Assembly (NCBI GenBank): GCA_021822495.1
Contig: JAKAQO010000001.1
Span: forward strand, 328,808 to 392,807
Length of the DNA: 64,000 nt
Source: a bacterium
GTDB lineage: Bacteria > Elusimicrobiota > Elusimicrobia > UBA1565 > UBA9628
Direction of reading: 5' to 3'
The notes under the pieces were generated by a model, which was given only the letters and a program-made list of their open reading frames with translations, searched no databases and was not told the origin of the DNA. Shown here piece by piece: positions 1-64,000 of this stretch. The translations under genes were made by a program, and so were the position numbers. Position 1 is the first letter of the stretch. Each line of letters starts with the position of its first letter.

Positions 1-458
1 ACCGCGCCTTGGGAATAGACGTTACTTCCGGGAATCGGGGTCATTCCGTAGCCGTACATCCCGGGATATCCAACCGCTGGATAACCCGCCGCTCCGGTCA
101 CGACGTAACTTTGGCTGGGCGCGCTTGCGACCACGCTCCCCACAAATAAAGCGTCCACCCCCAGGATTTTTCCCACTTGATGAACGGTCGAGGGATCTAA
201 AATTCCCGAAGCGGCCAAATGATTCTCATTAAGAATGGCCTGGAGTTGCTGCCTTTCAATTACGTTCGCCCCGTGCGCCACCAAGGCCTGGGCCATCATG
301 TCCGCAGCGGCGTTTCCATCGGAACCGCTAAAACTCACAACCGCGACCCGTTTAATCGAGGCGAAATCGAAATGCGGGTTGTAAGCGACATTGGGCGCCG
401 AGGAACAGCCAATGACGGCGGCGGAAACAAGTAAAAGAAAAAAAGAGGTAATTTTCAT
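1..458 (-). CDS. CsgG/FlgO-like lipoprotein, 3' end outside window
   Basis: An open frame runs on the minus strand from ATG at 458 to the window edge with no stop, about 152 codons. The N-terminus is MKITSFFLLLVSAAVIGCSS, a lipoprotein signal peptide with lipobox VIGC. The mature part contains IKRVAVVSFSG, then VIERQQLQAIL and VGKILGVDALFVGSV, the order seen in CsgG/FlgO-type curli-assembly or LPP20-related proteins that start with a Rossmann-like fold. The C-terminal end seen here becomes Tyr/Gly/Pro-rich. The start codon overlaps the stop of the upstream TPR gene as TAATG, so the two are translationally coupled. The family is recognised from motifs only, and a role in outer-membrane secretion is inferred. 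Confidence 0.7.
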   Translation of the reverse strand, partial: MKITSFFLLLVSAAVIGCSSAPNVAYNPHFDFASIKRVAVVSFSGSDGNAAADMMAQALVAHGANVIERQQLQAILNENHLAASGILDPSTVHQVGKILGVDALFVGSVVASAPSQSYVVTGAAGYPAVGYPGMYGYGMTPIPGSNVYSQGA

Positions 459-925
459 TAGGGTTTTTTCTTAGTCTTGACGACAAATTTAGGGTCTATA
501 TGATGAATGTGAAGGAGAGCCGTGTTTTTCATTTCCGGATCGGTCGCCCAATTATAACATTCCTGCCATTCCTTGAGCGCCTTTTTGGATTCCTTACGGT
601 ACTCATAAATCAAGCCGAGCATATAATGGCCTTCGACGAGCTTCGGATCAATTTTTACGGCCTCTTCAAAAGCGTGTCTTGAATCCGCGTAGCGCTTCAT
701 TTTTTTAAAAATAAAGCCCAGTTGAACTTCCAATTCCGCATTTTTGGGATATTTTTTGGCGGCCTCTTGAATAACGTCTTTCGCCTGAACTAAATCGGCG
801 CTGACGGCGGGGGAAGGACTCGCTGATTTCGCGACTCCGGACGTTTTTTGAGCCCTTAAAGGCGCTGTTCCGGCGAAGACAAAAAGAGAGATAAGCGCGA
901 AAGTTTTAAAAGAAATCAATTTCAT
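458..925 (-). CDS. Exported TPR-repeat protein
   Basis: 155 aa. An N-terminal signal peptide (MKLISFKTFALISLFVFAGT, cleavage near PLRAQ) is followed by a low-complexity Ser/Ala/Pro linker. About two to three TPR units span residues 50-140, with the usual A-x-x-x-Y-P and LGxIY spacing (LEVQLGFIFKKMKRYADSRHAF and the repeat after it). TPRs mediate protein-protein contacts; no catalytic motif is present. Its stop codon overlaps the start of the CsgG-like lipoprotein gene, so it probably acts in the same envelope complex. The specific partner is unknown. Confidence 0.7.
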   Translation of the reverse strand: MKLISFKTFALISLFVFAGTAPLRAQKTSGVAKSASPSPAVSADLVQAKDVIQEAAKKYPKNAELEVQLGFIFKKMKRYADSRHAFEEAVKIDPKLVEGHYMLGLIYEYRKESKKALKEWQECYNWATDPEMKNTALLHIHHIDPKFVVKTKKKP

Positions 926-947
926 AACGACCTCCTAGAATTTAATC

Positions 948-1244
948 TTAGCAAATTCCAATTTCGTTTAAGATTCGTGGAATGTCGGCCAGCTTTACCC
1001 CGCTCTTCCAAACTCCCTCGGGATAAACAAAGAGGTTCGGCCCTTGAGCGCATAAATCCAGGCATCCCGAACTCGCAATCCGAATCTTTCCTTTAAGCCC
1101 CGCCGCTTTAACCGCTTCTTTAAGGGCCTGACAGACTTCCGCCCCGCCCTCGGAAAAACTGGCGCAAGAGGGGCGCCCGTCTTCTCGCTTATTGACGCAA
1201 ACAAAAACCGTTTTTTGATAGGGAATTTTTTTTCGCTCCATCAC
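948..1244 (-). CDS. (2Fe-2S) thioredoxin-like ferredoxin
   Basis: 98 aa. The pattern FVCVNKREDGRPSC near the N-terminus and SSGCLDLCAQGPNLFVYPEG in the second half give the four cysteines of the thioredoxin-fold 2Fe-2S ferredoxin family, also found as the C-terminal part of NuoE-like and HoxF-like proteins. It probably carries electrons in the cytoplasm; the partner enzyme is not visible nearby. A GTG at 1244 lies directly before ATG at 1241, and either could start translation, with AAAGAGA a few bases upstream. Confidence 0.8.
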   Translation of the reverse strand: MMERKKIPYQKTVFVCVNKREDGRPSCASFSEGGAEVCQALKEAVKAAGLKGKIRIASSGCLDLCAQGPNLFVYPEGVWKSGVKLADIPRILNEIGIC

Positions 1245-1326
1245 GCAATCTCTTTCAGTTTACCGAAATATTTTTCCACTCCAAAGTTCTTCAAACGCCT
1301 TTCGTCAATAAAATTATAGAGAAAAA

Positions 1327-2409
1327 TTATCTCTTAGGCTTGGGTTCCGAGGGAACAGGAACGCCCGGAGGAAGCAAAAATTCCAGCGCCGTTTGCCGGT
1401 TATAATCAGTTTTTCGAGCGGCAAAATCAAAACGGGCCAGGACGCGGCCCAGGGGTTTTCCCTGTTCCATTCTCCAAGCCCTGAGCTCAAAGGTGGTCGA
1501 AAACATCTCCCCCCGAACGCTTTCAATTTCCACCCAAAGAACGCGGTCATTCCAGGGACGCATCATTTCGAACATCTGTTTTTGATATTCCGCGTATTCC
1601 GCGTCTTTCATGCGTCCGGTGGTCGCAGCGTTAAAAATCAAAAGCCCCATATCTCCTTCCGCCGGAATGTTTTTAGCCAAAAATTCCGGCGCGTTTTGGG
1701 CCTGACAAGGAAAGATTTGGACGAGTTCCGTATCTTGGGACAGAAGATTGATGAATTTTTCCGCGTCTTCATCGAATTCGTCAATGGCCGCCATCTGCTC
1801 CGGCAAAAAAGAAGCGGTCAGCCAACGGCGATGGTTAATGTCGTGAATGTCCAAGGGCTGGGAATCAAGGCCGATGCGGGCCTCAAGCAACTCGGAATTG
1901 AAACCCTTGACTTCGCGCAACAAATCCATGGTCATATTGAGACCTGCTCCGGCGTTGACCTCGACCATGTAATAAGAAAACCCTACGGTCTGGAAAAAGA
2001 GCTGCGCGAGTGGCGGCCACAAAAGATTTCGCGCCGGAAGATAAACCCGGCGTTCGGCCTTCTTTAAGTTTTCAAAAAAACTTTGGGGCGGATCTTTTAA
2101 AAATTGAAGGAGCCCGGTTGCGGGATCGGCCTCCGCAGTTCCGCCACAGGAGGGGAAATAGGGAACCAAGGGGTTTTCGGCGTCGCTTAAAGCTTCATAG
2201 TGGACGGCGGAAATAAAAACTCCCCAGGCCTCAGCCCAGTGGACGAACTCGCGTTTCTCCCAAGACTTAAGGGTGTGCTTCCACCAGGGAGGATCCCCTT
2301 TCTTTAGTTCCGACAGCAAACAGGTAAGCATCCCGCGCGTGACTGGGAGTAAAGCGGCGCCTTGAGCGGCGCGTTCAAGCTGCTGGATAAAGACCGCTTT
2401 CTCAATCAT
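1327..2409 (-). CDS. DUF2332 family protein
   Basis: 360 aa, full length for the family. Diagnostic stretches are YMVEVNAGAGLNMTMD around residue 145-160, LDIHDINHRRWLTASFLPEQ in the middle and LLIFNAATTGRM with VLWVEIE in the C-terminal half, matching DUF2332. The VEVNAGAGLN segment resembles the glycine-rich loop of methyltransferase-like Rossmann folds, but no activity is established for the family. It is probably cytoplasmic, as no signal peptide is seen. The gene stands alone, downstream of tRNA-Val. Confidence 0.75.
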   Translation of the reverse strand: MIEKAVFIQQLERAAQGAALLPVTRGMLTCLLSELKKGDPPWWKHTLKSWEKREFVHWAEAWGVFISAVHYEALSDAENPLVPYFPSCGGTAEADPATGLLQFLKDPPQSFFENLKKAERRVYLPARNLLWPPLAQLFFQTVGFSYYMVEVNAGAGLNMTMDLLREVKGFNSELLEARIGLDSQPLDIHDINHRRWLTASFLPEQMAAIDEFDEDAEKFINLLSQDTELVQIFPCQAQNAPEFLAKNIPAEGDMGLLIFNAATTGRMKDAEYAEYQKQMFEMMRPWNDRVLWVEIESVRGEMFSTTFELRAWRMEQGKPLGRVLARFDFAARKTDYNRQTALEFLLPPGVPVPSEPKPKR

Positions 2410-2443
2410 AAAAAAAGAGGAGTCAAGCCCCCTCTTAAAAACG

Positions 2444-2515
2444 TGCCCAGTATAGGATTTGAACCTATGACCTTTCCCATGTCAAGGGAACGCGCTACCA
2501 CTGCGCCAACTGGGC
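2444..2515 (-). tRNA. tRNA-Val (anticodon GAC)
   Basis: On the minus strand the 72-nt sequence folds as a cloverleaf. The acceptor GCCCAGT pairs with ACTGGGC. The D arm carries GCGCAGTGGTAGCGC. The anticodon stem TTCCC/GGGAA encloses loop TTGACAT, giving anticodon GAC. The T arm carries GGTTCAAATC. The CCA tail is not encoded. It lies between the DUF2332 gene and the PH-domain protein gene. Confidence 0.95.
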
Positions 2516-2540
2516 GTTAAGCTATTTTACTATAAAAAAA

Positions 2541-2552
2541 GGGACAGTCCCC
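2541..2552. repeat. GGGGACAGTCCCC-family element (12 of 13 bases)
   Basis: GGGACAGTCCCC follows a run of seven A. It lies downstream of the PH-domain protein gene (minus strand) and 25 bp beyond the 5' end of tRNA-Val. It is one of about ten copies in the window. The first G of the 13-mer is missing here. Confidence 0.8.
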
Positions 2553-2616
2553 TTATTACAAAAGCTCGCGCGCCACAAAAAGATTGACGGCGTCGGGATA
2601 TGTTTTTTTAAAGTGA

Positions 2617-3213
2617 TTAATTTTTCTCAGCTTCATTTTGCGCACGTCTGATTTTCTCATAGACCTCTTTTGCCTTTTCAATAGTATCGAAATTTGGAAC
2701 GGCCAGGAGATTTAGGCCAGGCCACCATCCCGTATTAATCCACATATATCGCGGGTTGATTCGCCCAAAGCTTATGGTCCCCCTTTCATCTGATCTTTCG
2801 GCTAAAGAAATATCCGACAGCGTTTTGAGATTTAAGGTTTTAACCTGGCGGCTTAAAAGACCAGAAATGATGATCACTCGTTGATTCGTCAAACCGTAAA
2901 TAATTTTTCTTCGTTGCGAGGCATCTGCGAAGAAACGTCCTATGATCATATAAAGGCCAAGGAGAACAAAGGGTATTCCAAAGAGCCTGAATAAAAAAGG
3001 CGCATGGTTCCTAAAAACAATAATCTCCCAGAAAACGGCGAATCCGCCCCACATCAAACTAAACGGAATAAGAAAAGCGTCAGTTCCACGCAGAAAAATG
3101 CCTTGTTTCGGTCTTCCACTCCAAAGCAGTTTTTCATTTGGACCAAGTTCTAATTTTATTTTTTGTTCAGCTTCTTGCGCCGCGGCCCAGTCTTCCGTTT
3201 GATTATCAAACAT
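2617..3213 (-). CDS. PH-domain (bPH2-like) membrane protein
   Basis: 198 aa. The N-terminal segment ELGPNEKLLWSGRPKQG is the typical lead-in of bacterial PH-domain membrane proteins. Two hydrophobic segments follow (FLIPFSLMWGGFAVFWEIIVF and FRLFGIPFVLLGLYMIIGRFF, about residues 47-110). The soluble bPH2 domain has the pattern YGLTNQRVIIISGLLSRQVKTLNL. It is anchored in the inner membrane; the function is unknown. The start ATG at 3213 has GGAGGGGG about 6 bases upstream. A GGGGACAGTCCCC element separates it from the WaaA fusion gene. Confidence 0.75.
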   Translation of the reverse strand: MFDNQTEDWAAAQEAEQKIKLELGPNEKLLWSGRPKQGIFLRGTDAFLIPFSLMWGGFAVFWEIIVFRNHAPFLFRLFGIPFVLLGLYMIIGRFFADASQRRKIIYGLTNQRVIIISGLLSRQVKTLNLKTLSDISLAERSDERGTISFGRINPRYMWINTGWWPGLNLLAVPNFDTIEKAKEVYEKIRRAQNEAEKN

Positions 3214-3238
3214 TTTCCCCCTCCTTTGAGGTTTACAT

Positions 3239-5188
3239 CTAAAAAGGGGACAGTCCCCTTTTTTTAATCGCCTCCAGCGTTCTATTGGAAACTCCCCTAA
3301 AACTTTCAGCTATCGCCTGGGCCGCCTGGGCCGATTGTCTCTGCCGCTCTGGATCATTCAACAAAAGAGTCAGACAACCCGCCAAAGCGTCCGCATCTTG
3401 AACTTTAAAGCCCGCTCCTTTTGAGATAAGTCTCTCGGCCAATTCCAAACTTGAATCAATCGAGGGCCCAAAAGCCAGAGGACTTCCCTCCAAAGCCGGC
3501 TCAATCAAGCTGTGTCCCCCTAAGGAAATCAAGGTACCGCCGATAAAAGTCAAGAGAGCCCCCTGGTAAAAGCCGGAGAGAAGCCCCAGGCGGTCCAAGA
3601 CCAGGCAAGCGATATCCTGAGAAACCGCATTCTCCAACTCTGAATAAAAAACGTAAGAAATCCCTTTTTGATTAAGAAGCCCCGCCAGTTCCCGCGCGCG
3701 CTCGACGTGACGCGGGGCCATCACGAGTTTTAAGTTCAAAAGAGAAGCGCGCACTCGGACAAAAGACTCAAGGAGTATCTCTTCTTCTTTCAAATGGGTG
3801 CTGGCCGCCACCCAAAAAGGCGCGTTTTCCCAACGAAGATTTTGAAACGCCTCTTTCGCTTCAGTTCTGGCGGGCGAAGAAACGCGGTCATATTTTAAGT
3901 TTCCCGCGACGAAAATTTTACCGGGGTCCACTCCCAGAATTTTAAACCGCTCGGCGTCTCTCTCGGTCTGGGCCGCAATCAATGATATCCGCCTTAAAAA
4001 AGGCCGCGCAAGAAAAGAAAACTTTTGGTAGCGAGAAAAACTTCTCTCGCTTAAAGCCGCGCTGACTAAAATGACGGGAATGTCTCGCGAAAAAGACAGG
4101 GCGATTAAATGCGGCCACAATTCCGTCTCAACCACGATCAAGGCTTTGGGGCTAATTCGGTTTAAAGTTCTTCTCACCGCCGGAAAAAAGTCCAGGGGAG
4201 ACATAAAAGCAAAATCAGAAAAATCTAATTTTTGGGCGCGAGTTTTTCCCTGAGCGTTAGTAGAACTTAAACCCACCGCGTATTCCGGGTACCGGGCCTT
4301 AATGAGGCGTATCAAGGGCTCAACCGCCGAAACCTCGCCGGCCGAAGCGGCGTGAACCCAAAGGACGCGCCGACCGGAGGCCTTGACGTTTTCGGGCAAG
4401 CGCAGAAAACCCAGGCGCTCCTTGATTTCATCTTGAAGCCCCCAAAGGACGCGCCTTCGGCTGGAGAATAAAAACTTAAGGACAAAAAACAAAGACAGGG
4501 GAAAGGCGAGAATATTTTCAAGAAAAAGAACCAGCCGCGCAATCCAGGGGCCGGATGAACTCTGAACCCAGTCTGAAGCCTTAAGACTTGTCTTTGAGAG
4601 CTCCTCGGCTAATTCTTTGGCCTTTAAGTCTAAATCATCGTCAGGCCCCACCTCAACCGGTTTTCCGTAAGCCACGGCGGCGCGCCCAAAGGGAAGCGGA
4701 ACCTGATATCCGTCCCAGCTTTTTTTAAGGACGATTTTACGGGAAAGAAAATTCGCCGTCGGCAAAATAGGAACGCCCAATTTTTGCGCGAGAAAAACCG
4801 CCCCGCGCTTGACCTCTTCTTTCGGGCCCTTGGGGCCGTCGGGAGTAATTCCCAAATTCCAGCCCTCAGCGGTCAAGCGCATCATTTCTTTGAGGGCCGC
4901 GGAAGCGTTTCTGGAGGAAGAACCGCGAGAAGCGCGAATTTTGGAGAGACTCATGACTTTGGCGATCATCTCCCCGTCGCGACTGAGGCTGACCAAGACC
5001 GAAAGATTATCTCCGCGGTGACTGGTCGTAAAAAACATCTGCTGGCTGTGCCAGAAAGCGTAAACAAAACGCCGGTTTTGAGCGCGCAAAGACGCCCTTT
5101 TTTCTTCGCCCAGGACTTTAAGGCTTGTCGTCCACTTGACGAGAGTGAGATAAAGATAAGCCAAATACGGCGCCAGCCGCCGCAGCAA
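3239..5188 (-). CDS. waaA: DUF374 acyltransferase fused to Kdo transferase (WaaA/KdtA)
   Basis: About 649 aa. Residues 1-215 form a DUF374 lysophospholipid-acyltransferase-like domain: FWHSQQMF near residue 46, GITPDGPKGP near 115. Residues about 245-649 match 3-deoxy-D-manno-octulosonate transferase, with WVHAASAGEV carrying the conserved catalytic Glu, then VETELWPHLI, GNLKYDR and the GT-B C-terminal segment GGTLISLGGHSLIEP. It should transfer Kdo from CMP-Kdo to lipid IVA at the inner membrane, with the acyltransferase half possibly acylating the same substrate. An upstream TTG at 5278 would overlap the preceding gene by 89 nt. TTG at 5188, with GGAG 7 bases before it and 1 nt after the upstream stop, is preferred. 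The C-terminal seven residues come from the repeat. Confidence 0.85.
   Translation of the reverse strand: MLRRLAPYLAYLYLTLVKWTTSLKVLGEEKRASLRAQNRRFVYAFWHSQQMFFTTSHRGDNLSVLVSLSRDGEMIAKVMSLSKIRASRGSSSRNASAALKEMMRLTAEGWNLGITPDGPKGPKEEVKRGAVFLAQKLGVPILPTANFLSRKIVLKKSWDGYQVPLPFGRAAVAYGKPVEVGPDDDLDLKAKELAEELSKTSLKASDWVQSSSGPWIARLVLFLENILAFPLSLFFVLKFLFSSRRRVLWGLQDEIKERLGFLRLPENVKASGRRVLWVHAASAGEVSAVEPLIRLIKARYPEYAVGLSSTNAQGKTRAQKLDFSDFAFMSPLDFFPAVRRTLNRISPKALIVVETELWPHLIALSFSRDIPVILVSAALSERSFSRYQKFSFLARPFLRRISLIAAQTERDAERFKILGVDPGKIFVAGNLKYDRVSSPARTEAKEAFQNLRWENAPFWVAASTHLKEEEILLESFVRVRASLLNLKLVMAPRHVERARELAGLLNQKGISYVFYSELENAVSQDIACLVLDRLGLLSGFYQGALLTFIGGTLISLGGHSLIEPALEGSPLAFGPSIDSSLELAERLISKGAGFKVQDADALAGCLTLLLNDPERQRQSAQAAQAIAESFRGVSNRTLEAIKKRGLSPF
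3246..3258. repeat. GGGGACAGTCCCC element forming the WaaA 3' end
   Basis: A perfect 13-mer flanked by AAAAA and TTTTTTT. It lies inside the last codons of the DUF374-WaaA gene, so the protein ends with KRGLSPF encoded by the repeat, and the stop TAG is just beyond it. The A tract, a stem with triloop CAG, and the T tract together could act as a terminator in either direction. Confidence 0.85.
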
Positions 5189-5189
5189 G

Positions 5190-5777
5190 CTAACTCTCCG
5201 CGGAAACCGTCTCGGCGCCGGGCTCGCGAACGGGCTGAGGCTTTGATTTTTTCTTCTTAATCTTAGAAACCCAAGCAAGCGAAGCGACCGAAGACAAAAG
5301 CGGCGTCAGGCGCCCGTCCTGAAAACTCATTCCTATTTTGCCTGCATCCATTTTTTTAACGGCCGCTTCTTGAATTTCCGGCGCAAGGAGAAGAGAAACC
5401 GGGCTTAATTCGCAGGAATCTTTTTGAGCTTCCGAACTGATAATTTCAACCGCGAACTTCCGGCATTCCTCCAAGGCCATTTCCCAAATTAAGGTTTCAT
5501 GTCCAACCGACACGGGCTCAAGCGGAGACGAGGCTTCTCCAATGGTCGCTAAGATAAGGCTATAAGCGATTCCGGAAACCGGAGAAAAAACTTTTCGGTC
5601 AGGGTCCTCAATTCCGAAAGTGTCAAAAAGAATCGCGGGCTTAAGAGATTTCGCGATTCGGTCTAAATCCCCCTGAACCGCTTCTTGAGAAACCTCAAGC
5701 GCAAGACCGCTTTTTTTAGCGCGTCTCATAAGTTCAAAAGCGCGCAGTTGAATCTTAAATCCGACGATCTTACGCAT
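5190..5777 (-). CDS. Unknown 195-aa protein, resembles MetH activation domain
   Basis: The start ATG at 5777 overlaps the secF stop inside AATGCGTAA; a longer frame to 5933 lies within secF and is not used. The segment SGIAYSLILATIGEA (middle) and the C-terminal APEIQEAAVKKMDAGKIGMS followed by a TPLLSSVASLAWV stretch recall the vitamin-B12-dependent methionine synthase activation domain (ATIG, LD.EKIGV, TP.KSVSAI). The similarity is weak and judged by eye. No cobalamin or catalytic residues can be assigned. It is co-transcribed between secF and the waaA fusion, with one base between its stop and the next start. Confidence 0.5.
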   Translation of the reverse strand: MRKIVGFKIQLRAFELMRRAKKSGLALEVSQEAVQGDLDRIAKSLKPAILFDTFGIEDPDRKVFSPVSGIAYSLILATIGEASSPLEPVSVGHETLIWEMALEECRKFAVEIISSEAQKDSCELSPVSLLLAPEIQEAAVKKMDAGKIGMSFQDGRLTPLLSSVASLAWVSKIKKKKSKPQPVREPGAETVSAES

Positions 5778-6756
5778 TTTTAACGGGTTTTTTGGATTTC
5801 CGTTCGTATTTTGAAGAACCGGAGTTTTTTGAGGCGACGACGGGCTTTTCATCCGGACGCCCGCGCTCATGGCGCAAGGTCCACTCGTAAACCAGGGGAG
5901 CGGCGACCGCGATGGAGGAATAAGTACCGACAATGGTGCCGAAGACCATCGCCAAAGCGAAATGATGAATCACTTTTCCGCCGAAGAAATAAAGAATGGA
6001 GACGACGATGAGCACCGTGGAGCTGGTGATAATCGTCCGTGATAAAGTTTCGTTCATACTCTCATCCATCACCTGTCTTAAAGATTCTTTCCGCATAATG
6101 CGAAGTTTTTCGCGAATGCGGTCGAAGATGACGATGGTGTCATGAATGGAATAGCCGCCGATGGTCAAGATGGCCGAAACAATCAGCAAATCCACGTGAA
6201 AACCCATCAGGGAGAAAAACCCGTAGGTCGCCAAAACATCGTGAAAAAGGGCGATAATGCCGGCGAGGCCCCAAACCGGGTTTGCAAAGCGAAAGCCGAG
6301 ATAAATAATGATGCCCGACAAGGATAAGGCAATCGCCCACAAGGCCTGTTGGAACAAATGCTTTCCCACCGCCGGGCCGACATAGGATTTGCTGTCGACA
6401 TGAAAAGTATTTCCCGGCAAGGCCGCCTGCAAGTTTTTAAGCTGGGTATCAAGCGCGTCGGAGGAAGAGTTTTGATCGGAATTCTGAACGCGCACCATGA
6501 AGGTATTGGAGCCGACGTATCGTTGAATGGCGGGGTTCGTCAAGCCCGAAGCCGTCAAGGCCTTTCTCAAATCCGAGGTGTTGATCGCCTTATCAAAGCT
6601 CATCTGGATTTCGGTTCCGCCGGTAAAGTCAATTCCGTATTTAATGCCGCGCACCATCAAAGACACGACGCTTCCGCCCAACAAAAGCCCGGAAACGGCG
6701 AAAAATTTCCAGCGGAGTCCGAGAAAGTCGAAATGAGTTTTAGGAAATAGTTGCAT
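5770..6756 (-). CDS. secF: Protein translocase subunit SecF
   Basis: 328 aa. N-terminal TM followed by the SecF signature GIDFTGGTEIQMSF, a short periplasmic domain (residues 60-130), then five TM segments including YGFFSLMGFHVDLLIVSAILTIGGYSIHDTIVIFDRIRE, the hallmark D-T-I-V-I-F-D-R-I-R-E block. It works with SecD and YajC to pull exported proteins through SecYEG using the proton motive force. It lies 3 bp after secD, in a secretion operon with yajC. Confidence 0.95.
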   Translation of the reverse strand: MQLFPKTHFDFLGLRWKFFAVSGLLLGGSVVSLMVRGIKYGIDFTGGTEIQMSFDKAINTSDLRKALTASGLTNPAIQRYVGSNTFMVRVQNSDQNSSSDALDTQLKNLQAALPGNTFHVDSKSYVGPAVGKHLFQQALWAIALSLSGIIIYLGFRFANPVWGLAGIIALFHDVLATYGFFSLMGFHVDLLIVSAILTIGGYSIHDTIVIFDRIREKLRIMRKESLRQVMDESMNETLSRTIITSSTVLIVVSILYFFGGKVIHHFALAMVFGTIVGTYSSIAVAAPLVYEWTLRHERGRPDEKPVVASKNSGSSKYERKSKKPVKNA

Positions 6757-6759
6757 GGT

Positions 6760-8181
6760 TTATCCGATACTAATTGAAGTGATGTCGCGATTAGCGAGAT
6801 AGCTTTGGAAAATGAGCCTTGTCAGCCAAACGGCGGTAAACATGGAAATCGCAAGTCCCAAGACCAGGGTCACAGCGAAACCCTTGATGGAACCGCTTCC
6901 AAATTGAAACAGGAAAATGGATGAGATCAAGGTCGTGATGTTGGAATCAAAAATCGCGGTGAAAGCGCGGTCGTATCCCGCCTCAAGAGCGATTCTGACC
7001 GGCTTTTGAAGCGCGAGTTCTTCCCGGATGCGCTCAAAAACCAAGACGTTATAGTCGACCGCCATCGCAATCGTCAAGACAATACCCGCGATTCCGGGCA
7101 AGGTCAAGGTCGAACCAAAATAGCACATGCAGGCCAGCAAAAAGACGAGATTTAAAATCAGCGCAACGTCCGCAATCAAACCCGCCATGCTGTAATAAAT
7201 GGCCATGAAGATCAAAATAAACGCGCCCGCGATCCCGGTCGCGACCAAACCCGCCTTGATGGAGTCTTCTCCCACCGTCGGGCCGATGGTGCGTTCTTCA
7301 ATAATTTTAACCGGCGCGGGAAGAGCGCCCGCCCGAAGCACAATCGCCAAATCCTTGGCCTCGTCAATCGTAAATTGACCTTCGATGATTCCGGAACCGC
7401 CGGAAATACGGCTTTTAATCACGGGAGCGGAGTAGACCACCCCGTCCAACACAATCGCCATGTTTTTGCCGATATTGGCTCCGGTCAAATTAGAGAAAGC
7501 GCTGGCAGATTCGGGCTTGAATTTAAACGCGACATCCGGCATGCCGTAATCTCCGCCGGTTTCAACCCGGGCGGTTTCAAGTTGCGCCCCGGTCAAAGGC
7601 ACGTCTTTGGAGAGAAGATAAAGCGACCCGTCTTTCCCTTTGAAAAGCTCATCTTTTTTCGGAACCAATTTTGCGGCTTCGGTGGAAACAACGATTGTTT
7701 GCCCCACGAAGGGATTGGCGAGTTCCGAAATTTTGCTCAAGGCTTTTTGAGAAGCATCGGATTTATCCACCATCCTAAATTCCAAAAGCGCGGTTTTCCC
7801 GATCAAGTTTTTGGCTTCTTCCGTATTGGTCACGCCAGGAAGCTCGACTACAATCCAGCGGTCCCCTTGTTTGGCGATCAAGGGTTCCGCGACCCCGAAC
7901 TGGTCCACGCGGTTTCGGATAATTTCAATGGCGCGATTGAGCGCGTCGGGAACCGATTCCTTGGAACTCAGCTTAGAGACGTCGAGCTCCATCAATAAAT
8001 AGGTTCCGCCGCGCAAATCAAGGCCCAGATTGAGGAGCCAATGAGGCCTAAGCCTTAAAGATTCCAGCTTTTGCCTCTCCGCCGAGCTTTGGGAATACCA
8101 GTTAATGGAGGGATAAAGAAGAAAAATAGCGAGCGCGACCGCGCCGACGACCAGGCCCCACTTCATTTGAAGTTTATTCAT
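6760..8181 (-). CDS. secD: Protein translocase subunit SecD
   Basis: 473 aa. TM1 at residues 8-26, then the signature LNLGLDLRGGTYLLMELD, a periplasmic P1 domain with RVDQFGVAEPLI and VVELPGV, and a C-terminal six-TM export-membrane domain containing AVDYNVLVFERIREEL. Partner of SecF in PMF-driven late translocation. The start ATG directly follows the yajC stop, so translation is coupled. Confidence 0.95.
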   Translation of the reverse strand: MNKLQMKWGLVVGAVALAIFLLYPSINWYSQSSAERQKLESLRLRPHWLLNLGLDLRGGTYLLMELDVSKLSSKESVPDALNRAIEIIRNRVDQFGVAEPLIAKQGDRWIVVELPGVTNTEEAKNLIGKTALLEFRMVDKSDASQKALSKISELANPFVGQTIVVSTEAAKLVPKKDELFKGKDGSLYLLSKDVPLTGAQLETARVETGGDYGMPDVAFKFKPESASAFSNLTGANIGKNMAIVLDGVVYSAPVIKSRISGGSGIIEGQFTIDEAKDLAIVLRAGALPAPVKIIEERTIGPTVGEDSIKAGLVATGIAGAFILIFMAIYYSMAGLIADVALILNLVFLLACMCYFGSTLTLPGIAGIVLTIAMAVDYNVLVFERIREELALQKPVRIALEAGYDRAFTAIFDSNITTLISSIFLFQFGSGSIKGFAVTLVLGLAISMFTAVWLTRLIFQSYLANRDITSISIG

Positions 8182-8487
8182 TTACTTAGAGGCGAGTTCC
8201 GCTTCGTTTTCAGAGCCTGAAGCGATGAGTTTTGAAACCGCCTGTCGGGCCACCGTCAATTTCACGTTTTCGGCGAAACGCACTTCCAAATCAGTCCCTT
8301 TAATCCCGACAATCGTTCCGTAAAAACCGCCGGTGGTCAAAACCTTATCGCCTTTTTTGAGCCCTTCGAGCATTTTTTCGTGGGCTTTCTGTTGTTTCTG
8401 CTGGGGACGAATGAGCAGAAAATAGAAGATGACGAAGATTGCGACAACGGGAAGCAGGCTGATGATCGGGTTTCCTTGCGGTTGCAT
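8182..8487 (-). CDS. yajC: Preprotein translocase subunit YajC
   Basis: 101 aa. A single TM segment (LLPVVAIFVIFYFLLIRPQQ) is followed by KKGDKVLTTGGFYGTIVGI, the YajC signature, and a short basic C-terminal region. It associates with SecDF. It is the first gene of yajC-secD-secF, with AGGAGA about 7 bases before its ATG. Confidence 0.95.
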   Translation of the reverse strand: MQPQGNPIISLLPVVAIFVIFYFLLIRPQQKQQKAHEKMLEGLKKGDKVLTTGGFYGTIVGIKGTDLEVRFAENVKLTVARQAVSKLIASGSENEAELASK

Positions 8488-8508
8488 AAAATTTCTCCTG
8501 AATTTTTA

Positions 8509-10662
8509 TTATACGAAAAGCGGAGCCAAAACGAGCGTAATGGTCGCCAAGAGTTTAATCAGAACATGAAGCGAAGGGCCGGCGGTATCTTTAAAAGGAT
8601 CCCCCACAGTGTCCCCCACCACCGCCGCTTTATGAGTGTCCGACTTTTTTCCGCCGTGAGCGCCGGTCTCGATAAATTTCTTGGCATTGTCCCAAGCTCC
8701 GCCTGAATTATTCAAAAACAAGGCCATCAAAATTCCCGCGATGGTGCCAACCATCAAAAATCCGGCCACGGCTTCCGCCGCAATGGTCGGATCAAGAGGC
8801 GTGATAAACGCCCGGAAAGACACTCCCACTAAAACCGGCCCCGTAACCGCAAGAATCCCCGGAAGCACCATCGCCTTAAGCGCCCCAAGAGTCACGATAT
8901 CCACGCATTGACCGTAATCGGGTTGCTCGGTCCCTTGCATAATGCCCGGCTTTTCTTTAAATTGACGCCTCACTTCGCTAATGACGGCATAAGCCGCTTT
9001 TCCCACCGCGCGAATGGCCAAAGCCGAGAAGAGAAACACCAGCATCGCTCCAAAAATCGCCCCGACGAAAACTTCCGGTTTGGAGATATCGACCGCGATC
9101 CGGTGAGAGGTGTAGTGAAACACCTCATCCAAATAGGCCGAGAAAAGAAGAAACGCCGCTAAAGAGGCAGACCCAATGGCGTATCCTTTGGTCAGAGCCT
9201 TGGTCGTATTCCCAGTCGCATCCAAACGATCAGTTTTTTTGCGCGTCTCTTCGGGCTCCTGGCTCATTTCAACAATGCCGCCGGCGTTGTCGGTGATGGG
9301 ACCGAAAGTGTCCATGGCTAGAATATAGGCCGCCGTTGAAAGCATTCCCATGGTCGCGACCGCCGTTCCAAAAAGGCCGCCCTTTCCGGGAAGGGCCATG
9401 GCCCCGATTTTATAGGAAGCGAGAATCGCCGCGCCGATGACTAAAATCGGCGCCGCGGTTGATTCAAGCCCCACCGCCACTCCGGCAATGACGTTGGTCG
9501 CGGGGCCGGTTTCGGAGGATTTCGCGATATCTTTCACCGGACGATAACGAGATTCGGTGTAATATTGCGTGATATAGACAAAGGCCTGGGCCGTCAAAAT
9601 TCCGATGAGGCCGCAGGCGGAATAATATTTCCAAGCCTCCGGCGCTTCCGGAGAAGCCAAGAGCCAATGCGCCGCGCACACAAACCCTATTGCGGCAAGA
9701 AGAGAAGAAACCCAATAACCGCGGTTTAAGGCGCTCATGGGATCTTCTTCTTCATTGGTTTTAACAATCATGATTCCCACAATCGAGGCCAAGATGCCGA
9801 GGCTTCCGGCAACAAGCGGGAAAAGAACGCCTTTAAACCCGAAAAATGGAATCAAGCCCACGCCCAAAATCATCGCGCCGATGTTTTCTGCGGCGGTAGA
9901 CTCAAACAAATCCGCGCCTCTTCCGGCGCAGTCCCCGACGTTGTCTCCCACCAAGTCCGCGATCACCCCGGGGTTGCGGGGGTCGTCTTCCGGAATTCCG
10001 GCTTCCACTTTGCCGACCAAATCCGCCCCCACGTCCGCCGCCTTGGTATAAATTCCGCCGCCTAATTGCGCGAAAAGAGCGACAAAGGAAGCCCCAAAGC
10101 CGTAGCCGACGATAATAAACGGAATTTGGAAATAATCATAACCCATAAGTTTGAGAGCCGCGAAAAGACCTCCGACCCCCAAAATGGACATGGCCGTGAC
10201 AAACAGCCCGCTGACCGCGCCTCCGCGCATGGCGGTTTGAAGAGCTTCCCCCAGGGAATTTCGCGCGGCGGAAGCGACGCGGATATTGGTCCGAATAGAA
10301 ACCCACATACCGACGTATCCCGCGATCACCGAACAGAGAGCGCCGATAATAAAGGAAATCGTGGTCAAACACGCCAAGGTCATGGGAAGAGCGGGGTCTT
10401 GCGAATTATGCGGCCGGACAAAAGCGTAAAGAACGAAAATCACAACCGCTAACACCAGAGCCAACCCCGCGATCGTCTTATTTTGCCGCCTTAAGAAAGC
10501 CTCCGCCCCGCTTTTAATGGCGTCTGAAATTTTCCGCATTCCCGGCGTCCCGGTATCTTTGGCCAAGACCCAGCGAATAAGCCCTAAGGCGACGAGCAAC
10601 CCAAACAGGGAAGCAGAAAAGATAATCAAAAACTCCGGCTTCATGGACGCGGATGAAAGCAT
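8509..10662 (-). CDS. hppA: Membrane-bound proton-translocating pyrophosphatase
   Basis: 717 aa with about 16 TM segments. The PPi-binding signature DVGADLVGKVEAGIPEDDPR lies near residue 210, followed by DNVGDCAGRGADLFE; the C-terminal GDTVGDPFKDTAGPSLH motif is intact. At about residue 480 the sequence GNTTKALTKGYAIGS has Lys and Thr at the positions that mark the potassium-independent H+-pumping class (the potassium-dependent class has Ala and Gly). It hydrolyses pyrophosphate and exports protons, which could help energise SecDF and TonB. AAGGAG precedes the ATG at 10662 by 7 bases. Confidence 0.95.
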   Translation of the reverse strand: MLSSASMKPEFLIIFSASLFGLLVALGLIRWVLAKDTGTPGMRKISDAIKSGAEAFLRRQNKTIAGLALVLAVVIFVLYAFVRPHNSQDPALPMTLACLTTISFIIGALCSVIAGYVGMWVSIRTNIRVASAARNSLGEALQTAMRGGAVSGLFVTAMSILGVGGLFAALKLMGYDYFQIPFIIVGYGFGASFVALFAQLGGGIYTKAADVGADLVGKVEAGIPEDDPRNPGVIADLVGDNVGDCAGRGADLFESTAAENIGAMILGVGLIPFFGFKGVLFPLVAGSLGILASIVGIMIVKTNEEEDPMSALNRGYWVSSLLAAIGFVCAAHWLLASPEAPEAWKYYSACGLIGILTAQAFVYITQYYTESRYRPVKDIAKSSETGPATNVIAGVAVGLESTAAPILVIGAAILASYKIGAMALPGKGGLFGTAVATMGMLSTAAYILAMDTFGPITDNAGGIVEMSQEPEETRKKTDRLDATGNTTKALTKGYAIGSASLAAFLLFSAYLDEVFHYTSHRIAVDISKPEVFVGAIFGAMLVFLFSALAIRAVGKAAYAVISEVRRQFKEKPGIMQGTEQPDYGQCVDIVTLGALKAMVLPGILAVTGPVLVGVSFRAFITPLDPTIAAEAVAGFLMVGTIAGILMALFLNNSGGAWDNAKKFIETGAHGGKKSDTHKAAVVGDTVGDPFKDTAGPSLHVLIKLLATITLVLAPLFV

Positions 10663-10767
10663 AGGCGGCTCCTTTCTAAGTTAAACTTAAAAAACGCATA
10701 ACATTAAATCACTTTTTCAAGGCAAATATCAAATCTTTCGCCGAGGCATCAGACTGGCTCAAACGGT

Positions 10768-11775
10768 TCACCACCGGGCATAAAGGCGAATAACCGGCCC
10801 CTGGTAAAAAAGAAAGAAGGGATGAATATTGAGAGTTGATTCTGTAAAGTAATTAGAGTTTCCGCCGTTACCTAATGGCATCACCGCAAAAGTCCCCGCT
10901 TCATAACCAACCCCAAAAGCGGTAGGAATATTCCAGAATTGATGATTCCACCTAATCCCCAAAGACACATCGGCATGAGCAATGTCATTGGTAAAGACGC
11001 TCGAATGAAGAGTATATCCTCCGTTGAGTTGTTCGGCATAAGAAACAGTCTGAGAACCTAAACGCGCTTGGCCAAGTCCAAAACCGGCGAGTCCGCGCGA
11101 AAAAAATCCCCATGAGGAATCTGAGTTTGAGGATTGATCCAGAAATTTTCCGGCCAAGGTATCCCAACCGAAGTCAAACTCGAAAGTTTTAAGCGGGTAA
11201 CTGGGATCATAGACAGAAGTGGCCGCGCAAGAGCTAAACCCGCCGCAAGGGCGATATCCCTGTAAGGCTACGGGCATGGAAAGAGACGAATATCCAAGAC
11301 TGATATACGTTATACCCATTTCATAAACGGCATCAATACTGGTGTATTGATTATCGAAATTCGTTTGACCGGATTGACCAGGCGCCAAAGCGCCGCTCCA
11401 AGAAGATGTTCCGTAAAGACGGCTTTGTTCAACCCTCATCATCCAATTTTTGTATCCCAAATATCCAATCAAATCCTGATAGGCGCCGGCCGCATTGGAC
11501 TGGGTATTACTGAGGCTGGCGTCAAAGCCAAATTTCAACCCACCCAGTTTATTTGAAATCAAGGTTCCTTGGTAACGGGTTAAGGAGGTAGGGTTAAAGT
11601 GATAGGAAATCTCCCCCGGATGATCAAAAACCTGCCAATTCATATCCGGAATGACATCGATATTAGTCGAGGCGGTGTCCTGCGGAGAATCATCCGAGGA
11701 CGAAAATCCATCGCTCCAAGCCATTTTAGGCAGGAAAAAAAATGACAGACAGCTGAGCAGAAGAAGCCGGTTCAA
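10768..11775 (-). CDS. Probable outer-membrane beta-barrel protein
   Basis: 335 aa. A signal peptide (MNRLLLLSCLSFFFLPKMAW, cleavage after WS or DG) is followed by an Asp/Ser-rich linker and a stretch rich in alternating aromatic/polar strands and Gly/Tyr/Ser turns. The chain ends in VIRLYARW, and a terminal aromatic residue after a beta-strand is the usual barrel-assembly signal. Two Cys in GYRPCGGFSSCAA may form a disulfide. No named family is recognised. Its start overlaps the stop of the M1 aminopeptidase gene (ATGA). Confidence 0.6.
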   Translation of the reverse strand: MNRLLLLSCLSFFFLPKMAWSDGFSSSDDSPQDTASTNIDVIPDMNWQVFDHPGEISYHFNPTSLTRYQGTLISNKLGGLKFGFDASLSNTQSNAAGAYQDLIGYLGYKNWMMRVEQSRLYGTSSWSGALAPGQSGQTNFDNQYTSIDAVYEMGITYISLGYSSLSMPVALQGYRPCGGFSSCAATSVYDPSYPLKTFEFDFGWDTLAGKFLDQSSNSDSSWGFFSRGLAGFGLGQARLGSQTVSYAEQLNGGYTLHSSVFTNDIAHADVSLGIRWNHQFWNIPTAFGVGYEAGTFAVMPLGNGGNSNYFTESTLNIHPFFLFYQGPVIRLYARW

Positions 11776-14456
11776 GCGCGCTTTTTAAGCCATTCCGAAA
11801 AAGCCTGGGTCTGGGCAGACTTAAACTTAATGCCGGCTTCAATATATTCAACGGTCTGAGCCAGGCTTCTTTTCGCTGAAGGGACCTGATTTTGAGAAAG
11901 GCTAAAAAAGGAATTGATTTCCTTTAAATACTCCGGCTCATCCATTCCGGCAAGCCCCTGAATAACGCGCTCACTTCCCTTGCCCCCCACCTTTTTCCTT
12001 AAAGAATCCCAATGTTCCTGAACAAATTTCCAGGCCGCGCGCTGAGACCAGGGATTTCCTAAAAGACGGACCACGGGCCGCCAGGCGTCTTGCCCGCGAA
12101 TAAGGTCAAGACCTTGCGAGTCTTTCGCCTCAATCAAAGACAAGAGTTTCTGAGTCAAAGCCGGAGATTTAAAGTCCGTCATCGCCGCCAGGAAATTATC
12201 CCGCACCTCGGGGGTCTTGGCGTTTTGAAAGCGCTCTTGATAGACGGAAAAGTCCTCTTCCGTTCCATTGAAAGCGTTGAGAGACAAAACCGCAAACACA
12301 ATGGTCGGGTCGAGCTTTTCGGGGCTTTTGAGATAGAGGGCCAAGTCTTTTTTCACCCGACTTAAAATCTCGGAAGAGGGCGAAATCGTCCCCAATGCGG
12401 ATAACACCGCCGCGCGGGAAAGACGGATTTCATCGGTCTCTCCTTTTTTAATCTTGGAGAGTTTTTTCCAGTGATGACCCAACAATTCCACGGCAAACTT
12501 CGCAAATAAAGGACGCTCCTCCTCTTTAAGGAGGGTGTAGTAAAGAGTCTTAAGATAAGCTGAAATGTCTTCCAGAATCATGCGGGAAGAATCTTCCTTA
12601 AAGAGGGTTAAAGCGTTCATGAATTCCGCGATTTGAACTTCTCCCGCCTTCATCTGAGCCCACATATCCGCCAGGAAAGCCGAACGCTCAATGGTCGAGA
12701 GATTTTTACGGCCATTTTTAAGAAGATTCTGGCGCAAATTTTGAGATAAGAAGGCGCGGTAATAGCCCGTCGCATCAGCATTGGGATAAAGCCAGGAAAT
12801 TTTTCCTCTTCCTGGGAGCGTCACCTTCATTTCCCGATCTTGAAGAATCAAGCGCGCGGTTTTAAGGCCATTTGCGTCTTTATAGCGAAGGACGACGGGA
12901 ATCGTCCAAAGTTGTTCGGAACCTTTCTTTGTCCCGTCAATCATAAAGCGATATTGGCTGATTTTAAGCGTTCTTAAATCCAGATCGCCTTCGACGAAAA
13001 CGCCGGGATATCCTTCCTGGGTCAGCCAGTCTTTCGCCATGTGATCAACCGGTTTTTGGGAAGCCGCCTTCAACTGATTCCAGAGATCCGAGGCCTTGGT
13101 GTTGGCGTATTGATGCTTCTTCATGTAGGAACGCACGCCGTCCCGGAATTTAGCTTCGGTCAAGAAGTTTTCAATCATTCTGAGAATCGAGCCCCCCTTT
13201 TCATAGGTCAAAACGTCGAACATCGCTTCGATCTGCGCCGGATCATGAACCGGAGAACTGACGGTTCGGGTATTTTTCAAGGCGTCCAAAGACAGAGCCG
13301 CCCGGCGCTCGCGCTCAAAATTCTGCCAGGTCAGCCATTTCGGCCTTTTGTGGTCGACCACTTTATAGGCCAACCAGGTCGCAAAAGACTCGTTCAACCA
13401 CAAATCATCCCACCAATCCATGGTGACCAAATCGCCAAACCACTGATGGACGATTTCATGGGAAACCACCTCATCCACGCGCTGCTTGGCTTTGATGGAA
13501 GACATCTTGGGATCGATGAGAACGGCGGAATCTCTAAAGAAAATCGCTCCCCAGTTTTCCATGGCCCCGGCGGAAAAATCGGGCACGGCGACCAAATCCA
13601 TTTTCGGAAGGGAATAGGGAATTTTAAAGTAGCCGTTTAAGTAGCTCAAGGTCTTTTGAGCGGCGTCAAGAGCAAAAGCGGTTTGCCCGGCGTCTTCCGG
13701 GCAGGTCCAAACCGTAATTTTGGTCTTTCCCACCTTGACTGTTTTACTGGGAACCAGTCTCGCGACCGCCAAAGCTAAAAGATAAGTGGACATTTTCGGG
13801 GTTTCCAGAAATGTCGTCATTTTCCAGCCGTTAGACTGCGTCACGCCTGCGTAATTTTTGGATTTTTTCGGAGTGTTGCTTTTCTTCTCCGGCATATTCG
13901 ACAGGGCATGGAATTTTTCCGGATGGGAAACGGAGAGTTTAAACGTCGCCTTGAAAGACGGCTCGTCAAAACAGGGGAACATCCGCCGCGCGTCAATGGC
14001 CTCAAACTGGGTGAAAGCGTAATTTTCCAGTTTTTCGCGTCCGTCTTTTTCCTTATGTTTCGCGGTGGACAGATACAAACCGCGCATCTGCCGGTTGAGA
14101 GTTCCGGAAAAGGCAATGGACAGAATTCCTCTTTTAAGCGGAGAAGAAGCGGAAAAAGAAATCGTTTGGGCCTCAGCGTCCATAGAGACCGAAAGCTCTT
14201 GTTCGTTAAGCCAGGCTTTTTCAATTTTAAGATCGCGCCCGTGAAGGACGATTTGACTGGTCTCGGATTTAATCTCAAGCTCAATTTTCTCTTCTCCGGA
14301 AAAATAGCCCGCGTCGGGGTCAACCTTAATTGTGATATCGTATCTTTTAGGATTTACGTTTTTAGAAAGACGGATAGACGATTCATTTTTGCTAGAAATT
14401 TTTGAAGAATTCATTGGCGTTAAAACGGCTCCTCCCGCATTTGGCGTCTCGTTCAT
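11772..14456 (-). CDS. pepN: M1 family aminopeptidase (PepN-like)
   Basis: 894 aa, the normal size for M1 gluzincin aminopeptidases. GAMENWGAI lies near residue 297. The zinc site HEIVHQWFGD lies near 333, with the third ligand in WLNESFATW about 20 residues later. The C-terminal 350 residues fit the ERAP1-like helical domain. There is no signal peptide, so it probably acts on cytoplasmic peptides. It is followed directly by the barrel-protein gene, with which it overlaps by 4 nt. Confidence 0.9.
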   Translation of the reverse strand: MNETPNAGGAVLTPMNSSKISSKNESSIRLSKNVNPKRYDITIKVDPDAGYFSGEEKIELEIKSETSQIVLHGRDLKIEKAWLNEQELSVSMDAEAQTISFSASSPLKRGILSIAFSGTLNRQMRGLYLSTAKHKEKDGREKLENYAFTQFEAIDARRMFPCFDEPSFKATFKLSVSHPEKFHALSNMPEKKSNTPKKSKNYAGVTQSNGWKMTTFLETPKMSTYLLALAVARLVPSKTVKVGKTKITVWTCPEDAGQTAFALDAAQKTLSYLNGYFKIPYSLPKMDLVAVPDFSAGAMENWGAIFFRDSAVLIDPKMSSIKAKQRVDEVVSHEIVHQWFGDLVTMDWWDDLWLNESFATWLAYKVVDHKRPKWLTWQNFERERRAALSLDALKNTRTVSSPVHDPAQIEAMFDVLTYEKGGSILRMIENFLTEAKFRDGVRSYMKKHQYANTKASDLWNQLKAASQKPVDHMAKDWLTQEGYPGVFVEGDLDLRTLKISQYRFMIDGTKKGSEQLWTIPVVLRYKDANGLKTARLILQDREMKVTLPGRGKISWLYPNADATGYYRAFLSQNLRQNLLKNGRKNLSTIERSAFLADMWAQMKAGEVQIAEFMNALTLFKEDSSRMILEDISAYLKTLYYTLLKEEERPLFAKFAVELLGHHWKKLSKIKKGETDEIRLSRAAVLSALGTISPSSEILSRVKKDLALYLKSPEKLDPTIVFAVLSLNAFNGTEEDFSVYQERFQNAKTPEVRDNFLAAMTDFKSPALTQKLLSLIEAKDSQGLDLIRGQDAWRPVVRLLGNPWSQRAAWKFVQEHWDSLRKKVGGKGSERVIQGLAGMDEPEYLKEINSFFSLSQNQVPSAKRSLAQTVEYIEAGIKFKSAQTQAFSEWLKKRA

Positions 14457-14559
14457 GGCGGCCTCCTAGACGGATTTTTTCATATATTACTAATTGTAGG
14501 CTTGGTTTTGAATCCTTTTGGCCCCATGCGCATCTAAAATAAAGACAAGGAGAGACTCA

Positions 14560-15408
14560 ATGGCAAAAACTTTAAAAGAAGAGTTGCCCCACAAGATACT
14601 CATCGCCAGCGATTTAGGCCCGGCTTCCGGGGCGCTGATGAAATACGCGGAAATTCTCAAACCCATTCTCAAGCCCGAGATGATTGTTCTTTACGCCCAG
14701 CACTTCGAGGTCCCGCCCTATTTCACGGAAGGCCAAATTTCCTTTTTCGCGAAGGAATTAAAAGAGGCCCACAAAACGGCCCGCCAACACATCGCGAAAT
14801 GGGCCAAGGAATTTTTAGTTGACATCGCGAAAATCGACCTTCGAGAAGAACCGCCGGTGGAAGCGGTGTTATTAGGCGCCCGGGAAAACCAGGCGAATTT
14901 GATTATGCTCGGATCCCACGGAAGAAGCTGGGTGGGAAGAGTTTGGCTGGGCTCGGTCGCGGAAAACGTTTTAAGGAGATCAAACCTTCCCGTTCTCATC
15001 GTTTCTCCGCACGCAAAACTCGCATCCGTCAAAAAGATTCTTTCCCCCGTGAGTTTTGGAGAAACCGGAAAAAACGCCCTCAACCATGCAGCCCTATGGG
15101 CCAAGGCCGCAAAAGCCAAACTCGTCATTTTGCACGCACGAGAAGTCGGAAGCCCTAAAATGCCTTGCCCCTGGAACGCCAAGGAACTGCCGGTTCAATG
15201 CGAGATTGACGAGGTTTCCGTCGAGGGAAATCCCGCGGATGAAATTTTAAAATTCGCGGAAGCGGAAAACCCCGATCTCATCGTCATGGGATCCGACGTC
15301 AAAAAAACCACCCTGGGCGCGGTGTTTAGCTCGATTACCGAACGCATTCTCCACGCGACCCGTTGGCCCACCCTCATCATCCCTAAAACCCAAGGAGAGA
15401 TTTTCTGA
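14560..15408 (+). CDS. Tandem universal stress protein (UspA)
   Basis: 282 aa with two Usp domains. The first (about residues 10-145) ends in LIMLGSHGRSWVGRVWLGSVAENVLRRS, the G-2x-G-9x-G(S/T) ATP-binding pattern. The second ends in LIVMGSDVKKTTLGAVFSSITERILHAT. Start ATG 14560 has AAGGAGA 6 bases upstream; an in-frame ATG at 14518 has no such site. The stop overlaps the start of the 56-aa DUF6132-like gene as TGATG. It is divergent from the aminopeptidase gene. Confidence 0.9.
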   Translation: MAKTLKEELPHKILIASDLGPASGALMKYAEILKPILKPEMIVLYAQHFEVPPYFTEGQISFFAKELKEAHKTARQHIAKWAKEFLVDIAKIDLREEPPVEAVLLGARENQANLIMLGSHGRSWVGRVWLGSVAENVLRRSNLPVLIVSPHAKLASVKKILSPVSFGETGKNALNHAALWAKAAKAKLVILHAREVGSPKMPCPWNAKELPVQCEIDEVSVEGNPADEILKFAEAENPDLIVMGSDVKKTTLGAVFSSITERILHATRWPTLIIPKTQGEIF

Positions 15409-15578
15409 TGGAAGCGCGCGTTCTAAAAATTGTTTCGGGAGTCTTGATCGGGGGCGTCGCTGGATACGGCTGGCACCGGCTCGTGGGCTGCTCGACTGGC
15501 GCCTGCCCCATCACGGCCAACCCTTACATCAGCACTATTTACGGGGCGCTGGTGGGACTAATGATCGCCCTAGGATAA
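15408..15578 (+). CDS. Small membrane protein, DUF6132-like
   Basis: 56 aa. The sequence starts MEARVLKIVSGVLIGGVAGY, continues with LVGCSTGACPITANPYISTI and ends in a hydrophobic GALVGLMIALG. The C-S-x-G-x-CPIT-NP pattern after a GG-rich TM helix is typical of the small DUF6132 family. It is coupled to the Usp gene by a TGATG overlap and ends 10 bp before a convergent gene. The two cysteines could bind metal or form a disulfide; the function is unknown. Confidence 0.75.
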   Translation: MEARVLKIVSGVLIGGVAGYGWHRLVGCSTGACPITANPYISTIYGALVGLMIALG

Positions 15579-15587
15579 CGGGTTCAA

Positions 15588-16058
15588 TTAGGCTTCGACC
15601 AGAAACATCACCCAAGGACTTTCTTCGCCGGAATACTTCTCATAAACCAGTCCTTTCCCTGGAGCATAATAGCGTTCCACGCTTCCTGTATTCTGATCGG
15701 TCGCGATAATCTTGAGGCAATGGGGAATTTCTCCACCCGGGATTTTGATGGAGGCGCCCGTAGATTCAATTCCACAAGAGGGGTAACGGCTTAAATCCTC
15801 CCACTTTTCACCCACTTTGGGAGAGACGGGAAAAAGAAGATTTCCTTCCGACCAGACGCCTTTAGAATCTTTCTTGATACGATACGTAAAAGATTTCCCA
15901 TCCCCCCAACGCTCGCTGATCATGGCCATGGTTTCTCCCCCTTTTTGTTCTAAGGATTCAACCTTTCTCACAACTTGCCGAATCAGCGGCGGTTCACTAA
16001 AGGTCACGGCGACATAAATCCAATTTTTCCCTACTGACAGAGGATAATAATCCATCAT
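15588..16058 (-). CDS. Hypothetical 156-aa protein
   Basis: No family is recognised with confidence. The segment YYPLSVGKNWIYVAV followed by repeated beta-rich stretches and ending RYYAPGKGLVYEKYSGEESP resembles small proteins built on a YPL..G..W.Y theme, in which a beta-sandwich measures an export substrate or lipid. No signal peptide is seen, although its neighbour is exported. The start overlaps the stop of the PLD-like gene (ATGA). Confidence 0.55.
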   Translation of the reverse strand: MMDYYPLSVGKNWIYVAVTFSEPPLIRQVVRKVESLEQKGGETMAMISERWGDGKSFTYRIKKDSKGVWSEGNLLFPVSPKVGEKWEDLSRYPSCGIESTGASIKIPGGEIPHCLKIIATDQNTGSVERYYAPGKGLVYEKYSGEESPWVMFLVEA

Positions 16059-18061
16059 AAAATTAGCTGTTTCTCCCTGGAGGAAACATTCTGGTTGGGA
16101 CTCAAACCTTGGGGGTTTTGCGAAAAGTCGGGTTCCGCCCCCAAGTTCCAGAGCGCTTCCAGATAATTGGTCAAGGCGCTAAGATAGCCGCCCTTAAGAT
16201 AAAGCGTGTTCTCAAAGTTATTTCTGGTTCCGTTGATGCTCATGTTGGTCGAACCCGTCGCGACAATTCCATCTCCCTTCGAATCCCCAATCACAATTTT
16301 ATTATGAAAAAGGCCGCCATTACTGGCGCCCCCAATAATGCGAACCTGGGCGCCCGCTTCCTTGAGATGCTGTAGAGCCGCCATGGAAGCGACGTTATGA
16401 GATTGTTTCTGATCCGCGAGGATACGCACCGGCAATCCGGAGTTAACTCGATCCGTAATGGCCGACATCATAGCGGGCCAAGGATAAAAAGCGAACATCC
16501 CGATAAAAATTTCTTGCTTGGCCGCTTTGATAATTTGAATCCAAGTGTCGTCGGTTCCGCCCGCGGGAGAAAAAGTGGCGATAGGAAGAGGCGTGCCGTT
16601 AAAACTTTGATCCAAGGAGCCCGCAGTCGGAATGGGCGTATTGAGGGTCGGTTGCTCGGGATCCAAGTCTTCCGAGAAAACTCGGGCCACGCTTTTCATC
16701 CAGTCAAAATCTTTTTGATAGAGATCAATCAGTTTTTGGTCATCGATTAAAACGGCATTTTCCCAGTTGCTGGCCTGGGTATGAGCGGAATAGTTATAGG
16801 AACCAGTCTCCAATATCTGAGAGACCTTTCCGTCCGCTTGCGGAATATTCCAGACCCGATATTTTGAATGTTGAATTCCAAATTTCCCAAGGCCTTTGAG
16901 GACGTAAAGCTTGAGATTCGGCGTCCCCGCGAGATAAGCGTCAACTAATTTTTGAAGCTGCGGGCTTCGAGTTTGGTGAGCCCCGTCCTCTCCGCGCCCC
17001 ATCTTTTGCGGAAAAAGATTTGAGTAATCAATAATGAGCTCATAGGATTTTCCTTGACGCGCCCCTTGAAGAATGGAATCCGCGTCTTGATCGAGGGTTT
17101 CCTCATACATGGCGATTTGGGTCTGTTGACTGGCGAGATTTCCCGCGGCAAGAACGGAAGGAATATCGTCCCCGTTTCCACTGGGGCTATTGGGAAAAAG
17201 AACGCGCCGGACCGACTGATTTCCAATGCTAACAGGGTCGTCGTTTGGGGAAGAAGCGGGGAACAGAAAATGCCTGCTTGTCGGAGGCGCCGGCTGTTCC
17301 GCGCTTTCTTCCGAGAGTTCCATTTGTTGGTCCGCGGGAGCCTGATAAAGAGACGGATTGCTCAGGAGATTCCAGGCGTATGAGCCCTCCTCCGGATTCC
17401 GGCCGCTTGCCCAAAATGGTTTTAAAGTCTCAGCCACATGGCGGGCTTGAATGGAAGAAAGATTTTGGCTTAGATTTTTGATAAAGCCCTCTTGGCTTTT
17501 ATCATGGGCATAAACCTTCGCGAGAGGAAGAAGAGCCTCATCCAACTCTCTTGATTGGTCAAAAGCCCGAGCATTAGCCCCTGATTGCGCGTTGGCTTCA
17601 ATTTTCTGGCCATAGCTTTTTAAAGCCGCAAAAACCTGGGGAGACGCCCGGACTTGAGCGTCTCTGAGACGCTCCACTATTTGAGCGACAAGGGCTTTTC
17701 GTTCTTGCGCGTTGCCTGAGCGAACAGCCGTTTCAATATCTTTCTTGATTTGGGAAAGAGAATCGGGGGAAAGTTGTTTAAGGATGGGAACCGCCAAGGC
17801 CGAAGCTAAAGGAGAACGAGAAATCTCCGAGAAAATTTTAAGGCCGGTCCCGGCCTGACTTTGTTTAAACTCCTCAAGGTTCCCTAAATTTTCAAAACTG
17901 GGTAATTCTTGAGAGAGGCCATTAGGGGTAAAAAGAGGCTGAGAAAAAAAAGCGGACGTTTCCGCCCCTCCCGCGTCAATATTTTGTCCTAGCGCAAAAA
18001 TAGGGCTTGCCCCTAAAAAAGAGGCGGCCGCAAACCAAAATATTGTGATCTTTTTCCGCAT
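16055..18061 (-). CDS. Exported phospholipase D-like protein
   Basis: 668 aa from ATG 18061 (MRKKITIFWFAAASFLGASP, a clear signal peptide). The open frame continues upstream to a TTG at 18127, but that part lies in a conserved leader motif. The first 290 residues are helical and Gln/Ala-rich. The second half holds two PLD domains: HSKYRVWN with downstream TGSYNYS, and HNKIVIGD with TGSTNMS. The second HKD motif is complete; in the first, Asn replaces the usual Asp, so one site may be weak. It is probably periplasmic or surface-bound; the substrate is unknown. Confidence 0.8.
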   Translation of the reverse strand: MRKKITIFWFAAASFLGASPIFALGQNIDAGGAETSAFFSQPLFTPNGLSQELPSFENLGNLEEFKQSQAGTGLKIFSEISRSPLASALAVPILKQLSPDSLSQIKKDIETAVRSGNAQERKALVAQIVERLRDAQVRASPQVFAALKSYGQKIEANAQSGANARAFDQSRELDEALLPLAKVYAHDKSQEGFIKNLSQNLSSIQARHVAETLKPFWASGRNPEEGSYAWNLLSNPSLYQAPADQQMELSEESAEQPAPPTSRHFLFPASSPNDDPVSIGNQSVRRVLFPNSPSGNGDDIPSVLAAGNLASQQTQIAMYEETLDQDADSILQGARQGKSYELIIDYSNLFPQKMGRGEDGAHQTRSPQLQKLVDAYLAGTPNLKLYVLKGLGKFGIQHSKYRVWNIPQADGKVSQILETGSYNYSAHTQASNWENAVLIDDQKLIDLYQKDFDWMKSVARVFSEDLDPEQPTLNTPIPTAGSLDQSFNGTPLPIATFSPAGGTDDTWIQIIKAAKQEIFIGMFAFYPWPAMMSAITDRVNSGLPVRILADQKQSHNVASMAALQHLKEAGAQVRIIGGASNGGLFHNKIVIGDSKGDGIVATGSTNMSINGTRNNFENTLYLKGGYLSALTNYLEALWNLGAEPDFSQNPQGLSPNQNVSSREKQLIL

Positions 18062-18096
18062 AAACCTATTGTAAGAGGCTGAAGGCCAATCAAGTA

Positions 18097-18134
18097 GGGC
18101 CAAAAGGCCCAGAAAGGTTTCCGGCAAAGGACCT
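18097..18134 (-). promoter_or_regulatory. Leader motif copy A, upstream of PLD-like gene
   Basis: On the minus strand the segment begins AGGTCCTTTGCCGGAAACC and ends GGGCCTTTTGGCCC, a perfect short hairpin. It shares the invariant core TTTGCCGGA and the closing CTTTxGxCCC with two other copies in the window (54034-54070 and 56625-56661). All three lie 35-75 bases before the start codon of a secreted protein on the same strand. It begins within the stop codon region of the upstream TPR gene. Confidence 0.6.
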
Positions 18135-19383
18135 AGTGTTGCGTCCCGCTTTCGTTGGAATCGGTCCCATGACTCTCTATGGATTTAAACTGCAAGAGAA
18201 GAAAAATCTCTTTGCGCCCGCAAGGGGATTTAATACACTGGGCGGCCTGAGCCTGATTTTCCAAGAAATCGGGATGGTCTAAAACCCATTGATAGTCGTT
18301 TTTGGCGGCTCCAACCAAACCTTCGATATCTTCCCCAAAACCGCGATAAAGATGAAGTAAGGATAAAAGCCCTTCATCTTCGGAATCCAGGCGCCCCGGC
18401 TGATTAAAAAAATCAATGGCCCGGCTGAGCCAATTGACAATCTCATAACTCTCCCGAGGATTCAGGCAATCTCGCGGACTAAAACCGCAAGCGATATTCA
18501 AGAGCTCCTTCTTATAGCCTTCGGGGTCGGTCTTAACAGCCTGAAAAAAATCTCGCCCCAAGGCGAAAGATTGGTCCCACTCCTCCAATTTTGCCCGAAG
18601 AGCGATCTCGATGAGTTCAAAGTAAAGGCTTTGCGGATATTTTTTACGCAACTTTTCAATAATTGACAGGGAAGTTTTATAATCTTTTTTATCCATCAAA
18701 TACAGAGTCGCGAGAAAAATCGCGGCCTGATCCCGGCTATAAGGCCCGCGATCCTCGGCGATAATGAGATGCTCGATTCCGCGCCGTTCATTGGCGTGAA
18801 GCCCTCCCAAAAAGGCCCCGGTTTTAAGCAGAAAGCCAAAACGCGAAACCTGATAATCATAACTCCCAAGTCCCAAATAGGCGTCGTAATAAGTAGAGTC
18901 CAGGCGAACGCAATCTTTAAGATGAGACAGCGCCTTACGCCCATTAAAAAAAGCCTTGAACCAATGATGGTTGATAAAATCCCACTCGCCCAATTCTCCT
19001 AGGGAAAGACCGAGAATAAAATGTCCCTCCGCCTGATCTTCAGGTTTGGGGCTTGACAGTAAGCGCTTGGCGCCTTCAATAGCGAGGCTTAAATCGTTTT
19101 CAAAACGTTTTTTTAACCAAGCAGGAGGCGGAACAATTCCGGCTTGAGCGGAGGTTTCCCACCACAAGGCTCCAGCATCCGATAAATAGGCGAACGGATC
19201 GTTGGGATTATTCTGGATGATTCGGGCGAAATCGCGATTAGCCTCGTCAAAATCCATGCCGTAGAGGCTGCTCAAAGCCGCTTTTAATTCCGCCGTGGAA
19301 GTCGAAACCAAAAAATGCTCCTCGGCATAAAGAGGAGCTTTGGGCCACAAGAGTATCAATAAGAAAAACAATCCCCTCTTCAT
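18133..19383 (-). CDS. Exported TPR-domain protein
   Basis: 416 aa. Signal peptide MKRGLFFLLILLWPKAPLYA. TPR-like helices span most of the length: YGMDFDEANRDFARIIQNNP near residue 40, LKDCVRLDSTYYDAYLGLGS near 155, SLSIIEKLRKKYPQSLYFEL near 230. The pattern LGLGSYDYQVSRFGFLLK is seen in a group of uncharacterised bacterial TPR outer-membrane proteins. Probably periplasmic. It overlaps the LOG gene by 4 nt at its start, and its stop merges with leader motif copy A. Confidence 0.65.
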   Translation of the reverse strand: MKRGLFFLLILLWPKAPLYAEEHFLVSTSTAELKAALSSLYGMDFDEANRDFARIIQNNPNDPFAYLSDAGALWWETSAQAGIVPPPAWLKKRFENDLSLAIEGAKRLLSSPKPEDQAEGHFILGLSLGELGEWDFINHHWFKAFFNGRKALSHLKDCVRLDSTYYDAYLGLGSYDYQVSRFGFLLKTGAFLGGLHANERRGIEHLIIAEDRGPYSRDQAAIFLATLYLMDKKDYKTSLSIIEKLRKKYPQSLYFELIEIALRAKLEEWDQSFALGRDFFQAVKTDPEGYKKELLNIACGFSPRDCLNPRESYEIVNWLSRAIDFFNQPGRLDSEDEGLLSLLHLYRGFGEDIEGLVGAAKNDYQWVLDHPDFLENQAQAAQCIKSPCGRKEIFLLLQFKSIESHGTDSNESGTQH

Positions 19384-20288
19384 CGGCGTTTTCTTTTCTT
19401 ATCCTCCATCGCCCACGCACCCCGGCCGCTTTTATTCCAAAAACTTTGAATATAGGCCCAACCTTCTTCCGCCGTCTCGGCGATATAAAAGAGACGCCTC
19501 TCGGGCCAAGAAATGAGCCCTTGCTCGGCCAGGAAATCCCAATCAATGACGCGCTCCCAAAACTCGCGCCCGAACAAAACGATCGGCAGAAGGGATTTTT
19601 TGCCCGTTTGGACCAAGGTCAGAGCCTCAAACAGTTCGTCGAAAGTCCCGTATCCTCCGGGAAAAGCGACCATCGCCTTGGCCCGCATCATGAAGTGCAT
19701 TTTTCTCAAAGAGAAATAATGAAACTGAAAGCTGAGTTCCGGCGTCAAATACGGATTAGGGTCTTGCTCATGCGGAAGGGTGATATTAAGCCCGATACTT
19801 TTTGATCCGGTTTCCCAGGCGCCGCGATTAGCCGCTTCCATGATGCCGGGTCCGCCGCCGGTGACAATGACAAACTCAAGCCCCTTGTCTTTCTGCTGGG
19901 CCTTTGAGATTAAAGCCGCGAATTTTTGCGTCTCCACGTAATAGCGGGATTGAGAAAGCCTCATCTTTGCGAAATTAAATTTTTTGACAAGTTCCGGGTT
20001 CCGCGGAGAGGCTTTGAGCTCCTTTTGGACTTCTTTTAAGTTTTCCCGCGCGGCCTCCGGAGACAGAATGCGCGCCGAGCCGAACACCACAATCGTCGAG
20101 CGAATGCGGTGTTCCCGTAAAATCATCTCGGGCTTTAAAAGTTCCAGTTGCAAACGCACGGGGCGAAGTTCCCGTTTGTTTAAAAAGCGCATATCCTCAT
20201 AGGCCAAGGAATAGGCCTTGGAACTTTTAATCTGATGAATCATCCGGGCTTTTTCCTCGCGGCCCGCTTCATGACCTAAATTTTCCAT
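19380..20288 (-). CDS. LOG family (TIGR00730-type) protein
   Basis: 302 aa. The family motifs are present: FVIVTGGGPGIMEAANRGA and, further on, MVAFPGGYGTFDELFEALT, matching GGGxxGxM and PGGxGTxxE of cytokinin-riboside phosphoribohydrolase-like proteins. A helical N-terminal extension of about 100 residues precedes the Rossmann domain, as in long LOG proteins. It is probably a nucleoside monophosphate glycosidase. The ATGA overlap couples it to the exported TPR gene. Confidence 0.85.
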   Translation of the reverse strand: MENLGHEAGREEKARMIHQIKSSKAYSLAYEDMRFLNKRELRPVRLQLELLKPEMILREHRIRSTIVVFGSARILSPEAARENLKEVQKELKASPRNPELVKKFNFAKMRLSQSRYYVETQKFAALISKAQQKDKGLEFVIVTGGGPGIMEAANRGAWETGSKSIGLNITLPHEQDPNPYLTPELSFQFHYFSLRKMHFMMRAKAMVAFPGGYGTFDELFEALTLVQTGKKSLLPIVLFGREFWERVIDWDFLAEQGLISWPERRLFYIAETAEEGWAYIQSFWNKSGRGAWAMEDKKRKRR

Positions 20289-20306
20289 AAATTCCCCTCT
20301 TATCGT

Positions 20307-21575
20307 TTATTGTATTTTTAAAATTCTCGGAAGCCAAAGACTGAGCCCCGGAATATAGGTGACCAGGACTAAAAAAAAGACGAGCATCAACCAAAAGGGA
20401 AACGCCGCGCGGTAAAGCTCGGGCAAGGGCTTTTCAAAGCGTCGGCTTGAGAGAAAAAGGTTGAGCCCCATCGGAGGGGTCATGTATCCAATTTCGAGAT
20501 TAAGCAAAAACAGGCTTCCCAGATGAACAGGGTCAATTCCATATTTCAGAGCGATGGGAACGATAATCGGAACGACGATGATAATCGCCGAAAAAATTTC
20601 GACCATATTGACGACCAAGAGAAAAACGTTGAGCAAAATTAAAAACTCATGAGGCCCGGAGATATGGGTTTGAAGCCAGCCAAAAAGACGATTGGGAATC
20701 TCCGCCTCAATCAAATAATTCGTCAGCCCCAAGGCCGTTCCCAAAACGATGAGAATCGCGCCTACCAGGGTCATGCTTTTTCTCATCACCTCCGGAATAG
20801 AAGAAACCCTGACGTCCCGGTAAATTAAAACCTCAACCGCCAGGACATAGAAGGCCATCACCGCCGCGGCCTCGGAAGCGGTAAAAACCCCTCCATAGAT
20901 TCCGCCGATAATCAAGAAGGGAAGAGGAATTTCCCAAGCGGCCGCGCGAATGGCTTTTTTAAAAGAGGCCCATCGGAAAGGAATCGCGACAGCGCCTCCT
21001 TTCAGCGAAACCCTGGCCGCGTAAATAGACAATAGGATGAGAAGAAGAAGGCCGGGAATCAAGGTCGCGGCAAAGAGTTTATTAATTGAGATTTGGGCGA
21101 CTAAGGCGTATAAGATAATGGGAAGGCTCGGCGGAAACAAAAGTCCCAAACTCCCCGTCGTCGTAATGAGCCCCAGGGAAAATTTTTCCGAGTATCCCTG
21201 GCGAGTCAAAACGGCGTAGATAATTCCGCCCAAAGCGATAATCGTCACTCCCGAGGCCCCGGTAAACGCGGTAAAAAGAGCGCACGCCCCCAGGGAAGCG
21301 ACCGCAATACCGCCCGGAAGCCAGGATAAAGACGCTTCCGCCACGTCCAAAAGCCTTTGGGGCGCGTTTGATTCGGCGAGCAAGTATCCGGCGAAGGTAA
21401 AAAGAGGAACCGCGATCAAAGACGGCATATCCGCCAGGCGCGCCAGTTCAATAATCAGGGCCGAAGACTCAATCTGCGCTTGATGAAAAAGGAAAAGAGA
21501 CAGCCCGCCTAAAAGGGCGAAAATAGGCGCTCCCAAAGCCGCCAAGATTATAAGCCCGATAAAAAATAAGCTCAT
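20307..21575 (-). CDS. dctM: TRAP transporter large permease DctM
   Basis: 422 aa from ATG 21575 (MSLFFIGLIILAALGAPIFA). About 12 TM segments, with GASGVTIIALGGIIYAVLTRQGY and GSLGLLFPPSLPIILYALVAQ as DctM hallmarks and GYMTPPMGLNLFLSS near the C-terminus. It forms the sodium-driven import channel of the TRAP system. The start overlaps the dctQ stop by 4 nt. A longer frame to 21647 runs inside dctQ and is not used. Confidence 0.92.
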   Translation of the reverse strand: MSLFFIGLIILAALGAPIFALLGGLSLFLFHQAQIESSALIIELARLADMPSLIAVPLFTFAGYLLAESNAPQRLLDVAEASLSWLPGGIAVASLGACALFTAFTGASGVTIIALGGIIYAVLTRQGYSEKFSLGLITTTGSLGLLFPPSLPIILYALVAQISINKLFAATLIPGLLLLILLSIYAARVSLKGGAVAIPFRWASFKKAIRAAAWEIPLPFLIIGGIYGGVFTASEAAAVMAFYVLAVEVLIYRDVRVSSIPEVMRKSMTLVGAILIVLGTALGLTNYLIEAEIPNRLFGWLQTHISGPHEFLILLNVFLLVVNMVEIFSAIIIVVPIIVPIALKYGIDPVHLGSLFLLNLEIGYMTPPMGLNLFLSSRRFEKPLPELYRAAFPFWLMLVFFLVLVTYIPGLSLWLPRILKIQ

Positions 21576-22066
21576 TTCATTTCTTCTTGAAGCGGAACAA
21601 AAACCCGAAGCGTAAAATGAAGACCTACGAGCAAAAAACCGAACCAAATAATATCGGCAGAAGCCCAGGACGGAAATGAAAAGCCTCCAATCCTAAAAAG
21701 GGTATGCCCGTACATTTTTTCCTCCCTCGCGTATTGACGGGCGGCCAAAGCCAAAAAAAAGGAGGCGAGCGCGCCGGAGAGATTGGAAATAACCCCCAGC
21801 ATTCGCCCCAAAGCCGGGTTTTTTGGACGCGGCATTTCCCAGGCGAAATGTTTTCCCTGGGAAGCGGCGAAGGCCGCGCCTAAAAACCCCAGCCAAACGA
21901 CCATATGCCTAAGCAAGGGATCCGCCCATAAAATCCCGGAGTGGAAAAAATCGCGCAAGAGGACCTGAAAGAACGCCAGAAAAATCATCGCCGACAGGAA
22001 GACCACGAGCAAAATGGTCTCAAGGAGATAAAGCGCCCGTTCAACCGGTGTGAGTAGAGCGCCCAT
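21572..22066 (-). CDS. dctQ: TRAP transporter small permease DctQ
   Basis: 164 aa from ATG 22066 (an alternative ATG at 22105 would lengthen the overlap with dctP to 65 nt). Four TM segments: LYLLETILLVVFLSAMIFLA, then the DctQ motif ILWADPLLRHMVVWLGFLGA, GKHFAWEMP, and two C-terminal helices. It pairs with DctM. Gene order dctP-dctQ-dctM with short overlaps is standard. Confidence 0.88.
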   Translation of the reverse strand: MGALLTPVERALYLLETILLVVFLSAMIFLAFFQVLLRDFFHSGILWADPLLRHMVVWLGFLGAAFAASQGKHFAWEMPRPKNPALGRMLGVISNLSGALASFFLALAARQYAREEKMYGHTLFRIGGFSFPSWASADIIWFGFLLVGLHFTLRVFVPLQEEMK

Positions 22067-23075
22067 GATGTTGTCGGAATGTTTTGAGAGAGTTTTGAAC
22101 CTCATCCAGAAATTTTTGCGAATAAAGTTTTCCGACCAGGGCTTCCCGCGCCTTTTGCCCCAAGACCTTATAGAGTTTCATCGTTTGAGGATCGGGATTG
22201 GGGCTCAGGGTCAAACCTTGCTTTTGAAGAGCGCGTAAAGCTTCGTCATTGTCTTTCCGCGCGAGGGCGTTAAGGCGCGTCAAATACTTCAAGCTGACTT
22301 TTTTAAGAATTTTTTGCTGGGACGGGTTTAACTGGTCGAAGATTTTTTTAGAAACTAAAACAGCTCCCGAGGCGTAAGCCAAGGACACGGGATCGATGTA
22401 TTGAGTTTTGGTAAACCACTGAAGCGCGGTCACGGCCAAGGGCGGCCCATAAACCGTGTCAATCATCCCTGTTTGAAGAGAGGTCATGACATCGAGTTCG
22501 GACAAGGGAATGGGGTTAATTCCTAAAACCTTAAAAGCCGCTTCGGCGATGGGATCTCCCTCCCAAATCCAAATCTTGTCTTTTCTAAGCGCGTCTAAAT
22601 TAGAAAAAGGGCGCTGGCTAAAAAAATGAACAAAGCCTAAATCGCTCCAGCCTAAAAACACAAAACCGCCTTTCAAAAAAGCCTTTTCAAATCTTGCGTG
22701 AAACTTCTTTCGGATAAAATCAACTTCCAAAACGTTTTTAAAAAGCCAAGGAGAGTCTAGAATACGAACCTTGGGCGCGATTTCCCCAAGCCCAAGCCCG
22801 GTAAAACCGCCGGCCTGCATTTCTCCGATTCGAATTTTTCTCAAAACGTCTTTTTCATCTCCCGCGACGCCGCCGGCGTAAATCTTAAAAGAAACCTGCC
22901 CCTGGGTTTCCTTCTTAAGCTCTTGGTTTAAGTCCTTCATCGTGTTCATCCAGGCCGAACCCTCTGGAGCCAGGGTCGCAAATTTGATCACGACGGGACC
23001 AGCCCAAAGCCCACTCGGCCCAGAAACGAGAAGAACCAAAGAAAAGACGGTATTTTTAAGTTTAGAAGAGATCAT
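22041..23075 (-). CDS. dctP: TRAP transporter solute-binding protein DctP
   Basis: 344 aa from ATG 23075 (MISSKLKNTVFSLVLLVSGP, signal peptide ending near LWA). The mature chain starts VVIKFATLAPEGSAWMNTMK and continues with QVSFKIYAGGVAGDEKDVLR, the DctP-fold start. It binds the substrate in the periplasm. The association with a TatT lipoprotein places it in the TPR-associated (TPAT) branch known from Treponema pallidum, where the ligand is thought to be hydrophobic. It overlaps the tatT stop by 14 nt. Confidence 0.9.
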   Translation of the reverse strand: MISSKLKNTVFSLVLLVSGPSGLWAGPVVIKFATLAPEGSAWMNTMKDLNQELKKETQGQVSFKIYAGGVAGDEKDVLRKIRIGEMQAGGFTGLGLGEIAPKVRILDSPWLFKNVLEVDFIRKKFHARFEKAFLKGGFVFLGWSDLGFVHFFSQRPFSNLDALRKDKIWIWEGDPIAEAAFKVLGINPIPLSELDVMTSLQTGMIDTVYGPPLAVTALQWFTKTQYIDPVSLAYASGAVLVSKKIFDQLNPSQQKILKKVSLKYLTRLNALARKDNDEALRALQKQGLTLSPNPDPQTMKLYKVLGQKAREALVGKLYSQKFLDEVQNSLKTFRQHHGRSTHTG

Positions 23076-23913
23076 TTTCTTTCTCCAAAAGATGTTTCGC
23101 CTTTTCCTTGGCGACCGCATCCATAAGGCGGGAGTTCTGGAGTTCTCCGGTGGGAAGTTCCTCGACTTTTTTAAGCAGGGACTCAAAAAGAGACTTATCC
23201 TGAACCGCGACCGCGTAATACTCGGCCTCTAAAACATATCCCATCAAATATTTTCCGTGATTCATCGTTTGGGCTTTTTCAAAATAAGCTCTCGCTTTTT
23301 TGGGGTTTCCGCCCAACATCAAAGAACGGGAATAATAAGTTCCAAAGAAAAGCTCGGGGCCAGCGAAGTGATAAGCGGGGTTTAGTTCCTTGACTCGCCG
23401 CATCATCGCGACGACCTTGGGGAGAGCCGCTAAATTTTTGGGAGAATCTTTTTTAAGATTGATCTCCCCCGCCCAGTTAAAAGCGGCCCAGAAAAGAGGC
23501 GGCACGTCCTTTAGCGAAGCCGTCTTTAGTTCTTTTGAAAGGGTCCCGAGGTTTTCCGTCTTGATGTTTTTAAATTTCTTCTGAAGAGAGAGCGCCCTCA
23601 AGGCGTAGTTCCTCCCTCGCCGGTAAAAGGCGGCGGCTCTTTCGGGGTTTGAATCCTCGATAAAGAGAAAACTATATCCCGCAAAACCCTGAGCGGCCAA
23701 GACTAGCAGAGAAGAGTTTTTCGGACTATTATAAAGAAGCTCTTCGAGAAGTTTCAGTTGCGCGGGAAACGCGTCTTTCGCGAAAGCCGGATCGGCTTCG
23801 TCATAGAGGGCACCAATCCCGCCCTGAATGACCTCCGAAGTCGAACGCACGGCGATCGGGCGCAAGCTACAGGCCGAGGCCAAAAGGGCGAGAAACAAAA
23901 AAGATTTTTTCAA
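23062..23913 (-). CDS. tatT: TRAP-associated TPR lipoprotein TatT
   Basis: 283 aa. Lipoprotein signal MKKSFLFLALLASACS. The rest is helical, with TPR-like elements FIEDSNPERAAAFYRRGRNY and LGGNPKKARAYFEKAQTMNH and the family segment NPAYHFAGPELFFGTYYSR. This matches the TatT component family (Tp0956 of T. pallidum), which trimerises and docks the P-subunit. It sits directly upstream of dctP, as in other TPAT operons. Confidence 0.88.
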   Translation of the reverse strand: MKKSFLFLALLASACSLRPIAVRSTSEVIQGGIGALYDEADPAFAKDAFPAQLKLLEELLYNSPKNSSLLVLAAQGFAGYSFLFIEDSNPERAAAFYRRGRNYALRALSLQKKFKNIKTENLGTLSKELKTASLKDVPPLFWAAFNWAGEINLKKDSPKNLAALPKVVAMMRRVKELNPAYHFAGPELFFGTYYSRSLMLGGNPKKARAYFEKAQTMNHGKYLMGYVLEAEYYAVAVQDKSLFESLLKKVEELPTGELQNSRLMDAVAKEKAKHLLEKENDLF

Positions 23914-24605
23914 TTTAAGAGAGGTTCAAGGGACCGCCGGAGTTTCAAGAACTTAATAGCCGAATTCCAGGGACCGCGCTTTCCGTAAAACTCAAGGACA
24001 TCTCCATTGAGTTTGACTCCGTACATATTCTGATCAACGGCAAAAAACCACTGGATGGATTTCCTCAAGGCTGAAACAGGCTCGTGCATGACGTAGAAAT
24101 TCCCATCTTCAAATTGAAGCAAACACACGGAAGCCGCCGGATGCGGGCCGGGCTGATAGACGGGCGCGAAAACGATGGAATCAATCGTGATTTTATCCAC
24201 AGAATCGTAAAGCGGCCTTAAGAGATCGTCAGAGACAATTTTAGCCTCAACCCCCTCGGGCTTGTCTAAATCCTTGACCCAGACGGCGTCTCCTTTCAGA
24301 GAAACCTGATAATTGTGCGCGGGAAAAACCGCGGTCACTCCTTTGGCCAAATCCGCGCGGGAATAAATATGGATCACTCCGTCCTGGCGAAATTCCGTCC
24401 ACAAGGAGCTGTCCGAACCAATTTGAACCGCGACCTTGATAAGGTCATCCCCCACCGGACGGGAGATAAAGGCTTCCTTCTTAGGAGATGTAAACGCGTT
24501 CAAATTCAACTCCAAAAGAAGTTTCGGAGTCGGGCTTGAGGCGGCCCGTAAGACGGAAGGCGCTAAAAAAAGCGCTAAGGCTGAAACGGAGATTATTTTT
24601 TTCAT
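23910..24605 (-). CDS. Exported hypothetical protein of the TPAT operon
   Basis: 231 aa. Signal peptide MKKIISVSALALFLAPSVLRA. The mature protein is predicted beta-rich, with charged loops. No recognised motif is seen. It is the first gene of the five-gene tatT-dctPQM operon (overlap of 4 nt with tatT), so it probably assists the transporter, for example in ligand capture. It is transcribed away from the EXORDIUM-like gene, with a conserved element in the intergenic region. Confidence 0.6.
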   Translation of the reverse strand: MKKIISVSALALFLAPSVLRAASSPTPKLLLELNLNAFTSPKKEAFISRPVGDDLIKVAVQIGSDSSLWTEFRQDGVIHIYSRADLAKGVTAVFPAHNYQVSLKGDAVWVKDLDKPEGVEAKIVSDDLLRPLYDSVDKITIDSIVFAPVYQPGPHPAASVCLLQFEDGNFYVMHEPVSALRKSIQWFFAVDQNMYGVKLNGDVLEFYGKRGPWNSAIKFLKLRRSLEPLLN

Positions 24606-24652
24606 ACTCTCATTGTATAAAAGTTCAAAAATTATTTACTATGCCTTTTCCT

Positions 24653-24707
24653 TATAATTCTTATAGACGGCATTGTCCCGACCTTATGGTTATTGAGGAA
24701 CGGGACT
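24653..24707 (+). promoter_or_regulatory. Conserved hairpin element, copy 1
   Basis: A TATAAT-like box (24653-24658) is followed by AGACGGCATT and a hairpin: GTCCCG (24675-24680) pairs with CGGGAC (24701-24706), and CCTT pairs with GAGG inside, around loop ATGGTTATT. A second copy occurs at 56674-56728 with matched changes in the stem. A further -10-like TAGAAT lies at 24730-24735. It could be an RNA leader of the downstream secreted-protein gene or a protein-binding site for either divergent gene. Confidence 0.55.
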
Positions 24708-24767
24708 AGACTTTTCTCCGCGCTCTTGTTAGAATCAAGACAAGTCGCGACAACTGGAGGCAGTACC

Positions 24768-25766
24768 ATGAAAAAAAGTCTTTTTGCGATATGGGGAGCG
24801 CTCTTAGCCATTGGTCTCATTTTTTCGCCCGCTTTTTCTCAAACGGAAATCTCAAATCCCTCTCCCTGGTATCAGAAACTCATTCCGCTCGCCAAGAGCT
24901 TTCATTTTAAACCTTCCGGCGCAAAAGCCTACCCCTCCCCTCAAACCCGCTTCGGCGCGCACATCATGCCGGTCGACTTTCATTCAAAATTCCTGTCGCA
25001 CGCGCCCAAAGCCTCTTCCTCCAAAATCCTTTTGTCTTATTACGGCGGGCCCCTTCTCAGCCACGTGAAGGTGGTCGTGGTCTATTGGAATAAAGACGTC
25101 GCCTTTCAAGATCAGATTCCGGGGTTTTTCGCCAACATCACCCAAAGCCATTTTTTTGATTGGCTTAAAGAGTATAACGCGCCCCATCAATCCATTGGAT
25201 ACGGTTCTCTGGAAGCCATGCACCTGGATCAAAAAGCTCCGTTTAAGAGCCTAGTCGAGGATTCCGAGATTCAGGCTCAGCTTTCAAGGATGATCAAAGA
25301 CGGTTCCGTTCCCGCCGCAGACAAAAACACGCTTTATATGATTTATTTCCCGCCCAAAATGCAAATTGATTTATCCGGGCAAAAATCCTGTCAGGTCTTC
25401 TGCGCCTATCACAACAGCTTTCTCAAAAACGGATCTGAAATTAATTACGGGGTCATTCCCGATCAAGGAGGAAGTTGCGACGGCGGTTGCGGGCCCAGCC
25501 CATCTCGCTTTGACAACGAAACCTCGGTCACCTCGCATGAGCTCACCGAAGCCATCACCGACCCGGCCGTGGGTCTTGTTCAGGGCTCCCAACCCGCCTA
25601 TCCCTTGGGGTGGTATAACGCCTCCGCCGGGGAGATTGGAGATATCTGCGCGGACAAGCAAGGAATGGTGGATGGATACGTCGTTCAAAAGGAATGGTCT
25701 AATTCCCGCCAGACCTGCGTCAGCTCTTCAGATGATCCCGGTTCGCCCGTTCCATCCCCCAACTAA
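24768..25766 (+). CDS. Secreted EXORDIUM-like protein with HExxE motif
   Basis: 332 aa from ATG 24768 with GGAGG 8 bases upstream. Signal peptide MKKSLFAIWGALLAIGLIFS. Conserved features are VKVVVVYWNKDV, SQVFCAYHN-like cysteines, SVTSHELTEAITDPAVG and NASAGEIGDICADKQG. The SHELxEAxTDP plus GEIGDIC combination is typical of the phosphate-induced protein 1/EXORDIUM-like domain in bacterial secreted proteins. HELTE could bind zinc, but peptidase activity is not established. It ends 5 bp before a GGGGACTGTCCCC element shared with the convergent TPR gene. Confidence 0.7.
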   Translation: MKKSLFAIWGALLAIGLIFSPAFSQTEISNPSPWYQKLIPLAKSFHFKPSGAKAYPSPQTRFGAHIMPVDFHSKFLSHAPKASSSKILLSYYGGPLLSHVKVVVVYWNKDVAFQDQIPGFFANITQSHFFDWLKEYNAPHQSIGYGSLEAMHLDQKAPFKSLVEDSEIQAQLSRMIKDGSVPAADKNTLYMIYFPPKMQIDLSGQKSCQVFCAYHNSFLKNGSEINYGVIPDQGGSCDGGCGPSPSRFDNETSVTSHELTEAITDPAVGLVQGSQPAYPLGWYNASAGEIGDICADKQGMVDGYVVQKEWSNSRQTCVSSSDDPGSPVPSPN

Positions 25767-25770
25767 AAAA

Positions 25771-25783
25771 GGGGACTGTCCCC
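25771..25783. repeat. GGGGACTGTCCCC element, possible bidirectional terminator
   Basis: A perfect 13-mer flanked by AAAAAA and TTTT. It sits in the 19-bp gap between two convergent genes. The 5' A tract, stem GGGGA/TCCCC with triloop, and 3' T tract give a hairpin with a U run on both strands, the form of a bidirectional intrinsic terminator. Confidence 0.8.
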
Positions 25784-25785
25784 TT

Positions 25786-28743
25786 TTAGGGCTTCGAAGG
25801 GCTCTGTTCGGACAGGGACTGGGCGTTCTGGATAAATATCCGATACCTCTGGGCCAGATGAGGATCCTGGTTTAAGAGGGCCGCGCTCTTAAAGTCCGAG
25901 ACGGCGTTTTCATATTGCCCCATCTTGGTATAGGCCGAGGCGCGGTTTCTCCAATACCTAGTCGCGCGAGGGCTCAATTCTATCGCGCGGCTAAAAGTGG
26001 CCACGGCCTTTGGATAATTGCCAAGGGCGAAATACCCCAATCCCAGGCCGTTATAGGTTTGGGCGCTGACTGGATCTTTCTGAACCGCCAAGGCATAATT
26101 ATCTAACGCTTTCTGAAAGTCTTTTTGGAAATAGCGAAGGTTTCCGCCTAGAAAGTAAGCGCGCGCGTTGTTGGGATCAAGATTTAAAGCCGTGGAAATC
26201 TCGGACAAGGCATCCTGGTATTCCTTGCGGATAATCAAAAGAGAGGCGAACTCCAAGCGATAGGAAACATCTCGCGGAGAACCGGTAATCGCGTTCTCAA
26301 AATCGGTCTTCGCCGAATCATAAAGGTGATAGGCGATATAGGCCTCTCCGCGAGCCGCCAAAATTTGGGAATTGTTCGGCAAAATATCCAAGGCCTTGGA
26401 ATAGCGCGTGATGGCTTCATCCATTCGCCCGGCGTTGGCGTCGGCATCCGCCTTAATCAGCAAAAGATAGGGGTCCACCTTGTCGGCCGGAGACAAGGGC
26501 GCGGCCTCGGCAATGGCCCGATAGAAATCATTTTGGGTGTCGTGCGGAATAACAAAACCGAAATCGGGAGAATGCGCGATTGGAAGCAGCAGATTCGCCG
26601 CCCGGTAATCCTCATGCGCCTGCCGGTAATGATGGGAAGCGGCATGGGCGACGGCCTTGGCCAGATACAAATGAGAATTCCTGATTCCAAGGATAATCGC
26701 GCGATTTAAATTGTCCAAGGTCTCCCGCGCTTGATGCAAGGCCAAATACGAAAGCCCGCGCTGGAAATAGGCCGGCCCATAAGAAGAATCTGCTTCCAAA
26801 GCCTGATTGCAGAAAGAAATGGCTTTTTCCGGCTTTTTAAGAATCCTCCACGCCTCGCAGGCGCCGATCAAGGCTTCTTTTGAACGCGCGTCCACTTTTA
26901 AGGCTTTCTGGAAATCCTTCAAAGCTTCTTTCGTTTCGCCCAAAGCCCCCTCGGCCCGAGCCAGATAAATGAGATAGGAAACACTCTTTTCATCCAGATC
27001 AGCCGCCCGGCCAAAAAACTTCACGGCGCGCTCATCATCGTTACTCCGCCAATAGAGAAGCCCCTTCACGTAATAGGCCGGCGCGTATTTGGAATTTTGA
27101 GCGAGGACGGAATTGACGTCCTTAAGCCCATGATCCACGTCTCCCAAACGGGAATAGACCTTAGCCCGGGCGACGAGAACTAGTTTTGAATCCACCCCCA
27201 ATTTTAGAGCCTCGTCGAAGGATTTCAGCGCGCCGAGGAAATCCGACATCTCATATTGGACAACTCCCAAATTATATTGGTAAACGGAGGATTTGGGAGA
27301 CAAGGAAACCGCCTTAAGCAAATCCTTAAGCCCCTGGTCTTTTTGATGGAGCATCTCGGCCTCGATAACCCCTCGGTCATTATAAGCCTTGGCATTCCTT
27401 GTATCCGTTTCGATGGCGAAGTTTAAATCACCCAAGGCCTTTTTTAAATGATGGGTGGAAACGTAAAGCCCGGCCCGATCAAGACGCACAAATACGTCTT
27501 GCGGGGCGATTCCCACCGCTTGGTTTAAATCATTCAAAGCCTTCGCGTTTTGGCCCGCCTTTTCTTCTATTTTGGCCCGCAAAGTCCAGGGAATGGGAGA
27601 ACTCGGCCCCATCTCAATGGCTAAAGACAAGTCTTTCAGCGCGGCTTTGTCATCTTCATTTTTTCTCTCCAAATTAATTCGCCTGAGAATCGCGGTCAGA
27701 AAAATTCGGGAACAAGGAGCTTTTAAGCAAAGGCTTTCCTCAACCGCTTTGGAATAAGCCTGATTGGCTTTTTTAAAGCTTTTATTTTGCGCGAAATAAT
27801 CTCCGATCTGAATGGCCTTCACCGGCGAAAGCCAATAAAGGCTTAAGACTTTTTGATAATCTTTCTCGGCCTTCGATTTTTTCCCTTGAGCGAAATACGC
27901 CGCGGCTCTTTCCAAATAGGGCTTTTCATCCCCGCCCGCTTCTTGAACGGCGCGGTCCGAGTTTTCAAAGGCGGCGGTCGTTTTATTGACGGAAAACTCA
28001 AGCCGGGCCAGGGCTAAATAAGGACGATCATCATCCGGGTTTATCTTCAAGGCTTTTTGATACGCCTCTTCCGCCCGCTTGGGATCATTTTTTTGAATTA
28101 AAATATCGCCTAAAAGAACATAGGCCTCCAAGTCCGCCTGGTTTTTCTGAAGGACCCCGAGCAAATCTTTCAAGGCTTCGGCGGGTTTGTTTTCCTTATA
28201 AAGAATGCGCGCCTTCTCATAAAGGTACAGCGCGGGCGGCGCGGCTTCAATTTGAAGGGCGTCGTTGATATCGCTTAAGGCTTGGTCGTATTTCCCCAGG
28301 GATTGATAAGCCAAGGCTCTTCCCGCTAAAACTTCCGGGGTCTTAATGCCGCGGCTGAGCATTTCGGCATAAGCCTTTAAGGCTAAATTTCCTTCCCCTC
28401 TGATTTCAAAGGAGATGCCCGCCGCCAGAAGGTCCCCACTCCGCATTTGGGAAAATGGTTTTGAGTTATGCGAGAAAATCCAATTAGCGTCCTTGAGAGA
28501 ATTCTCAAAGTCTCCCAAACGATCCTCAATAGCCGCCTTAAGCCCTCTTGAGCGCAGCCAATCGGAATCGGCCGATACCGCCTCTTTCGCGTAAACCAGG
28601 GCTTTCCTGAAATGCGTGTTTAAATACATTTCATCGGCCCTCTGATAAAGGCCTCGCGGATGCCGCGAATTATTGGCCCAGACGGGTAAGGACAAGAAGA
28701 GAAAGGCCCAAATCAAGAATTTTGCTTTTAATTTTAATCCCAT
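25786..28743 (-). CDS. Exported 985-aa TPR superhelix protein
   Basis: Signal peptide MGLKLKAKFLIWAFLFLSLP. About 24 tandem TPR units fill the rest; examples are AEEAYQKALKINPDDDRPYL, AYFLGGNLRYFQKDFQKALD and AYNGLGLGYFALGNYPKAVA. No catalytic domain is seen. It probably is a periplasmic or outer-membrane-associated scaffold. The stop lies 2 bases from a GGGGACTGTCCCC element, convergent with the EXORDIUM-like gene. Confidence 0.8.
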   Translation of the reverse strand: MGLKLKAKFLIWAFLFLSLPVWANNSRHPRGLYQRADEMYLNTHFRKALVYAKEAVSADSDWLRSRGLKAAIEDRLGDFENSLKDANWIFSHNSKPFSQMRSGDLLAAGISFEIRGEGNLALKAYAEMLSRGIKTPEVLAGRALAYQSLGKYDQALSDINDALQIEAAPPALYLYEKARILYKENKPAEALKDLLGVLQKNQADLEAYVLLGDILIQKNDPKRAEEAYQKALKINPDDDRPYLALARLEFSVNKTTAAFENSDRAVQEAGGDEKPYLERAAAYFAQGKKSKAEKDYQKVLSLYWLSPVKAIQIGDYFAQNKSFKKANQAYSKAVEESLCLKAPCSRIFLTAILRRINLERKNEDDKAALKDLSLAIEMGPSSPIPWTLRAKIEEKAGQNAKALNDLNQAVGIAPQDVFVRLDRAGLYVSTHHLKKALGDLNFAIETDTRNAKAYNDRGVIEAEMLHQKDQGLKDLLKAVSLSPKSSVYQYNLGVVQYEMSDFLGALKSFDEALKLGVDSKLVLVARAKVYSRLGDVDHGLKDVNSVLAQNSKYAPAYYVKGLLYWRSNDDERAVKFFGRAADLDEKSVSYLIYLARAEGALGETKEALKDFQKALKVDARSKEALIGACEAWRILKKPEKAISFCNQALEADSSYGPAYFQRGLSYLALHQARETLDNLNRAIILGIRNSHLYLAKAVAHAASHHYRQAHEDYRAANLLLPIAHSPDFGFVIPHDTQNDFYRAIAEAAPLSPADKVDPYLLLIKADADANAGRMDEAITRYSKALDILPNNSQILAARGEAYIAYHLYDSAKTDFENAITGSPRDVSYRLEFASLLIIRKEYQDALSEISTALNLDPNNARAYFLGGNLRYFQKDFQKALDNYALAVQKDPVSAQTYNGLGLGYFALGNYPKAVATFSRAIELSPRATRYWRNRASAYTKMGQYENAVSDFKSAALLNQDPHLAQRYRIFIQNAQSLSEQSPSKP

Positions 28744-28795
28744 ATGAACATATATAAATACAAGTTATTAAATTTTCAAGTCTTAACCAAACGCC

Positions 28796-28824
28796 TTGAC
28801 ATAAATCAGAATATCTGATATACT
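28796..28824 (+). promoter_or_regulatory. Promoter and operator of AbrB/RelE-like module
   Basis: TTGACA (28796-28801), 17-nt spacer, TATACT (28819-28824). The spacer contains a perfect inverted repeat ATCAGA-ATA-TCTGAT (28805-28819), placed where binding would block RNA polymerase. This is the arrangement expected for autorepression by the antitoxin or toxin-antitoxin complex. Confidence 0.8.
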
Positions 28825-28843
28825 GAATTTAGGAAATACAGCT

Positions 28844-29119
28844 ATGGCCACGCTCAGAAAAATCAACGAACGGCATCAAATCACGATTCCCCCCAGCATC
28901 CTTCGGGACGCGGGGCTCCCTTCCGCGGGGCTTTATTCCATAGAAGCCAAGGAAGGAAAGATCATTCTTGAGCCCCAGGAAATCAAGGGAAAAGACCTCG
29001 AAGAAGAAGATTGGAAGGCCCTGGAAGCCTTCATCCGCAAGCAAGTTGATTCCGGAGAATGGACGCAATATCCAAACCCCCAAGCGGCCAAGAGTCACTT
29101 TAAACGTCTGCGCAAGTGA
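28844..29119 (+). CDS. AbrB/SpoVT-type antitoxin
   Basis: 91 aa. The N-terminal MATLRKINERHQITIPPSIL is the swapped-hairpin AbrB DNA-binding start; the C-terminal half (EEDWKALEAFIRKQVDSGEW) is a toxin-binding helical tail. It should bind the palindrome in its own promoter. It overlaps the toxin start codon as GTGA at 29116-29119. Confidence 0.8.
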   Translation: MATLRKINERHQITIPPSILRDAGLPSAGLYSIEAKEGKIILEPQEIKGKDLEEEDWKALEAFIRKQVDSGEWTQYPNPQAAKSHFKRLRK

Positions 29120-29418
29120 TTCAAGTCCGTTATCTTCGCTCTTTTGACCAAGCTTTCTTGTCTCTGCCCAAGCGGGATCAAGTTCTCGTGGAAAACGCGG
29201 TCCAGCGGCTTTTGGACTCTTTCGACGACAAGCCCCGCCCCCTGGGCCTGGGGCTTCGGAAACTCAAGGGCTCTTTCTGGGAAGTTCGCGCATCCCTAAA
29301 CAAAAGAGTTCTTTTTACCTTGGACAAGAATTGCGCAACCTTCATTGTAGTCGGAAACCACGATGAAATTCGGCGCGCTCTCGGACGTTCACGCGGCGTT
29401 TCGGGAATCCTTTCATAA
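29116..29418 (+). CDS. RelE/ParE-type toxin
   Basis: 100 aa, GTG start inside the antitoxin stop. It contains YLRSFDQAFLSLPKRDQVLV, LGLGLRKLKGSFWEVRAS, KRVLFTLDKN and IVVGNHDEIRRAL, the strand and helix order of the RelE/YafQ/HigB mRNA interferase fold. The terminal NHDEIRRA (where RelE often has H, D, Y or K) may carry active-site residues. Pairing an AbrB antitoxin with this toxin is common. Confidence 0.75.
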   Translation: MIQVRYLRSFDQAFLSLPKRDQVLVENAVQRLLDSFDDKPRPLGLGLRKLKGSFWEVRASLNKRVLFTLDKNCATFIVVGNHDEIRRALGRSRGVSGILS

Positions 29419-29419
29419 A

Positions 29420-29480
29420 AGTAAAAAATCGGTAAAAAAAACCGCCGAGCCTTGACAAAAAGGCGGCGCGGGGTTAACCT
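29420..29480 (+). promoter_or_regulatory. Promoter with A-rich upstream box, copy 1
   Basis: The 21-mer AGTAAAAAATCGGTAAAAAA(A) at 29420-29440 is followed, 11 bases later, by TTGACA (29452-29457), a 17-nt spacer and TAACCT (29475-29480). The start codon at 29487 is 7 bases after the -10 box, so the mRNA may be leaderless. A near-identical box with the same 11-base spacing precedes the promoter at 60509-60537. Confidence 0.7.
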
Positions 29481-29486
29481 TAAAGT

Positions 29487-31163
29487 ATGGCAACGATAAT
29501 TTCGACGGCTCCGATACCCGGACTTAAGATTTCAAGAGTAGGCAGTTCGCGCAAGATTAACAAGAATAAAAAGAAAGGCGGCGGGCTGTTTGGCTTTGGG
29601 AGTAAGGCCGCTGAAGAAACCGGAAGTTTAGTCCGCGCCCGCGCGGCCACATCCGTTTTATCGGCGGGGGCTTCCGCCGCTGGCGGCGCGGCGAGAGCCG
29701 CTCTTCCCTTTGGAGCCAAGATTTTCATGACCTTAATGCTGGGCATCGCGGGTTTTGGCGTCTATTCCGCAAGACAAGCCTTTAACAGTCGTCCCGTCAT
29801 TCCCGCGGCCAGCCCGCGGGTTTTCGCCCCGCGCTCCGCGCCTCAAACGCAAGCCCCGCAAGCTTCCGCCGCGCCGGCAAATCTTCCAACAGATAATCAA
29901 GGTTATAGTTCCTTAAACATGGTCAAAGGCGGGCTTCCGGAAATGCAGTCTCCGGCCCCGGCGCCTGTTCAAGCCGCGGCCGCGCCGCCCCCAACTCAAC
30001 CCGCTTCGCCGGCCATTCCCGATATGTCGGCCCTAACCCAGGCGGCTAAAGCCGCCAAGGGCGGAAACGGCGGCAGCCCCTTTGATTCCAAGGTCGGGCA
30101 ACTCGACAGCGCGATGCCAAGCCTCTCCGGCGGCGGCCCCGGCCTTTCCGGCGGAGTGGGTATGCCATTTCAGAAAATGCAGCCGGCCGGCTTTTTGCAA
30201 AAACCTAAAGCCATGGCCATGGCCCAAACAGCCCCCAGCATGGGCATGGCTCACGGCGCCGCGTTTGGCGGCGCGGGAAAAGCTTTTAGTCAAGCCCGAA
30301 ACGCCGCGGCCTACGGGGGCGCCGCCCAAAACTCAAACGGCGCCGGGGCGGCTTATAATTCCGGAGCGCAATTTGACAGTCCCATCGGCGCGCCCGCCAC
30401 CATGGGCGCCCCGCAGGGCATCGGTTCCGGCACCGGGCTTTTAGGCGCCGCGGATGCCAATCCCTCGACTAACCCCAATGGAGGCGGTCAACCCTCCGGC
30501 GGCGGCGGTGGCGGCAACTACGGCAATTCCAATTATTGCCCGGGGTGCATCCCGGGAGGCTCCGGCGGCGGAAGCAACGTCACGCCATGGGGAGGATTAA
30601 CGACAGCAGCAGGTCTTCTTCTCACAATAGCTGGATTGATGGTTTTAACAGCCTCTTTGTTGGCTAAGAGTACGATCCCTTGGGTTCTCACACTAGCTCA
30701 ATGGCTTGGAGGAATTGGAGCAACCTTAGCAGCAGCAGCAGCAGTAATGGGAATGATCATAATGTCCCAAGGCCAGACCCTCCAAGGGCTTATATTTACC
30801 CTCGGAGGCGGGCTTTTAGTTTGGGGAGGAATCAATGCTCTTATGGGTGCTGGCCAGGAAGCTACAGCATTAGCAAATGCAAACACTCAAACTATCGATC
30901 AGACTATAAATGAGCAGATGGCGGGTTTCCAACAACAAATGAACAATCTGAATAATGCTTTTCCTTCAGAGATTGTAAGTGATCCATCCAACCTGGCAAC
31001 CTATAATCCTGGTAGCCTCAACTATAACCCTCTTCTCGATCCACTGTCTCCCGCCAACGCAGTTGGCCCAACCACCCCATCTGCCGTTTATGAGACCCCC
31101 ATTGCTTCTGGTAGCTCAGTGACTGTATCTCAAGCTATTATGAATGGAGCAATTTTACAGTAG
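29487..31163 (+). CDS. Gly/Ala/Pro-rich membrane protein, chimeric composition
   Basis: 558 aa, unnamed. A basic N-terminus (RKINKNKKKGGG) precedes a hydrophobic helix near residues 73-90 (FGAKIFMTLMLGIAGFGVYS). A long Ala/Pro/Gly-rich region (about 100-365) contains repeated GGG and YCPGCIPGG. Then three TM helices (about 370-460) and a Gln/Asn-rich tail. From about base 30590 the DNA turns AT-richer with different codon choices, so the C-terminal domain looks transferred in. It has its own strong promoter. The function is unknown. Confidence 0.65.
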   Translation: MATIISTAPIPGLKISRVGSSRKINKNKKKGGGLFGFGSKAAEETGSLVRARAATSVLSAGASAAGGAARAALPFGAKIFMTLMLGIAGFGVYSARQAFNSRPVIPAASPRVFAPRSAPQTQAPQASAAPANLPTDNQGYSSLNMVKGGLPEMQSPAPAPVQAAAAPPPTQPASPAIPDMSALTQAAKAAKGGNGGSPFDSKVGQLDSAMPSLSGGGPGLSGGVGMPFQKMQPAGFLQKPKAMAMAQTAPSMGMAHGAAFGGAGKAFSQARNAAAYGGAAQNSNGAGAAYNSGAQFDSPIGAPATMGAPQGIGSGTGLLGAADANPSTNPNGGGQPSGGGGGGNYGNSNYCPGCIPGGSGGGSNVTPWGGLTTAAGLLLTIAGLMVLTASLLAKSTIPWVLTLAQWLGGIGATLAAAAAVMGMIIMSQGQTLQGLIFTLGGGLLVWGGINALMGAGQEATALANANTQTIDQTINEQMAGFQQQMNNLNNAFPSEIVSDPSNLATYNPGSLNYNPLLDPLSPANAVGPTTPSAVYETPIASGSSVTVSQAIMNGAILQ

Positions 31164-31227
31164 GAGGAGTTGTGCCCCAAAGGAATTCACCAACATTCAA
31201 CCGATGTATAATATCAAACGTGGGACC

Positions 31228-31383
31228 ATGGCGCTAACTCTAACACAACAAATTGTAGCCTTAGCCTTATGCCCCTTTTTATTTAACGCCTGTGGATATG
31301 AAATCAGTCCCGAATTCTGGGGACACATCACTGATCCCCCTGTCGCTGCCTCAAACCCCAGGTCAAAGACGCCGCGCATTTAG
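31228..31383 (+). CDS. Truncated lipoprotein gene running into a caspase-tail fragment
   Basis: 51 aa from ATG 31228; an in-frame ATG at 31204 is also possible. Signal and lipobox: ALTLTQQIVALALCPFLFNAC. After GYEISPEFWGHITDPPVAA the frame enters the duplicated C14 tail (at 31350) out of phase and ends at its TAG. The original 3' part has therefore been lost or replaced. It belongs to the AT-richer patch that begins in the upstream gene. Confidence 0.45.
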   Translation: MALTLTQQIVALALCPFLFNACGYEISPEFWGHITDPPVAASNPRSKTPRI

Positions 31384-31451
31384 ATTCCCGCGACCAAGAC
31401 CCGCAACTGTTGCCGCCTCATTCCCCGGCGGACGGATTGCAGTTGCGATAG
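31350..31451 (+). pseudogene. Remnant of a caspase-like gene, tail copy R1
   Basis: From CTCAAACCCCAGGTC onward the sequence aligns with the 3' end of the intact C14 gene (34186-34287). In the original frame it reads DAAHLDSRDQDPQLLPPHSP followed by ADGLQLR and TAG; the intact gene ends NSPAEDIKLR. It differs at several codons, so it stems from a diverged paralogue. Nothing of the catalytic domain remains. Confidence 0.75.
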
Positions 31452-31504
31452 TCAAAGATTAAATCGGATGACTTTTCCAAAAAATGCTAAAGTGAATTTG
31501 CGCA

Positions 31505-31763
31505 ATGAAAGAGGATATTCTCGGCATCCGGGATTATGACGGCGTCGAAGTCGTCCTTGAGAAATCCGTATGGCATGGAAAAATTCTCCATCCAGCTCTT
31601 GGCCATCCGGAGGTCAGGGATTATTTGGACGAAATAAAGCTAACCGTTCAATCACCGGAAGCCGTTTATGCTAGCGGGGGTAAAGGGCTATGTCAGCACC
31701 GCCTTTATTGCCCGATCTCTTAAAAAGAGAGGTGAAAAATTATGGCCAAGATTGGCAAGCTAA
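31505..31763 (+). pseudogene. Frameshifted/deleted small toxin-like gene next to DUF2283
   Basis: The N-terminal part reads MKEDILGIRDYDGVEVVLEK and continues to SPEAVYAS. After that the expected continuation (GYVSTAFIARSLKKRGEKLW) appears one base out of frame, ending at TAA 31761-31763, while the original frame stops at 31721. The middle part also seems missing, so a deletion probably created the frameshift. Intact relatives usually precede DUF2283 genes; an RNase or DUF4258-like role is only a guess. Confidence 0.6.
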
Positions 31764-32014
31764 CGCTGGGATATGATCCCAAACGGGATATTTTGGAAGT
31801 GACGATCGGAAACAAGGCCCAGGAGGCGATTTCCGTTGAGGAAGATGATGTGTTCGTTCGAATGCGGCCAGACACTGGAGAACTGGTGGGAATGACGATT
31901 ATCGGGTTCAAACATTATTTATCCGACAGACTCTCCCGCAATGGGAAACCCGTGGAATTCTCCGTTGAGACTCGCGCGCCCGCGGCGCAGCGGCGAATTG
32001 AGAATACCCTTTGA
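31742..32014 (+). CDS. DUF2283 family protein
   Basis: 90 aa. The segments LTLGYDPKRDILEVTIG and VFVRMRPDTGELVGMTIIGF match DUF2283. It probably is the antitoxin-like partner of the broken upstream gene, whose 3' end overlaps its start. AGAGAGGTG precedes the ATG by 8-9 bases. Nineteen bases later comes the second caspase-tail fragment. Confidence 0.75.
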   Translation: MAKIGKLTLGYDPKRDILEVTIGNKAQEAISVEEDDVFVRMRPDTGELVGMTIIGFKHYLSDRLSRNGKPVEFSVETRAPAAQRRIENTL

Positions 32015-32033
32015 TTTTAAGTGGGTAAATCTA

Positions 32034-32118
32034 GGACGCCGCTCATTTAGATTCCCGCGACCAGGACCCGCAACTGCTTCCGCCAAATTCCCCGGCGGAG
32101 GATATTAAACTCCGTTAG
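32034..32118 (+). pseudogene. Remnant of a caspase-like gene, tail copy R2
   Basis: GACGCCGCTCATTTAGATTC and the following bases encode DAAHLDSRDQDPQLLPPNSP then AEDIKLR and TAG, identical in protein to the end of the intact C14 gene at 34201-34287. The identity continues past the stop through GCTCTTGACGA, which forms the -35 region of the Phd/VapC promoter. The upstream part of the gene is missing. Confidence 0.8.
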
Positions 32119-32121
32119 CTC

Positions 32122-32153
32122 TTGACGAAATCAAACTAGTCTGTTAAACTAGT
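32122..32153 (+). promoter_or_regulatory. Phd/VapC promoter and operator
   Basis: TTGACG (32122-32127), 17-nt spacer, TAAACT (32145-32150). Two copies of AAACTAGT (32133-32140 and 32146-32153) flank and overlap the -10 box, a likely autorepression operator since ACTAGT is itself palindromic. The ATG at 32157 lies 7 bases after the -10 box, so the transcript may be leaderless. Confidence 0.75.
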
Positions 32154-32156
32154 TAT

Positions 32157-32399
32157 ATGGAACATCCCATCAGCGCTTTTGAGGCCAAAACCCATCTTTC
32201 GGAACTTCTGCGAAAGGCGGAAATGGGGGAATCCTTTCTCATTCTTAAAAGAGGCCGGCCCGTCGCGCATCTAACGCCTATAGTGGAAGAAAAAACATCC
32301 TCCTTCCTGGAAATCCTTGACCGCTTAAGCTCTCTCCGAAAAAAAATTCCGGGCCGCATGGACGTCCTTAAGCTCATCCAATCGGGACGGCGATATTAA
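32157..32399 (+). CDS. Phd/YefM-type antitoxin
   Basis: 80 aa. MEHPISAFEAKTHLSELLRK and FLILKRGRPVAHLTPI are the Phd/YefM DNA-binding domain; the C-terminal 30 residues are basic and helical, for toxin neutralisation. The stop codon overlaps the start of the VapC gene by one base (TAATG). Confidence 0.85.
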   Translation: MEHPISAFEAKTHLSELLRKAEMGESFLILKRGRPVAHLTPIVEEKTSSFLEILDRLSSLRKKIPGRMDVLKLIQSGRRY

Positions 32400-32815
32400 T
32401 GGATTGCGTCCTGGACGCTTCCACCGCCTTGGCCGCGGTCTTGCCCGATGAACGCTCGGGTCAGGCCGAGCAGATGTTGCGGCGCTTTTCTAAAAACAAA
32501 GATGGGCGCTTTCTCATTCCCGAGCTCTGGTGGCATGAAGTGTCCAACGCCCTTTTAAGCGCTTATCGCCAAAAACGACTCAAGGAAGCTGAGATGGAGA
32601 GAATTGCCGAACTCTTGAATCAGTGGCCCCTCCGCCCCGAATCTTCTTCCGGATACGAATTCTCCCGCCGCCACAGGGCTTTGGCTCTTTCTCACCGCCT
32701 CTCTGTTTACGACTGCGTTTATCTTGAGCTTGCCGAGCGCAAAGGCCTCCCCCTGGCGACTCTTGACGAAGAGATGCGAGCCGCGGCGAAACGTTTGGGA
32801 ATTTCGGTATTGTAA
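32399..32815 (+). CDS. vapC: VapC-type PIN-domain RNase toxin
   Basis: 138 aa. PIN-domain acidic residues are seen in MDCVLDAS (D6), in the helical ELWWHEVSNALL segment (E), and in HRLSVYDCVYLELAERKGLP (D) with TLDEEM (D). It cleaves RNA in the presence of magnesium and is held by the Phd-type antitoxin encoded upstream. It ends 59 bases before the start chosen for the caspase-like gene. Confidence 0.85.
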   Translation: MDCVLDASTALAAVLPDERSGQAEQMLRRFSKNKDGRFLIPELWWHEVSNALLSAYRQKRLKEAEMERIAELLNQWPLRPESSSGYEFSRRHRALALSHRLSVYDCVYLELAERKGLPLATLDEEMRAAAKRLGISVL

Positions 32816-32874
32816 GATTGCTTATGTTCACTAATTCACCTCAAGATTCACGCTCTTATGTTAAAGATATCCGA

Positions 32875-34287
32875 ATGGAGCGAAGGAAAAATAAATTGTT
32901 TGGACGCATAAGAATTTGGGCCCTATTGCAAACATCGCTCATTGCCTTTTGTGGTTGCACGACCCCTCTTATCCGGGCCGTAAATAACGGAGACTACAAT
33001 CAAGTGCAGGCGCTGCTAAATAGAGGAATGGACCCAAACACGAAAGGGCTTCCGCCTATAGGATTTCAAGGCGGACAGAATATCTGTGATAATATATTCT
33101 GCACTCCTGCCCCTGGGATAGGGTTATTGGGGTTCGGGATAATGCTGTGCCCCATGTCTCTCCTTTCTCCCAGGAGAACGCCCTTGGAACAGGCCCTTTG
33201 TCTTCTGTCAGGAACCCATTCGGATACTCAGTTAGAAATCACCGAACTCTTGCTCCAAAGCGACGCAAGAGTTTCATCGCAAGATGTCAGAGATGCCCCC
33301 CCTTCCGTGGCTCGCCTCCTATCGGAAACGCACGAGAGACAAATGGCGGCATTCGAACAAAATCATATCCTTGCGCCCAGTTATAACAGGATAAGCGCAG
33401 TCCCTCATTCTGCCGCTAGTCTGGATTCCGGCGCAAGCAAAAATAGCGCAGAAAATGGAAATAGGGACAGTCCGCAAGGGACAGTCCCTATTTCCGCGCC
33501 TATTTCCGTCAACACGCCGAATTATTCCGAGCGCATCCATCCCGACGATTTCGCGGTCGTCGTCGGCGTCGAAAAATACGCCGAAAGCCTTCCGCCCGCG
33601 GAATTTGCGACCAGCGACGCCAAGGCCGTCTTTAAACATTTAAGAGCCTTGGGCGTTCCCGCCCGGCATATCGTTTTTTTGTCGAACGAACGCGCCGGAA
33701 AAAGCGAACTCGTCAAAAATATCGAGCGTTGGCTTCCCATGAACGTGAAATCCGATTCCCGCGTCTACTTTTATTTCTCGGGCCACGGCGCCCCCGACCC
33801 AACTACCGGCGACGCTTATCTCTTGCCTTTCAGCGGCGACCCCTCCGATCTTCCCGACACCGCCTATCCCTTAAGCCGCCTTTACGCCCATCTCTCGCGC
33901 CTTAAAGCCCATAAGGTGATCGCGATGCTGGACTCCTGTTTTTCAGGAGCGGGCGGGCGTTCCGTCATCGCTTCCGGCGCGAGACCCCTGGTCAATCAAA
34001 TCAAAGAAGGAACGGTGTCCCCCAAGGGCAAGCTTTTAGTTTTGACTGCCTCTAAAGCCGATCAGATTTCCGGCGTCTTAGAAGACAAGCGTCACGGAGC
34101 GTTTACTTATTATCTTTTAAAGGGCTTGAACGGCGCCGCGCTCAACCAACAAGACCATGTCACGCTTGATTCTCTTTACAGTTATCTCAAACCCCAGGTC
34201 GAAGACGCCGCGCATTTAGATTCCCGCGATCAGGACCCGCAACTGTTGCCGCCAAATTCCCCGGCGGAGGATATTAAACTCCGTTAG
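32875..34287 (+). CDS. Caspase-like (peptidase C14) lipoprotein with ankyrin-like N-terminus
   Basis: 470 aa from ATG 32875; in-frame ATG 32824 and TTG 32818 are alternatives. A basic n-region and ALLQTSLIAFCGC suggest lipid attachment, though the lipobox is atypical. TPLIRAVNNGDYNQVQALLN resembles one or two ankyrin repeats. The caspase domain spans about 220-450: VVVGVEKYAE, catalytic His304 in YFSGHGAP, catalytic Cys355 in MLDSCFSGAG, then GKLLVLTASKADQ. An imperfect double copy of the GGGACAGTCCC element is inserted in the linker near residue 200. The gene's last 100 bases also occur at R1 and R2. Confidence 0.8.
   Translation: MERRKNKLFGRIRIWALLQTSLIAFCGCTTPLIRAVNNGDYNQVQALLNRGMDPNTKGLPPIGFQGGQNICDNIFCTPAPGIGLLGFGIMLCPMSLLSPRRTPLEQALCLLSGTHSDTQLEITELLLQSDARVSSQDVRDAPPSVARLLSETHERQMAAFEQNHILAPSYNRISAVPHSAASLDSGASKNSAENGNRDSPQGTVPISAPISVNTPNYSERIHPDDFAVVVGVEKYAESLPPAEFATSDAKAVFKHLRALGVPARHIVFLSNERAGKSELVKNIERWLPMNVKSDSRVYFYFSGHGAPDPTTGDAYLLPFSGDPSDLPDTAYPLSRLYAHLSRLKAHKVIAMLDSCFSGAGGRSVIASGARPLVNQIKEGTVSPKGKLLVLTASKADQISGVLEDKRHGAFTYYLLKGLNGAALNQQDHVTLDSLYSYLKPQVEDAAHLDSRDQDPQLLPPNSPAEDIKLR
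33457..33495. repeat. Compound GGGACAGTCCC element inside C14 gene
   Basis: GGAAATAGGGAC (33457-33468) and GTCCCTATTTCC (33484-33495) are perfect inverted arms around AGTCCGCAAGGGACA, which looks like two overlapping partial copies of the element. In frame it encodes GNRDSPQGTVPISAP, inside a low-complexity linker. Confidence 0.7.
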
Positions 34288-34301
34288 CTCTTGACGATGG
34301 A
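34186..34301 (+). repeat. Caspase-tail repeat, intact parent copy R3
   Basis: The 3' end of the intact C14 gene, from CTCAAACCCCAGGTC through the stop and on to GCTCTTGACGA. It is the parent-like version of fragments R1 (31350-31451) and R2 (32034-32118). R2 matches it almost base for base, R1 is diverged. Confidence 0.8.
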
Positions 34302-34324
34302 AATGGGGACAGTCCCCATTTCCG
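34301..34324. repeat. GGGGACAGTCCCC element downstream of C14 gene
   Basis: AAATGGGGACAGTCCCCATT flanked by further pairing bases (GGAAAT and ATTTCC). It lies between the C14 gene stop and the xthA 3' end. The following 140 bases hold no recognisable gene; one short stretch there (AEAWKDFKSQVLNFIDSF in one frame) may be decayed coding sequence. Confidence 0.75.
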
Positions 34325-34465
34325 CAATAGGACACCCATTTTACAATACCCTCTAGGCCCTTGCGGAAGCCTGGAAGGATTTTAAATCCCAGGTTTTAAA
34401 TTTCATAGATTCTTTCGCGGAAAAAATCACGGACTATGGACGGGAATCGGCCGTTCTCCCGCAAG

Positions 34466-35230
34466 TCAGTCGATTTCAATTCCCACAGGGCAATGATCGG
34501 AACCCATGACCTCGGAAAGGATAAAGGCTTTTTTAAGACGGGGGCGCAGATTTTTGGAAATGAAAAAATAATCGATGCGCCAGCCGACATTGCGCTCCCT
34601 CGCCCTTGTCAACTGGTCCCACCAACTGTAATGTCCGGGGCCTTTTTCAAACTCGCGGAAGGTGTCAATAAAGCCCGCGGCCAGCAAGCGGTCAATCCAG
34701 GCGCATTCCTCGGGCAAAAAGCCGGAAACATCGCGGTTTTCTTTGGGCCGCGCCAAATCAATGTCTTGATGCGCGGTGTTGACGTCGCCGCAAATCACGA
34801 TCTTATCCTCTCCGCGCGCGCGATACTCCTCAATAACCTTGAGAAGCTTCTCATAAAAATCCATCTTGTATTTGAGCCGCACGGCGTCTTTTTTTCCGTT
34901 GGGAAAATAAATATTAAAAAGAGTAAAGTTCGGATAAGCGGAGACCAAGACTCTTCCTTCCGAATCAAAGCGCGGATCATTAAACCCCCGCTCGATGCGC
35001 TTAGGTTTTACGCGGCTTAAAGTCGCCACTCCGCTATAGCCTTTTCTCTCCGCCGGAAAAATCTCAAAGGAATATCCATCCAATCCGGAAATTTCCTCCG
35101 GAACCTGATTTTCAAGGCATTTGGTTTCTTGCAGGCACAGCGCGTCCGGAGATTCTTTTTTAAGCCAATCCAGAAACCCTTTTTTATGGACGGCTCTAAG
35201 GCCATTGACGTTCCAGGATAAAATCTTCAT
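34466..35230 (-). CDS. xthA: Exodeoxyribonuclease III
   Basis: 254 aa from ATG 35230 (MKILSWNVNGLRAVHKKGFL). LCLQETKC carries the metal-binding Glu, GYSGVATLSR follows, then VICGDVNTAHQDIDLARP with the catalytic Asp/Asn, and GWRIDYFFIS with GSDHCPVGIEI at the end, all matching the ExoIII/AP-endonuclease family. It acts in base excision repair. A longer frame to 35266 overlaps the promoter of a divergent small gene. Confidence 0.95.
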   Translation of the reverse strand: MKILSWNVNGLRAVHKKGFLDWLKKESPDALCLQETKCLENQVPEEISGLDGYSFEIFPAERKGYSGVATLSRVKPKRIERGFNDPRFDSEGRVLVSAYPNFTLFNIYFPNGKKDAVRLKYKMDFYEKLLKVIEEYRARGEDKIVICGDVNTAHQDIDLARPKENRDVSGFLPEECAWIDRLLAAGFIDTFREFEKGPGHYSWWDQLTRARERNVGWRIDYFFISKNLRPRLKKAFILSEVMGSDHCPVGIEID

Positions 35231-35252
35231 TGTCAAAGGATACAATTCCCCC

Positions 35253-35281
35253 TTGACTAAATTCAAATTAGGGATTATACT
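35253..35281 (+). promoter_or_regulatory. Promoter of the 56-aa gene
   Basis: TTGACT (35253-35258), 17-nt spacer, TATACT (35276-35281). Close to consensus and oriented toward the small gene at 35300, 19 bases downstream. It overlaps the 5' leader of the divergent xthA. Confidence 0.75.
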
Positions 35282-35299
35282 GAAAATTAGGAAACAGTC

Positions 35300-35470
35300 A
35301 TGAAAAAAACAGTCTCTAAAAAATCTCGAGGCGGAAAGGGCGGCAATCCTTTAGAACTCTCTCGCGATTGGCAGGACCTCCAAATGCAGTTTGATCAGAT
35401 GAATATGGATTGGGGGGCTCTTGCCGCTCAAGTAGACGTTTTAAAAGACCCGGACTCTTTTGAGCGTTAG
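35300..35470 (+). CDS. Small unknown protein, 56 aa
   Basis: ATG 35300, stop 35468-35470. MKKTVSKKSRGGKGGNPLEL followed by SRDWQDLQMQFDQMNMDWGA and a short acidic tail. A basic Gly/Lys N-terminus joins an amphipathic, Met/Gln-rich helix. No family is recognised. A near-consensus promoter and the GCGTTAGACTAACGC palindrome at its stop (GCGTTAG, A, CTAACGC) support it as a real gene. It is followed by about 80 bases with no other gene. Confidence 0.55.
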   Translation: MKKTVSKKSRGGKGGNPLELSRDWQDLQMQFDQMNMDWGALAAQVDVLKDPDSFER

Positions 35471-35554
35471 ACTAACGCCCGTCCCAAAGGTCCATATTAT
35501 TTTGTCACAAGCCCTTAGGGCCGACACGCGCCGCCTCCCAATATCCCGCCGCGC

Positions 35555-36865
35555 TCAATGATTTGTCTTTTTCCTTAATTCTTTGAGGCGCAAAGACAAG
35601 CGCTTTTCGTCTCCCTCCTCGGTGGGATGATAGAACCGAATGGGACTTGGCAAATATTCCTGAAAGACGTAATGCCCGGGAAAATCGTGCGGATACTGGT
35701 ATCCCGCGCCGTGCCCGCGGCTTTTTGCGTCTAAATTGGAATCTCGGAGAAAATTGGGAACCTCGCGAACGGGCCCTTTTTCCACTTCTTCCATCGCGGC
35801 GTCAATCGCTAAATAAGAAGCGTTTGACTTGGGGGCGCAGGCGACATAGACGGCGGCTTGAGCGAGAATAATCCGGGCCTCCGGCATCCCCACTTTCTCA
35901 ACCGCCTCAAAGGCGGCGTTACAAATTAAAAGCGCGCGGAAATCCGCATTCCCGACGTCTTCAGAAGCGCAAATCAAAAGGCGACGCGCGATAAAACGCG
36001 GGTCTTCGCCGGCTTTAAGCATCTTCGCCATCCAATAAAGGGCCGCATCGGGGTCGGAACCGCGAAGAGATTTAATAAACGCGGAGATGTGATCGTAGTG
36101 ATCGTCTGATTTTTTATCGTAGCGCAAAACGCGTTTTTGAAGGCTCGCCTCAATTTCGCCTAAGCCAATCCGGCGTTCTCCGGCGGAATCAATCTCGGCG
36201 GACAAAACCGCCCGCTCAAAAGCGTTGATCATTTTGCGGGCGTCTCCTGATGAGGCGAGAATGAGGCGGTTTTGGACGTCCTCATCCATGTTGATCTTCA
36301 TTTTTTGAACTTCCTCGTTTTCCAAGGCCGCTTTGAGAATTTTTTTCAAATCCTTTTCCGTCAACGGCTTAAATTCAAAAGTCGCCAGACGAGACAAAAG
36401 CGCGGCATTGACGTAAAAAGAGGGGTTTTCGGTCGTAAGTCCAATTAAGACGACATCGCCTTTTTCGGTCGCGGGCAAAAGAACGTCTTGTTGAGTCCGG
36501 TTAAAATGGTGAATTTCATCAATGATCAGAAGAGAACGTCTATTTTGAAAAGACCGAAGCTCACGGGCCGTATCTAGCGCCTTTTTTAATTCGGAAACCC
36601 CGGATGAAACGGCGTTTAAAAAGCTGGTCTCCATATCCATCTCTCTGGCAATCAAGCGGGCCAAGGCCGTTTTTCCGCATCCCGGAGGGCCAAAAAAGAT
36701 GGAGGAGGAAAATTTTTTGCCGGCGATAATTTGGGAAAGAATTTTTCCGGAGCCCAGGAGATGGCTTTGACCAAAAAAATCTTCGAGGGTCTTGGGGGCC
36801 AAACGCCAGGCCAGAGGAGAATCAATAGCGGAATCAGAACGGCCAAATAAAGACTCAGTCTCCAT
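35555..36865 (-). CDS. rarA: Replication-associated recombination protein RarA (MgsA)
   Basis: 436 aa. Walker A GPPGCGKTALARLIA, Walker B SLLIIDEIHHFNRTQQD, sensor GLTTENPSFYVNAALLSR. The C-terminal tetramerisation domain ends SPIRFYHPTEEGDEKRLSLR. AAA+ ATPase that acts at stalled forks with SSB. Its start lies inside the zapA 3' end (11-nt overlap). Confidence 0.95.
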   Translation of the reverse strand: METESLFGRSDSAIDSPLAWRLAPKTLEDFFGQSHLLGSGKILSQIIAGKKFSSSIFFGPPGCGKTALARLIAREMDMETSFLNAVSSGVSELKKALDTARELRSFQNRRSLLIIDEIHHFNRTQQDVLLPATEKGDVVLIGLTTENPSFYVNAALLSRLATFEFKPLTEKDLKKILKAALENEEVQKMKINMDEDVQNRLILASSGDARKMINAFERAVLSAEIDSAGERRIGLGEIEASLQKRVLRYDKKSDDHYDHISAFIKSLRGSDPDAALYWMAKMLKAGEDPRFIARRLLICASEDVGNADFRALLICNAAFEAVEKVGMPEARIILAQAAVYVACAPKSNASYLAIDAAMEEVEKGPVREVPNFLRDSNLDAKSRGHGAGYQYPHDFPGHYVFQEYLPSPIRFYHPTEEGDEKRLSLRLKELRKKTNH

Positions 36866-37157
36866 CGCCCGAGGCTAAAGCTCCCTGAAGAGACAATTCC
36901 ATGCGCTCCACCTTGTTTTCAAGCGCTCTCGCTTCCGCGTCCAAGGCCCCGTCTTTTTTAAAGTTTTCTACCGCAAAAGACAATGCCGCCAAGATGGCGA
37001 TTTTGGAACTGTCGGCAATTTGCGGATTTTCCTTAAAAATCTGCTCCATCCGCGCCTCAACTGTTTGGGCCAAAGTGTTGATTTCAATTGGAGTCAAACC
37101 CTCAATTCCAATGGTCAATTTTCGACGGAAAATTTCAATGTCGATTTTTTCATTCAT
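36855..37157 (-). CDS. zapA: Cell division protein ZapA
   Basis: 100 aa. IEIFRRKLTIGIEGLTPIEI, then a coiled coil that includes KIAILAALSFAVENFKKD, as in ZapA, an FtsZ-ring stabiliser. It lies between a small coiled-coil gene and rarA in one transcript. Confidence 0.8.
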   Translation of the reverse strand: MNEKIDIEIFRRKLTIGIEGLTPIEINTLAQTVEARMEQIFKENPQIADSSKIAILAALSFAVENFKKDGALDAEARALENKVERMELSLQGALASGDGD

Positions 37158-37170
37158 TTTGCGGCTCCGC

Positions 37171-37404
37171 CTACTTTATTTTGTCTAATTTATGAATTAT
37201 TTTTTCCAGCCGTTCGCGCAGACGCCTTTGCCGGACTGGATACTGAGACAAATGCTGAATTTGAGTCTTAAGGCGTTCATTTTCATCGCTCAAATTTTTA
37301 TTCGCCTTGAGCAGTTTGGCGTTGGCCCCCCGCAATTTCTTAAGAGCCTGGCTCGCCTCCAAAACCAATTCTTCTAATCTTTTGATTTTTTCAGGGATCA
37401 GCAC
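37171..37404 (-). CDS. Small coiled-coil protein (ZapB-like)
   Basis: 77 aa, almost entirely coiled coil (LEELVLEASQALKKLRGANA and the following 35 residues) with a basic C-terminus. Composition and its place just before zapA suggest a ZapB-like division factor, but sequence alone cannot prove it. Thirteen bases separate it from zapA. Confidence 0.6.
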   Translation of the reverse strand: MLIPEKIKRLEELVLEASQALKKLRGANAKLLKANKNLSDENERLKTQIQHLSQYPVRQRRLRERLEKIIHKLDKIK

Positions 37405-37421
37405 TCTTTTATTCCCAAGCC

Positions 37422-39815
37422 CTAAGACCTGAGGACGGCTCCGATTTTCTTCAAATTCTCCAAAATTCTAGCGACGGAGGCCTCAACTTCCTCATCCGTC
37501 ATCGTCCGGTCATTGCGCCCAAAAGTCAGCCGCAATGTTAAACTCTTAAAGCCTTTTTGAATTTTGTCTCCCGAAAATAGATCGACTAACTCTGTCTTTT
37601 TGAGGTCGGGCGCGCCAATCGCCCGTGAAATGGTGGAATAAGGGACATCTTCCGAGACGACAATGGAAATATCCCGCCAGGACGCGGGAAATTCGCTAAT
37701 CGGCTCCAAAAAAAACGGCTCGCGGTTTATTTTTTCTAATTCGGAGAGGTTTAACTCAAAAATAAAAACTTCGTCTTTTCCGCTCGGATTGATATCCCAG
37801 CGCGGCGCCGCTTGCGGGTGAAGGGCTCCCATAACTCCAATCACTTCTCCCTTTTCCTCAAATTTAAACTCAACTGTTTTCATGGGATGGAATAGTTTTT
37901 GGTTGTATGGCAAGCCTGAAGTCAAAGGAAAGCTCTTGATTTTAAATCCAGAGAAAGCGTCCGTCAAAACGCCCAAAATTCCGTAAAAATCATTCTCAAC
38001 TGCGCGGCCCTTTTTCCAATAAATCTCCGGAAACCGGCCGACGGCCAGGCCCGCAAGAAGAATATTTTCTTTCCCGCCATAAAAACCGGTTCCTTTCTCA
38101 AACAGGCGGAACGAAAAATTTCCGTGATTGAAATTATATTGAGCGTTCCGCAAAAGCCCGGTTAAAAGCGTGGGGCGCAAAATCGTCATGTCTTCCGAAA
38201 GAGGATTGGCCAGGCGCACGCCCTTTTTTGCCTCAGCCCCCGAGAGTTCAAAATCCGCAAGCGAAATAAAATCGTAGTTGTAGGCTTCATAAAAGCCGGC
38301 TTCTTTGAGACGCCGGCTTAAAAAATCAACCAGCGCGGCGCGAGGGGTTTTATGCGCCGGAGAAGCGGCTAGGGGCGGATGATGGACGGGAATTCTGTCA
38401 TAGCCTAAAACGCGGGCGACTTCTTCCGCTAAATCCGCTTTCGACTCAAGGTCCAAGCGATGAGAAGGCGGGGTGATGGAAAAGGAATTTTCTTGGGATT
38501 CCAAATGACCGCCAAAACGCGCAAGGGCTGAAAATACGTTTTTAATTTCCTCGGCCTTAAAGTCAGAGCCCAACATTTGATTGATTTTTGACGCTGAAAC
38601 AACGACTGGGGAACTTTCTTTAATGTCTTTGTAAACGACGGGAGCGGAAACCTTGGCCGCGGGGCCCGCCAAAGACAAAATCAATTCCGCCGCTTTCAAA
38701 GAAGCGATTTCCGGAAGCTTGGGATCGGTTCCACGCTCAAAGCGATAGGAAGACTCAGACTTAAGTCGCAGGCTTTGAGTCGCCCGCCGAACCAGGGCCG
38801 CGTTAAAAGAAGCGCTTTCCAAGAATACGCGCTTGGTTTTTGACAAAACGGCCGAAGAAAGCCCGCCCATCACTCCGGCAATCGCCTGAGGAGATTTTTG
38901 ATCGGCAATGACCAAAACATCGGGTTTTAGCTCGTATTTTTTGTCATCCAAGGCCGTCAAGGATTCCCCCGCGCGGGCCCGGCGAACAAAAATGGTATTC
39001 CCCTCCAAAGTATCCGCGTCAAAAACATGCAAGGGTTGTCCCAAATCCATTAGGATATAATTAGTCACGTCCACGACGTTATTGATTGACTTAATTCCTA
39101 CAGAGGCTAGGCGGTCCACCAGCCAAGAAGGGCTGGGGCCCACGACCAGATTTTCCAATACGCGCCCCACATAGACCGGGCAATCGGCTTTGGACTCAAC
39201 GGTAATTTTAAACGAAGGCAAATCGGAAACGCTCAAGACCGGAATCTTGAAATCCCTGAGCGGAATATTGAGCGAAGAAGCGAGTTCGCGCGCAAGTCCC
39301 AAATGGGACAAACAATCCGGACGATTGGGCGTGACCGCAACATCCAAAACCTCGGTTCTTTCTCCCAAGGCCAAGGCCATGTCTTTTCCAAGAGACAATT
39401 CCTGATCTAAAACTAAAATGCCGCCGTTTTCAGCCCCCAGGCCCAATTCTTTTCCAGAACAAATCATTCCCGAGGATTCGACCCCGCGTATTTTAGATTT
39501 TAAAATTTTCATTCCGCCCGGAAGATCGGCGCCGATTTTAGCCAGAGGCACTTTTTGGCCGACCGCGATGTTTTTGGCTCCGCAAACGATGGTCAAATTT
39601 TCGCGCCCATCGGTCACCTGGCAAACGCTCAAGCGATCCGCGTTGGGGTGTTTCTCAATTTGAAGTATCTGGGCGGAGACGACCCCTTTGAATTGAGGCC
39701 CTTTTTTTTCAATGGACTCGACTTCAAAACCCAAGGCCGCTAATTTCACCGCCAATTCTTCCGCGGAAAAATCAAACTCCAAGTGTTCTTTAAGCCAGGA
39801 AAGAGAGATTTTCAT
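37422..39815 (-). CDS. pheT: Phenylalanyl-tRNA synthetase beta subunit
   Basis: 797 aa. N-terminal tRNA-binding domain (ADRLSVCQVTDG and IVCGAKNI), B3/4 editing domain, B5 domain, the class II-like core with LAEEVARVLGYDRIPVHHPP, and the C-terminal anticodon-binding FDX-ACB (SWRDISIVVSEDVPYSTISR). Forms an alpha2-beta2 enzyme with PheS. The pheS stop lies directly next to the pheT start. Confidence 0.95.
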   Translation of the reverse strand: MKISLSWLKEHLEFDFSAEELAVKLAALGFEVESIEKKGPQFKGVVSAQILQIEKHPNADRLSVCQVTDGRENLTIVCGAKNIAVGQKVPLAKIGADLPGGMKILKSKIRGVESSGMICSGKELGLGAENGGILVLDQELSLGKDMALALGERTEVLDVAVTPNRPDCLSHLGLARELASSLNIPLRDFKIPVLSVSDLPSFKITVESKADCPVYVGRVLENLVVGPSPSWLVDRLASVGIKSINNVVDVTNYILMDLGQPLHVFDADTLEGNTIFVRRARAGESLTALDDKKYELKPDVLVIADQKSPQAIAGVMGGLSSAVLSKTKRVFLESASFNAALVRRATQSLRLKSESSYRFERGTDPKLPEIASLKAAELILSLAGPAAKVSAPVVYKDIKESSPVVVSASKINQMLGSDFKAEEIKNVFSALARFGGHLESQENSFSITPPSHRLDLESKADLAEEVARVLGYDRIPVHHPPLAASPAHKTPRAALVDFLSRRLKEAGFYEAYNYDFISLADFELSGAEAKKGVRLANPLSEDMTILRPTLLTGLLRNAQYNFNHGNFSFRLFEKGTGFYGGKENILLAGLAVGRFPEIYWKKGRAVENDFYGILGVLTDAFSGFKIKSFPLTSGLPYNQKLFHPMKTVEFKFEEKGEVIGVMGALHPQAAPRWDINPSGKDEVFIFELNLSELEKINREPFFLEPISEFPASWRDISIVVSEDVPYSTISRAIGAPDLKKTELVDLFSGDKIQKGFKSLTLRLTFGRNDRTMTDEEVEASVARILENLKKIGAVLRS

Positions 39816-40901
39816 TTAAGCTAAAAGAGGCAGCTCCGTGTCTTCAAATTGGGCAAGAAACCGAATGTCATTTGAATAAAAATTGCGAATATCCTTAATC
39901 CGCCATTTAAGCATCGCGACCCTTTCAATTCCGATGCCAAACGCAAAACCCGACCAAATCTCAGGGTTATAACCCACGGCTTTAAAAACGTTCGGGTGAA
40001 CCATGCCGGCCCCCAGGATTTCAATAAAACCGGTTTTTTTGCAGATTCCACACGGACGGCCATCCGAGGCTAAACCCGTTCCCGAACAAAACAAACAGGA
40101 TAAATCCACTTCCGCCGAAGGCTCGGTAAACGGAAAGTAAGACGGGCGAAAGCGAACCTTGATTTGAGGCCCAAACAAGGCTTTTAGAAATTCCTCCAGG
40201 GTTCCCTTCAGATCGGCAAAAGTGACGTTTTGGTCCACATACAACCCTTCCACCTGGTGAAACGCCGCGGAATGAGTCGCGTCCACGGCTTCATGCCTGA
40301 ACACCCGCCCCGGGCAGATGATTCTAAGCGGGGGTTTTTGTTTTCGCATCGCGCGAATCTGAACGGGAGATGTATGCGTTCTCAAAACCTGGCCGCCCTC
40401 GACATAAAAAGTGTCTTGCATGTCGCGCGCCGAGTGGTGTTCGGGAATATTGAGAGCCGTGAAATTGTGCTCATCATCCTCAATGAGAGGGCCTTCCGCC
40501 CACGAAAAGCCCATGAGCCCCAGAATATGCGCCATTTGATCCTGCATTTTTGTCAGCGGATGAGAACGACCTCTTAAAGGCAAAAGAGGCGGAAGAGTCA
40601 AATCCAGGCTTTGAGTTTTGAGCTCGGCATCAAAACGTAATTTCTCAATTTCCAAAGCGCGCGCTTCAATTTGCGCTTCCAGTTGGGATTTAATTTGTTG
40701 AGCCTTGGGGGCCAGGAGCCTGCGCTCTTCAAGAGAGAGTTCTTTAATGGATTTTAAAAGCTCGGTCAGAGGAGCTTTGCGACCAAGAAAGCGAATACGA
40801 AGACTTTCTAAATCTTCTTCCGTGAGAGCGGCGGAAAAATTTTCAGAGGACACCTCATGGGCAACTTTTTCAAGAGCTTTTTCCCAATCCGAGGAATTCA
40901 T
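39816..40901 (-). CDS. pheS: Phenylalanyl-tRNA synthetase alpha subunit
   Basis: 361 aa. Coiled-coil N-terminus, then class II motifs: HPLTKMQDQMAHILGLMGF, VLRTHTSPVQIRAM, RVFRHEAVDATHSAAFHQVE and GIGIERVAMLKW. Four cysteines (CLFC and CGIC around residue 285) mark the zinc-type insertion common in many bacterial PheS. It ends the rpmI-rplT-pheS-pheT cluster order. Confidence 0.95.
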   Translation of the reverse strand: MNSSDWEKALEKVAHEVSSENFSAALTEEDLESLRIRFLGRKAPLTELLKSIKELSLEERRLLAPKAQQIKSQLEAQIEARALEIEKLRFDAELKTQSLDLTLPPLLPLRGRSHPLTKMQDQMAHILGLMGFSWAEGPLIEDDEHNFTALNIPEHHSARDMQDTFYVEGGQVLRTHTSPVQIRAMRKQKPPLRIICPGRVFRHEAVDATHSAAFHQVEGLYVDQNVTFADLKGTLEEFLKALFGPQIKVRFRPSYFPFTEPSAEVDLSCLFCSGTGLASDGRPCGICKKTGFIEILGAGMVHPNVFKAVGYNPEIWSGFAFGIGIERVAMLKWRIKDIRNFYSNDIRFLAQFEDTELPLLA

Positions 40902-40936
40902 CTCTTATTTTGCCCCGCGACTCGGCGAGAGCCGCT

Positions 40937-41317
40937 TCAGGCGGCCGCTTTTGCCGAAGACGCGGATTTTCCGGACGCTCCCGCAAGACCAACCAAATGT
41001 TTAAAAGAAGCGGCGTCGGTCACTGCGATCTCGGAAAGCATCTTGCGATTGAGCATAATTCCGGCTTTTTTAAGCCCGGCCATAAAGCGGGAATAGTTCA
41101 TTCCATGCTCGCGGCAGGCGGCGTTGATGCGCTGCGTCCAAAGAGAACGAAATTCTCCCTTTCGGTCTTTTCTGCCTGTATAAGAAGCGGTCAAGGACTT
41201 TTCCACTTGCTGTTTGACCATGCGCCACTTGCGACTCTTGTCCGAATAAAAGCCCTTGGCGAGCTTAAAATATTTTCTCTTGTGTCTTCTGGTTGTAACG
41301 CCGGATTTAATTCTCAT
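40937..41317 (-). CDS. rplT: 50S ribosomal protein L20
   Basis: 126 aa. MRIKSGVTTRRHKRKYFKLA, LWTQRINAACREHGMNYSRF and AGIMLNRKMLSEIAV match L20, needed for early 50S assembly. A short Ala/Ser/Lys tail extends beyond the usual end. It follows rpmI by 6 bp. Confidence 0.97.
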   Translation of the reverse strand: MRIKSGVTTRRHKRKYFKLAKGFYSDKSRKWRMVKQQVEKSLTASYTGRKDRKGEFRSLWTQRINAACREHGMNYSRFMAGLKKAGIMLNRKMLSEIAVTDAASFKHLVGLAGASGKSASSAKAAA

Positions 41318-41323
41318 AACTCC

Positions 41324-41521
41324 TCACCGATACGGCAGATATTGCGAAATAGTTTTTCCGTCCACGTTGTTGAGGGTATTTTTCCCGCTCAAGAAACGGC
41401 TCCGTCCGGAAGACATGGGAGCCAGAAGGTGACGCTTGCCCGCGCGTTTATGACGCCAAAGGCCCTTTCCTGTTTTTAAAAAACGCTTTTTCGCTCCGCT
41501 GTGCGACTTAATCTTGGGCAT
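41324..41521 (-). CDS. rpmI: 50S ribosomal protein L35
   Basis: 65 aa. MPKIKSHSGAKKRFLKTGKG and the basic region RHKRAGKRHLLAPMSSGRSR match L35. Second gene of infC-rpmI-rplT, with AGGAGA before the start. Confidence 0.96.
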   Translation of the reverse strand: MPKIKSHSGAKKRFLKTGKGLWRHKRAGKRHLLAPMSSGRSRFLSGKNTLNNVDGKTISQYLPYR

Positions 41522-41541
41522 GGTATTCTCCTAAAAAGGGA

Positions 41542-42045
41542 CTAATGTTTTGGGATGAGCGTCATAAAAAGACGATTCCGGTCGTTTTGGGGAGCCTGTT
41601 CGATGGAACTCGTCATCTCCAGCCTCGTCCGAATATCGTCCAACAACTTCATTCCCAAATCCTTATGCTGCATTTCCCGCCCGCGAAAGACCACCATCAC
41701 TCTCACCTTGTCGCGGGCGGCCAAAAATTCCCCGATCTGTTTAATCTTAACTTCTAAATCATGAACCCCAATATGGGGCTTAAAACGCACTTCTTTGAGC
41801 ATTCCCGCTTTTTGATTCTTGCGGGCTTCTCTTTCCTTCTTTTCCTGCTCGTACTTATACTTTGAAAAATCGAGTATCTTACAGACCGGCGGGTTGGCCG
41901 TGGGCGCGATCTCAATCAAGTCCAACCCTCTTTGCCGGGCCATCGCCAAAGCTTCCGGCAACGGACGCACCCCGACCTGAGTCCCATCCGAATCAATCAC
42001 CCGAACTTCTCTCGCGGAAATGCGGTTATTAATCCGAACCTGCAC
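41542..42045 (-). CDS. infC: Translation initiation factor IF-3
   Basis: 167 aa from GTG 42045; INNRISAREVRVIDSDGTQV and RGLDLIEIAPTANPPVCKIL in the N-domain and VRFKPHIGVHDLEVKIKQIG in the C-domain are classical IF3. The GTG has no ribosome-binding site close by. An in-frame ATA at 42069, just after GAGGGAAT, would add NKFTKNS-type residues and may be the true start, since infC often uses rare start codons. It heads infC-rpmI-rplT-pheS-pheT and is divergent from trpS. Confidence 0.93.
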   Translation of the reverse strand: MQVRINNRISAREVRVIDSDGTQVGVRPLPEALAMARQRGLDLIEIAPTANPPVCKILDFSKYKYEQEKKEREARKNQKAGMLKEVRFKPHIGVHDLEVKIKQIGEFLAARDKVRVMVVFRGREMQHKDLGMKLLDDIRTRLEMTSSIEQAPQNDRNRLFMTLIPKH

Positions 42046-42101
42046 GCTGTTTTTAGTAAACTTGTTTATATTCCCTCGGGGAAAACTGCTAATATCTAAA
42101 A

Positions 42102-42107
42102 TATACT
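42102..42107 (+). promoter_or_regulatory. -10 box of trpS
   Basis: TATACT lies 4 bases before the ATG at 42112 (a second in-frame start is not available; ATG 42116 is out of frame). Transcription would start at or inside the first codon, implying a leaderless or very short-leader mRNA. No good -35 box is seen at the usual distance. Confidence 0.45.
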
Positions 42108-42111
42108 GACA

Positions 42112-43254
42112 ATGAATGATACCAAGTTAACCGACTTCGCGTCAAGCAAGAACGCCGCAAAGACTGTCGTTTTTTCCGGGATGCGGCCAACCGGCAGGCT
42201 TCATCTCGGCAATTATTTCGGCGCGCTCAAAAACTGGATTGAACTTCAGGAGAAATATTCCTGCTATTTTTGCGTGGTGGATTGGCACATGCTGACGACC
42301 GGATACGCGGACACCTCTAAACTTCAAGAAAACATCCGCGAGATGGTCTTGGATTGGCTGGCGGCGGGGCTTGACCCCAAGAAATGCGTCATTTTTAAGC
42401 AGTCCGACGTTTCCGAACACGCGGAGTTGGCGCTTCTTTTAGGGATGGTCACAAATCTATCTTGGTTGGAAAATAATCCCACCTGGAAAGATCAGCTTCA
42501 GGAATTGGCGATGACAAAAGCTTCGAAGGCGGAGGAAGTCATCGGAACAGCGTTCGTCCGAAAAGAAGAGAGCGAAATACTAGTCGCGGAAAGAATGGTC
42601 TCCGAATTAGCGCCCCGCACCTTCGGTTTTCTCGGATACCCCGTTCTCCAAGCCGCCGATATTTTCCTTTATAACGCGAATATAGTTCCCGTCGGTCATG
42701 ACCAGCTCCCCCATATTGAGCTGGCCCGAGAAATTATCCGTCAATTTAATCGCATATTTGGGAAAGTTTTTGATGAACCCCAGGCTCTCCTAACCCCGAC
42801 TCCCAAAATTCCGGGAACCGATGGGCGAAAAATGTCCAAATCCTATGAAAACACAATCCAGATGCTGGAAACCGAGGATTCTCTCAAGAGAAAAATCCAG
42901 TCTCTTTATACCGATCCGACCAGAATCAAGGCGACCGACCCCGGCCACCCAGAACCCTGCTCGGACAACCCGCCAGGCTGCGCGGCATTTTCTCTCCATA
43001 AGATTTATGCGCCGGAAGACTTCGTCAAACAGCGCAAAAGTGATTGCATAGCCGGAAAAATCGGCTGTGTGGCCTGCAAAAAAGATCTTTTCGCGGAAAT
43101 GAAAGAGCCTTTTGCTCAATTTAAGGAAAAGCGGGAACAGCTTTCCTCTGACCCCAAAACCGTTTCTGAAATTCTGGAATCAGGAAAGAAAAAAGCTAAA
43201 ACTGCGGCGGCTTTAACCATGGACCGTGTTCGCCGGGCGATGAATCTCGTATAA
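42112..43254 (+). CDS. trpS: Tryptophanyl-tRNA synthetase with a 4Fe-4S-type Cys motif
   Basis: 380 aa. Class I motifs: SGMRPTGRLHLGNYFGALKN (HIGH-like) and GTDGRKMSKSYENTI (KMSKS). Residues C290, C312, C319 and C322 give C-x21-C-x6-C-x2-C, close to the 4Fe-4S anticodon-side motif described for Thermotoga maritima TrpRS. Charges tRNA-Trp. It heads the plus-strand block trpS-scpA-scpB-glgA. Confidence 0.95.
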   Translation: MNDTKLTDFASSKNAAKTVVFSGMRPTGRLHLGNYFGALKNWIELQEKYSCYFCVVDWHMLTTGYADTSKLQENIREMVLDWLAAGLDPKKCVIFKQSDVSEHAELALLLGMVTNLSWLENNPTWKDQLQELAMTKASKAEEVIGTAFVRKEESEILVAERMVSELAPRTFGFLGYPVLQAADIFLYNANIVPVGHDQLPHIELAREIIRQFNRIFGKVFDEPQALLTPTPKIPGTDGRKMSKSYENTIQMLETEDSLKRKIQSLYTDPTRIKATDPGHPEPCSDNPPGCAAFSLHKIYAPEDFVKQRKSDCIAGKIGCVACKKDLFAEMKEPFAQFKEKREQLSSDPKTVSEILESGKKKAKTAAALTMDRVRRAMNLV

Positions 43255-43261
43255 TAGGCCA

Positions 43262-44068
43262 ATGCCTATTCCAACGCTGGATATTCACCTCGAAGTTTTT
43301 GAGGGGCCGCTGGATCTTCTTCTCTTTCTCATTAAGAAAGATGATCTCGATATTCACAATATTCCATTGGCCCACATCACGCGTGAATATCTCGAATATC
43401 TACAGTTGATGAAAGATCTCAACCTCGATCTCGCGGGCGAATTCTTGGTGATGGCCTCAACCCTCATGCTTCTTAAAGCAAAATCTCTCCTCCCGCCAAC
43501 TCCGGCAACGACGGAAGAAGAACTCAATCTCCAATCTGATTTAACGGAAAAACTTCTCGAATACCAAAAGTTCAAAGCCGCTTCAGAATATCTGGAACGC
43601 CGAGGGGAAGATTTCAAAAACGTTTTCTACCGGGGAACGCCTCATTTTGAGGATTCCGAGAAAACCCTTTCCGTCGGGGTTTTTGATCTTCTCTCCGCGC
43701 TTAAGGAAATCTACGAAAGAGGGGAAAAAGATTCCCGTGAAATCATCGGCGAGGAATTTCCAATTGAAGAAAAAATTGAAAAAATTTCCAAAATGCTTGA
43801 AGCTCGCCCGGCCCTGGTCTGGGAGGAAATTTTTAATGACGAGAAGAAACGCCGGGGAATTCTCAGCTGCTTTTTAGCCCTCCTTGAGCTCGTGCGTCTT
43901 CAAAAGGTTTTTATCCGGCAAGATTCAAATTTCGGTAAAATCTTGATCTTCAAGAAAGAGGTTCAACATGGAAATGGAAATGTCTCAGCCCCTTCAGACT
44001 CAAATGGAAACCTTGGAAGCCAACCTCCCGTCCCAACCAATGGAAACGGGCACGTCTTTGGAACCTGA
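43262..44068 (+). CDS. scpA: Segregation and condensation protein A
   Basis: 268 aa. LDIHLEVFEGPLDLLLFLIK, then DLDIHNIPLAHITREYLEYL and DLAGEFLVMASTLMLLKAKS, the kleisin N-terminal features, and a C-terminal winged-helix end. The last 34 residues are low complexity and encoded within the scpB 5' end. It binds SMC with ScpB. Eight bases follow trpS. Confidence 0.93.
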   Translation: MPIPTLDIHLEVFEGPLDLLLFLIKKDDLDIHNIPLAHITREYLEYLQLMKDLNLDLAGEFLVMASTLMLLKAKSLLPPTPATTEEELNLQSDLTEKLLEYQKFKAASEYLERRGEDFKNVFYRGTPHFEDSEKTLSVGVFDLLSALKEIYERGEKDSREIIGEEFPIEEKIEKISKMLEARPALVWEEIFNDEKKRRGILSCFLALLELVRLQKVFIRQDSNFGKILIFKKEVQHGNGNVSAPSDSNGNLGSQPPVPTNGNGHVFGT

Positions 44069-44750
44069 AGAAGAAAAAACTTCCTCGGCTAAAATTTCCA
44101 TGCCTTTAGCGGGAATGATTGAGACCCTTCTTTTTATTACCGATCGCCCCCTTTCGCTTAAGCGCATTGGAGAAATCGTCAAGGAAAAAAATCCCGCCAA
44201 GCTTGAAAACGCGATTAAAGAGCTGGAAGAAAACCTAAACATCAGAAATTCCGCTCTCCGGATATTTGAAATCGCCGGCGGTTTTCAAATGGCGACTAAA
44301 CCGGAGTATGCCGCTATTGTCCGCAAATTATTCGCCGACAAAATGACCTTGAAACTTTCCAAGGCGGCCCATGAAACTCTTTCCATCATCGCATATCGCC
44401 AACCGCTGACTAGAGCTGAAATCGAAACCATTCGCGGGGTGGACGTCATCGCGGCCCTGGAAACCCTCCTTGAGAAAAAACTGATCCGCGTCGCGGGCCG
44501 AAAAGAAACGATCGGCCGGCCTCTCATGTATGAGACGACCCCGGAATTTTTAAAACACTTCGGCCTCAAGCATTTGGAAGAACTTCCTCCTATCGAACAA
44601 TTTGAGGCTTCGGAAGCCGAATCCGCTCAAGCGCCTCTCAAAGAAGAACCGGCATCGGACCCTTTGCCGCCGCAACCTCCCCTCATCGCGGAAGAAACCG
44701 CGCAAGCTCAAGAAAATTCTCCGGAACCGCCCGCCACGCCCCAATCATGA
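43968..44750 (+). CDS. scpB: Segregation and condensation protein B
   Basis: 260 aa. After a variable 45-residue head come MIETLLFITDRPLSLKRIGE and KAAHETLSIIAYRQPLTRAE plus IRGVDVIAALETLLEKKLIR, the two winged helices of ScpB. A Pro/Glu-rich tail follows. It overlaps scpA by 101 nt, unusually long for this pair; an internal start (for example M46 or M50) would reduce the overlap. Its stop overlaps the glgA start (ATGA). Confidence 0.92.
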   Translation: MEMEMSQPLQTQMETLEANLPSQPMETGTSLEPEEEKTSSAKISMPLAGMIETLLFITDRPLSLKRIGEIVKEKNPAKLENAIKELEENLNIRNSALRIFEIAGGFQMATKPEYAAIVRKLFADKMTLKLSKAAHETLSIIAYRQPLTRAEIETIRGVDVIAALETLLEKKLIRVAGRKETIGRPLMYETTPEFLKHFGLKHLEELPPIEQFEASEAESAQAPLKEEPASDPLPPQPPLIAEETAQAQENSPEPPATPQS

Positions 44751-46219
44751 AGGTCTTAATCGCGGCCTCGGAAGCCGTCCCTTTTTCCAAAACCGGGGGT
44801 TTGGCGGACGTAGCCGGAGCGCTCAGCCAGACCATCGCAAGTCTTGGAAACGAAGTTCTTCTTGTTTCCCCCAAGTATCGCTCGGTTTCCGCTCAATGGA
44901 CTCAAAACGCGCAAAAAATTTCTCTTTCCGTTTCTCTGGGGATGTCGATCTTCAACAGCCAGGCATGGATTTTTCAACACCATAAGGTTCAAGTAGTTCT
45001 CATTGATTATCCCGGGTTCTACGATCGACCAGGTCTCTACGGGGAAGCGGGACGAGATTACACGGACAACGATTTGCGTTTCGCCTTTTTTGCCAAGGCC
45101 GTCTTAGAAGCCGCAAAGGTCCTTCATTTTAAACCGGATATTCTCCACGCCCATGACTGGCAGACAGGGCTTATCGCCGCATTTCTCAAAAGTCCCCGCT
45201 CGGATGATTTCTTTGCCGACACAAAAACGATTTTCACCATTCACAATCTCGCTTATCAAGGAAATTTTCCGCCGGAAAGCGTTCAAAAATGCGGCATTGA
45301 CCCTTTGTTGTTTAATTCCGAGGGACTTGAGTTCTATCGCCAGATGAGTTTCATGAAATCAGGGCTTATTTTTTCCGATCTCCTCAACACCGTCAGCCCG
45401 ACTTATGCCCAGGAAATTCAGGCTTCTTCCGAAAGGGGATTTGGGTTTGAAGGTCTTTTAAAACATCGAAGCCGCGATCTCTACGGAATTCTCAACGGCC
45501 TGGACACGGAAACCTGGAATCCTCAAACAGACCCTCTTCTTCAAAAAAATTATTCCATAAAAAACTATGCGGAAGGAAAAGTCGCGGCCAAAAAAGCGGT
45601 TTTTACTGCCGGGAAACTCAACGTCTCTGCCCAAACCCCGCTCATTGGAATTGTCTCGCGTCTTGACCGCCAAAAAGGTCTTGATCTCGCGCTGGAAGCC
45701 ATCAAAAGCCATATCGACGGCATCGCCTTGACCGTCATTGGAACCGGAGACCCCGCGCTAGAAAAAGCTTTCTCGGATTTCGCCAAAAAATTTCCCGCGC
45801 GCGTCTATTTTCACCCCAAATTCGACGAAGCCTTCGCCCATCAGCTTTACGCGGCATCCGATCTGTTTTTAATGCCTTCCCGCTTTGAGCCTTGCGGCCT
45901 GGGGCAAATGATCGCTATGCGCTATGGTTCGGTTCCCGTCGCCAGTCGTACGGGAGGGCTAGCCGACACGGTTCTTGAGAATCCAAAAGATCGGCAAAAC
46001 GGTTTTCTTTGCGAACCCGGAGACGCCGAGGATTTAAGCCGGGCGCTGGACCGCGCCCTCAAGGCTTATGCTAAACCTTCATGGAAAGAAATCGTTCTTT
46101 CTGGAATGGGCGGCGATTTTTCCTGGACGAAATCTGCCCATCTTTATTTGAATCTCTACCAATCCGCCCAGAAATCTCGCGATGAGATTCAGTCAACCCC
46201 TACGGGAAACAGATTTTAG
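44747..46219 (+). CDS. glgA: Glycogen synthase (ADP-glucose type)
   Basis: 490 aa. AASEAVPFSKTGGLADVAGA at the N-terminus, DILHAHDWQTGLIAAFLKSP in the middle, and the C-terminal donor-site segment SRFEPCGLGQMIAMRYGSVP identify GT5 GlgA. Makes glycogen from ADP-glucose in the cytoplasm. Its end overlaps the convergent anti-sigma gene by 27 nt, leaving no room for a terminator between them. Confidence 0.95.
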   Translation: MKVLIAASEAVPFSKTGGLADVAGALSQTIASLGNEVLLVSPKYRSVSAQWTQNAQKISLSVSLGMSIFNSQAWIFQHHKVQVVLIDYPGFYDRPGLYGEAGRDYTDNDLRFAFFAKAVLEAAKVLHFKPDILHAHDWQTGLIAAFLKSPRSDDFFADTKTIFTIHNLAYQGNFPPESVQKCGIDPLLFNSEGLEFYRQMSFMKSGLIFSDLLNTVSPTYAQEIQASSERGFGFEGLLKHRSRDLYGILNGLDTETWNPQTDPLLQKNYSIKNYAEGKVAAKKAVFTAGKLNVSAQTPLIGIVSRLDRQKGLDLALEAIKSHIDGIALTVIGTGDPALEKAFSDFAKKFPARVYFHPKFDEAFAHQLYAASDLFLMPSRFEPCGLGQMIAMRYGSVPVASRTGGLADTVLENPKDRQNGFLCEPGDAEDLSRALDRALKAYAKPSWKEIVLSGMGGDFSWTKSAHLYLNLYQSAQKSRDEIQSTPTGNRF

Positions 46220-46438
46220 TTTTTCCCTTAAATGATTTTTTGCCTCTTGCGGGACCGAAACGCCCTTTTTAAGAGAACCCAACGCACCGATGGTTTTTTC
46301 GATAGTTTCCAGAAAAAGAACGCAGGGCCGGCATTCTTTCAGGTGGGATTTAAGCTTCGCTAAGGTTTTAAGGTCCAGGCTCCCGTCAACATAATCAGAC
46401 ATCTTGCGGGAAAGGCTCTTGCAATGAATATCTTTCAA
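46193..46438 (-). CDS. Zinc-finger (zf-HC2) anti-sigma factor
   Basis: 81 aa. The HC2 motif reads HLKECRPCVLF (H-x3-C-x2-C), with an upstream Cys in MKDIHC. No TM helix is present, so it is a short soluble regulator. It is encoded directly after the ECF sigma gene (4-nt overlap), which it probably controls. Confidence 0.75.
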   Translation of the reverse strand: MKDIHCKSLSRKMSDYVDGSLDLKTLAKLKSHLKECRPCVLFLETIEKTIGALGSLKKGVSVPQEAKNHLREKLKSVSRRG

Positions 46439-47016
46439 CTGACTTTTTCCTTAAATTCAAGTTCAAAACGCTCTCTTAAAAACATTCTTCCGCGATGAAG
46501 ACGAGATTTAACCGCGGGGACGCTGAGTTTCAAAATCTTGGCGGTCTCTTCCGCCGAGAGACCTTCAATATCCCGCAAAGTCAGAACCAGCCGATAATCC
46601 GCGGGAAGATCCGCTAAAGCCTTGGCCACCGCCTCCTGCAATTCTTTTTTTCTCGAAGCTTCCTCGGGGTTAGGAAACCAATCCTTAAACTCTAAAGGAC
46701 CGCCCTCCTCATCCGGGCGCCTGCGCTCCAAAAAGGACACCACGGGTTCCCGCTTTTTTTTACGAAAACGCACCCAGCAAAGATTGGCCGCGATGCGGTA
46801 AAGCCAGGTCCCCAAATTCGAACGGTTTTTAAAACCCTTGATATTTTTAAACGCCGAGAGAAAAGTTTCTTGATAGACGTCTTCCGCGTCTGAAGGCATG
46901 CCAGCGCAAACGTGATGGGCTAGGCTAAAGATTTTATTTTCGTAATTGCGAATAAGCTGGGAAAAAGCTTCCACGTCCCCGGCTTTACTTTTTTCGATGA
47001 GTTCCGCTTCTTTCAT
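46435..47016 (-). CDS. ECF RNA polymerase sigma factor (RpoE-like)
   Basis: 193 aa. Region 2: DAEDVYQETFLSAFKNIKGF and LGTWLYRIAANLCWVRFRKK. Region 4: LADLPADYRLVLTLRDIEGLS, AEETAKILKLSVPAVKSRLH with RGRMFLRE. It pairs with the downstream zf-HC2 protein. Targets are unknown; genes with shared upstream motifs in this window are candidates. Confidence 0.9.
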   Translation of the reverse strand: MKEAELIEKSKAGDVEAFSQLIRNYENKIFSLAHHVCAGMPSDAEDVYQETFLSAFKNIKGFKNRSNLGTWLYRIAANLCWVRFRKKKREPVVSFLERRRPDEEGGPLEFKDWFPNPEEASRKKELQEAVAKALADLPADYRLVLTLRDIEGLSAEETAKILKLSVPAVKSRLHRGRMFLRERFELEFKEKVS

Positions 47017-47029
47017 TAAAAAGAGCAGC

Positions 47030-48217
47030 CTAGGCTTTCACCGGAGAAGGGCTTTGGAAATTCTTCAGTAAATGGCGAGAGATCACCAATTGTTGAATTT
47101 GGGAAGAGCCTTCCCCAATCTGGTAGAGTTTGGAGTCCCTAAAAAATCGTTGCACTGGGCATTCAAGGGAAGACGCCTCGGGGCCGATGAGATCTAAAAT
47201 TTCGCTGGTCGCCCGCACGGCCAAATCCCCGCTGATGAGTTTGGCCATCGAGGCTTCTTGCGAATAAGGACGTTTTTGATCCATCAAAAACGCGGCTCTA
47301 TAGGTTAAAAGCCGGGCCGCGTCCACTTCGGAGGCGATTTGAGCCAAAACCCGCTGAGCGTAAGTCAAACCGGGGTTTTCAGGAGAAATCCCGTATTCAG
47401 TCTCGCGTTCCTTAACCCAGCGAATTCCTTCTTCCAGCGCCGCGCGGGCAATGCCAACCGAAATAGCTGAAATCGCGACGCGCCCGCCGTCTAAAACCAC
47501 CATCGCATCCCGGAAAGCGCGGCCCGCTTTTCCAATCACCGCATCCTTGGAGAGTTTGAGATTATGGAGATGGAGCTGCGCCGTATCAGATGAGCGAAGC
47601 CCCATCTTCTTCTCAATTTTTCCGATATTAAGCCCAGGGGTTCCTTTTTCCACTACAAAAGCGGTGAGGCCTTCCCGGCCGTTCTCGGTAAACTCGGCGG
47701 AGGTTTTGGCAAAAATGACATAGATTCCAGCGACCGACCCCTGAGTCGTAAAAGTCTTGGAGCCATTGAGAATCCACTGGGTCCCGTCAAACTCGGCCCG
47801 GGTTTGAATGGAAGCGGCGTCTGACCCCGCTCCCGGCTCGGTCAAGGCCCAAGCCCCGAGGTCTTGCCCCGAGGCCAAGCGCGGAATATAGCGCAGGCGC
47901 TGTTCTTCGCTTCCGTGAAGATAAATCTGGCTTGAACAAAGCCCATTGTGAGACTCAATCGTCAAAGCGATGGAAGCGTCTACTCGCCCCAACTCCTCTA
48001 AAATTACGCAAAGCCCCAACTCATCTTCTCCAAGCCCGCCGTATTTTTTGGCGAACGGAATCCCAAAGAGGCCCATCTCCTTCAGAAGCGGAACAGCCTC
48101 CCAGGAAAACTCTTCTTTCTGATCGCGCTCCTTGGCTTTAGGGGCGAGCTTTTGATCGCAAAAGTCCCGTATGCGATTTTGAAGTTCAAGATGATGGGGC
48201 GTTAAATTGAAATCCAT
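47030..48217 (-). CDS. Acyl-CoA dehydrogenase
   Basis: 395 aa, full length. GAWALTEPGAGSDAASIQTR (FAD/substrate region), KTFTTQGSVAGIYVIFAKTS and the C-terminal RDSKLYQIGEGSSQIQQLVI with its catalytic-type Glu pattern. It oxidises a short or branched acyl-CoA and passes electrons to ETF. No ETF genes are nearby. It stands alone between the sigma gene and an EamA transporter gene. Confidence 0.92.
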   Translation of the reverse strand: MDFNLTPHHLELQNRIRDFCDQKLAPKAKERDQKEEFSWEAVPLLKEMGLFGIPFAKKYGGLGEDELGLCVILEELGRVDASIALTIESHNGLCSSQIYLHGSEEQRLRYIPRLASGQDLGAWALTEPGAGSDAASIQTRAEFDGTQWILNGSKTFTTQGSVAGIYVIFAKTSAEFTENGREGLTAFVVEKGTPGLNIGKIEKKMGLRSSDTAQLHLHNLKLSKDAVIGKAGRAFRDAMVVLDGGRVAISAISVGIARAALEEGIRWVKERETEYGISPENPGLTYAQRVLAQIASEVDAARLLTYRAAFLMDQKRPYSQEASMAKLISGDLAVRATSEILDLIGPEASSLECPVQRFFRDSKLYQIGEGSSQIQQLVISRHLLKNFQSPSPVKA

Positions 48218-48226
48218 AAGCTCATT

Positions 48227-49129
48227 TTACAAGTTTTTAATCGGGGATTTTTCTCTAGCGGCCAAATAAACCCCGGCCAAAATAAAAGCTCCACCTAATG
48301 AACTCCCCCAATTGAGGCCTTCTTTCAGGAGAAAAACTCCTAAAATAGCCCCCAACAAAGGCTGAATGAAAATAAAATTAGCCAGGAGAGAAGCCGAAAC
48401 CCGTTCCATGGCTAGATTCCAAGTTAGAACTCCCAAGAAAGAAACTCCCAAGGATAAATAAAGGATGGAGGCAAGGGTGATTTTGGAGTGAACAACCTTA
48501 AGAGACGGAAAATGAACCGCCATCGCGAAAAAAAGGAGTGGGAAGACGGCGGTCGTCGAGGTTAAAGAGGTCAAACTTAAGGCATCCATTTTTTTAAGCA
48601 AGGGTTTGCCGAGGATGGTATAAAGCGCAAATAAAACGCCTTGAGCGCAGAGAAGAGCGTCTCCCAAGGAGGAACCCCGGGAAGACTTAAGTAAATAAGC
48701 GAGGGAATGCCCCTGGGCCACGATCAAAAAAGATCCGATCAAACTCAAAACTAGGGCAAAAATTTTTAAGGCGGACAACTGTTCATCTAAGAAAACAGCG
48801 GATAAAAAGACAATCGCCACGGGTTCCAAAGCCATGAGTAAAGCCGCGTGGGTCGCGCTGGAAAGTTGCTGCCCCCAAGCCCCAATCCACAAGGGCGCGT
48901 CATATCCGATGACGGCGATTAAAAAAACTCTGACCCAATCGCGAAAGCTCAAATGATTCTTTTTGAAAAACCGAAAACAGAAAGGAAGAAAGAAAGGCCC
49001 CGCCAGCGCAACCCTCCAAAACACGACAGAAAAGGGAGAAAGACTTTTTAAAGCGTAGGCCGTGGCGACAAAGGAAGCCCCTCCCAGAGCGTTGGTGAGA
49101 AAAAGCAAAAAAAACGAACTGGCGCTCAT
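48227..49129 (-). CDS. EamA/DMT-family transporter
   Basis: 300 aa. Ten TM segments in two EamA repeats; the second half includes LTSLTSTTAVFPLLFFAMAV and LLANFIFIQPLLGAILGVFL. Exports or imports small metabolites; the substrate cannot be told. It lies 9 bp after the acyl-CoA dehydrogenase start on the same strand. Confidence 0.85.
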   Translation of the reverse strand: MSASSFFLLFLTNALGGASFVATAYALKSLSPFSVVFWRVALAGPFFLPFCFRFFKKNHLSFRDWVRVFLIAVIGYDAPLWIGAWGQQLSSATHAALLMALEPVAIVFLSAVFLDEQLSALKIFALVLSLIGSFLIVAQGHSLAYLLKSSRGSSLGDALLCAQGVLFALYTILGKPLLKKMDALSLTSLTSTTAVFPLLFFAMAVHFPSLKVVHSKITLASILYLSLGVSFLGVLTWNLAMERVSASLLANFIFIQPLLGAILGVFLLKEGLNWGSSLGGAFILAGVYLAAREKSPIKNL

Positions 49130-49147
49130 TTCAGGAAATTAAACACC

Positions 49148-51442
49148 TTAGAGAGGCAGGCTCGGAGTCGGGGGCAGTTTAATGCCATGCTTTTGCGCCG
49201 CCGAGCGGATGAGCTCTTCGTGCAATATATTCCCATTTTTATCCATCGCGTTCAAAAGCGCATGGGCCATGGCCGAGGGAATATCGGGAATATATCCCAA
49301 AAGGATTGGAATCACGAGTTCTTCCGCAAGGGCTGCGCCTTCTTCTTTTCCCAAACGCTCGCTTAAGGATTTTCTCAAATCCCAGGCAAACCCCATCCAG
49401 GCCAGGCCTTGTTCATGAACCTCATCTTGAGGGTTAAACTGATAATCATTTTCTCCGCTCCGAATCCAGCTGGGATTTTGTTTTTTATAAAAACCCTCGC
49501 CGATCAAAGGGGTGTCTAGCATAAACATTAAAACAGTATCGCCCCAACCCTCGTTTAAGCCTTCATCCGAACGCATTCCCACGGGGTGATCCAAAACCGG
49601 AAGTTTATAAGAATACGAAAAATAAGCCCGCGCGCGCTTAAAGAGGCTCATAAAAAAACCGGACGGCGGATTATGAATCATATCGTCGGCCTTGTGCGTC
49701 ATTTCATGAAAAAAAACTCCTATCCGCCCCGTGTCAGAATATTCTTCGCTCTCACGGTCAGAATGAATGTCGCCACTCTCGGCGCTATACCAAGCGTTTC
49801 CAAATTCGGGGGAATTCACCCGAATCGTCGTGCGGTAATCCAGGCGATGATCGGAGTTTAAGCGTTTGCGCAGCCAAGCACGGTGCCGGGAATCGGCCAC
49901 ATAGGCGTTGACCTGATTGACGATCAAAGGATCCGAACCCTCCGGATTAAAGACTAGGACATTATCCGGGCCTCTCCGCAGCGTCCCGTTAATTTCAGCC
50001 GCGTCCCCATTTTCATTAACAACCTCGGTGAAAAGCCCGGATAATTTTGCCTTAACGGTCCCTTGCGGAGATTGAAGATCGGCGGAAAAACGCCCATTCT
50101 CATCGGTGGTATAGTCGCGGCCATCAATCGTCAAATGAAGAAACGGAAGGGGTTGGGGCGACAAGAGAATCTCCCCATTGGGGCGATGGTCGCTTAATTC
50201 CGCGCGCCCCAGCGCTTGGCCTTCGGCCTTGGGCGTTTCTCCTCGAAAATTTAAAGCTAAAGGATTCCGGTTTGTAGTAGCGGAGATTCTATGAGCGTTT
50301 TCTATTAAATCCGGCGGCAAACCCAAGGAACTAGCTCCTTGATTGTTCCAAATAAATATATCCCCATCGAACAGATCGGCCGCGATCGCCACGGGAAGAC
50401 CTTTTTTACGATAAAGATTAACAGCCCGCCAACGCCCGCGATATTCGATGACGGCTCTTCCTAAAAAACGAATCAAGGTTTCCGGGGAATCCGCATAGCG
50501 AGCCCGAATGGCCTCATTTAAATCTCGATCGCTTAAAACCGGTTTTTGCGGAAGAGAGACTTCATCGTAGAGATTAGAACGGAGAGAAATAAGAAAGGCT
50601 CTTCCGTTAATCACTTTAATGGTCGCCGCCACATAGGCCCCCCAAACAGGCAAAGACATTGAATTTCCGAAATGACTCATAACGTCTTTTTTTTGACGAA
50701 AATAAGCGTAAATGGTATCAGCCCGATGAGGAGCCCCAGCAACCGCCGTCACATACACCGTCGCCAAATCCGAGCTTGAAAGCCCGAGACTCCCTTTATG
50801 AAGATCGATTTTCTCGCGCAAGATTTTTTCAACAGCGAATTCATCCTTGGGATTGACTTGAAGTTCTATCGGATGAGCGAGAAATCCTTCTTTCTCTCCC
50901 TCTTCCCCCAACAAATTCTGTCGCGCTTCCGTTTCAGGAGAAAAAACAATTTCCGAGGGAGTTTTCTCCGAAGCGTCCGAAGGAATATCCAAAGTCTTCG
51001 GGAAATTCTGGGGCAATAAGTTCTCGGAAGGCCCCCCCCCATCAAAAAAACAGGAAAAGGGGACAGTCCCCTTTTCCTTCACAAAAAGGGGACTGTCCCC
51101 TTTTCCCGCCCGTAAGAAAAATTTCTTAACCTTAAGCCCCCAAGGCTTGATTTTCTGAATGCGTTGTTGAAAAAAACCAGCAAAATTTAATGCCTCTTCT
51201 CTTGGCAAGAGGTTCGGGGCGGTGTTTTTATTAGGAGGCAAAGCGGCTTCATTTAAATGAGGCAGATTTTCTTCTATTGAGCCCAAGGGTGGGGAATCAG
51301 AAATAGAACCTGGAGGCGCCGCTTGAACAGATTGGAAAGGAGCGGAAAAGTCTTTAAAAACCTCCGCCGCACGAGATACGGAAGAATTCAGTAAAAAGAA
51401 AAAAGAAAGCGCAAGGGAAAACCCTTGCGCTTTTCTCGTCAC
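49148..51442 (-). CDS. Secreted fungalysin-like metalloprotease, copy 1
   Basis: 764 aa, GTG start at 51442. Signal peptide MTRKAQGFSLALSFFFLLNS. Low-complexity head, then an FTP-like propeptide (about 200-330), a beta-rich Gly/Asp section and the M36-like catalytic part: HEMTHKADDM near residue 578 and EGWGDTVLMFM near 630, the HExxH and EGxGD elements of gluzincins. YQFNPQDEVHEQGLAWMG is shared with the second copy. Two GGGGACAGTCCCC elements interrupt the head in frame, and a terminator hairpin covers codons 4-13. Confidence 0.75.
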   Translation of the reverse strand: MTRKAQGFSLALSFFFLLNSSVSRAAEVFKDFSAPFQSVQAAPPGSISDSPPLGSIEENLPHLNEAALPPNKNTAPNLLPREEALNFAGFFQQRIQKIKPWGLKVKKFFLRAGKGDSPLFVKEKGTVPFSCFFDGGGPSENLLPQNFPKTLDIPSDASEKTPSEIVFSPETEARQNLLGEEGEKEGFLAHPIELQVNPKDEFAVEKILREKIDLHKGSLGLSSSDLATVYVTAVAGAPHRADTIYAYFRQKKDVMSHFGNSMSLPVWGAYVAATIKVINGRAFLISLRSNLYDEVSLPQKPVLSDRDLNEAIRARYADSPETLIRFLGRAVIEYRGRWRAVNLYRKKGLPVAIAADLFDGDIFIWNNQGASSLGLPPDLIENAHRISATTNRNPLALNFRGETPKAEGQALGRAELSDHRPNGEILLSPQPLPFLHLTIDGRDYTTDENGRFSADLQSPQGTVKAKLSGLFTEVVNENGDAAEINGTLRRGPDNVLVFNPEGSDPLIVNQVNAYVADSRHRAWLRKRLNSDHRLDYRTTIRVNSPEFGNAWYSAESGDIHSDRESEEYSDTGRIGVFFHEMTHKADDMIHNPPSGFFMSLFKRARAYFSYSYKLPVLDHPVGMRSDEGLNEGWGDTVLMFMLDTPLIGEGFYKKQNPSWIRSGENDYQFNPQDEVHEQGLAWMGFAWDLRKSLSERLGKEEGAALAEELVIPILLGYIPDIPSAMAHALLNAMDKNGNILHEELIRSAAQKHGIKLPPTPSLPL
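51059..51071. repeat. GGGGACAGTCCCC element in protease gene (copy a)
   Basis: In-frame copy giving KGTVPFSCF on the minus strand. It lies in opposite orientation to the next copy, 16 bp away, so the pair forms a larger inverted structure. Confidence 0.85.
51088..51100. repeat. GGGGACTGTCCCC element in protease gene (copy b)
   Basis: In-frame copy giving GKGDSPLFVKE on the minus strand. Together with copy a it adds about 18 codons to the low-complexity head of the protein without breaking the frame. Confidence 0.85.
51391..51434 (-). terminator. Intrinsic terminator hairpin inside the start of the copy 1 protease gene
   Basis: On the minus strand AAAGCGCAAGGG, loop TTTT, CCCTTGCGCTTT gives a perfect 12-bp stem, followed by TTTCTTTTTTC. 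It lies 33 bp after the stop of the upstream protease gene (51467) and covers codons 4-13 of the next gene, starting 8 bases after its GTG start. Confidence 0.75.
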
Positions 51443-51466
51443 TGCTTTTATATCCTTATTATTTGA

Positions 51467-53962
51467 TTAAGCCGAAGGAGCTTGCCCTTGAGATTCCGGA
51501 ATCGTCATCCCATGCTTAGCCGCGGCCTGCTGCAAGGTCTTCATCGCCGTTGATTGAACTGCGGCGTCGGTCAACGATTTGGCCGCCAGATAAATGACGC
51601 TTAAGGCCGCTGGAACATCGGCGGCGTTGGCGTAGCCATAGATATGCGGGAAGATAAGGCCCTGAATTAAAGACAGCGCCTTGTCTTTTCCCAAGGCGTC
51701 TCCCAGAAGAGAGTGCCAAGCCCCGCCGTATCCGACCGTTCCCATGAAAGCCAACCCCTGGGTATGGACCTCGTCTTGAGGGTTGAACTGATAATTATTC
51801 GTCGTCTCACGTAAAGCCCCGCCCGGAACATTCGGAAGAGGAGATTGAGCCGGATCATTAAAGAAATGTTCCCCAATGAACGGGGTTGATAAGATATGAG
51901 TCGCGAACATATCGCCGATGCCTTCCCCTAAACCCGGATCCACCGAGGCCATGGCGTTAAGGCCCAAGTGGGCATAGCTGGCCACCAGGGCATGGGTCCA
52001 ATGACCGCTTTCATGAAAACCGACCCCGGGAAGAGTCCCGGTATTGATGCACTGCGCGCTGGATAAAAAGAAATTAAGAGTATTTGAGGATGGATCGTAA
52101 TAAGCGTTACACTCATCCGCGATATTGACGTTGATGGTCAATTTCTGTTTGAGAAGACCGTCTTTTTCGCCAACGCCGTGGGCCATCGCCCAATTGATAA
52201 AGGTGTAGTGGCTGTAATAAGCGGTCACCTGCGCCAATTCTTTCTCAGATTCGGCGCGGGCTTGATTGGCGGCGTTTTCCTGGGCGCGGTAAGAAGGAGA
52301 AAAGAAATGTTTAAAGGTTTGAACAATCTTCCCCCAGAGAGTAGGCTTAGAAGCCGGGGTCGTGGGACCCGTCGCGCTGCTGGGCGGGTTAAAAACAACC
52401 ACGGCGCCGTCTTTTCCTTGAATGAGTTTTGCCTTGACCACCAAGGCCGATCCCGCTTCATTATTGATCATGACATGATCGCTTTCAAGTCTCGCGGTTA
52501 CGTCCATGGGTTGATTGCTGGCCAGATCAACATTGACCCGTCCCTCATCATCGGCCTTAACTTCGCGTCCATCCGGAAGAGTGACCGTGACTCCCGGCAA
52601 AGGCAACTGATGAAGAGTGGGAGGAGTTCCCATATCGTTATCGGAGGTTGGAACGCGGGCTTCAAACTGCGCCGAAGCCGAGACGTTGGCCGGAGGTCCG
52701 GTCGTGGGAGAAGCCGCGCCCAAGCGCATATCCCATAAGAAAGTCTCTCCGGTCGCGACATCGGCGGCAACTAAGGCGTCAATGCCTTCTACTTTATAGA
52801 GACTAATCGCATGCCAAGCCCCGCCTTTCCCGGAAGAAGAGGGAACATAGAAAATCTGCCGATCGCGGAATGAAATCTTGGCCCCCGCATCATTTCTAAG
52901 CTTGAGCCGATTTTTGATTTTGCTTTCCAAAATCGCGTCGTTGAACTTAGAAGAAACGTCAACCTTGAGTTTCGGAAAAAGTCGTCCATGAACGCCGACA
53001 ATCACGGCTTTCCCGTCTTTCACATGGATCGTAAAATTAAGAGAAGCGCCGTAAACCGGAAGCGGGGTTGACTTCCCATCTGTGTACTGTTGATGGAAAG
53101 AGACGTACCAGGTTGGAAGTTGCCCGGGGACTTCGGTCAAATGAAGCTGGGAAGTTCCCAAATCTGCGCTTTTGACTTTGTATTGAGGATGAGAGTCAAT
53201 CATCTCGCGGACCGCGCGTTCGATATCGGCGGCGTTTTGCGGATTGGCCTCAAGAGGAATGTCCACCAGGCGATCGACAACCTGAACCCCCGGAGCGGCG
53301 GCTTCGGTTACGGGCTCTTCCGTCGCGGAAACGACATTTAAAGACTGACGGAATTCCGGTTGCTCTCGAAAATCCGGGATAATGGGGCCAGCATCGGTTT
53401 TGACTCCTTTCGGGAGTTTAAGTTTCGGAAGCGGACGAATAGACGGCGCGAAGGCGGAAAACCCAAGACCGGCAAGGCGTGATTGGTTTTGAGAACCGTC
53501 AAAAAACCGCGCGCCGATTTCTTTTAGATGAGAGCGAATAAAGGCGGCGAAATTGCTTAAGGATTTTGCTCCCGCAATCTCGGTAGACTGCGCCGCGATG
53601 GAAACGTTGGCATGAGATAGACTTTGTCCCGCCTGCTCATGATTGTGGCCAGAAACGCTTTTGGCCGTCTCTGCGCTCTGGGAATTGGGGGCTGTCCCCA
53701 ACTTCTCACGCGCGGAAATCTGGTCTTGAATCGCGCCAAGAGAGTCTTCAAATTGAAGAGATTCCTGCATCCCCTCGGAGGGTAAGGAGAGAGCGTTTTC
53801 TTGGCCACCAATCCCTTCTAAAGGAAGATTCGACAAATGGACGGGCGCGACATCTCTTCCCGCATTTCCAAGCTCAATTACGCCCCCAGCCCAAACGGAA
53901 CCAAAACTCGAAGACAACAAAACGCTGAGGGAAAGCAAACTACTGATTATTTTTTTATTCAT
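51467..53962 (-). CDS. Secreted fungalysin-like metalloprotease, copy 2
   Basis: 831 aa. Signal peptide MNKKIISSLLSLSVLLSSSF ending near VWAGG. FTP-like propeptide between about residues 230 and 400, a predicted beta-sandwich insert, then the catalytic motif GFHESGHWTHALV near residue 649 with GEGIGDMFATHIL near 680, then NNYQFNPQDEVHTQGLAFMG. Zinc gluzincin of the M36-like type, secreted or surface-bound. It has its own leader with motif copy C. Confidence 0.8.
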   Translation of the reverse strand: MNKKIISSLLSLSVLLSSSFGSVWAGGVIELGNAGRDVAPVHLSNLPLEGIGGQENALSLPSEGMQESLQFEDSLGAIQDQISAREKLGTAPNSQSAETAKSVSGHNHEQAGQSLSHANVSIAAQSTEIAGAKSLSNFAAFIRSHLKEIGARFFDGSQNQSRLAGLGFSAFAPSIRPLPKLKLPKGVKTDAGPIIPDFREQPEFRQSLNVVSATEEPVTEAAAPGVQVVDRLVDIPLEANPQNAADIERAVREMIDSHPQYKVKSADLGTSQLHLTEVPGQLPTWYVSFHQQYTDGKSTPLPVYGASLNFTIHVKDGKAVIVGVHGRLFPKLKVDVSSKFNDAILESKIKNRLKLRNDAGAKISFRDRQIFYVPSSSGKGGAWHAISLYKVEGIDALVAADVATGETFLWDMRLGAASPTTGPPANVSASAQFEARVPTSDNDMGTPPTLHQLPLPGVTVTLPDGREVKADDEGRVNVDLASNQPMDVTARLESDHVMINNEAGSALVVKAKLIQGKDGAVVVFNPPSSATGPTTPASKPTLWGKIVQTFKHFFSPSYRAQENAANQARAESEKELAQVTAYYSHYTFINWAMAHGVGEKDGLLKQKLTINVNIADECNAYYDPSSNTLNFFLSSAQCINTGTLPGVGFHESGHWTHALVASYAHLGLNAMASVDPGLGEGIGDMFATHILSTPFIGEHFFNDPAQSPLPNVPGGALRETTNNYQFNPQDEVHTQGLAFMGTVGYGGAWHSLLGDALGKDKALSLIQGLIFPHIYGYANAADVPAALSVIYLAAKSLTDAAVQSTAMKTLQQAAAKHGMTIPESQGQAPSA
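53685..53701. repeat. Variant GGGGGCTGTCCCC element in protease gene
   Basis: TTGGGGGCTGTCCCCAA, a one-base variant of the 13-mer with its own flanks, in the copy 2 protease gene. In frame it encodes LGTAPNSQ, replacing the usual GTVPFS. Confidence 0.5.
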
Positions 53963-54033
53963 ATCAATTCCTTAATCCTTTAACTTATAGTCCTACTCTT
54001 TTATTTTATTCCCTTCTTGATAAATCCGTATGG

Positions 54034-54070
54034 GTCTAAAGGCCTAGAGAGCCTCCGGCAAAAGACCCAG
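54034..54070 (-). promoter_or_regulatory. Leader motif copy C, upstream of protease copy 2
   Basis: On the minus strand it starts GGGTCTTTTGCCGGAGGC and ends CTTTAGACCC. The ends GGGTCT and AGACCC pair perfectly (6 bp). It lies 72-108 bases before the start codon, between two protease genes, and only 20 bases after the stop of copy 3. Confidence 0.65.
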
Positions 54071-54089
54071 GCCCAAAATCTCATGGACG

Positions 54090-56588
54090 TCACCGCGCGG
54101 CATGGCCCGAGGAAGAATCTCCGCCGGCAACCAGAGCCCCGCTTCCACTTGGAAACGAGGGAGAGGACGGAAGATCGAGCCCGTGATCGTTTTTGGCGTG
54201 AGAGCGAATAATGGCCTCATGCGGAATCGTGCCGTCTTTAGCCATATCAGAAAGCATCGCGTGGGTCAAGGCGCTGACCGGATCGGAGGGCTGGGCGTAA
54301 AGAGACGTCAAGACAAAAATAAGAGCGGAGCGCAAAGCGCCTTCCACATCCCCCATCGCGGCCATGATGTCCTTGCGGCTCATCCACGCCGTTCCCATTT
54401 GAGTTTCCCCCTGATTATGGGGATCGGAATTTTTGGGATCATAGGCGGTTTTATTTTCGCCGGTCCGGATGATAGTCGGCATTCCCGGAAGAGGGTTTAA
54501 AATGAAGCCGTTTCCGATCACCGGGCTATTTCTCATGAACATCGAAATGGTGTCCGCCGTCGCTTCATTGGAGCCGGAGCCCATCACGGGGTCAATCGGG
54601 TGTTTGACAAAGCGATAGGCCGGAGCGTTTGCTTCCTCGGAAGTCAAATTAAGTTGCGAGGCTCTCTGAACAAAACGGTGCCCCAATTCATGGAGCGAGA
54701 TGGAGGGTTGGGAGGTGTTTTCAAAGGTCACGAGAACAGTCTTTACCTGACCGTCTTTCCCGCGAATTTTTTCAGGAAGCGTCGCTTTTTTCATTAAATA
54801 GAAGCCATCGGTCATGGGGTCATAATCGGCGTTTCCCGGCAGGCTGGTCCCATTGGTATGAATAGAGCCGGCCAAAGGCGTATAAAATCTCGGATCGGAC
54901 AAGCCGAGATAGGACTTAAACCAGTTGAAAAGCCGGTAGGAATAAACGTAAGCGTTAACGCTGGCCGCCTGTTGTTCATCCTCCCCGGTCGGGTTTAAAG
55001 TCACGCGAACAGTTTCTCCGGGATTGACGGTTAAGTTGGCGACAATCGGCGAATCGGAAGAATCATCATCAATGACCGGCCCATAAATTCCGTCCAAGCG
55101 CACGGTAATGGCCAAGGGTTTCCCGCCATTCACATCAGCGGGAATCGTGAAATTTCCGTTTTCATCGGTCACCGCCAACACATGACCTTGAGAATCAAAA
55201 ACTTTTGCGTTAGGCAAAGCCATTTCCCCAATTGGACCATGGTCTTCCCCATCCGCTGTGAGCGTCGTACCCCGTCCAACCGCCGTGCCGGAAAGAGAAT
55301 TATTAGAAGCGGTCAGACGATGATTGAGAATCCCGTCCGAACCCAAAGGAAACGCTTCCCCGGTCTTAACGTCAACCAAGATCATCTCTTGTCCGCCGGT
55401 CAGAGAAGTTCCCTGATAAATATTGACCGCGCGCCAGGAATTTGAAAAATAGACAATTTCGCGAGCCATGAGCGCCACCTGCGGAGTCGCGCTCAGCAAA
55501 CTTAAATGTCCCGGAGTTTTAGGGCGAATGACGTTATCAGTGGAATTTCCTCCATTGGGTTTTTCGGAAGACAGTTGTTTTTGAGCGATTTCTTCCAGCT
55601 GGGAATCGTTATAGCCCGGCTTCATAATCGCCGGATCGATTTCAGGAGCGAAACCGCCTTCAACGCCCATTACCACCGGCTTTCCGTTTAAAACCTTAAT
55701 ATGGAAACGCAAATCCGCGCCGTCCACCAGCAGATAATAAGGAGAGCCGTCTAAATCCGTCCCTTTTTGCCATTGTCTGAAAACCGCGATAACGCTGTCA
55801 GCTTGATCGGCTTGTCCTGATAATTTAACCACATGAACCGTCGCCATCTGATCGCTCGGCTTTCCATATTGAGAAGACAGTCCGTATTTTGCGGGGTTTG
55901 AATCCACCTCCGCCCGCAAGGCTTGTTCGATGGAAGCCATGTCCGCCGGATTGGCATTGAGAACAACCGGTTTTTCTCCTTCCGGTGTAGTCGAATTCGC
56001 GGAAAGATGAAACTGCTTAAGCGCAACCAGGCCATTTTTCGCGGGCTCCAGCAAAAACCGGCGTTCGGCAAAAGAAGCGGGGGCTTCGTTCTGCCAAGGC
56101 TTGCGGCGAACGCCCAGAGAAAACTGGCCCGCAAAAGCCTGTCCATCAAAATTGACCTTCGCGCGCGAAGGCGTAGAAATTCCGCGCCCTAAAAATTTTT
56201 TCAGGCGCTTGAAAATTTTTGAAAGCGGCCTGGACTGAGACGAGGCCTGGTCTTTTCTTTCTAAGAAGGAAAACCCCACGCCATCTTCCGCCGTCGGATT
56301 TTTAGAAGCCGCTTTCAAAACCTCCGCGGTTTTCTCCTCTTGGGAAACCGGTAATGATTCAAGCGCGGAGACGGAAATCAAATTGGCCGGCAAATCTTCT
56401 CCTGGATTTAAAAGATTGACGGAATTTTGAGCTGAAAAATCAAGCGGCGAAACCACAACGGGCGAAATAATCTCAGGAGCGTTTGAGATTTCACCTCGAG
56501 CGCCAAGGCCGGCGAAAGCGGGGCTCAAGGAAGAAAGAATTAAAGATAAAGATAACGAAGAGCTTAAAAGTCTTTTTTGATTTTTCAT
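54090..56588 (-). CDS. Secreted fungalysin-like metalloprotease, copy 3
   Basis: 832 aa from ATG 56588 (MKNQKRLLSSSLSLSLILSS, signal peptide ending near AFA). FTP-like propeptide (about 205-345), then Gly/Asp-rich beta domain with LTADGEDHGPIGEMALPNAK, and the catalytic motif SLHELGHRFVQRAS near residue 632, with NEATADTISMFM downstream in place of EGxGD. The start at 56624 is in the motif B region and is not used. It is the first gene of the tandem trio. Confidence 0.78.
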   Translation of the reverse strand: MKNQKRLLSSSLSLSLILSSLSPAFAGLGARGEISNAPEIISPVVVSPLDFSAQNSVNLLNPGEDLPANLISVSALESLPVSQEEKTAEVLKAASKNPTAEDGVGFSFLERKDQASSQSRPLSKIFKRLKKFLGRGISTPSRAKVNFDGQAFAGQFSLGVRRKPWQNEAPASFAERRFLLEPAKNGLVALKQFHLSANSTTPEGEKPVVLNANPADMASIEQALRAEVDSNPAKYGLSSQYGKPSDQMATVHVVKLSGQADQADSVIAVFRQWQKGTDLDGSPYYLLVDGADLRFHIKVLNGKPVVMGVEGGFAPEIDPAIMKPGYNDSQLEEIAQKQLSSEKPNGGNSTDNVIRPKTPGHLSLLSATPQVALMAREIVYFSNSWRAVNIYQGTSLTGGQEMILVDVKTGEAFPLGSDGILNHRLTASNNSLSGTAVGRGTTLTADGEDHGPIGEMALPNAKVFDSQGHVLAVTDENGNFTIPADVNGGKPLAITVRLDGIYGPVIDDDSSDSPIVANLTVNPGETVRVTLNPTGEDEQQAASVNAYVYSYRLFNWFKSYLGLSDPRFYTPLAGSIHTNGTSLPGNADYDPMTDGFYLMKKATLPEKIRGKDGQVKTVLVTFENTSQPSISLHELGHRFVQRASQLNLTSEEANAPAYRFVKHPIDPVMGSGSNEATADTISMFMRNSPVIGNGFILNPLPGMPTIIRTGENKTAYDPKNSDPHNQGETQMGTAWMSRKDIMAAMGDVEGALRSALIFVLTSLYAQPSDPVSALTHAMLSDMAKDGTIPHEAIIRSHAKNDHGLDLPSSPSFPSGSGALVAGGDSSSGHAAR

Positions 56589-56624
56589 ATTTCTTATTAT
56601 GCTCCTCTCAAAGCCCGAGCGCAT

Positions 56625-56661
56625 GGGCCTAAAGTCCTAGACCGTTTCCGGCAAAAGACCT
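56625..56661 (-). promoter_or_regulatory. Leader motif copy B, upstream of protease copy 3
   Basis: On the minus strand it starts AGGTCTTTTGCCGGAAACGG and ends CTTTAGGCCC. GGTCT can pair with AGGCC (one G-U pair). It lies 37-73 bases before the start codon. Copy A has the same TTTGCCGGAAAC block. Confidence 0.65.
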
Positions 56662-56673
56662 ATACCTCCTCCT

Positions 56674-56728
56674 CATAATTCTTAGGGACGGCATTGTTCC
56701 AACCTTATGGTTATCGAGGAAAGGAACT
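56674..56728 (+). promoter_or_regulatory. Conserved hairpin element, copy 2
   Basis: CATAATTCTTAGGGACGGCA and the hairpin GTTCC (56696-56700) with GGAAC (56723-56727) around CCTT/GAGG. Compared with copy 1 at 24653, a C-G pair has become U-A (compensatory), while the inner G-C pair became A-A. It lies upstream of the tRNA-Phe promoter, between it and the divergent protease gene. Confidence 0.55.
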
Positions 56729-56748
56729 CAATTTTCGCGATTTATTGT

Positions 56749-56754
56749 TATAAT
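56749..56754 (+). promoter_or_regulatory. -10 box of tRNA-Phe transcript
   Basis: A perfect TATAAT 30 bases before the tRNA 5' end. The -35 region is weak; transcription probably starts near 56761. The same transcript can run on into the HEAT-repeat and exbB/exbD/tonB genes. Confidence 0.6.
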
Positions 56755-56771
56755 GGGAACAAGACATTCAA

Positions 56772-57704
56772 ATGAAATTTACAAGGCGAGGTAGCTCAGT
56801 GGTAGAGCACTGGTCTGAAAAACCAGGTGTCGACAGTTCGATCCTGTCCCTCGCCATTCTGTCTCTAGCGGTGTTGACCCTTTCCTCCTGCGTTCCGCAA
56901 CCGGGAACGCCCGGCGCTTCCGGCGCGCCTCAAGCTGGCGGCGCGTCCCAGCCCTCCGCGCAAGGAAACGCGGTGGTCAGTTCCAGCCAAACGGCAAAAA
57001 CCGATCCTTTAATTACCAGCACGCTGATCAATCTCTTCGACAATCTCAACCAGGAAACTGTCACTCTCAACAACACCAGCGGAACCCCCTTGGGAGATAT
57101 CATCAGCATCGGAACTCCCACTGGATTTCGCCTCAGAAACCACTATACCCATATTGGAATTCCCATCACCGAGGCGTTGTCTCTCAACACCAGCAACTCC
57201 CGAATTAGAAAAGAGCTGAAAACTATGGCCCGCTGGAGCACTAATTACGAAGTGCGTTCCGAAGCTCTGATTATTTTAGCCAACCGGCATAATCTTGCCG
57301 ATGAACCAGTTTTTAAGGAAGCGCTTCTCTATTTCCATTCCGGTGTGCGTTTTGGAGCTCTTGAAGCCTTGGCGGTTTGGGGACATCCCCATCATGCTAT
57401 TCCTTTAATAAAGAACGAGACCGATCCAAACACAGAAGGAATTCCAATTTTGAATGTTTACGCGGCGGGGCTTTTGGCAAGACTGGGAGACCCCTCAGGG
57501 GTTCCCATGCTTCGCTCCTTTGTGTCGAATCCAAGTTGGGTAGTTCGCGCCATGGCCGCGCAATACCTGGGAGACTACGGAGACGGCAGCGATTACGACC
57601 GCTTGGTCAACCGAATTAACCAGGAACAACAATATGATTTCGTCGTCGCGGAAGACTGCATCGCGGCCATTAAACTTTTTCCTAAAAAGCAGGCGGGACA
57701 ATGA
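56772..57704 (+). CDS. HEAT-repeat lipoprotein, start region overlaps tRNA-Phe
   Basis: 310 aa if read from ATG 56772. The first 28 residues are tRNA translated in frame (RGSSVVEHWSEKPGVDSSI). The hydrophobic signal LSLAILSLAVLTLSSC with lipobox LSSC partly derives from the tRNA 3' end. There is no ATG between the tRNA and the lipobox, so the true start (GTG 56799, CTG or ATT codons, or ATG 56772) is uncertain. The mature part is Gly/Ala-rich, then about five HEAT-like repeats (SEALIILANRHNLADEPVFK). The 4-nt overlap couples it to a paralogue. Confidence 0.65.
   Translation: MKFTRRGSSVVEHWSEKPGVDSSILSLAILSLAVLTLSSCVPQPGTPGASGAPQAGGASQPSAQGNAVVSSSQTAKTDPLITSTLINLFDNLNQETVTLNNTSGTPLGDIISIGTPTGFRLRNHYTHIGIPITEALSLNTSNSRIRKELKTMARWSTNYEVRSEALIILANRHNLADEPVFKEALLYFHSGVRFGALEALAVWGHPHHAIPLIKNETDPNTEGIPILNVYAAGLLARLGDPSGVPMLRSFVSNPSWVVRAMAAQYLGDYGDGSDYDRLVNRINQEQQYDFVVAEDCIAAIKLFPKKQAGQ
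56785..56856 (+). tRNA. tRNA-Phe (anticodon GAA)
   Basis: 72 nt. Acceptor GGCGAGG pairs with CCTCGCC; anticodon stem CTGGT/ACCAG around CTGAAAA gives GAA; T arm GACAG-TTCGATC-CTGTC. No CCA is encoded. It is contained in the open reading frame of the downstream HEAT-repeat lipoprotein and its 3' end supplies part of the signal peptide codons. Confidence 0.95.
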
Positions 57705-58558
57705 AAAAAATTATTTTTGTTTATTATTTGTTCTTAGCGGGAAACCTGCGCGCTCAAACCCCGCCCCCTTCCACGCCGACCAATACGGATTCATCGGCTC
57801 CAATTCTTGAGCTTGAGCCCCTCATCATCACCGCGCCTCGTCTGAGACTTCCCCCCAACGCCGTTTTAAACCCGCAGATCGACGCCAATCTCTTGCGCCT
57901 TCTTCAACTTCCCAACATGAGGCCCAACTCCCAAGAACAACTGGACCCCTCTTTGACTAATTTGGCGAATTTAACGACCCTGGACGGATACAATCTTCAA
58001 ACCCGCTACACCCAACTGGGCTTTCTTTTAACCGAGGGACTCGCGGGAACTAAGGACCTCACTCTTCAAAACTCTCTTCAAACCATTGTTCAAACAGGAA
58101 CCAACGTTCAAATTCAGGCCTTGGCCCTGGATGCCTTGGCCTACACTCACGATCCTCAATTTATCCCGCTTTTTCAATCCGCCCTGCAAAACACCAACGT
58201 AACAATCCGCTTTACGGCAATGGAAGCTCTCTATATCATGGCCGATGGAAAACCCAATTCCAACATCAGTTCAATTATTTATACCGCCGCCCAAATGGAC
58301 TCCTCGCTGGCCGTTAAGCTCTACGCCTCGCATCTGGCTTGGGAGCTAGGCAATGTGTTTGGGCGAGAAACGCTTCTCCATCATTATCAAGATCAGGATT
58401 GGTTTACCCGGGCTTTTTCCACTCATTACCTGGGGGAAATGGGGAAAAACGACGTTTTTTCTCTCATTCAGCCGCAACTCTACTCTGAAACCAACCCTTC
58501 CGTTCAAGCGGAGCTTTGCTGGGCTCTCTTGAAAATGGAAAAATATCGTAAACCCTAA
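57701..58558 (+). CDS. Exported HEAT-repeat protein
   Basis: 285 aa. Signal peptide MKKIIFVYYLFLAGNLRAQT, a Pro/Thr-rich linker, and about five HEAT-like helical pairs (IQALALDALAYTHDPQFIPL and following). The segment LQTRYTQLGFLLTEGL parallels LRNHYTHIGIPITEAL in the upstream gene, so the two are paralogues. It probably forms a periplasmic scaffold in the TonB system encoded just downstream (12-bp gap). Confidence 0.65.
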   Translation: MKKIIFVYYLFLAGNLRAQTPPPSTPTNTDSSAPILELEPLIITAPRLRLPPNAVLNPQIDANLLRLLQLPNMRPNSQEQLDPSLTNLANLTTLDGYNLQTRYTQLGFLLTEGLAGTKDLTLQNSLQTIVQTGTNVQIQALALDALAYTHDPQFIPLFQSALQNTNVTIRFTAMEALYIMADGKPNSNISSIIYTAAQMDSSLAVKLYASHLAWELGNVFGRETLLHHYQDQDWFTRAFSTHYLGEMGKNDVFSLIQPQLYSETNPSVQAELCWALLKMEKYRKP

Positions 58559-58569
58559 ACGCTTCGTCC

Positions 58570-59160
58570 ATGCTGACTATCCTTAAGGCTTTGGCATTAA
58601 GCGGCGGCGACTGGGTTATCGGGGTCCTCATTCTCTGCTCCATTGTGGCTGTCGCCGTCATCATTGAGCGCGCATTATTTATTAAAAAAGAAGAAGCCGC
58701 GTTTCTGGGGTTACGCAAAGCGCTCCTTATTGACGCAACCGAGAAATTAAACCTTTCCGAGTTTGACGGGGCCTCAAGCCGCCTCTTGGCGGAAGAGATG
58801 ACGGAGCGTTCAAGAAAAAAACCGTTTAATAACGAGATTTTCGCGGCTAAAAGTTGGCCGGAAAGAAACCTTCTCGAACAAAGACTTCTTATTTTAGGAA
58901 CCCTGGGCTCCAACGCCCCTTTTATCGGACTTCTAGGAACGGTGCTGGGGGTCATCAAAGCCTTTCATGATTTATCCCAAAGCGGAGCTGGGCCTGAAGT
59001 CGTGATGAAGGGCCTCTCCGCGGCTCTGGTCACAACCGCAATCGGCCTTTTCGTCGCTATTCCCTGCGTCATCGCTTACAACTATTTTCAAGACAGGGTT
59101 CAAAAAATCCTTTCTGGAACCGAATCTTTGATCGTCACTTTAAGAGCTCGCTCCGAATAG
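58570..59160 (+). CDS. exbB: ExbB/TolQ proton channel subunit
   Basis: 196 aa. One N-terminal TM (WVIGVLILCSIVAVAVIIER), a cytoplasmic loop, then LLILGTLGSNAPFIGLLGTV and KGLSAALVTTAIGLFVAIPC, the conserved ExbB/TolQ/MotA core with the T-x8-P arrangement. Forms an inner-membrane proton channel with ExbD. Confidence 0.9.
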   Translation: MLTILKALALSGGDWVIGVLILCSIVAVAVIIERALFIKKEEAAFLGLRKALLIDATEKLNLSEFDGASSRLLAEEMTERSRKKPFNNEIFAAKSWPERNLLEQRLLILGTLGSNAPFIGLLGTVLGVIKAFHDLSQSGAGPEVVMKGLSAALVTTAIGLFVAIPCVIAYNYFQDRVQKILSGTESLIVTLRARSE

Positions 59161-59162
59161 CC

Positions 59163-59564
59163 ATGCAATCTCCCGGAAAAGCCTCGGGACCCATGACGGC
59201 GATTAACATCACGCCGCTCGTTGACGTGGTTTTAGTGCTTCTCATCATCTTCATGGTCACCGCTCCCATGATCGTCCATAGAACCATCAAGGTGGACCTC
59301 CCCAAGGCCGCGCACCACTCTCATACTTCCACCAAGGCCCTTGAAATCGCCATGGACTCAAAAGATCAAATTTATTTCTCCGGAAAACCCGTTTCTCAAA
59401 GCGAACTCTCGGCTCTCTTGGCTCAAACCGTCGACACTGACCCGGACGCCCGGGTTACGCTTGCCGCCGACAAAAGCGTCTCTTATGGGCCCGTCGTCGC
59501 CCTTTTAGATTTAGTTCGAGGATCGGGAATCCATAAGATAGGCCTTGAAGTCAAAAGCTTGTGA
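59163..59564 (+). CDS. exbD: ExbD/TolR
   Basis: 133 aa. A single TM with INITPLVDVVLVLLIIFMVT, including the conserved proton-carrying Asp, then a periplasmic domain with VTLAADKSVSYGPVVALLDL. It is 2 bp after exbB, and its stop overlaps the GTG start of the tonB-like gene. Confidence 0.92.
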   Translation: MQSPGKASGPMTAINITPLVDVVLVLLIIFMVTAPMIVHRTIKVDLPKAAHHSHTSTKALEIAMDSKDQIYFSGKPVSQSELSALLAQTVDTDPDARVTLAADKSVSYGPVVALLDLVRGSGIHKIGLEVKSL

Positions 59565-60316
59565 ATCTCACCCAAGAAAAAAAATCTTCCCGAAAAAATC
59601 CCACCCTTTCCTGGAGGCAATGCCTTCTCATCTCCGCCGCCTTTCACGGGCTTTTACTAGTCTGGGGTCTGCATCTTCGCCGAGCCCTCCCAAGCAATTT
59701 CCCCGTTGAAGTAGATTTGACCAGTCCTTTGATTGGGACTGGGCCTAAAAAGCTCGGCGCGCCAAAGCGCAAGGTTTCAAACGCCCCGCCGGTTCTTCCC
59801 AAGCCCGCGCCTAAAACTCCGCCTCCGCCCACTCCTCCTAAAACCCCAAAAACCTGGACTCTTCCGAGCAAAGAAACTCAAAAAACCATTCCACTGCCGC
59901 CTCAAAAACAGCCCACTCCCGGAGGAACCAAGACGGGGACCGGAACTTCGCCTTTGACCGGGGGTTCTGGAAAAGGCGCCAATTACGGCTCCCCAAAGGG
60001 AACCGGAAACGGGGGTTCGCCAGCCGGAATTATTCCCCCAAAACTCTTAAATCTCAATGAAGTGCTTAAAAATCTCAGGAAATATTATCCCGAAGCCGAA
60101 AGACGCGCGGGAAAAGAAGCAAGCGTTCTAGTCGCAATCCATATCGGAATTGACGGAAGCGTCACGGGCGTGGATATTCTCACGCCGGCCGCCAAGGATT
60201 TCAACAATGCGGCCCAAAAAGTCGCGTCTTTAATGAAGTTCTCTCCCGCCCGTAACGCCCAAGGCCCCGTTCCCGTTAAAATCGCTCAACAAATCATCTT
60301 CCGGCTTGAGAATTAA
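59561..60316 (+). CDS. tonB: TonB-family energy transducer
   Basis: 251 aa, GTG start at 59561. TM near residues 20-40, Pro/Lys-rich rod (PKPAPKTPPPPTPPKTPKTW), Gly-rich section, and a C-terminal TonB fold (YYPEAERRAGKEASVLVAIH and VKIAQQIIFRLEN). It couples the proton motive force to outer-membrane transport. No TonB-dependent receptor is seen in the window; the exported HEAT proteins are the only nearby candidates. Confidence 0.85.
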   Translation: MNLTQEKKSSRKNPTLSWRQCLLISAAFHGLLLVWGLHLRRALPSNFPVEVDLTSPLIGTGPKKLGAPKRKVSNAPPVLPKPAPKTPPPPTPPKTPKTWTLPSKETQKTIPLPPQKQPTPGGTKTGTGTSPLTGGSGKGANYGSPKGTGNGGSPAGIIPPKLLNLNEVLKNLRKYYPEAERRAGKEASVLVAIHIGIDGSVTGVDILTPAAKDFNNAAQKVASLMKFSPARNAQGPVPVKIAQQIIFRLEN

Positions 60317-60324
60317 TAAAAAAA

Positions 60325-60337
60325 GGGGACAGTCCCC
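60325..60337. repeat. GGGGACAGTCCCC element, left of tRNA-Leu
   Basis: A perfect 13-mer between AAAAAAA and TTTTTT, 8 bp after the tonB stop, where a terminator is expected. It is 22 bp before the tRNA-Leu 5' end and inverted relative to the copy on the other side. Confidence 0.85.
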
Positions 60338-60358
60338 TTTTTTGTAGAATAGAATCGC

Positions 60359-60442
60359 GCGCGGGTGGCGGAACTGGCAGACGCGCACGGCTCAGGACCG
60401 TGTGGCCGCAAGGCCTTGAGGGTTCAAATCCCTCCTCGCGCA
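60359..60442 (+). tRNA. tRNA-Leu (anticodon CAG)
   Basis: 84 nt. Acceptor GCGCGGG pairs with CTCGCGC. The anticodon stem CACGG/CCGTG encloses CTCAGGA, giving CAG. A long variable arm (TGGCCGCAAGGCCTTG) marks a class II tRNA. T arm GGTTCAAATCC. No CCA is encoded. It is flanked by two inverted GGGGACAGTCCCC elements. Confidence 0.95.
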
Positions 60443-60458
60443 GATTTTAACAAAAAAA

Positions 60459-60471
60459 GGGGACTGTCCCC
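60459..60471. repeat. GGGGACTGTCCCC element, right of tRNA-Leu
   Basis: A perfect 13-mer after AAAAAAA and before TTTT, 16 bp past the tRNA 3' end, in the terminator position. Confidence 0.85.
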
Positions 60472-60476
60472 TTTTA

Positions 60477-60537
60477 AGTAAAAAATTGGTAAAAAAACGC
60501 CTTTGTCCTTGACAAAGAACGCTCGCGGGTTTACACT
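60477..60537 (+). promoter_or_regulatory. Promoter with A-rich upstream box, copy 2
   Basis: AGTAAAAAATTGGTAAAAAA(A) (60477-60497), 11 bases, TTGACA (60509-60514), 17-nt spacer, TACACT (60532-60537). The box matches the one at 29420-29440 in 20 of 21 positions with identical spacing to the -35 box. Confidence 0.75.
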
Positions 60538-60558
60538 ATTGATTAACCGGAGGCCTTT

Positions 60559-60807
60559 ATGATGAAACGAATTTTTTATGCGGCGGTAACCCTCGCGCTG
60601 GGAACGGTTTTAAGTGGAGTCTTTGGTTGCGGAAGCGGTGGAATGGGCGGCGGCGTCATGGGCGCCAGCTCCGGTGGAGGCCAATCCGCAGGGTGCGGAT
60701 ACCCTCAGACTAACTGCCCCCAAGGCTATATCCCCGCTCCGGGACAAGGCGGACAGTGTATGCCGCAATCCATGGCCAACCAGAGTGGCCTGCCTCCGGG
60801 CGGCTAA
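60559..60807 (+). CDS. Small Gly-rich lipoprotein
   Basis: 82 aa. MMKRIFYAAVTLALGTVLSG then VFGC as lipobox. The mature part is GSGGMGGGVMGASSGGG followed by four more Cys and GQGGQCMPQSMANQSGLPPG. GGAGG lies 5 bases before ATG 60559. A cysteine/glycine-rich surface protein of unknown function, with a strong promoter. It shares promoter architecture with the Gly-rich membrane protein gene at 29487. Confidence 0.65.
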   Translation: MMKRIFYAAVTLALGTVLSGVFGCGSGGMGGGVMGASSGGGQSAGCGYPQTNCPQGYIPAPGQGGQCMPQSMANQSGLPPGG

Positions 60808-60845
60808 GTCTTGATAATCATTCCCGACTTCCTTAACCGAATAGT

Positions 60846-62378
60846 CTAAGATTTGCGAAGGGCGGCATAGACAGCCTTTCCATCTGGAAACTTGGGATCG
60901 TTCCCGGGCGCTTGGGCCAGGATTTCTAAAAATTCAGGTTCAAAATCTTCATCCGAAATTTCTCGGGCCAATTCTATGGCCCGGCGGGCATATTTAAGAT
61001 TTTGCGCCGCCTCAAGCCCGGCGATATCGGAGAAAAACCATCCGCAACTGGTAAACATATAGAGGGCAAATTTTTGCATTTCCATGATTTGACGCGCTTT
61101 CTTAATATCAGAAAGCGAATTTTTTGACAAATTTTCTTCAATAAAGGAACGCGGCAAATCCTCCGCGCCGCCGCCAACAACTTCACCGTAATCGTCCCGC
61201 GCTACCCAAACATCTTTAAATAAATTCTCCCCAGCTCTTTCAGTCAGCGAATCCAAACGCGATTTTAAAACATTGAGGGCTTGCCTTAAAGGAGTTCGCC
61301 ACTTCTGACTTTTCCCCTCTGAACCGCATCCGCAATCAAGAAACCATCTTCCGACGCCGTGAGAACAGCTCCAGGAGGTCCCCAGGCCTTGCGGCCCCGC
61401 CTTAATTTCAACCTCCCATTCCGGCTGATGGAGCGAGAGAAAATAGCCGTAGTTGACCGCTTCGATTTTCCGGCGAGGGAGTTCCTGATCAACCAGATAC
61501 GCCAAGCCCATTTCGGCGAATTTATGATGATGTCCGTAAAGTTCCCCATCCGTCGCGATAGAAACAAGGCCGTCTTTTTTTAAATCGCCAAAAGCCCCAA
61601 CAAGACGATCCGCGCAAACCTTGGCATCCGCCATCAGTTTTTCAAAAGAAACGGCGGCGGAAATAGGCCCATCATAAAAGAAGAGATCGATAAAGCGGCG
61701 CCGGTCGTTTGAAGGATCAAACCAACGATAAGGCTGTTTGGGATCAATGGAACCGTCGGAAACGTCTTTCCAAGGAGAAGACGCGCCCCTTTTCCGAATC
61801 CGCTCAGCTTGGCTGGGAGCCAAGATCGCGTATTTCATTTTAAAATCAATCAGGAGCTTTAGCGTTTGATCATCACAAGCCGTTTCCGGAAGCCACAAAG
61901 CCTCCGGTCCCCGGCCAAAACGACGCTTAAAATCGGAGATACCCCAATGAATGACCGTTTTTTGATCGCGAGGATCGGCTAAAGGCAAAATCAAGTGGAC
62001 AAAGGCTTGAGCGATGGCGTTCCCATGCCCTTTAAGACGCAGAGAACTCTCTCTGTCGGCTGCGATAATTTTTTCATAAGCCTTGGGGTTTGATTTTTCC
62101 AGCCACATCATCAAGGTCGGGCCAAAATTAAAGCTAATCCAGGAATAATTATTAACCTTTTTGACGACTTGCCCATCCGCCCCCACAATACGCGCTTCCG
62201 TGTTGGGGACATAACATTCCGCCGCGATTCTCTCATTCCAGTCGTGGAAATCTCCGGCGGATTCTTGGCGTTCAATGAAGCCAGTCCAAGGGTTTTCGCG
62301 AGGCGGCTGGTAGAAATGCCCATGAATACAAACCTGCCTGCCAGATAAGGAAGAACGAAGCGAAGAATTACGCGGCAA
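60846..62378 (-). CDS. GH57/DUF3536 glycosidase-like protein
   Basis: 510 aa. N-terminal CIHGHFYQPPRENPW is the GH57 start; LWLPETACDDQTLKLLIDF follows at about residue 170 with the catalytic-type Glu; SIATDGELYGHHHKFAEMGL carries the Asp/His set. The C-terminal half (VWVARDDYGEVVGGGAEDLP) is DUF3536. Probably degrades or trims alpha-glucans in the cytoplasm, which fits with glgA in the window. Overlaps lpxA by 11 nt. Confidence 0.9.
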   Translation of the reverse strand: MPRNSSLRSSLSGRQVCIHGHFYQPPRENPWTGFIERQESAGDFHDWNERIAAECYVPNTEARIVGADGQVVKKVNNYSWISFNFGPTLMMWLEKSNPKAYEKIIAADRESSLRLKGHGNAIAQAFVHLILPLADPRDQKTVIHWGISDFKRRFGRGPEALWLPETACDDQTLKLLIDFKMKYAILAPSQAERIRKRGASSPWKDVSDGSIDPKQPYRWFDPSNDRRRFIDLFFYDGPISAAVSFEKLMADAKVCADRLVGAFGDLKKDGLVSIATDGELYGHHHKFAEMGLAYLVDQELPRRKIEAVNYGYFLSLHQPEWEVEIKAGPQGLGTSWSCSHGVGRWFLDCGCGSEGKSQKWRTPLRQALNVLKSRLDSLTERAGENLFKDVWVARDDYGEVVGGGAEDLPRSFIEENLSKNSLSDIKKARQIMEMQKFALYMFTSCGWFFSDIAGLEAAQNLKYARRAIELAREISDEDFEPEFLEILAQAPGNDPKFPDGKAVYAALRKS

Positions 62379-63171
62379 CTTCCTCTTCCTGCTGGACGCC
62401 TTTAGGGGCTGGACGAATGACCCCTCGCTTGGAGGATCGGATGAAAGAAATCATCTCCCGCGCTTCCGCACAGCGAATGGATTCCGCTTGGGACAAAGCC
62501 TCCTCCAAGGGAAGGCCTGACATAAACAAAATGCGATAAGCCTCTTTGATGAGTTTGACCGAAGCCGGAGAAACGCCAGCGCGGCGAAGCCCCAAAAGAT
62601 TAAGACCTTTAAGCGTCGCGCGATCTCCCTGAACCATGCAAAAGGGAGGAACATCCTTAGGAATCATCGCGCCGCCGCCAACCATGCACAAGCGGCCAAT
62701 TCGCGTATGCTGATGAGCGGCCGCGAGCCCGCCAAAGACGGTAAAATCTCCCACTTCGATATGCCCCGCCATCGCGACCGAATTAGCGAAAATGACATGG
62801 TTGCCGATGACGCAATCGTGAGCGACATGGGAATACGCCATAAAAAGGCAATTCGAACCAATCACGGTTTTCCCGGTCGCATGAGTTCCGCGGTTTAAGG
62901 TCACGCATTCCCGGACCGTATTGGAATCTCCCATGATGAGAAGAGTCTCTTCGCCGGCAAACTTAAGGTCTTGAGGCGCGCCGCCGACATAGGCCCCGGG
63001 AAAAATTTGGTTATTTTTTCCCATCTCGGTTCTCTCAATGACGGCATGGGCTCCAATGACGCAACCCGCTCCAACCTTTGTATGCGGGCCAATCACGGCA
63101 TAAGGGCCGATTTCAACGCTGGAATCTATTTTTGCGTTTGGATCAATAACGGCGGTTGAATGGATAGCCAT
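62368..63171 (-). CDS. lpxA: UDP-N-acetylglucosamine acyltransferase LpxA
   Basis: 267 aa. Hexapeptide repeats from IHSTAVIDPNAKIDSSVEIG through MAYSHVAHDCVIGNHVIFAN (with the catalytic His) and GGLAAAHQHTRIGRLCMVGG, then a helical C-terminus. First step of lipid A synthesis, adding a 3-hydroxyacyl chain from ACP. It follows fabZ with a one-base overlap. Confidence 0.96.
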   Translation of the reverse strand: MAIHSTAVIDPNAKIDSSVEIGPYAVIGPHTKVGAGCVIGAHAVIERTEMGKNNQIFPGAYVGGAPQDLKFAGEETLLIMGDSNTVRECVTLNRGTHATGKTVIGSNCLFMAYSHVAHDCVIGNHVIFANSVAMAGHIEVGDFTVFGGLAAAHQHTRIGRLCMVGGGAMIPKDVPPFCMVQGDRATLKGLNLLGLRRAGVSPASVKLIKEAYRILFMSGLPLEEALSQAESIRCAEAREMISFIRSSKRGVIRPAPKGVQQEEEVAA

Positions 63172-63641
63172 TAAGCCGCCTCCTTATCCACGACGGCAAA
63201 AGTCATGACGCCTTCCGCGGCAATTTTATCTCCGATTCTGGCCTCGCCTTTAAATTTTCCAGCCCGGCCAAGCCTTAAAACCTCGACATGAAGTTTCAAC
63301 TCGCTACCGGGAAAAACCGGGGTCCTAAATTTCGCCTCTTCAATCCCCATAAAGTATGCGATTTTATTTTCATAGCCGCCCTTGGACAAAAGCATGACAC
63401 AAGCGGCTTGGGCCAGGGCCTCCATGATCAAAACGCCGGGCATAATCGGGTGATCGGGGAAATGCCCCTGAAAAAACGGTTCGTTAATCGTCACCATCTT
63501 GGTTCCGACCGCACGCTTATCTTCTTCAATAATTTCGACTTTATCCACTAAGAGGAAAGGATAGCGATGGGGAATCGCCTTTTTGATGCCCTTAATATCC
63601 ACGACCCGAACCGGGGTCTGGGTAGAAACTGTATTTTCCAT
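63171..63641 (-). CDS. fabZ: 3-hydroxyacyl-ACP dehydratase FabZ
   Basis: 156 aa from ATG 63641 ([20 protein letters not shown]), overlapping the lpxC stop as TAATG. Core motifs: AIPHRYPFLLVDKVEIIEED, FFQGHFPDHPIMPGVLIMEA with the catalytic His and Glu. It competes with LpxA/LpxC for 3-hydroxyacyl-ACP, and the shared operon balances fatty acid and lipid A synthesis. A longer frame to 63734 lies inside lpxC. Confidence 0.95.
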   Translation of the reverse strand: MENTVSTQTPVRVVDIKGIKKAIPHRYPFLLVDKVEIIEEDKRAVGTKMVTINEPFFQGHFPDHPIMPGVLIMEALAQAACVMLLSKGGYENKIAYFMGIEEAKFRTPVFPGSELKLHVEVLRLGRAGKFKGEARIGDKIAAEGVMTFAVVDKEAA

Positions 63642-64000
63642 TACCGCGCCTCCAGGGATTTCTTGCCTCTCATCTTTGCCGCCGCGTCTCTTAAAAGCTT
63701 GGCAAAAGCAACGTTGTGGGCGTGTCCTAAGCATTCGGCCTCAACCCGCATCTTAAAAAGCGGACGACCGATAAGGGTTAAATCCCCTATTAAGTCTAGC
63801 ATTTTGTGACGAACGAACTCATCCGGGAAACGAAGCCCCCCCTCGTTGGTGTGATAGCAGTCTTTTCCAATGACAATCGCGTTGTCTAAAGAGCCTCCTT
63901 GCGCCAGGCCCTGGGACTTTAAGAATTCAACCTCATGTTCAAAACAAAAAGTTCGGGCCGGAGCAATCTCTCGAAGATAGACCTCCCGATCCATGGTCAA
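63641..64000 (-). CDS. lpxC: UDP-3-O-acyl-N-acetylglucosamine deacetylase LpxC, 5' end outside window
   Basis: The 119 residues seen are the C-terminal domain: [53 protein letters not shown] with the zinc-binding His and Asp, and [15 protein letters not shown] with the catalytic His. The rest lies beyond base 64000 on the minus strand. Commits precursor to lipid A. Confidence 0.9.

Follow-up and report, generated by a model that had tools for sequence, protein, structure and literature searches.

Intra-operon partial terminators and the frd-ampC terminator/attenuator let the terminator of one gene double as the attenuator of the next. In these systems the terminator lies in the leader of the next gene, whereas in the locus described here, at the start of a predicted protease gene (P3), the putative terminator lies past that gene's start codon. 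The closest experimentally tested counterpart is the lambda tR2 terminator of construct W48, placed 30 bp past the NinA start. Like the predicted terminator of P3, it sits a short way into the following ORF, and it works despite a functional start upstream (PMC4824070). That case is a reporter construct, however, while the P3 hairpin belongs to a chromosomal gene block, is conserved across a genus and occupies the signal-peptide codons of a long gene. More generally in E. coli, ribosomes leave terminators fully active if these lie beyond about 27-30 nt from a stop codon or inside the opening 100 bp of a gene. One sited 30 bp past a start codon still works because a ribosome that has just initiated will probably not reach RNA polymerase over a distance of ~100 bp (PMC4824070).

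The pyrBI-type attenuators of E. coli likewise place a terminator within translated codons ahead of structural genes, using a dedicated leader peptide; like the amino-acid leaders, they rely on programmed pauses (PMC4824070). The P3 locus is not pyrBI-type in anatomy, because no leader peptide was found: the ORF that bears the hairpin is the 764-codon structural gene itself. The bifunctional hairpins proposed by Naville and Gautheret would both terminate transcription and hide a translation start, as the P3 hairpin could, but in their candidates the hairpin comes before the start codon, and at P3 it comes after; by their account, no case of a bifunctional terminator that sequesters a ribosome-binding site had been shown by 2010 (PMC2965389). 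A full-text literature search returned nothing on transcription termination in Elusimicrobiota, the little-known phylum to which the bacterium studied here belongs.

The protease gene block and its junction hairpin

The whole stretch of DNA analysed (the window) is 64,000 nucleotides long. Its features relevant to this study are, in the direction of transcription:

54090-56624, reverse strand: P1, first paralogue in the protease array
51467-53962, reverse strand: P2, predicted secreted metalloprotease with an HExxH motif and a signal peptide; its transcript is putatively ended by the hairpin
51453-51457, reverse strand: Shine-Dalgarno-like AAGGA, 10 nt 5' of the P3 start codon, kept in all four species compared
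51440-51442, reverse strand: P3 start codon, GTG in all four species
51406-51433, reverse strand: terminator-like stem-loop in P3 codons 4-13, a perfect 12-bp stem (AAAGCGCAAGGG, TTTT loop, CCCTTGCGCTTT)
51393-51405, reverse strand: U-tract CTTTTTTCTTTTT, which also encodes the hydrophobic core of P3's signal peptide
49148-51442, reverse strand: P3, predicted secreted metalloprotease (HEMTH, 764 codons) with the hairpin in its start region
48227-49129, reverse strand: EamA-family transporter, downstream of P3
47030-48217, reverse strand: acyl-CoA dehydrogenase-like gene, downstream
46435-47016, reverse strand: ECF sigma factor, final gene of the conserved downstream block

P1, P2 and P3 are paralogues, all predicted to be secreted metalloproteases with HExxH-like motifs, and the family has no match in Pfam, NCBIfam or PDB sequences. 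The order from P1 to the ECF sigma factor, together with the convergent neighbours, is retained wherever contigs of the same genus allow it to be followed. Scans for sigma-70-type sites, the only promoter class covered, found no such promoter near the P2-P3 junction; the genes after P3 may have promoters of their own and hence need not depend on readthrough of the hairpin.

The P2 stop codon (51467-51469, reverse strand) is separated from the P3 GTG by 24 nt that include the AAGGA, and the hairpin begins 33 nt past this stop, at nt 10 (codon 4) of P3. Seven of the 12 stem pairs are G-C, and the T-tract is found only on P3's own strand. The first-pass annotation had described a 12-bp stem with a TTTT loop and a T-rich tail, 33 bp past the P2 stop and in P3 codons 4-13, and all of these details were confirmed. 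The span it gave, 51391-51442, extends beyond the stem-loop proper (51406-51433) to the start codon on one side and the T-rich tail on the other. A misplaced P3 start was ruled out, since the conserved GTG is the sole ATG, GTG or TTG in frame on the way from the preceding in-frame stop to the hairpin, and yields an ordinary signal peptide like those of P1 and P2. Because the hairpin lies behind this GTG in each of the four species, every full-length P3 mRNA must be a readthrough product, as must anything cotranscribed behind P3, and no promoter 3' of the hairpin can yield P3 with its signal peptide.

Conservation within the genus

The window was compared with three other species of the same genus (L006, L007, L008); the contigs of a fourth genome (G001) end short of the junction. 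All three carry a hairpin at the equivalent spot, and the frame, the GTG and the AAGGA are kept. In the four species the stems are GC-rich and of 12, 15, 9 and 9 bp (at least 7 pairs being expected of an intrinsic terminator), each closed by a short loop of 4 nt. The region that follows is T-rich at the equivalent position throughout, with at least 6 T per 8 nt directly after the stem. The d'Aubenton-Carafa-type score is positive in all four (about 11 to 43, varying with stem trimming). The hairpin is placed as an attenuator would be, between promoter and bulk of the gene, and in each species the frame stays open throughout. Distances from the P2 stop to the hairpin are 33 nt in the window and 34, 35 and 35 nt in the others, which falls within the 5-45 nt seen for other terminator-like hairpins past stop codons in these genomes. 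Measured from the P3 start, its first nucleotide is 10-13 nt in, or at nt 7 for the longest stem in G003. A canonical terminator signal within signal-peptide codons, as first proposed, is supported and is conserved in the genus.

Variation is concentrated in the loop, where 4 of 4 columns vary against 5 of 24 in the arms (Fisher p 0.006), and each species keeps at least 11 of the 12 arm pairs. Eight pairs are invariant, one has undergone a compensatory change (A-U to G-C), two have changed to G-U, and the last is disrupted in G002 and G004 by a C-U mismatch that cuts their core stem to 9 bp. The covariation test is by itself not decisive, as 89 of 500 shuffles reach the observed score on four closely related sequences. 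Because such shuffle controls cannot prove covariation, the argument leans on three lines taken jointly, namely the loop-arm contrast, the synonymous null in each species (see below) and the constant position, which together suggest that the structure has been conserved. The 28-bp palindrome at the P3 start might instead be a DNA operator bound by a repressor or activator; it is long, perfect and single-copy in the genome. Its half-sites vary between species, however (GCGCAAGGG vs GCGCGGGGG), while RNA pairing, including G-U pairs, persists; the T-tract is confined to one side and one strand, and no sigma-70-like promoter site is nearby, so that an operator appears very unlikely.

The encoded peptide differs among species (KAQGFSLALS, KAQGRLLALS, NARGKTLALS) and the inverted repeat stays. 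Relatives with the same peptide and no repeat, which the first-pass annotation had named as the case that would count against it, were not encountered. The synonymous-site conservation to be expected of such an element is also seen: between the window and L007, 5 of 6 hairpin codons are identical at synonymous positions, against 97 of 254 in the rest of P3 (p 0.036). Outside the genus but within the same family, 20 loci that carry protease homologues show no comparable hairpin at the gene starts covered, some starts being cut off or outside the scan. The sole P1-P2 tandem among these loci (G008) has no P3 behind it.

Chance, coding constraint and other hairpins

The minimum free energy (MFE) of 51391-51442 (reverse strand) is -23.8 kcal/mol (z -5.85), a value reached in none of 200 shuffles. 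For a null that preserves the protein, the same peptide was encoded with codons redrawn according to genome codon usage, giving 20,000 codings for the stem and 3,000 for the MFE. Stems as long as that of the window arose in 73 of the 20,000 codings, and no coding of the 3,000 had so low an MFE; for the other three species the observed stem was reached in 4, 249 and 376 per 20,000, and across all four the observed MFE was reached in 0-2 per 3,000. These figures bear on whether the peptide and codon preference could give a functionless inverted repeat as a by-product. The species are few and related, and the motif A-x-G-x-x-L-A-L-S-F is itself conserved, which would favour such an origin. Yet synonymous codings are so seldom as stable in any of the four, and the arms are conserved although loop codons change residue, that a by-product is most improbable.

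No second copy of the hairpin within 3 mismatches was found in the 2.2-Mb genome, and membership in a repeat family was rejected on this basis. Matches to Rfam were all sub-threshold, none being above the gathering score, and the hairpin was not assigned to a known RNA family. A strict terminator filter passed 19 hairpins in a 464-kb sample and still passed 10 after one first-order Markov shuffle, and is therefore unspecific when used alone; the P3-start hairpin is among the strongest of those behind stop codons. In ~864 kb scanned, one other such hairpin lies in a plausible gene start right behind another gene (sucD/GT87) and is not conserved, and with this single other case a general habit of the genome was rejected. 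These genome-wide statistics rest on samples, with start codons elsewhere called by a simple script, and the counts are accordingly approximate.

The second hairpin (L044 13446-13476, i.e. contig C4:302253-302283, reverse strand) has a 14-bp stem followed by CTTCTTTTTG and is located behind sucD. Its score is weak. It lies in a possible gene start, where it occupies codons 8-18 of a membrane ORF that is GT87-like and begins with TTG. The ORF was not found in the four other genomes of the genus, and no such hairpin is found behind their sucD.

Within P3, at 51052-51103 (reverse strand), a palindrome (AAAAGGGGACAGTCCCCTTTT) occurs twice in head-to-head orientation; its in-frame reading is KGDSPLFVKEKGTVPFSCF, and a T-run follows. 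These palindromes are missing in G002 and G004, and G003 has an assembly gap (Ns) there. The AAAAGGGGACAGTCCCCTTTT repeat also occurs behind other genes (C4:265197, 389126, 389262, 499648) and behind sucD in G003, and for this reason looks like a mobile or REP-like palindrome able to enter coding sequence; it may itself be a terminator. In G004 (L117), sucD has an in-frame internal insertion of about 22 residues, perhaps another insertion of a repeat, and sucD of G002 (L118) has an assembly gap near the same place.

Proposed function and alternatives

Taken together, the sequence data favour the hairpin being a conserved intrinsic terminator that acts as an attenuator inside the gene block and lowers the output of P3 and later genes, to which a probability of roughly 0.62 is given. 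RNA polymerase leaving P2 would form the GC-rich hairpin and U-tract 33-35 nt past the stop codon, too far on for a ribosome completing P2 to interfere, and some of the polymerases would release there. The element would thereby set a step-down from P1-P2 to the later genes. The anatomy, its conservation and the start codon ahead of the hairpin are direct observations, from which we infer that the hairpin terminates transcription and how efficiently, that the block is cotranscribed and that translation is damped. The U-tract could partly reflect the Phe and Leu codons of the signal peptide. A full-length Rho is encoded in the genome (contig C2), so intrinsic terminators presumably need not be its main route of termination. 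A second Rho-like match (G000:C7:160536-161381) scores 343 bits, under the family cut-off.

The first-pass annotation went further and suggested that the hairpin is opened when ribosomes translate the start region. A ribosome initiating at the P3 GTG would hold the 5' arm open, and P3 would be transcribed only while translated, in a pyrBI-like manner. The P3 hairpin begins within the usual reach of an initiating ribosome; one already positioned at the GTG would overlap the 5' arm in part, making the idea sterically possible, and both Shine-Dalgarno sequence and GTG are conserved. A coupled ribosome is also able to suppress intrinsic terminators (PMC5021804; PMC7858274). Against this stand the E. 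coli data, where a terminator 30 bp past a start is active and the ribosome is unlikely to reach polymerase in the first 100 bp (PMC4824070). Antitermination would need a pause of RNA polymerase, and none was identified from the sequence; nor was a leader peptide or an antiterminator fold seen, the only alternative fold being a longer version of the same hairpin. Opening by a ribosome is kinetically unlikely without a pause, and while the terminator part of the proposal is supported, its antitermination part is not and seems improbable.

A terminator in this position would probably have a second effect. Because the hairpin starts so few codons into P3, it would hinder independent initiation on cut-off and readthrough RNA alike. 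P3 would then be translated mainly by ribosomes coming from P2, and ribosomes would be kept off a terminated message that has no stop codon. In the predicted readthrough RNA the pyrimidine tract pairs back onto the purine-rich start region, with pairing probabilities for the GTG of about 1.0, 0.7-0.95 and 0.7-0.9 in three species and 0.2-0.4 in G004. In the predicted terminated form the stem extends from nt 1-6 of P3 onward, and the start is open in some species. A tmRNA is present in the genome and would handle those ribosomes that do start on the terminated message.

The same predictions bear on whether the hairpin acts chiefly on translation or mRNA stability, as a block at the P3 start, an RNase site or a protected 3' end between P2 and P3. 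The GTG is paired (0.7-1.0) in three of the four species, and the first 60 nt at the P3 start fold at -25.0 kcal/mol, far under the mean of -10.6 (sd 4.5) for 283 sampled genes. A purely translational hairpin, however, needs no U-tract, and one is kept in all four species; pairing of the start is also weak in G004. A chiefly post-transcriptional role is consequently doubtful, and attenuation by termination remains the preferred reading. A further, quite unlikely reading is a self-gating start, in which termination is the default and is overridden only by ribosomes that come from P2 and reinitiate at the P3 GTG. Output of the later genes, including the ECF sigma factor, would then report the status of translation or secretion.

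Biological meaning

If the preferred reading is correct, a single conserved stretch of DNA serves as terminator signal, translation-start region and signal-peptide code. Terminated transcripts would have a start codon without a stop codon, and the arrangement therefore probes the ways in which non-stop messages are avoided or exploited by cells. Should the hairpin be functional, expression of the ECF sigma factor could hinge on readthrough at an upstream protease gene.
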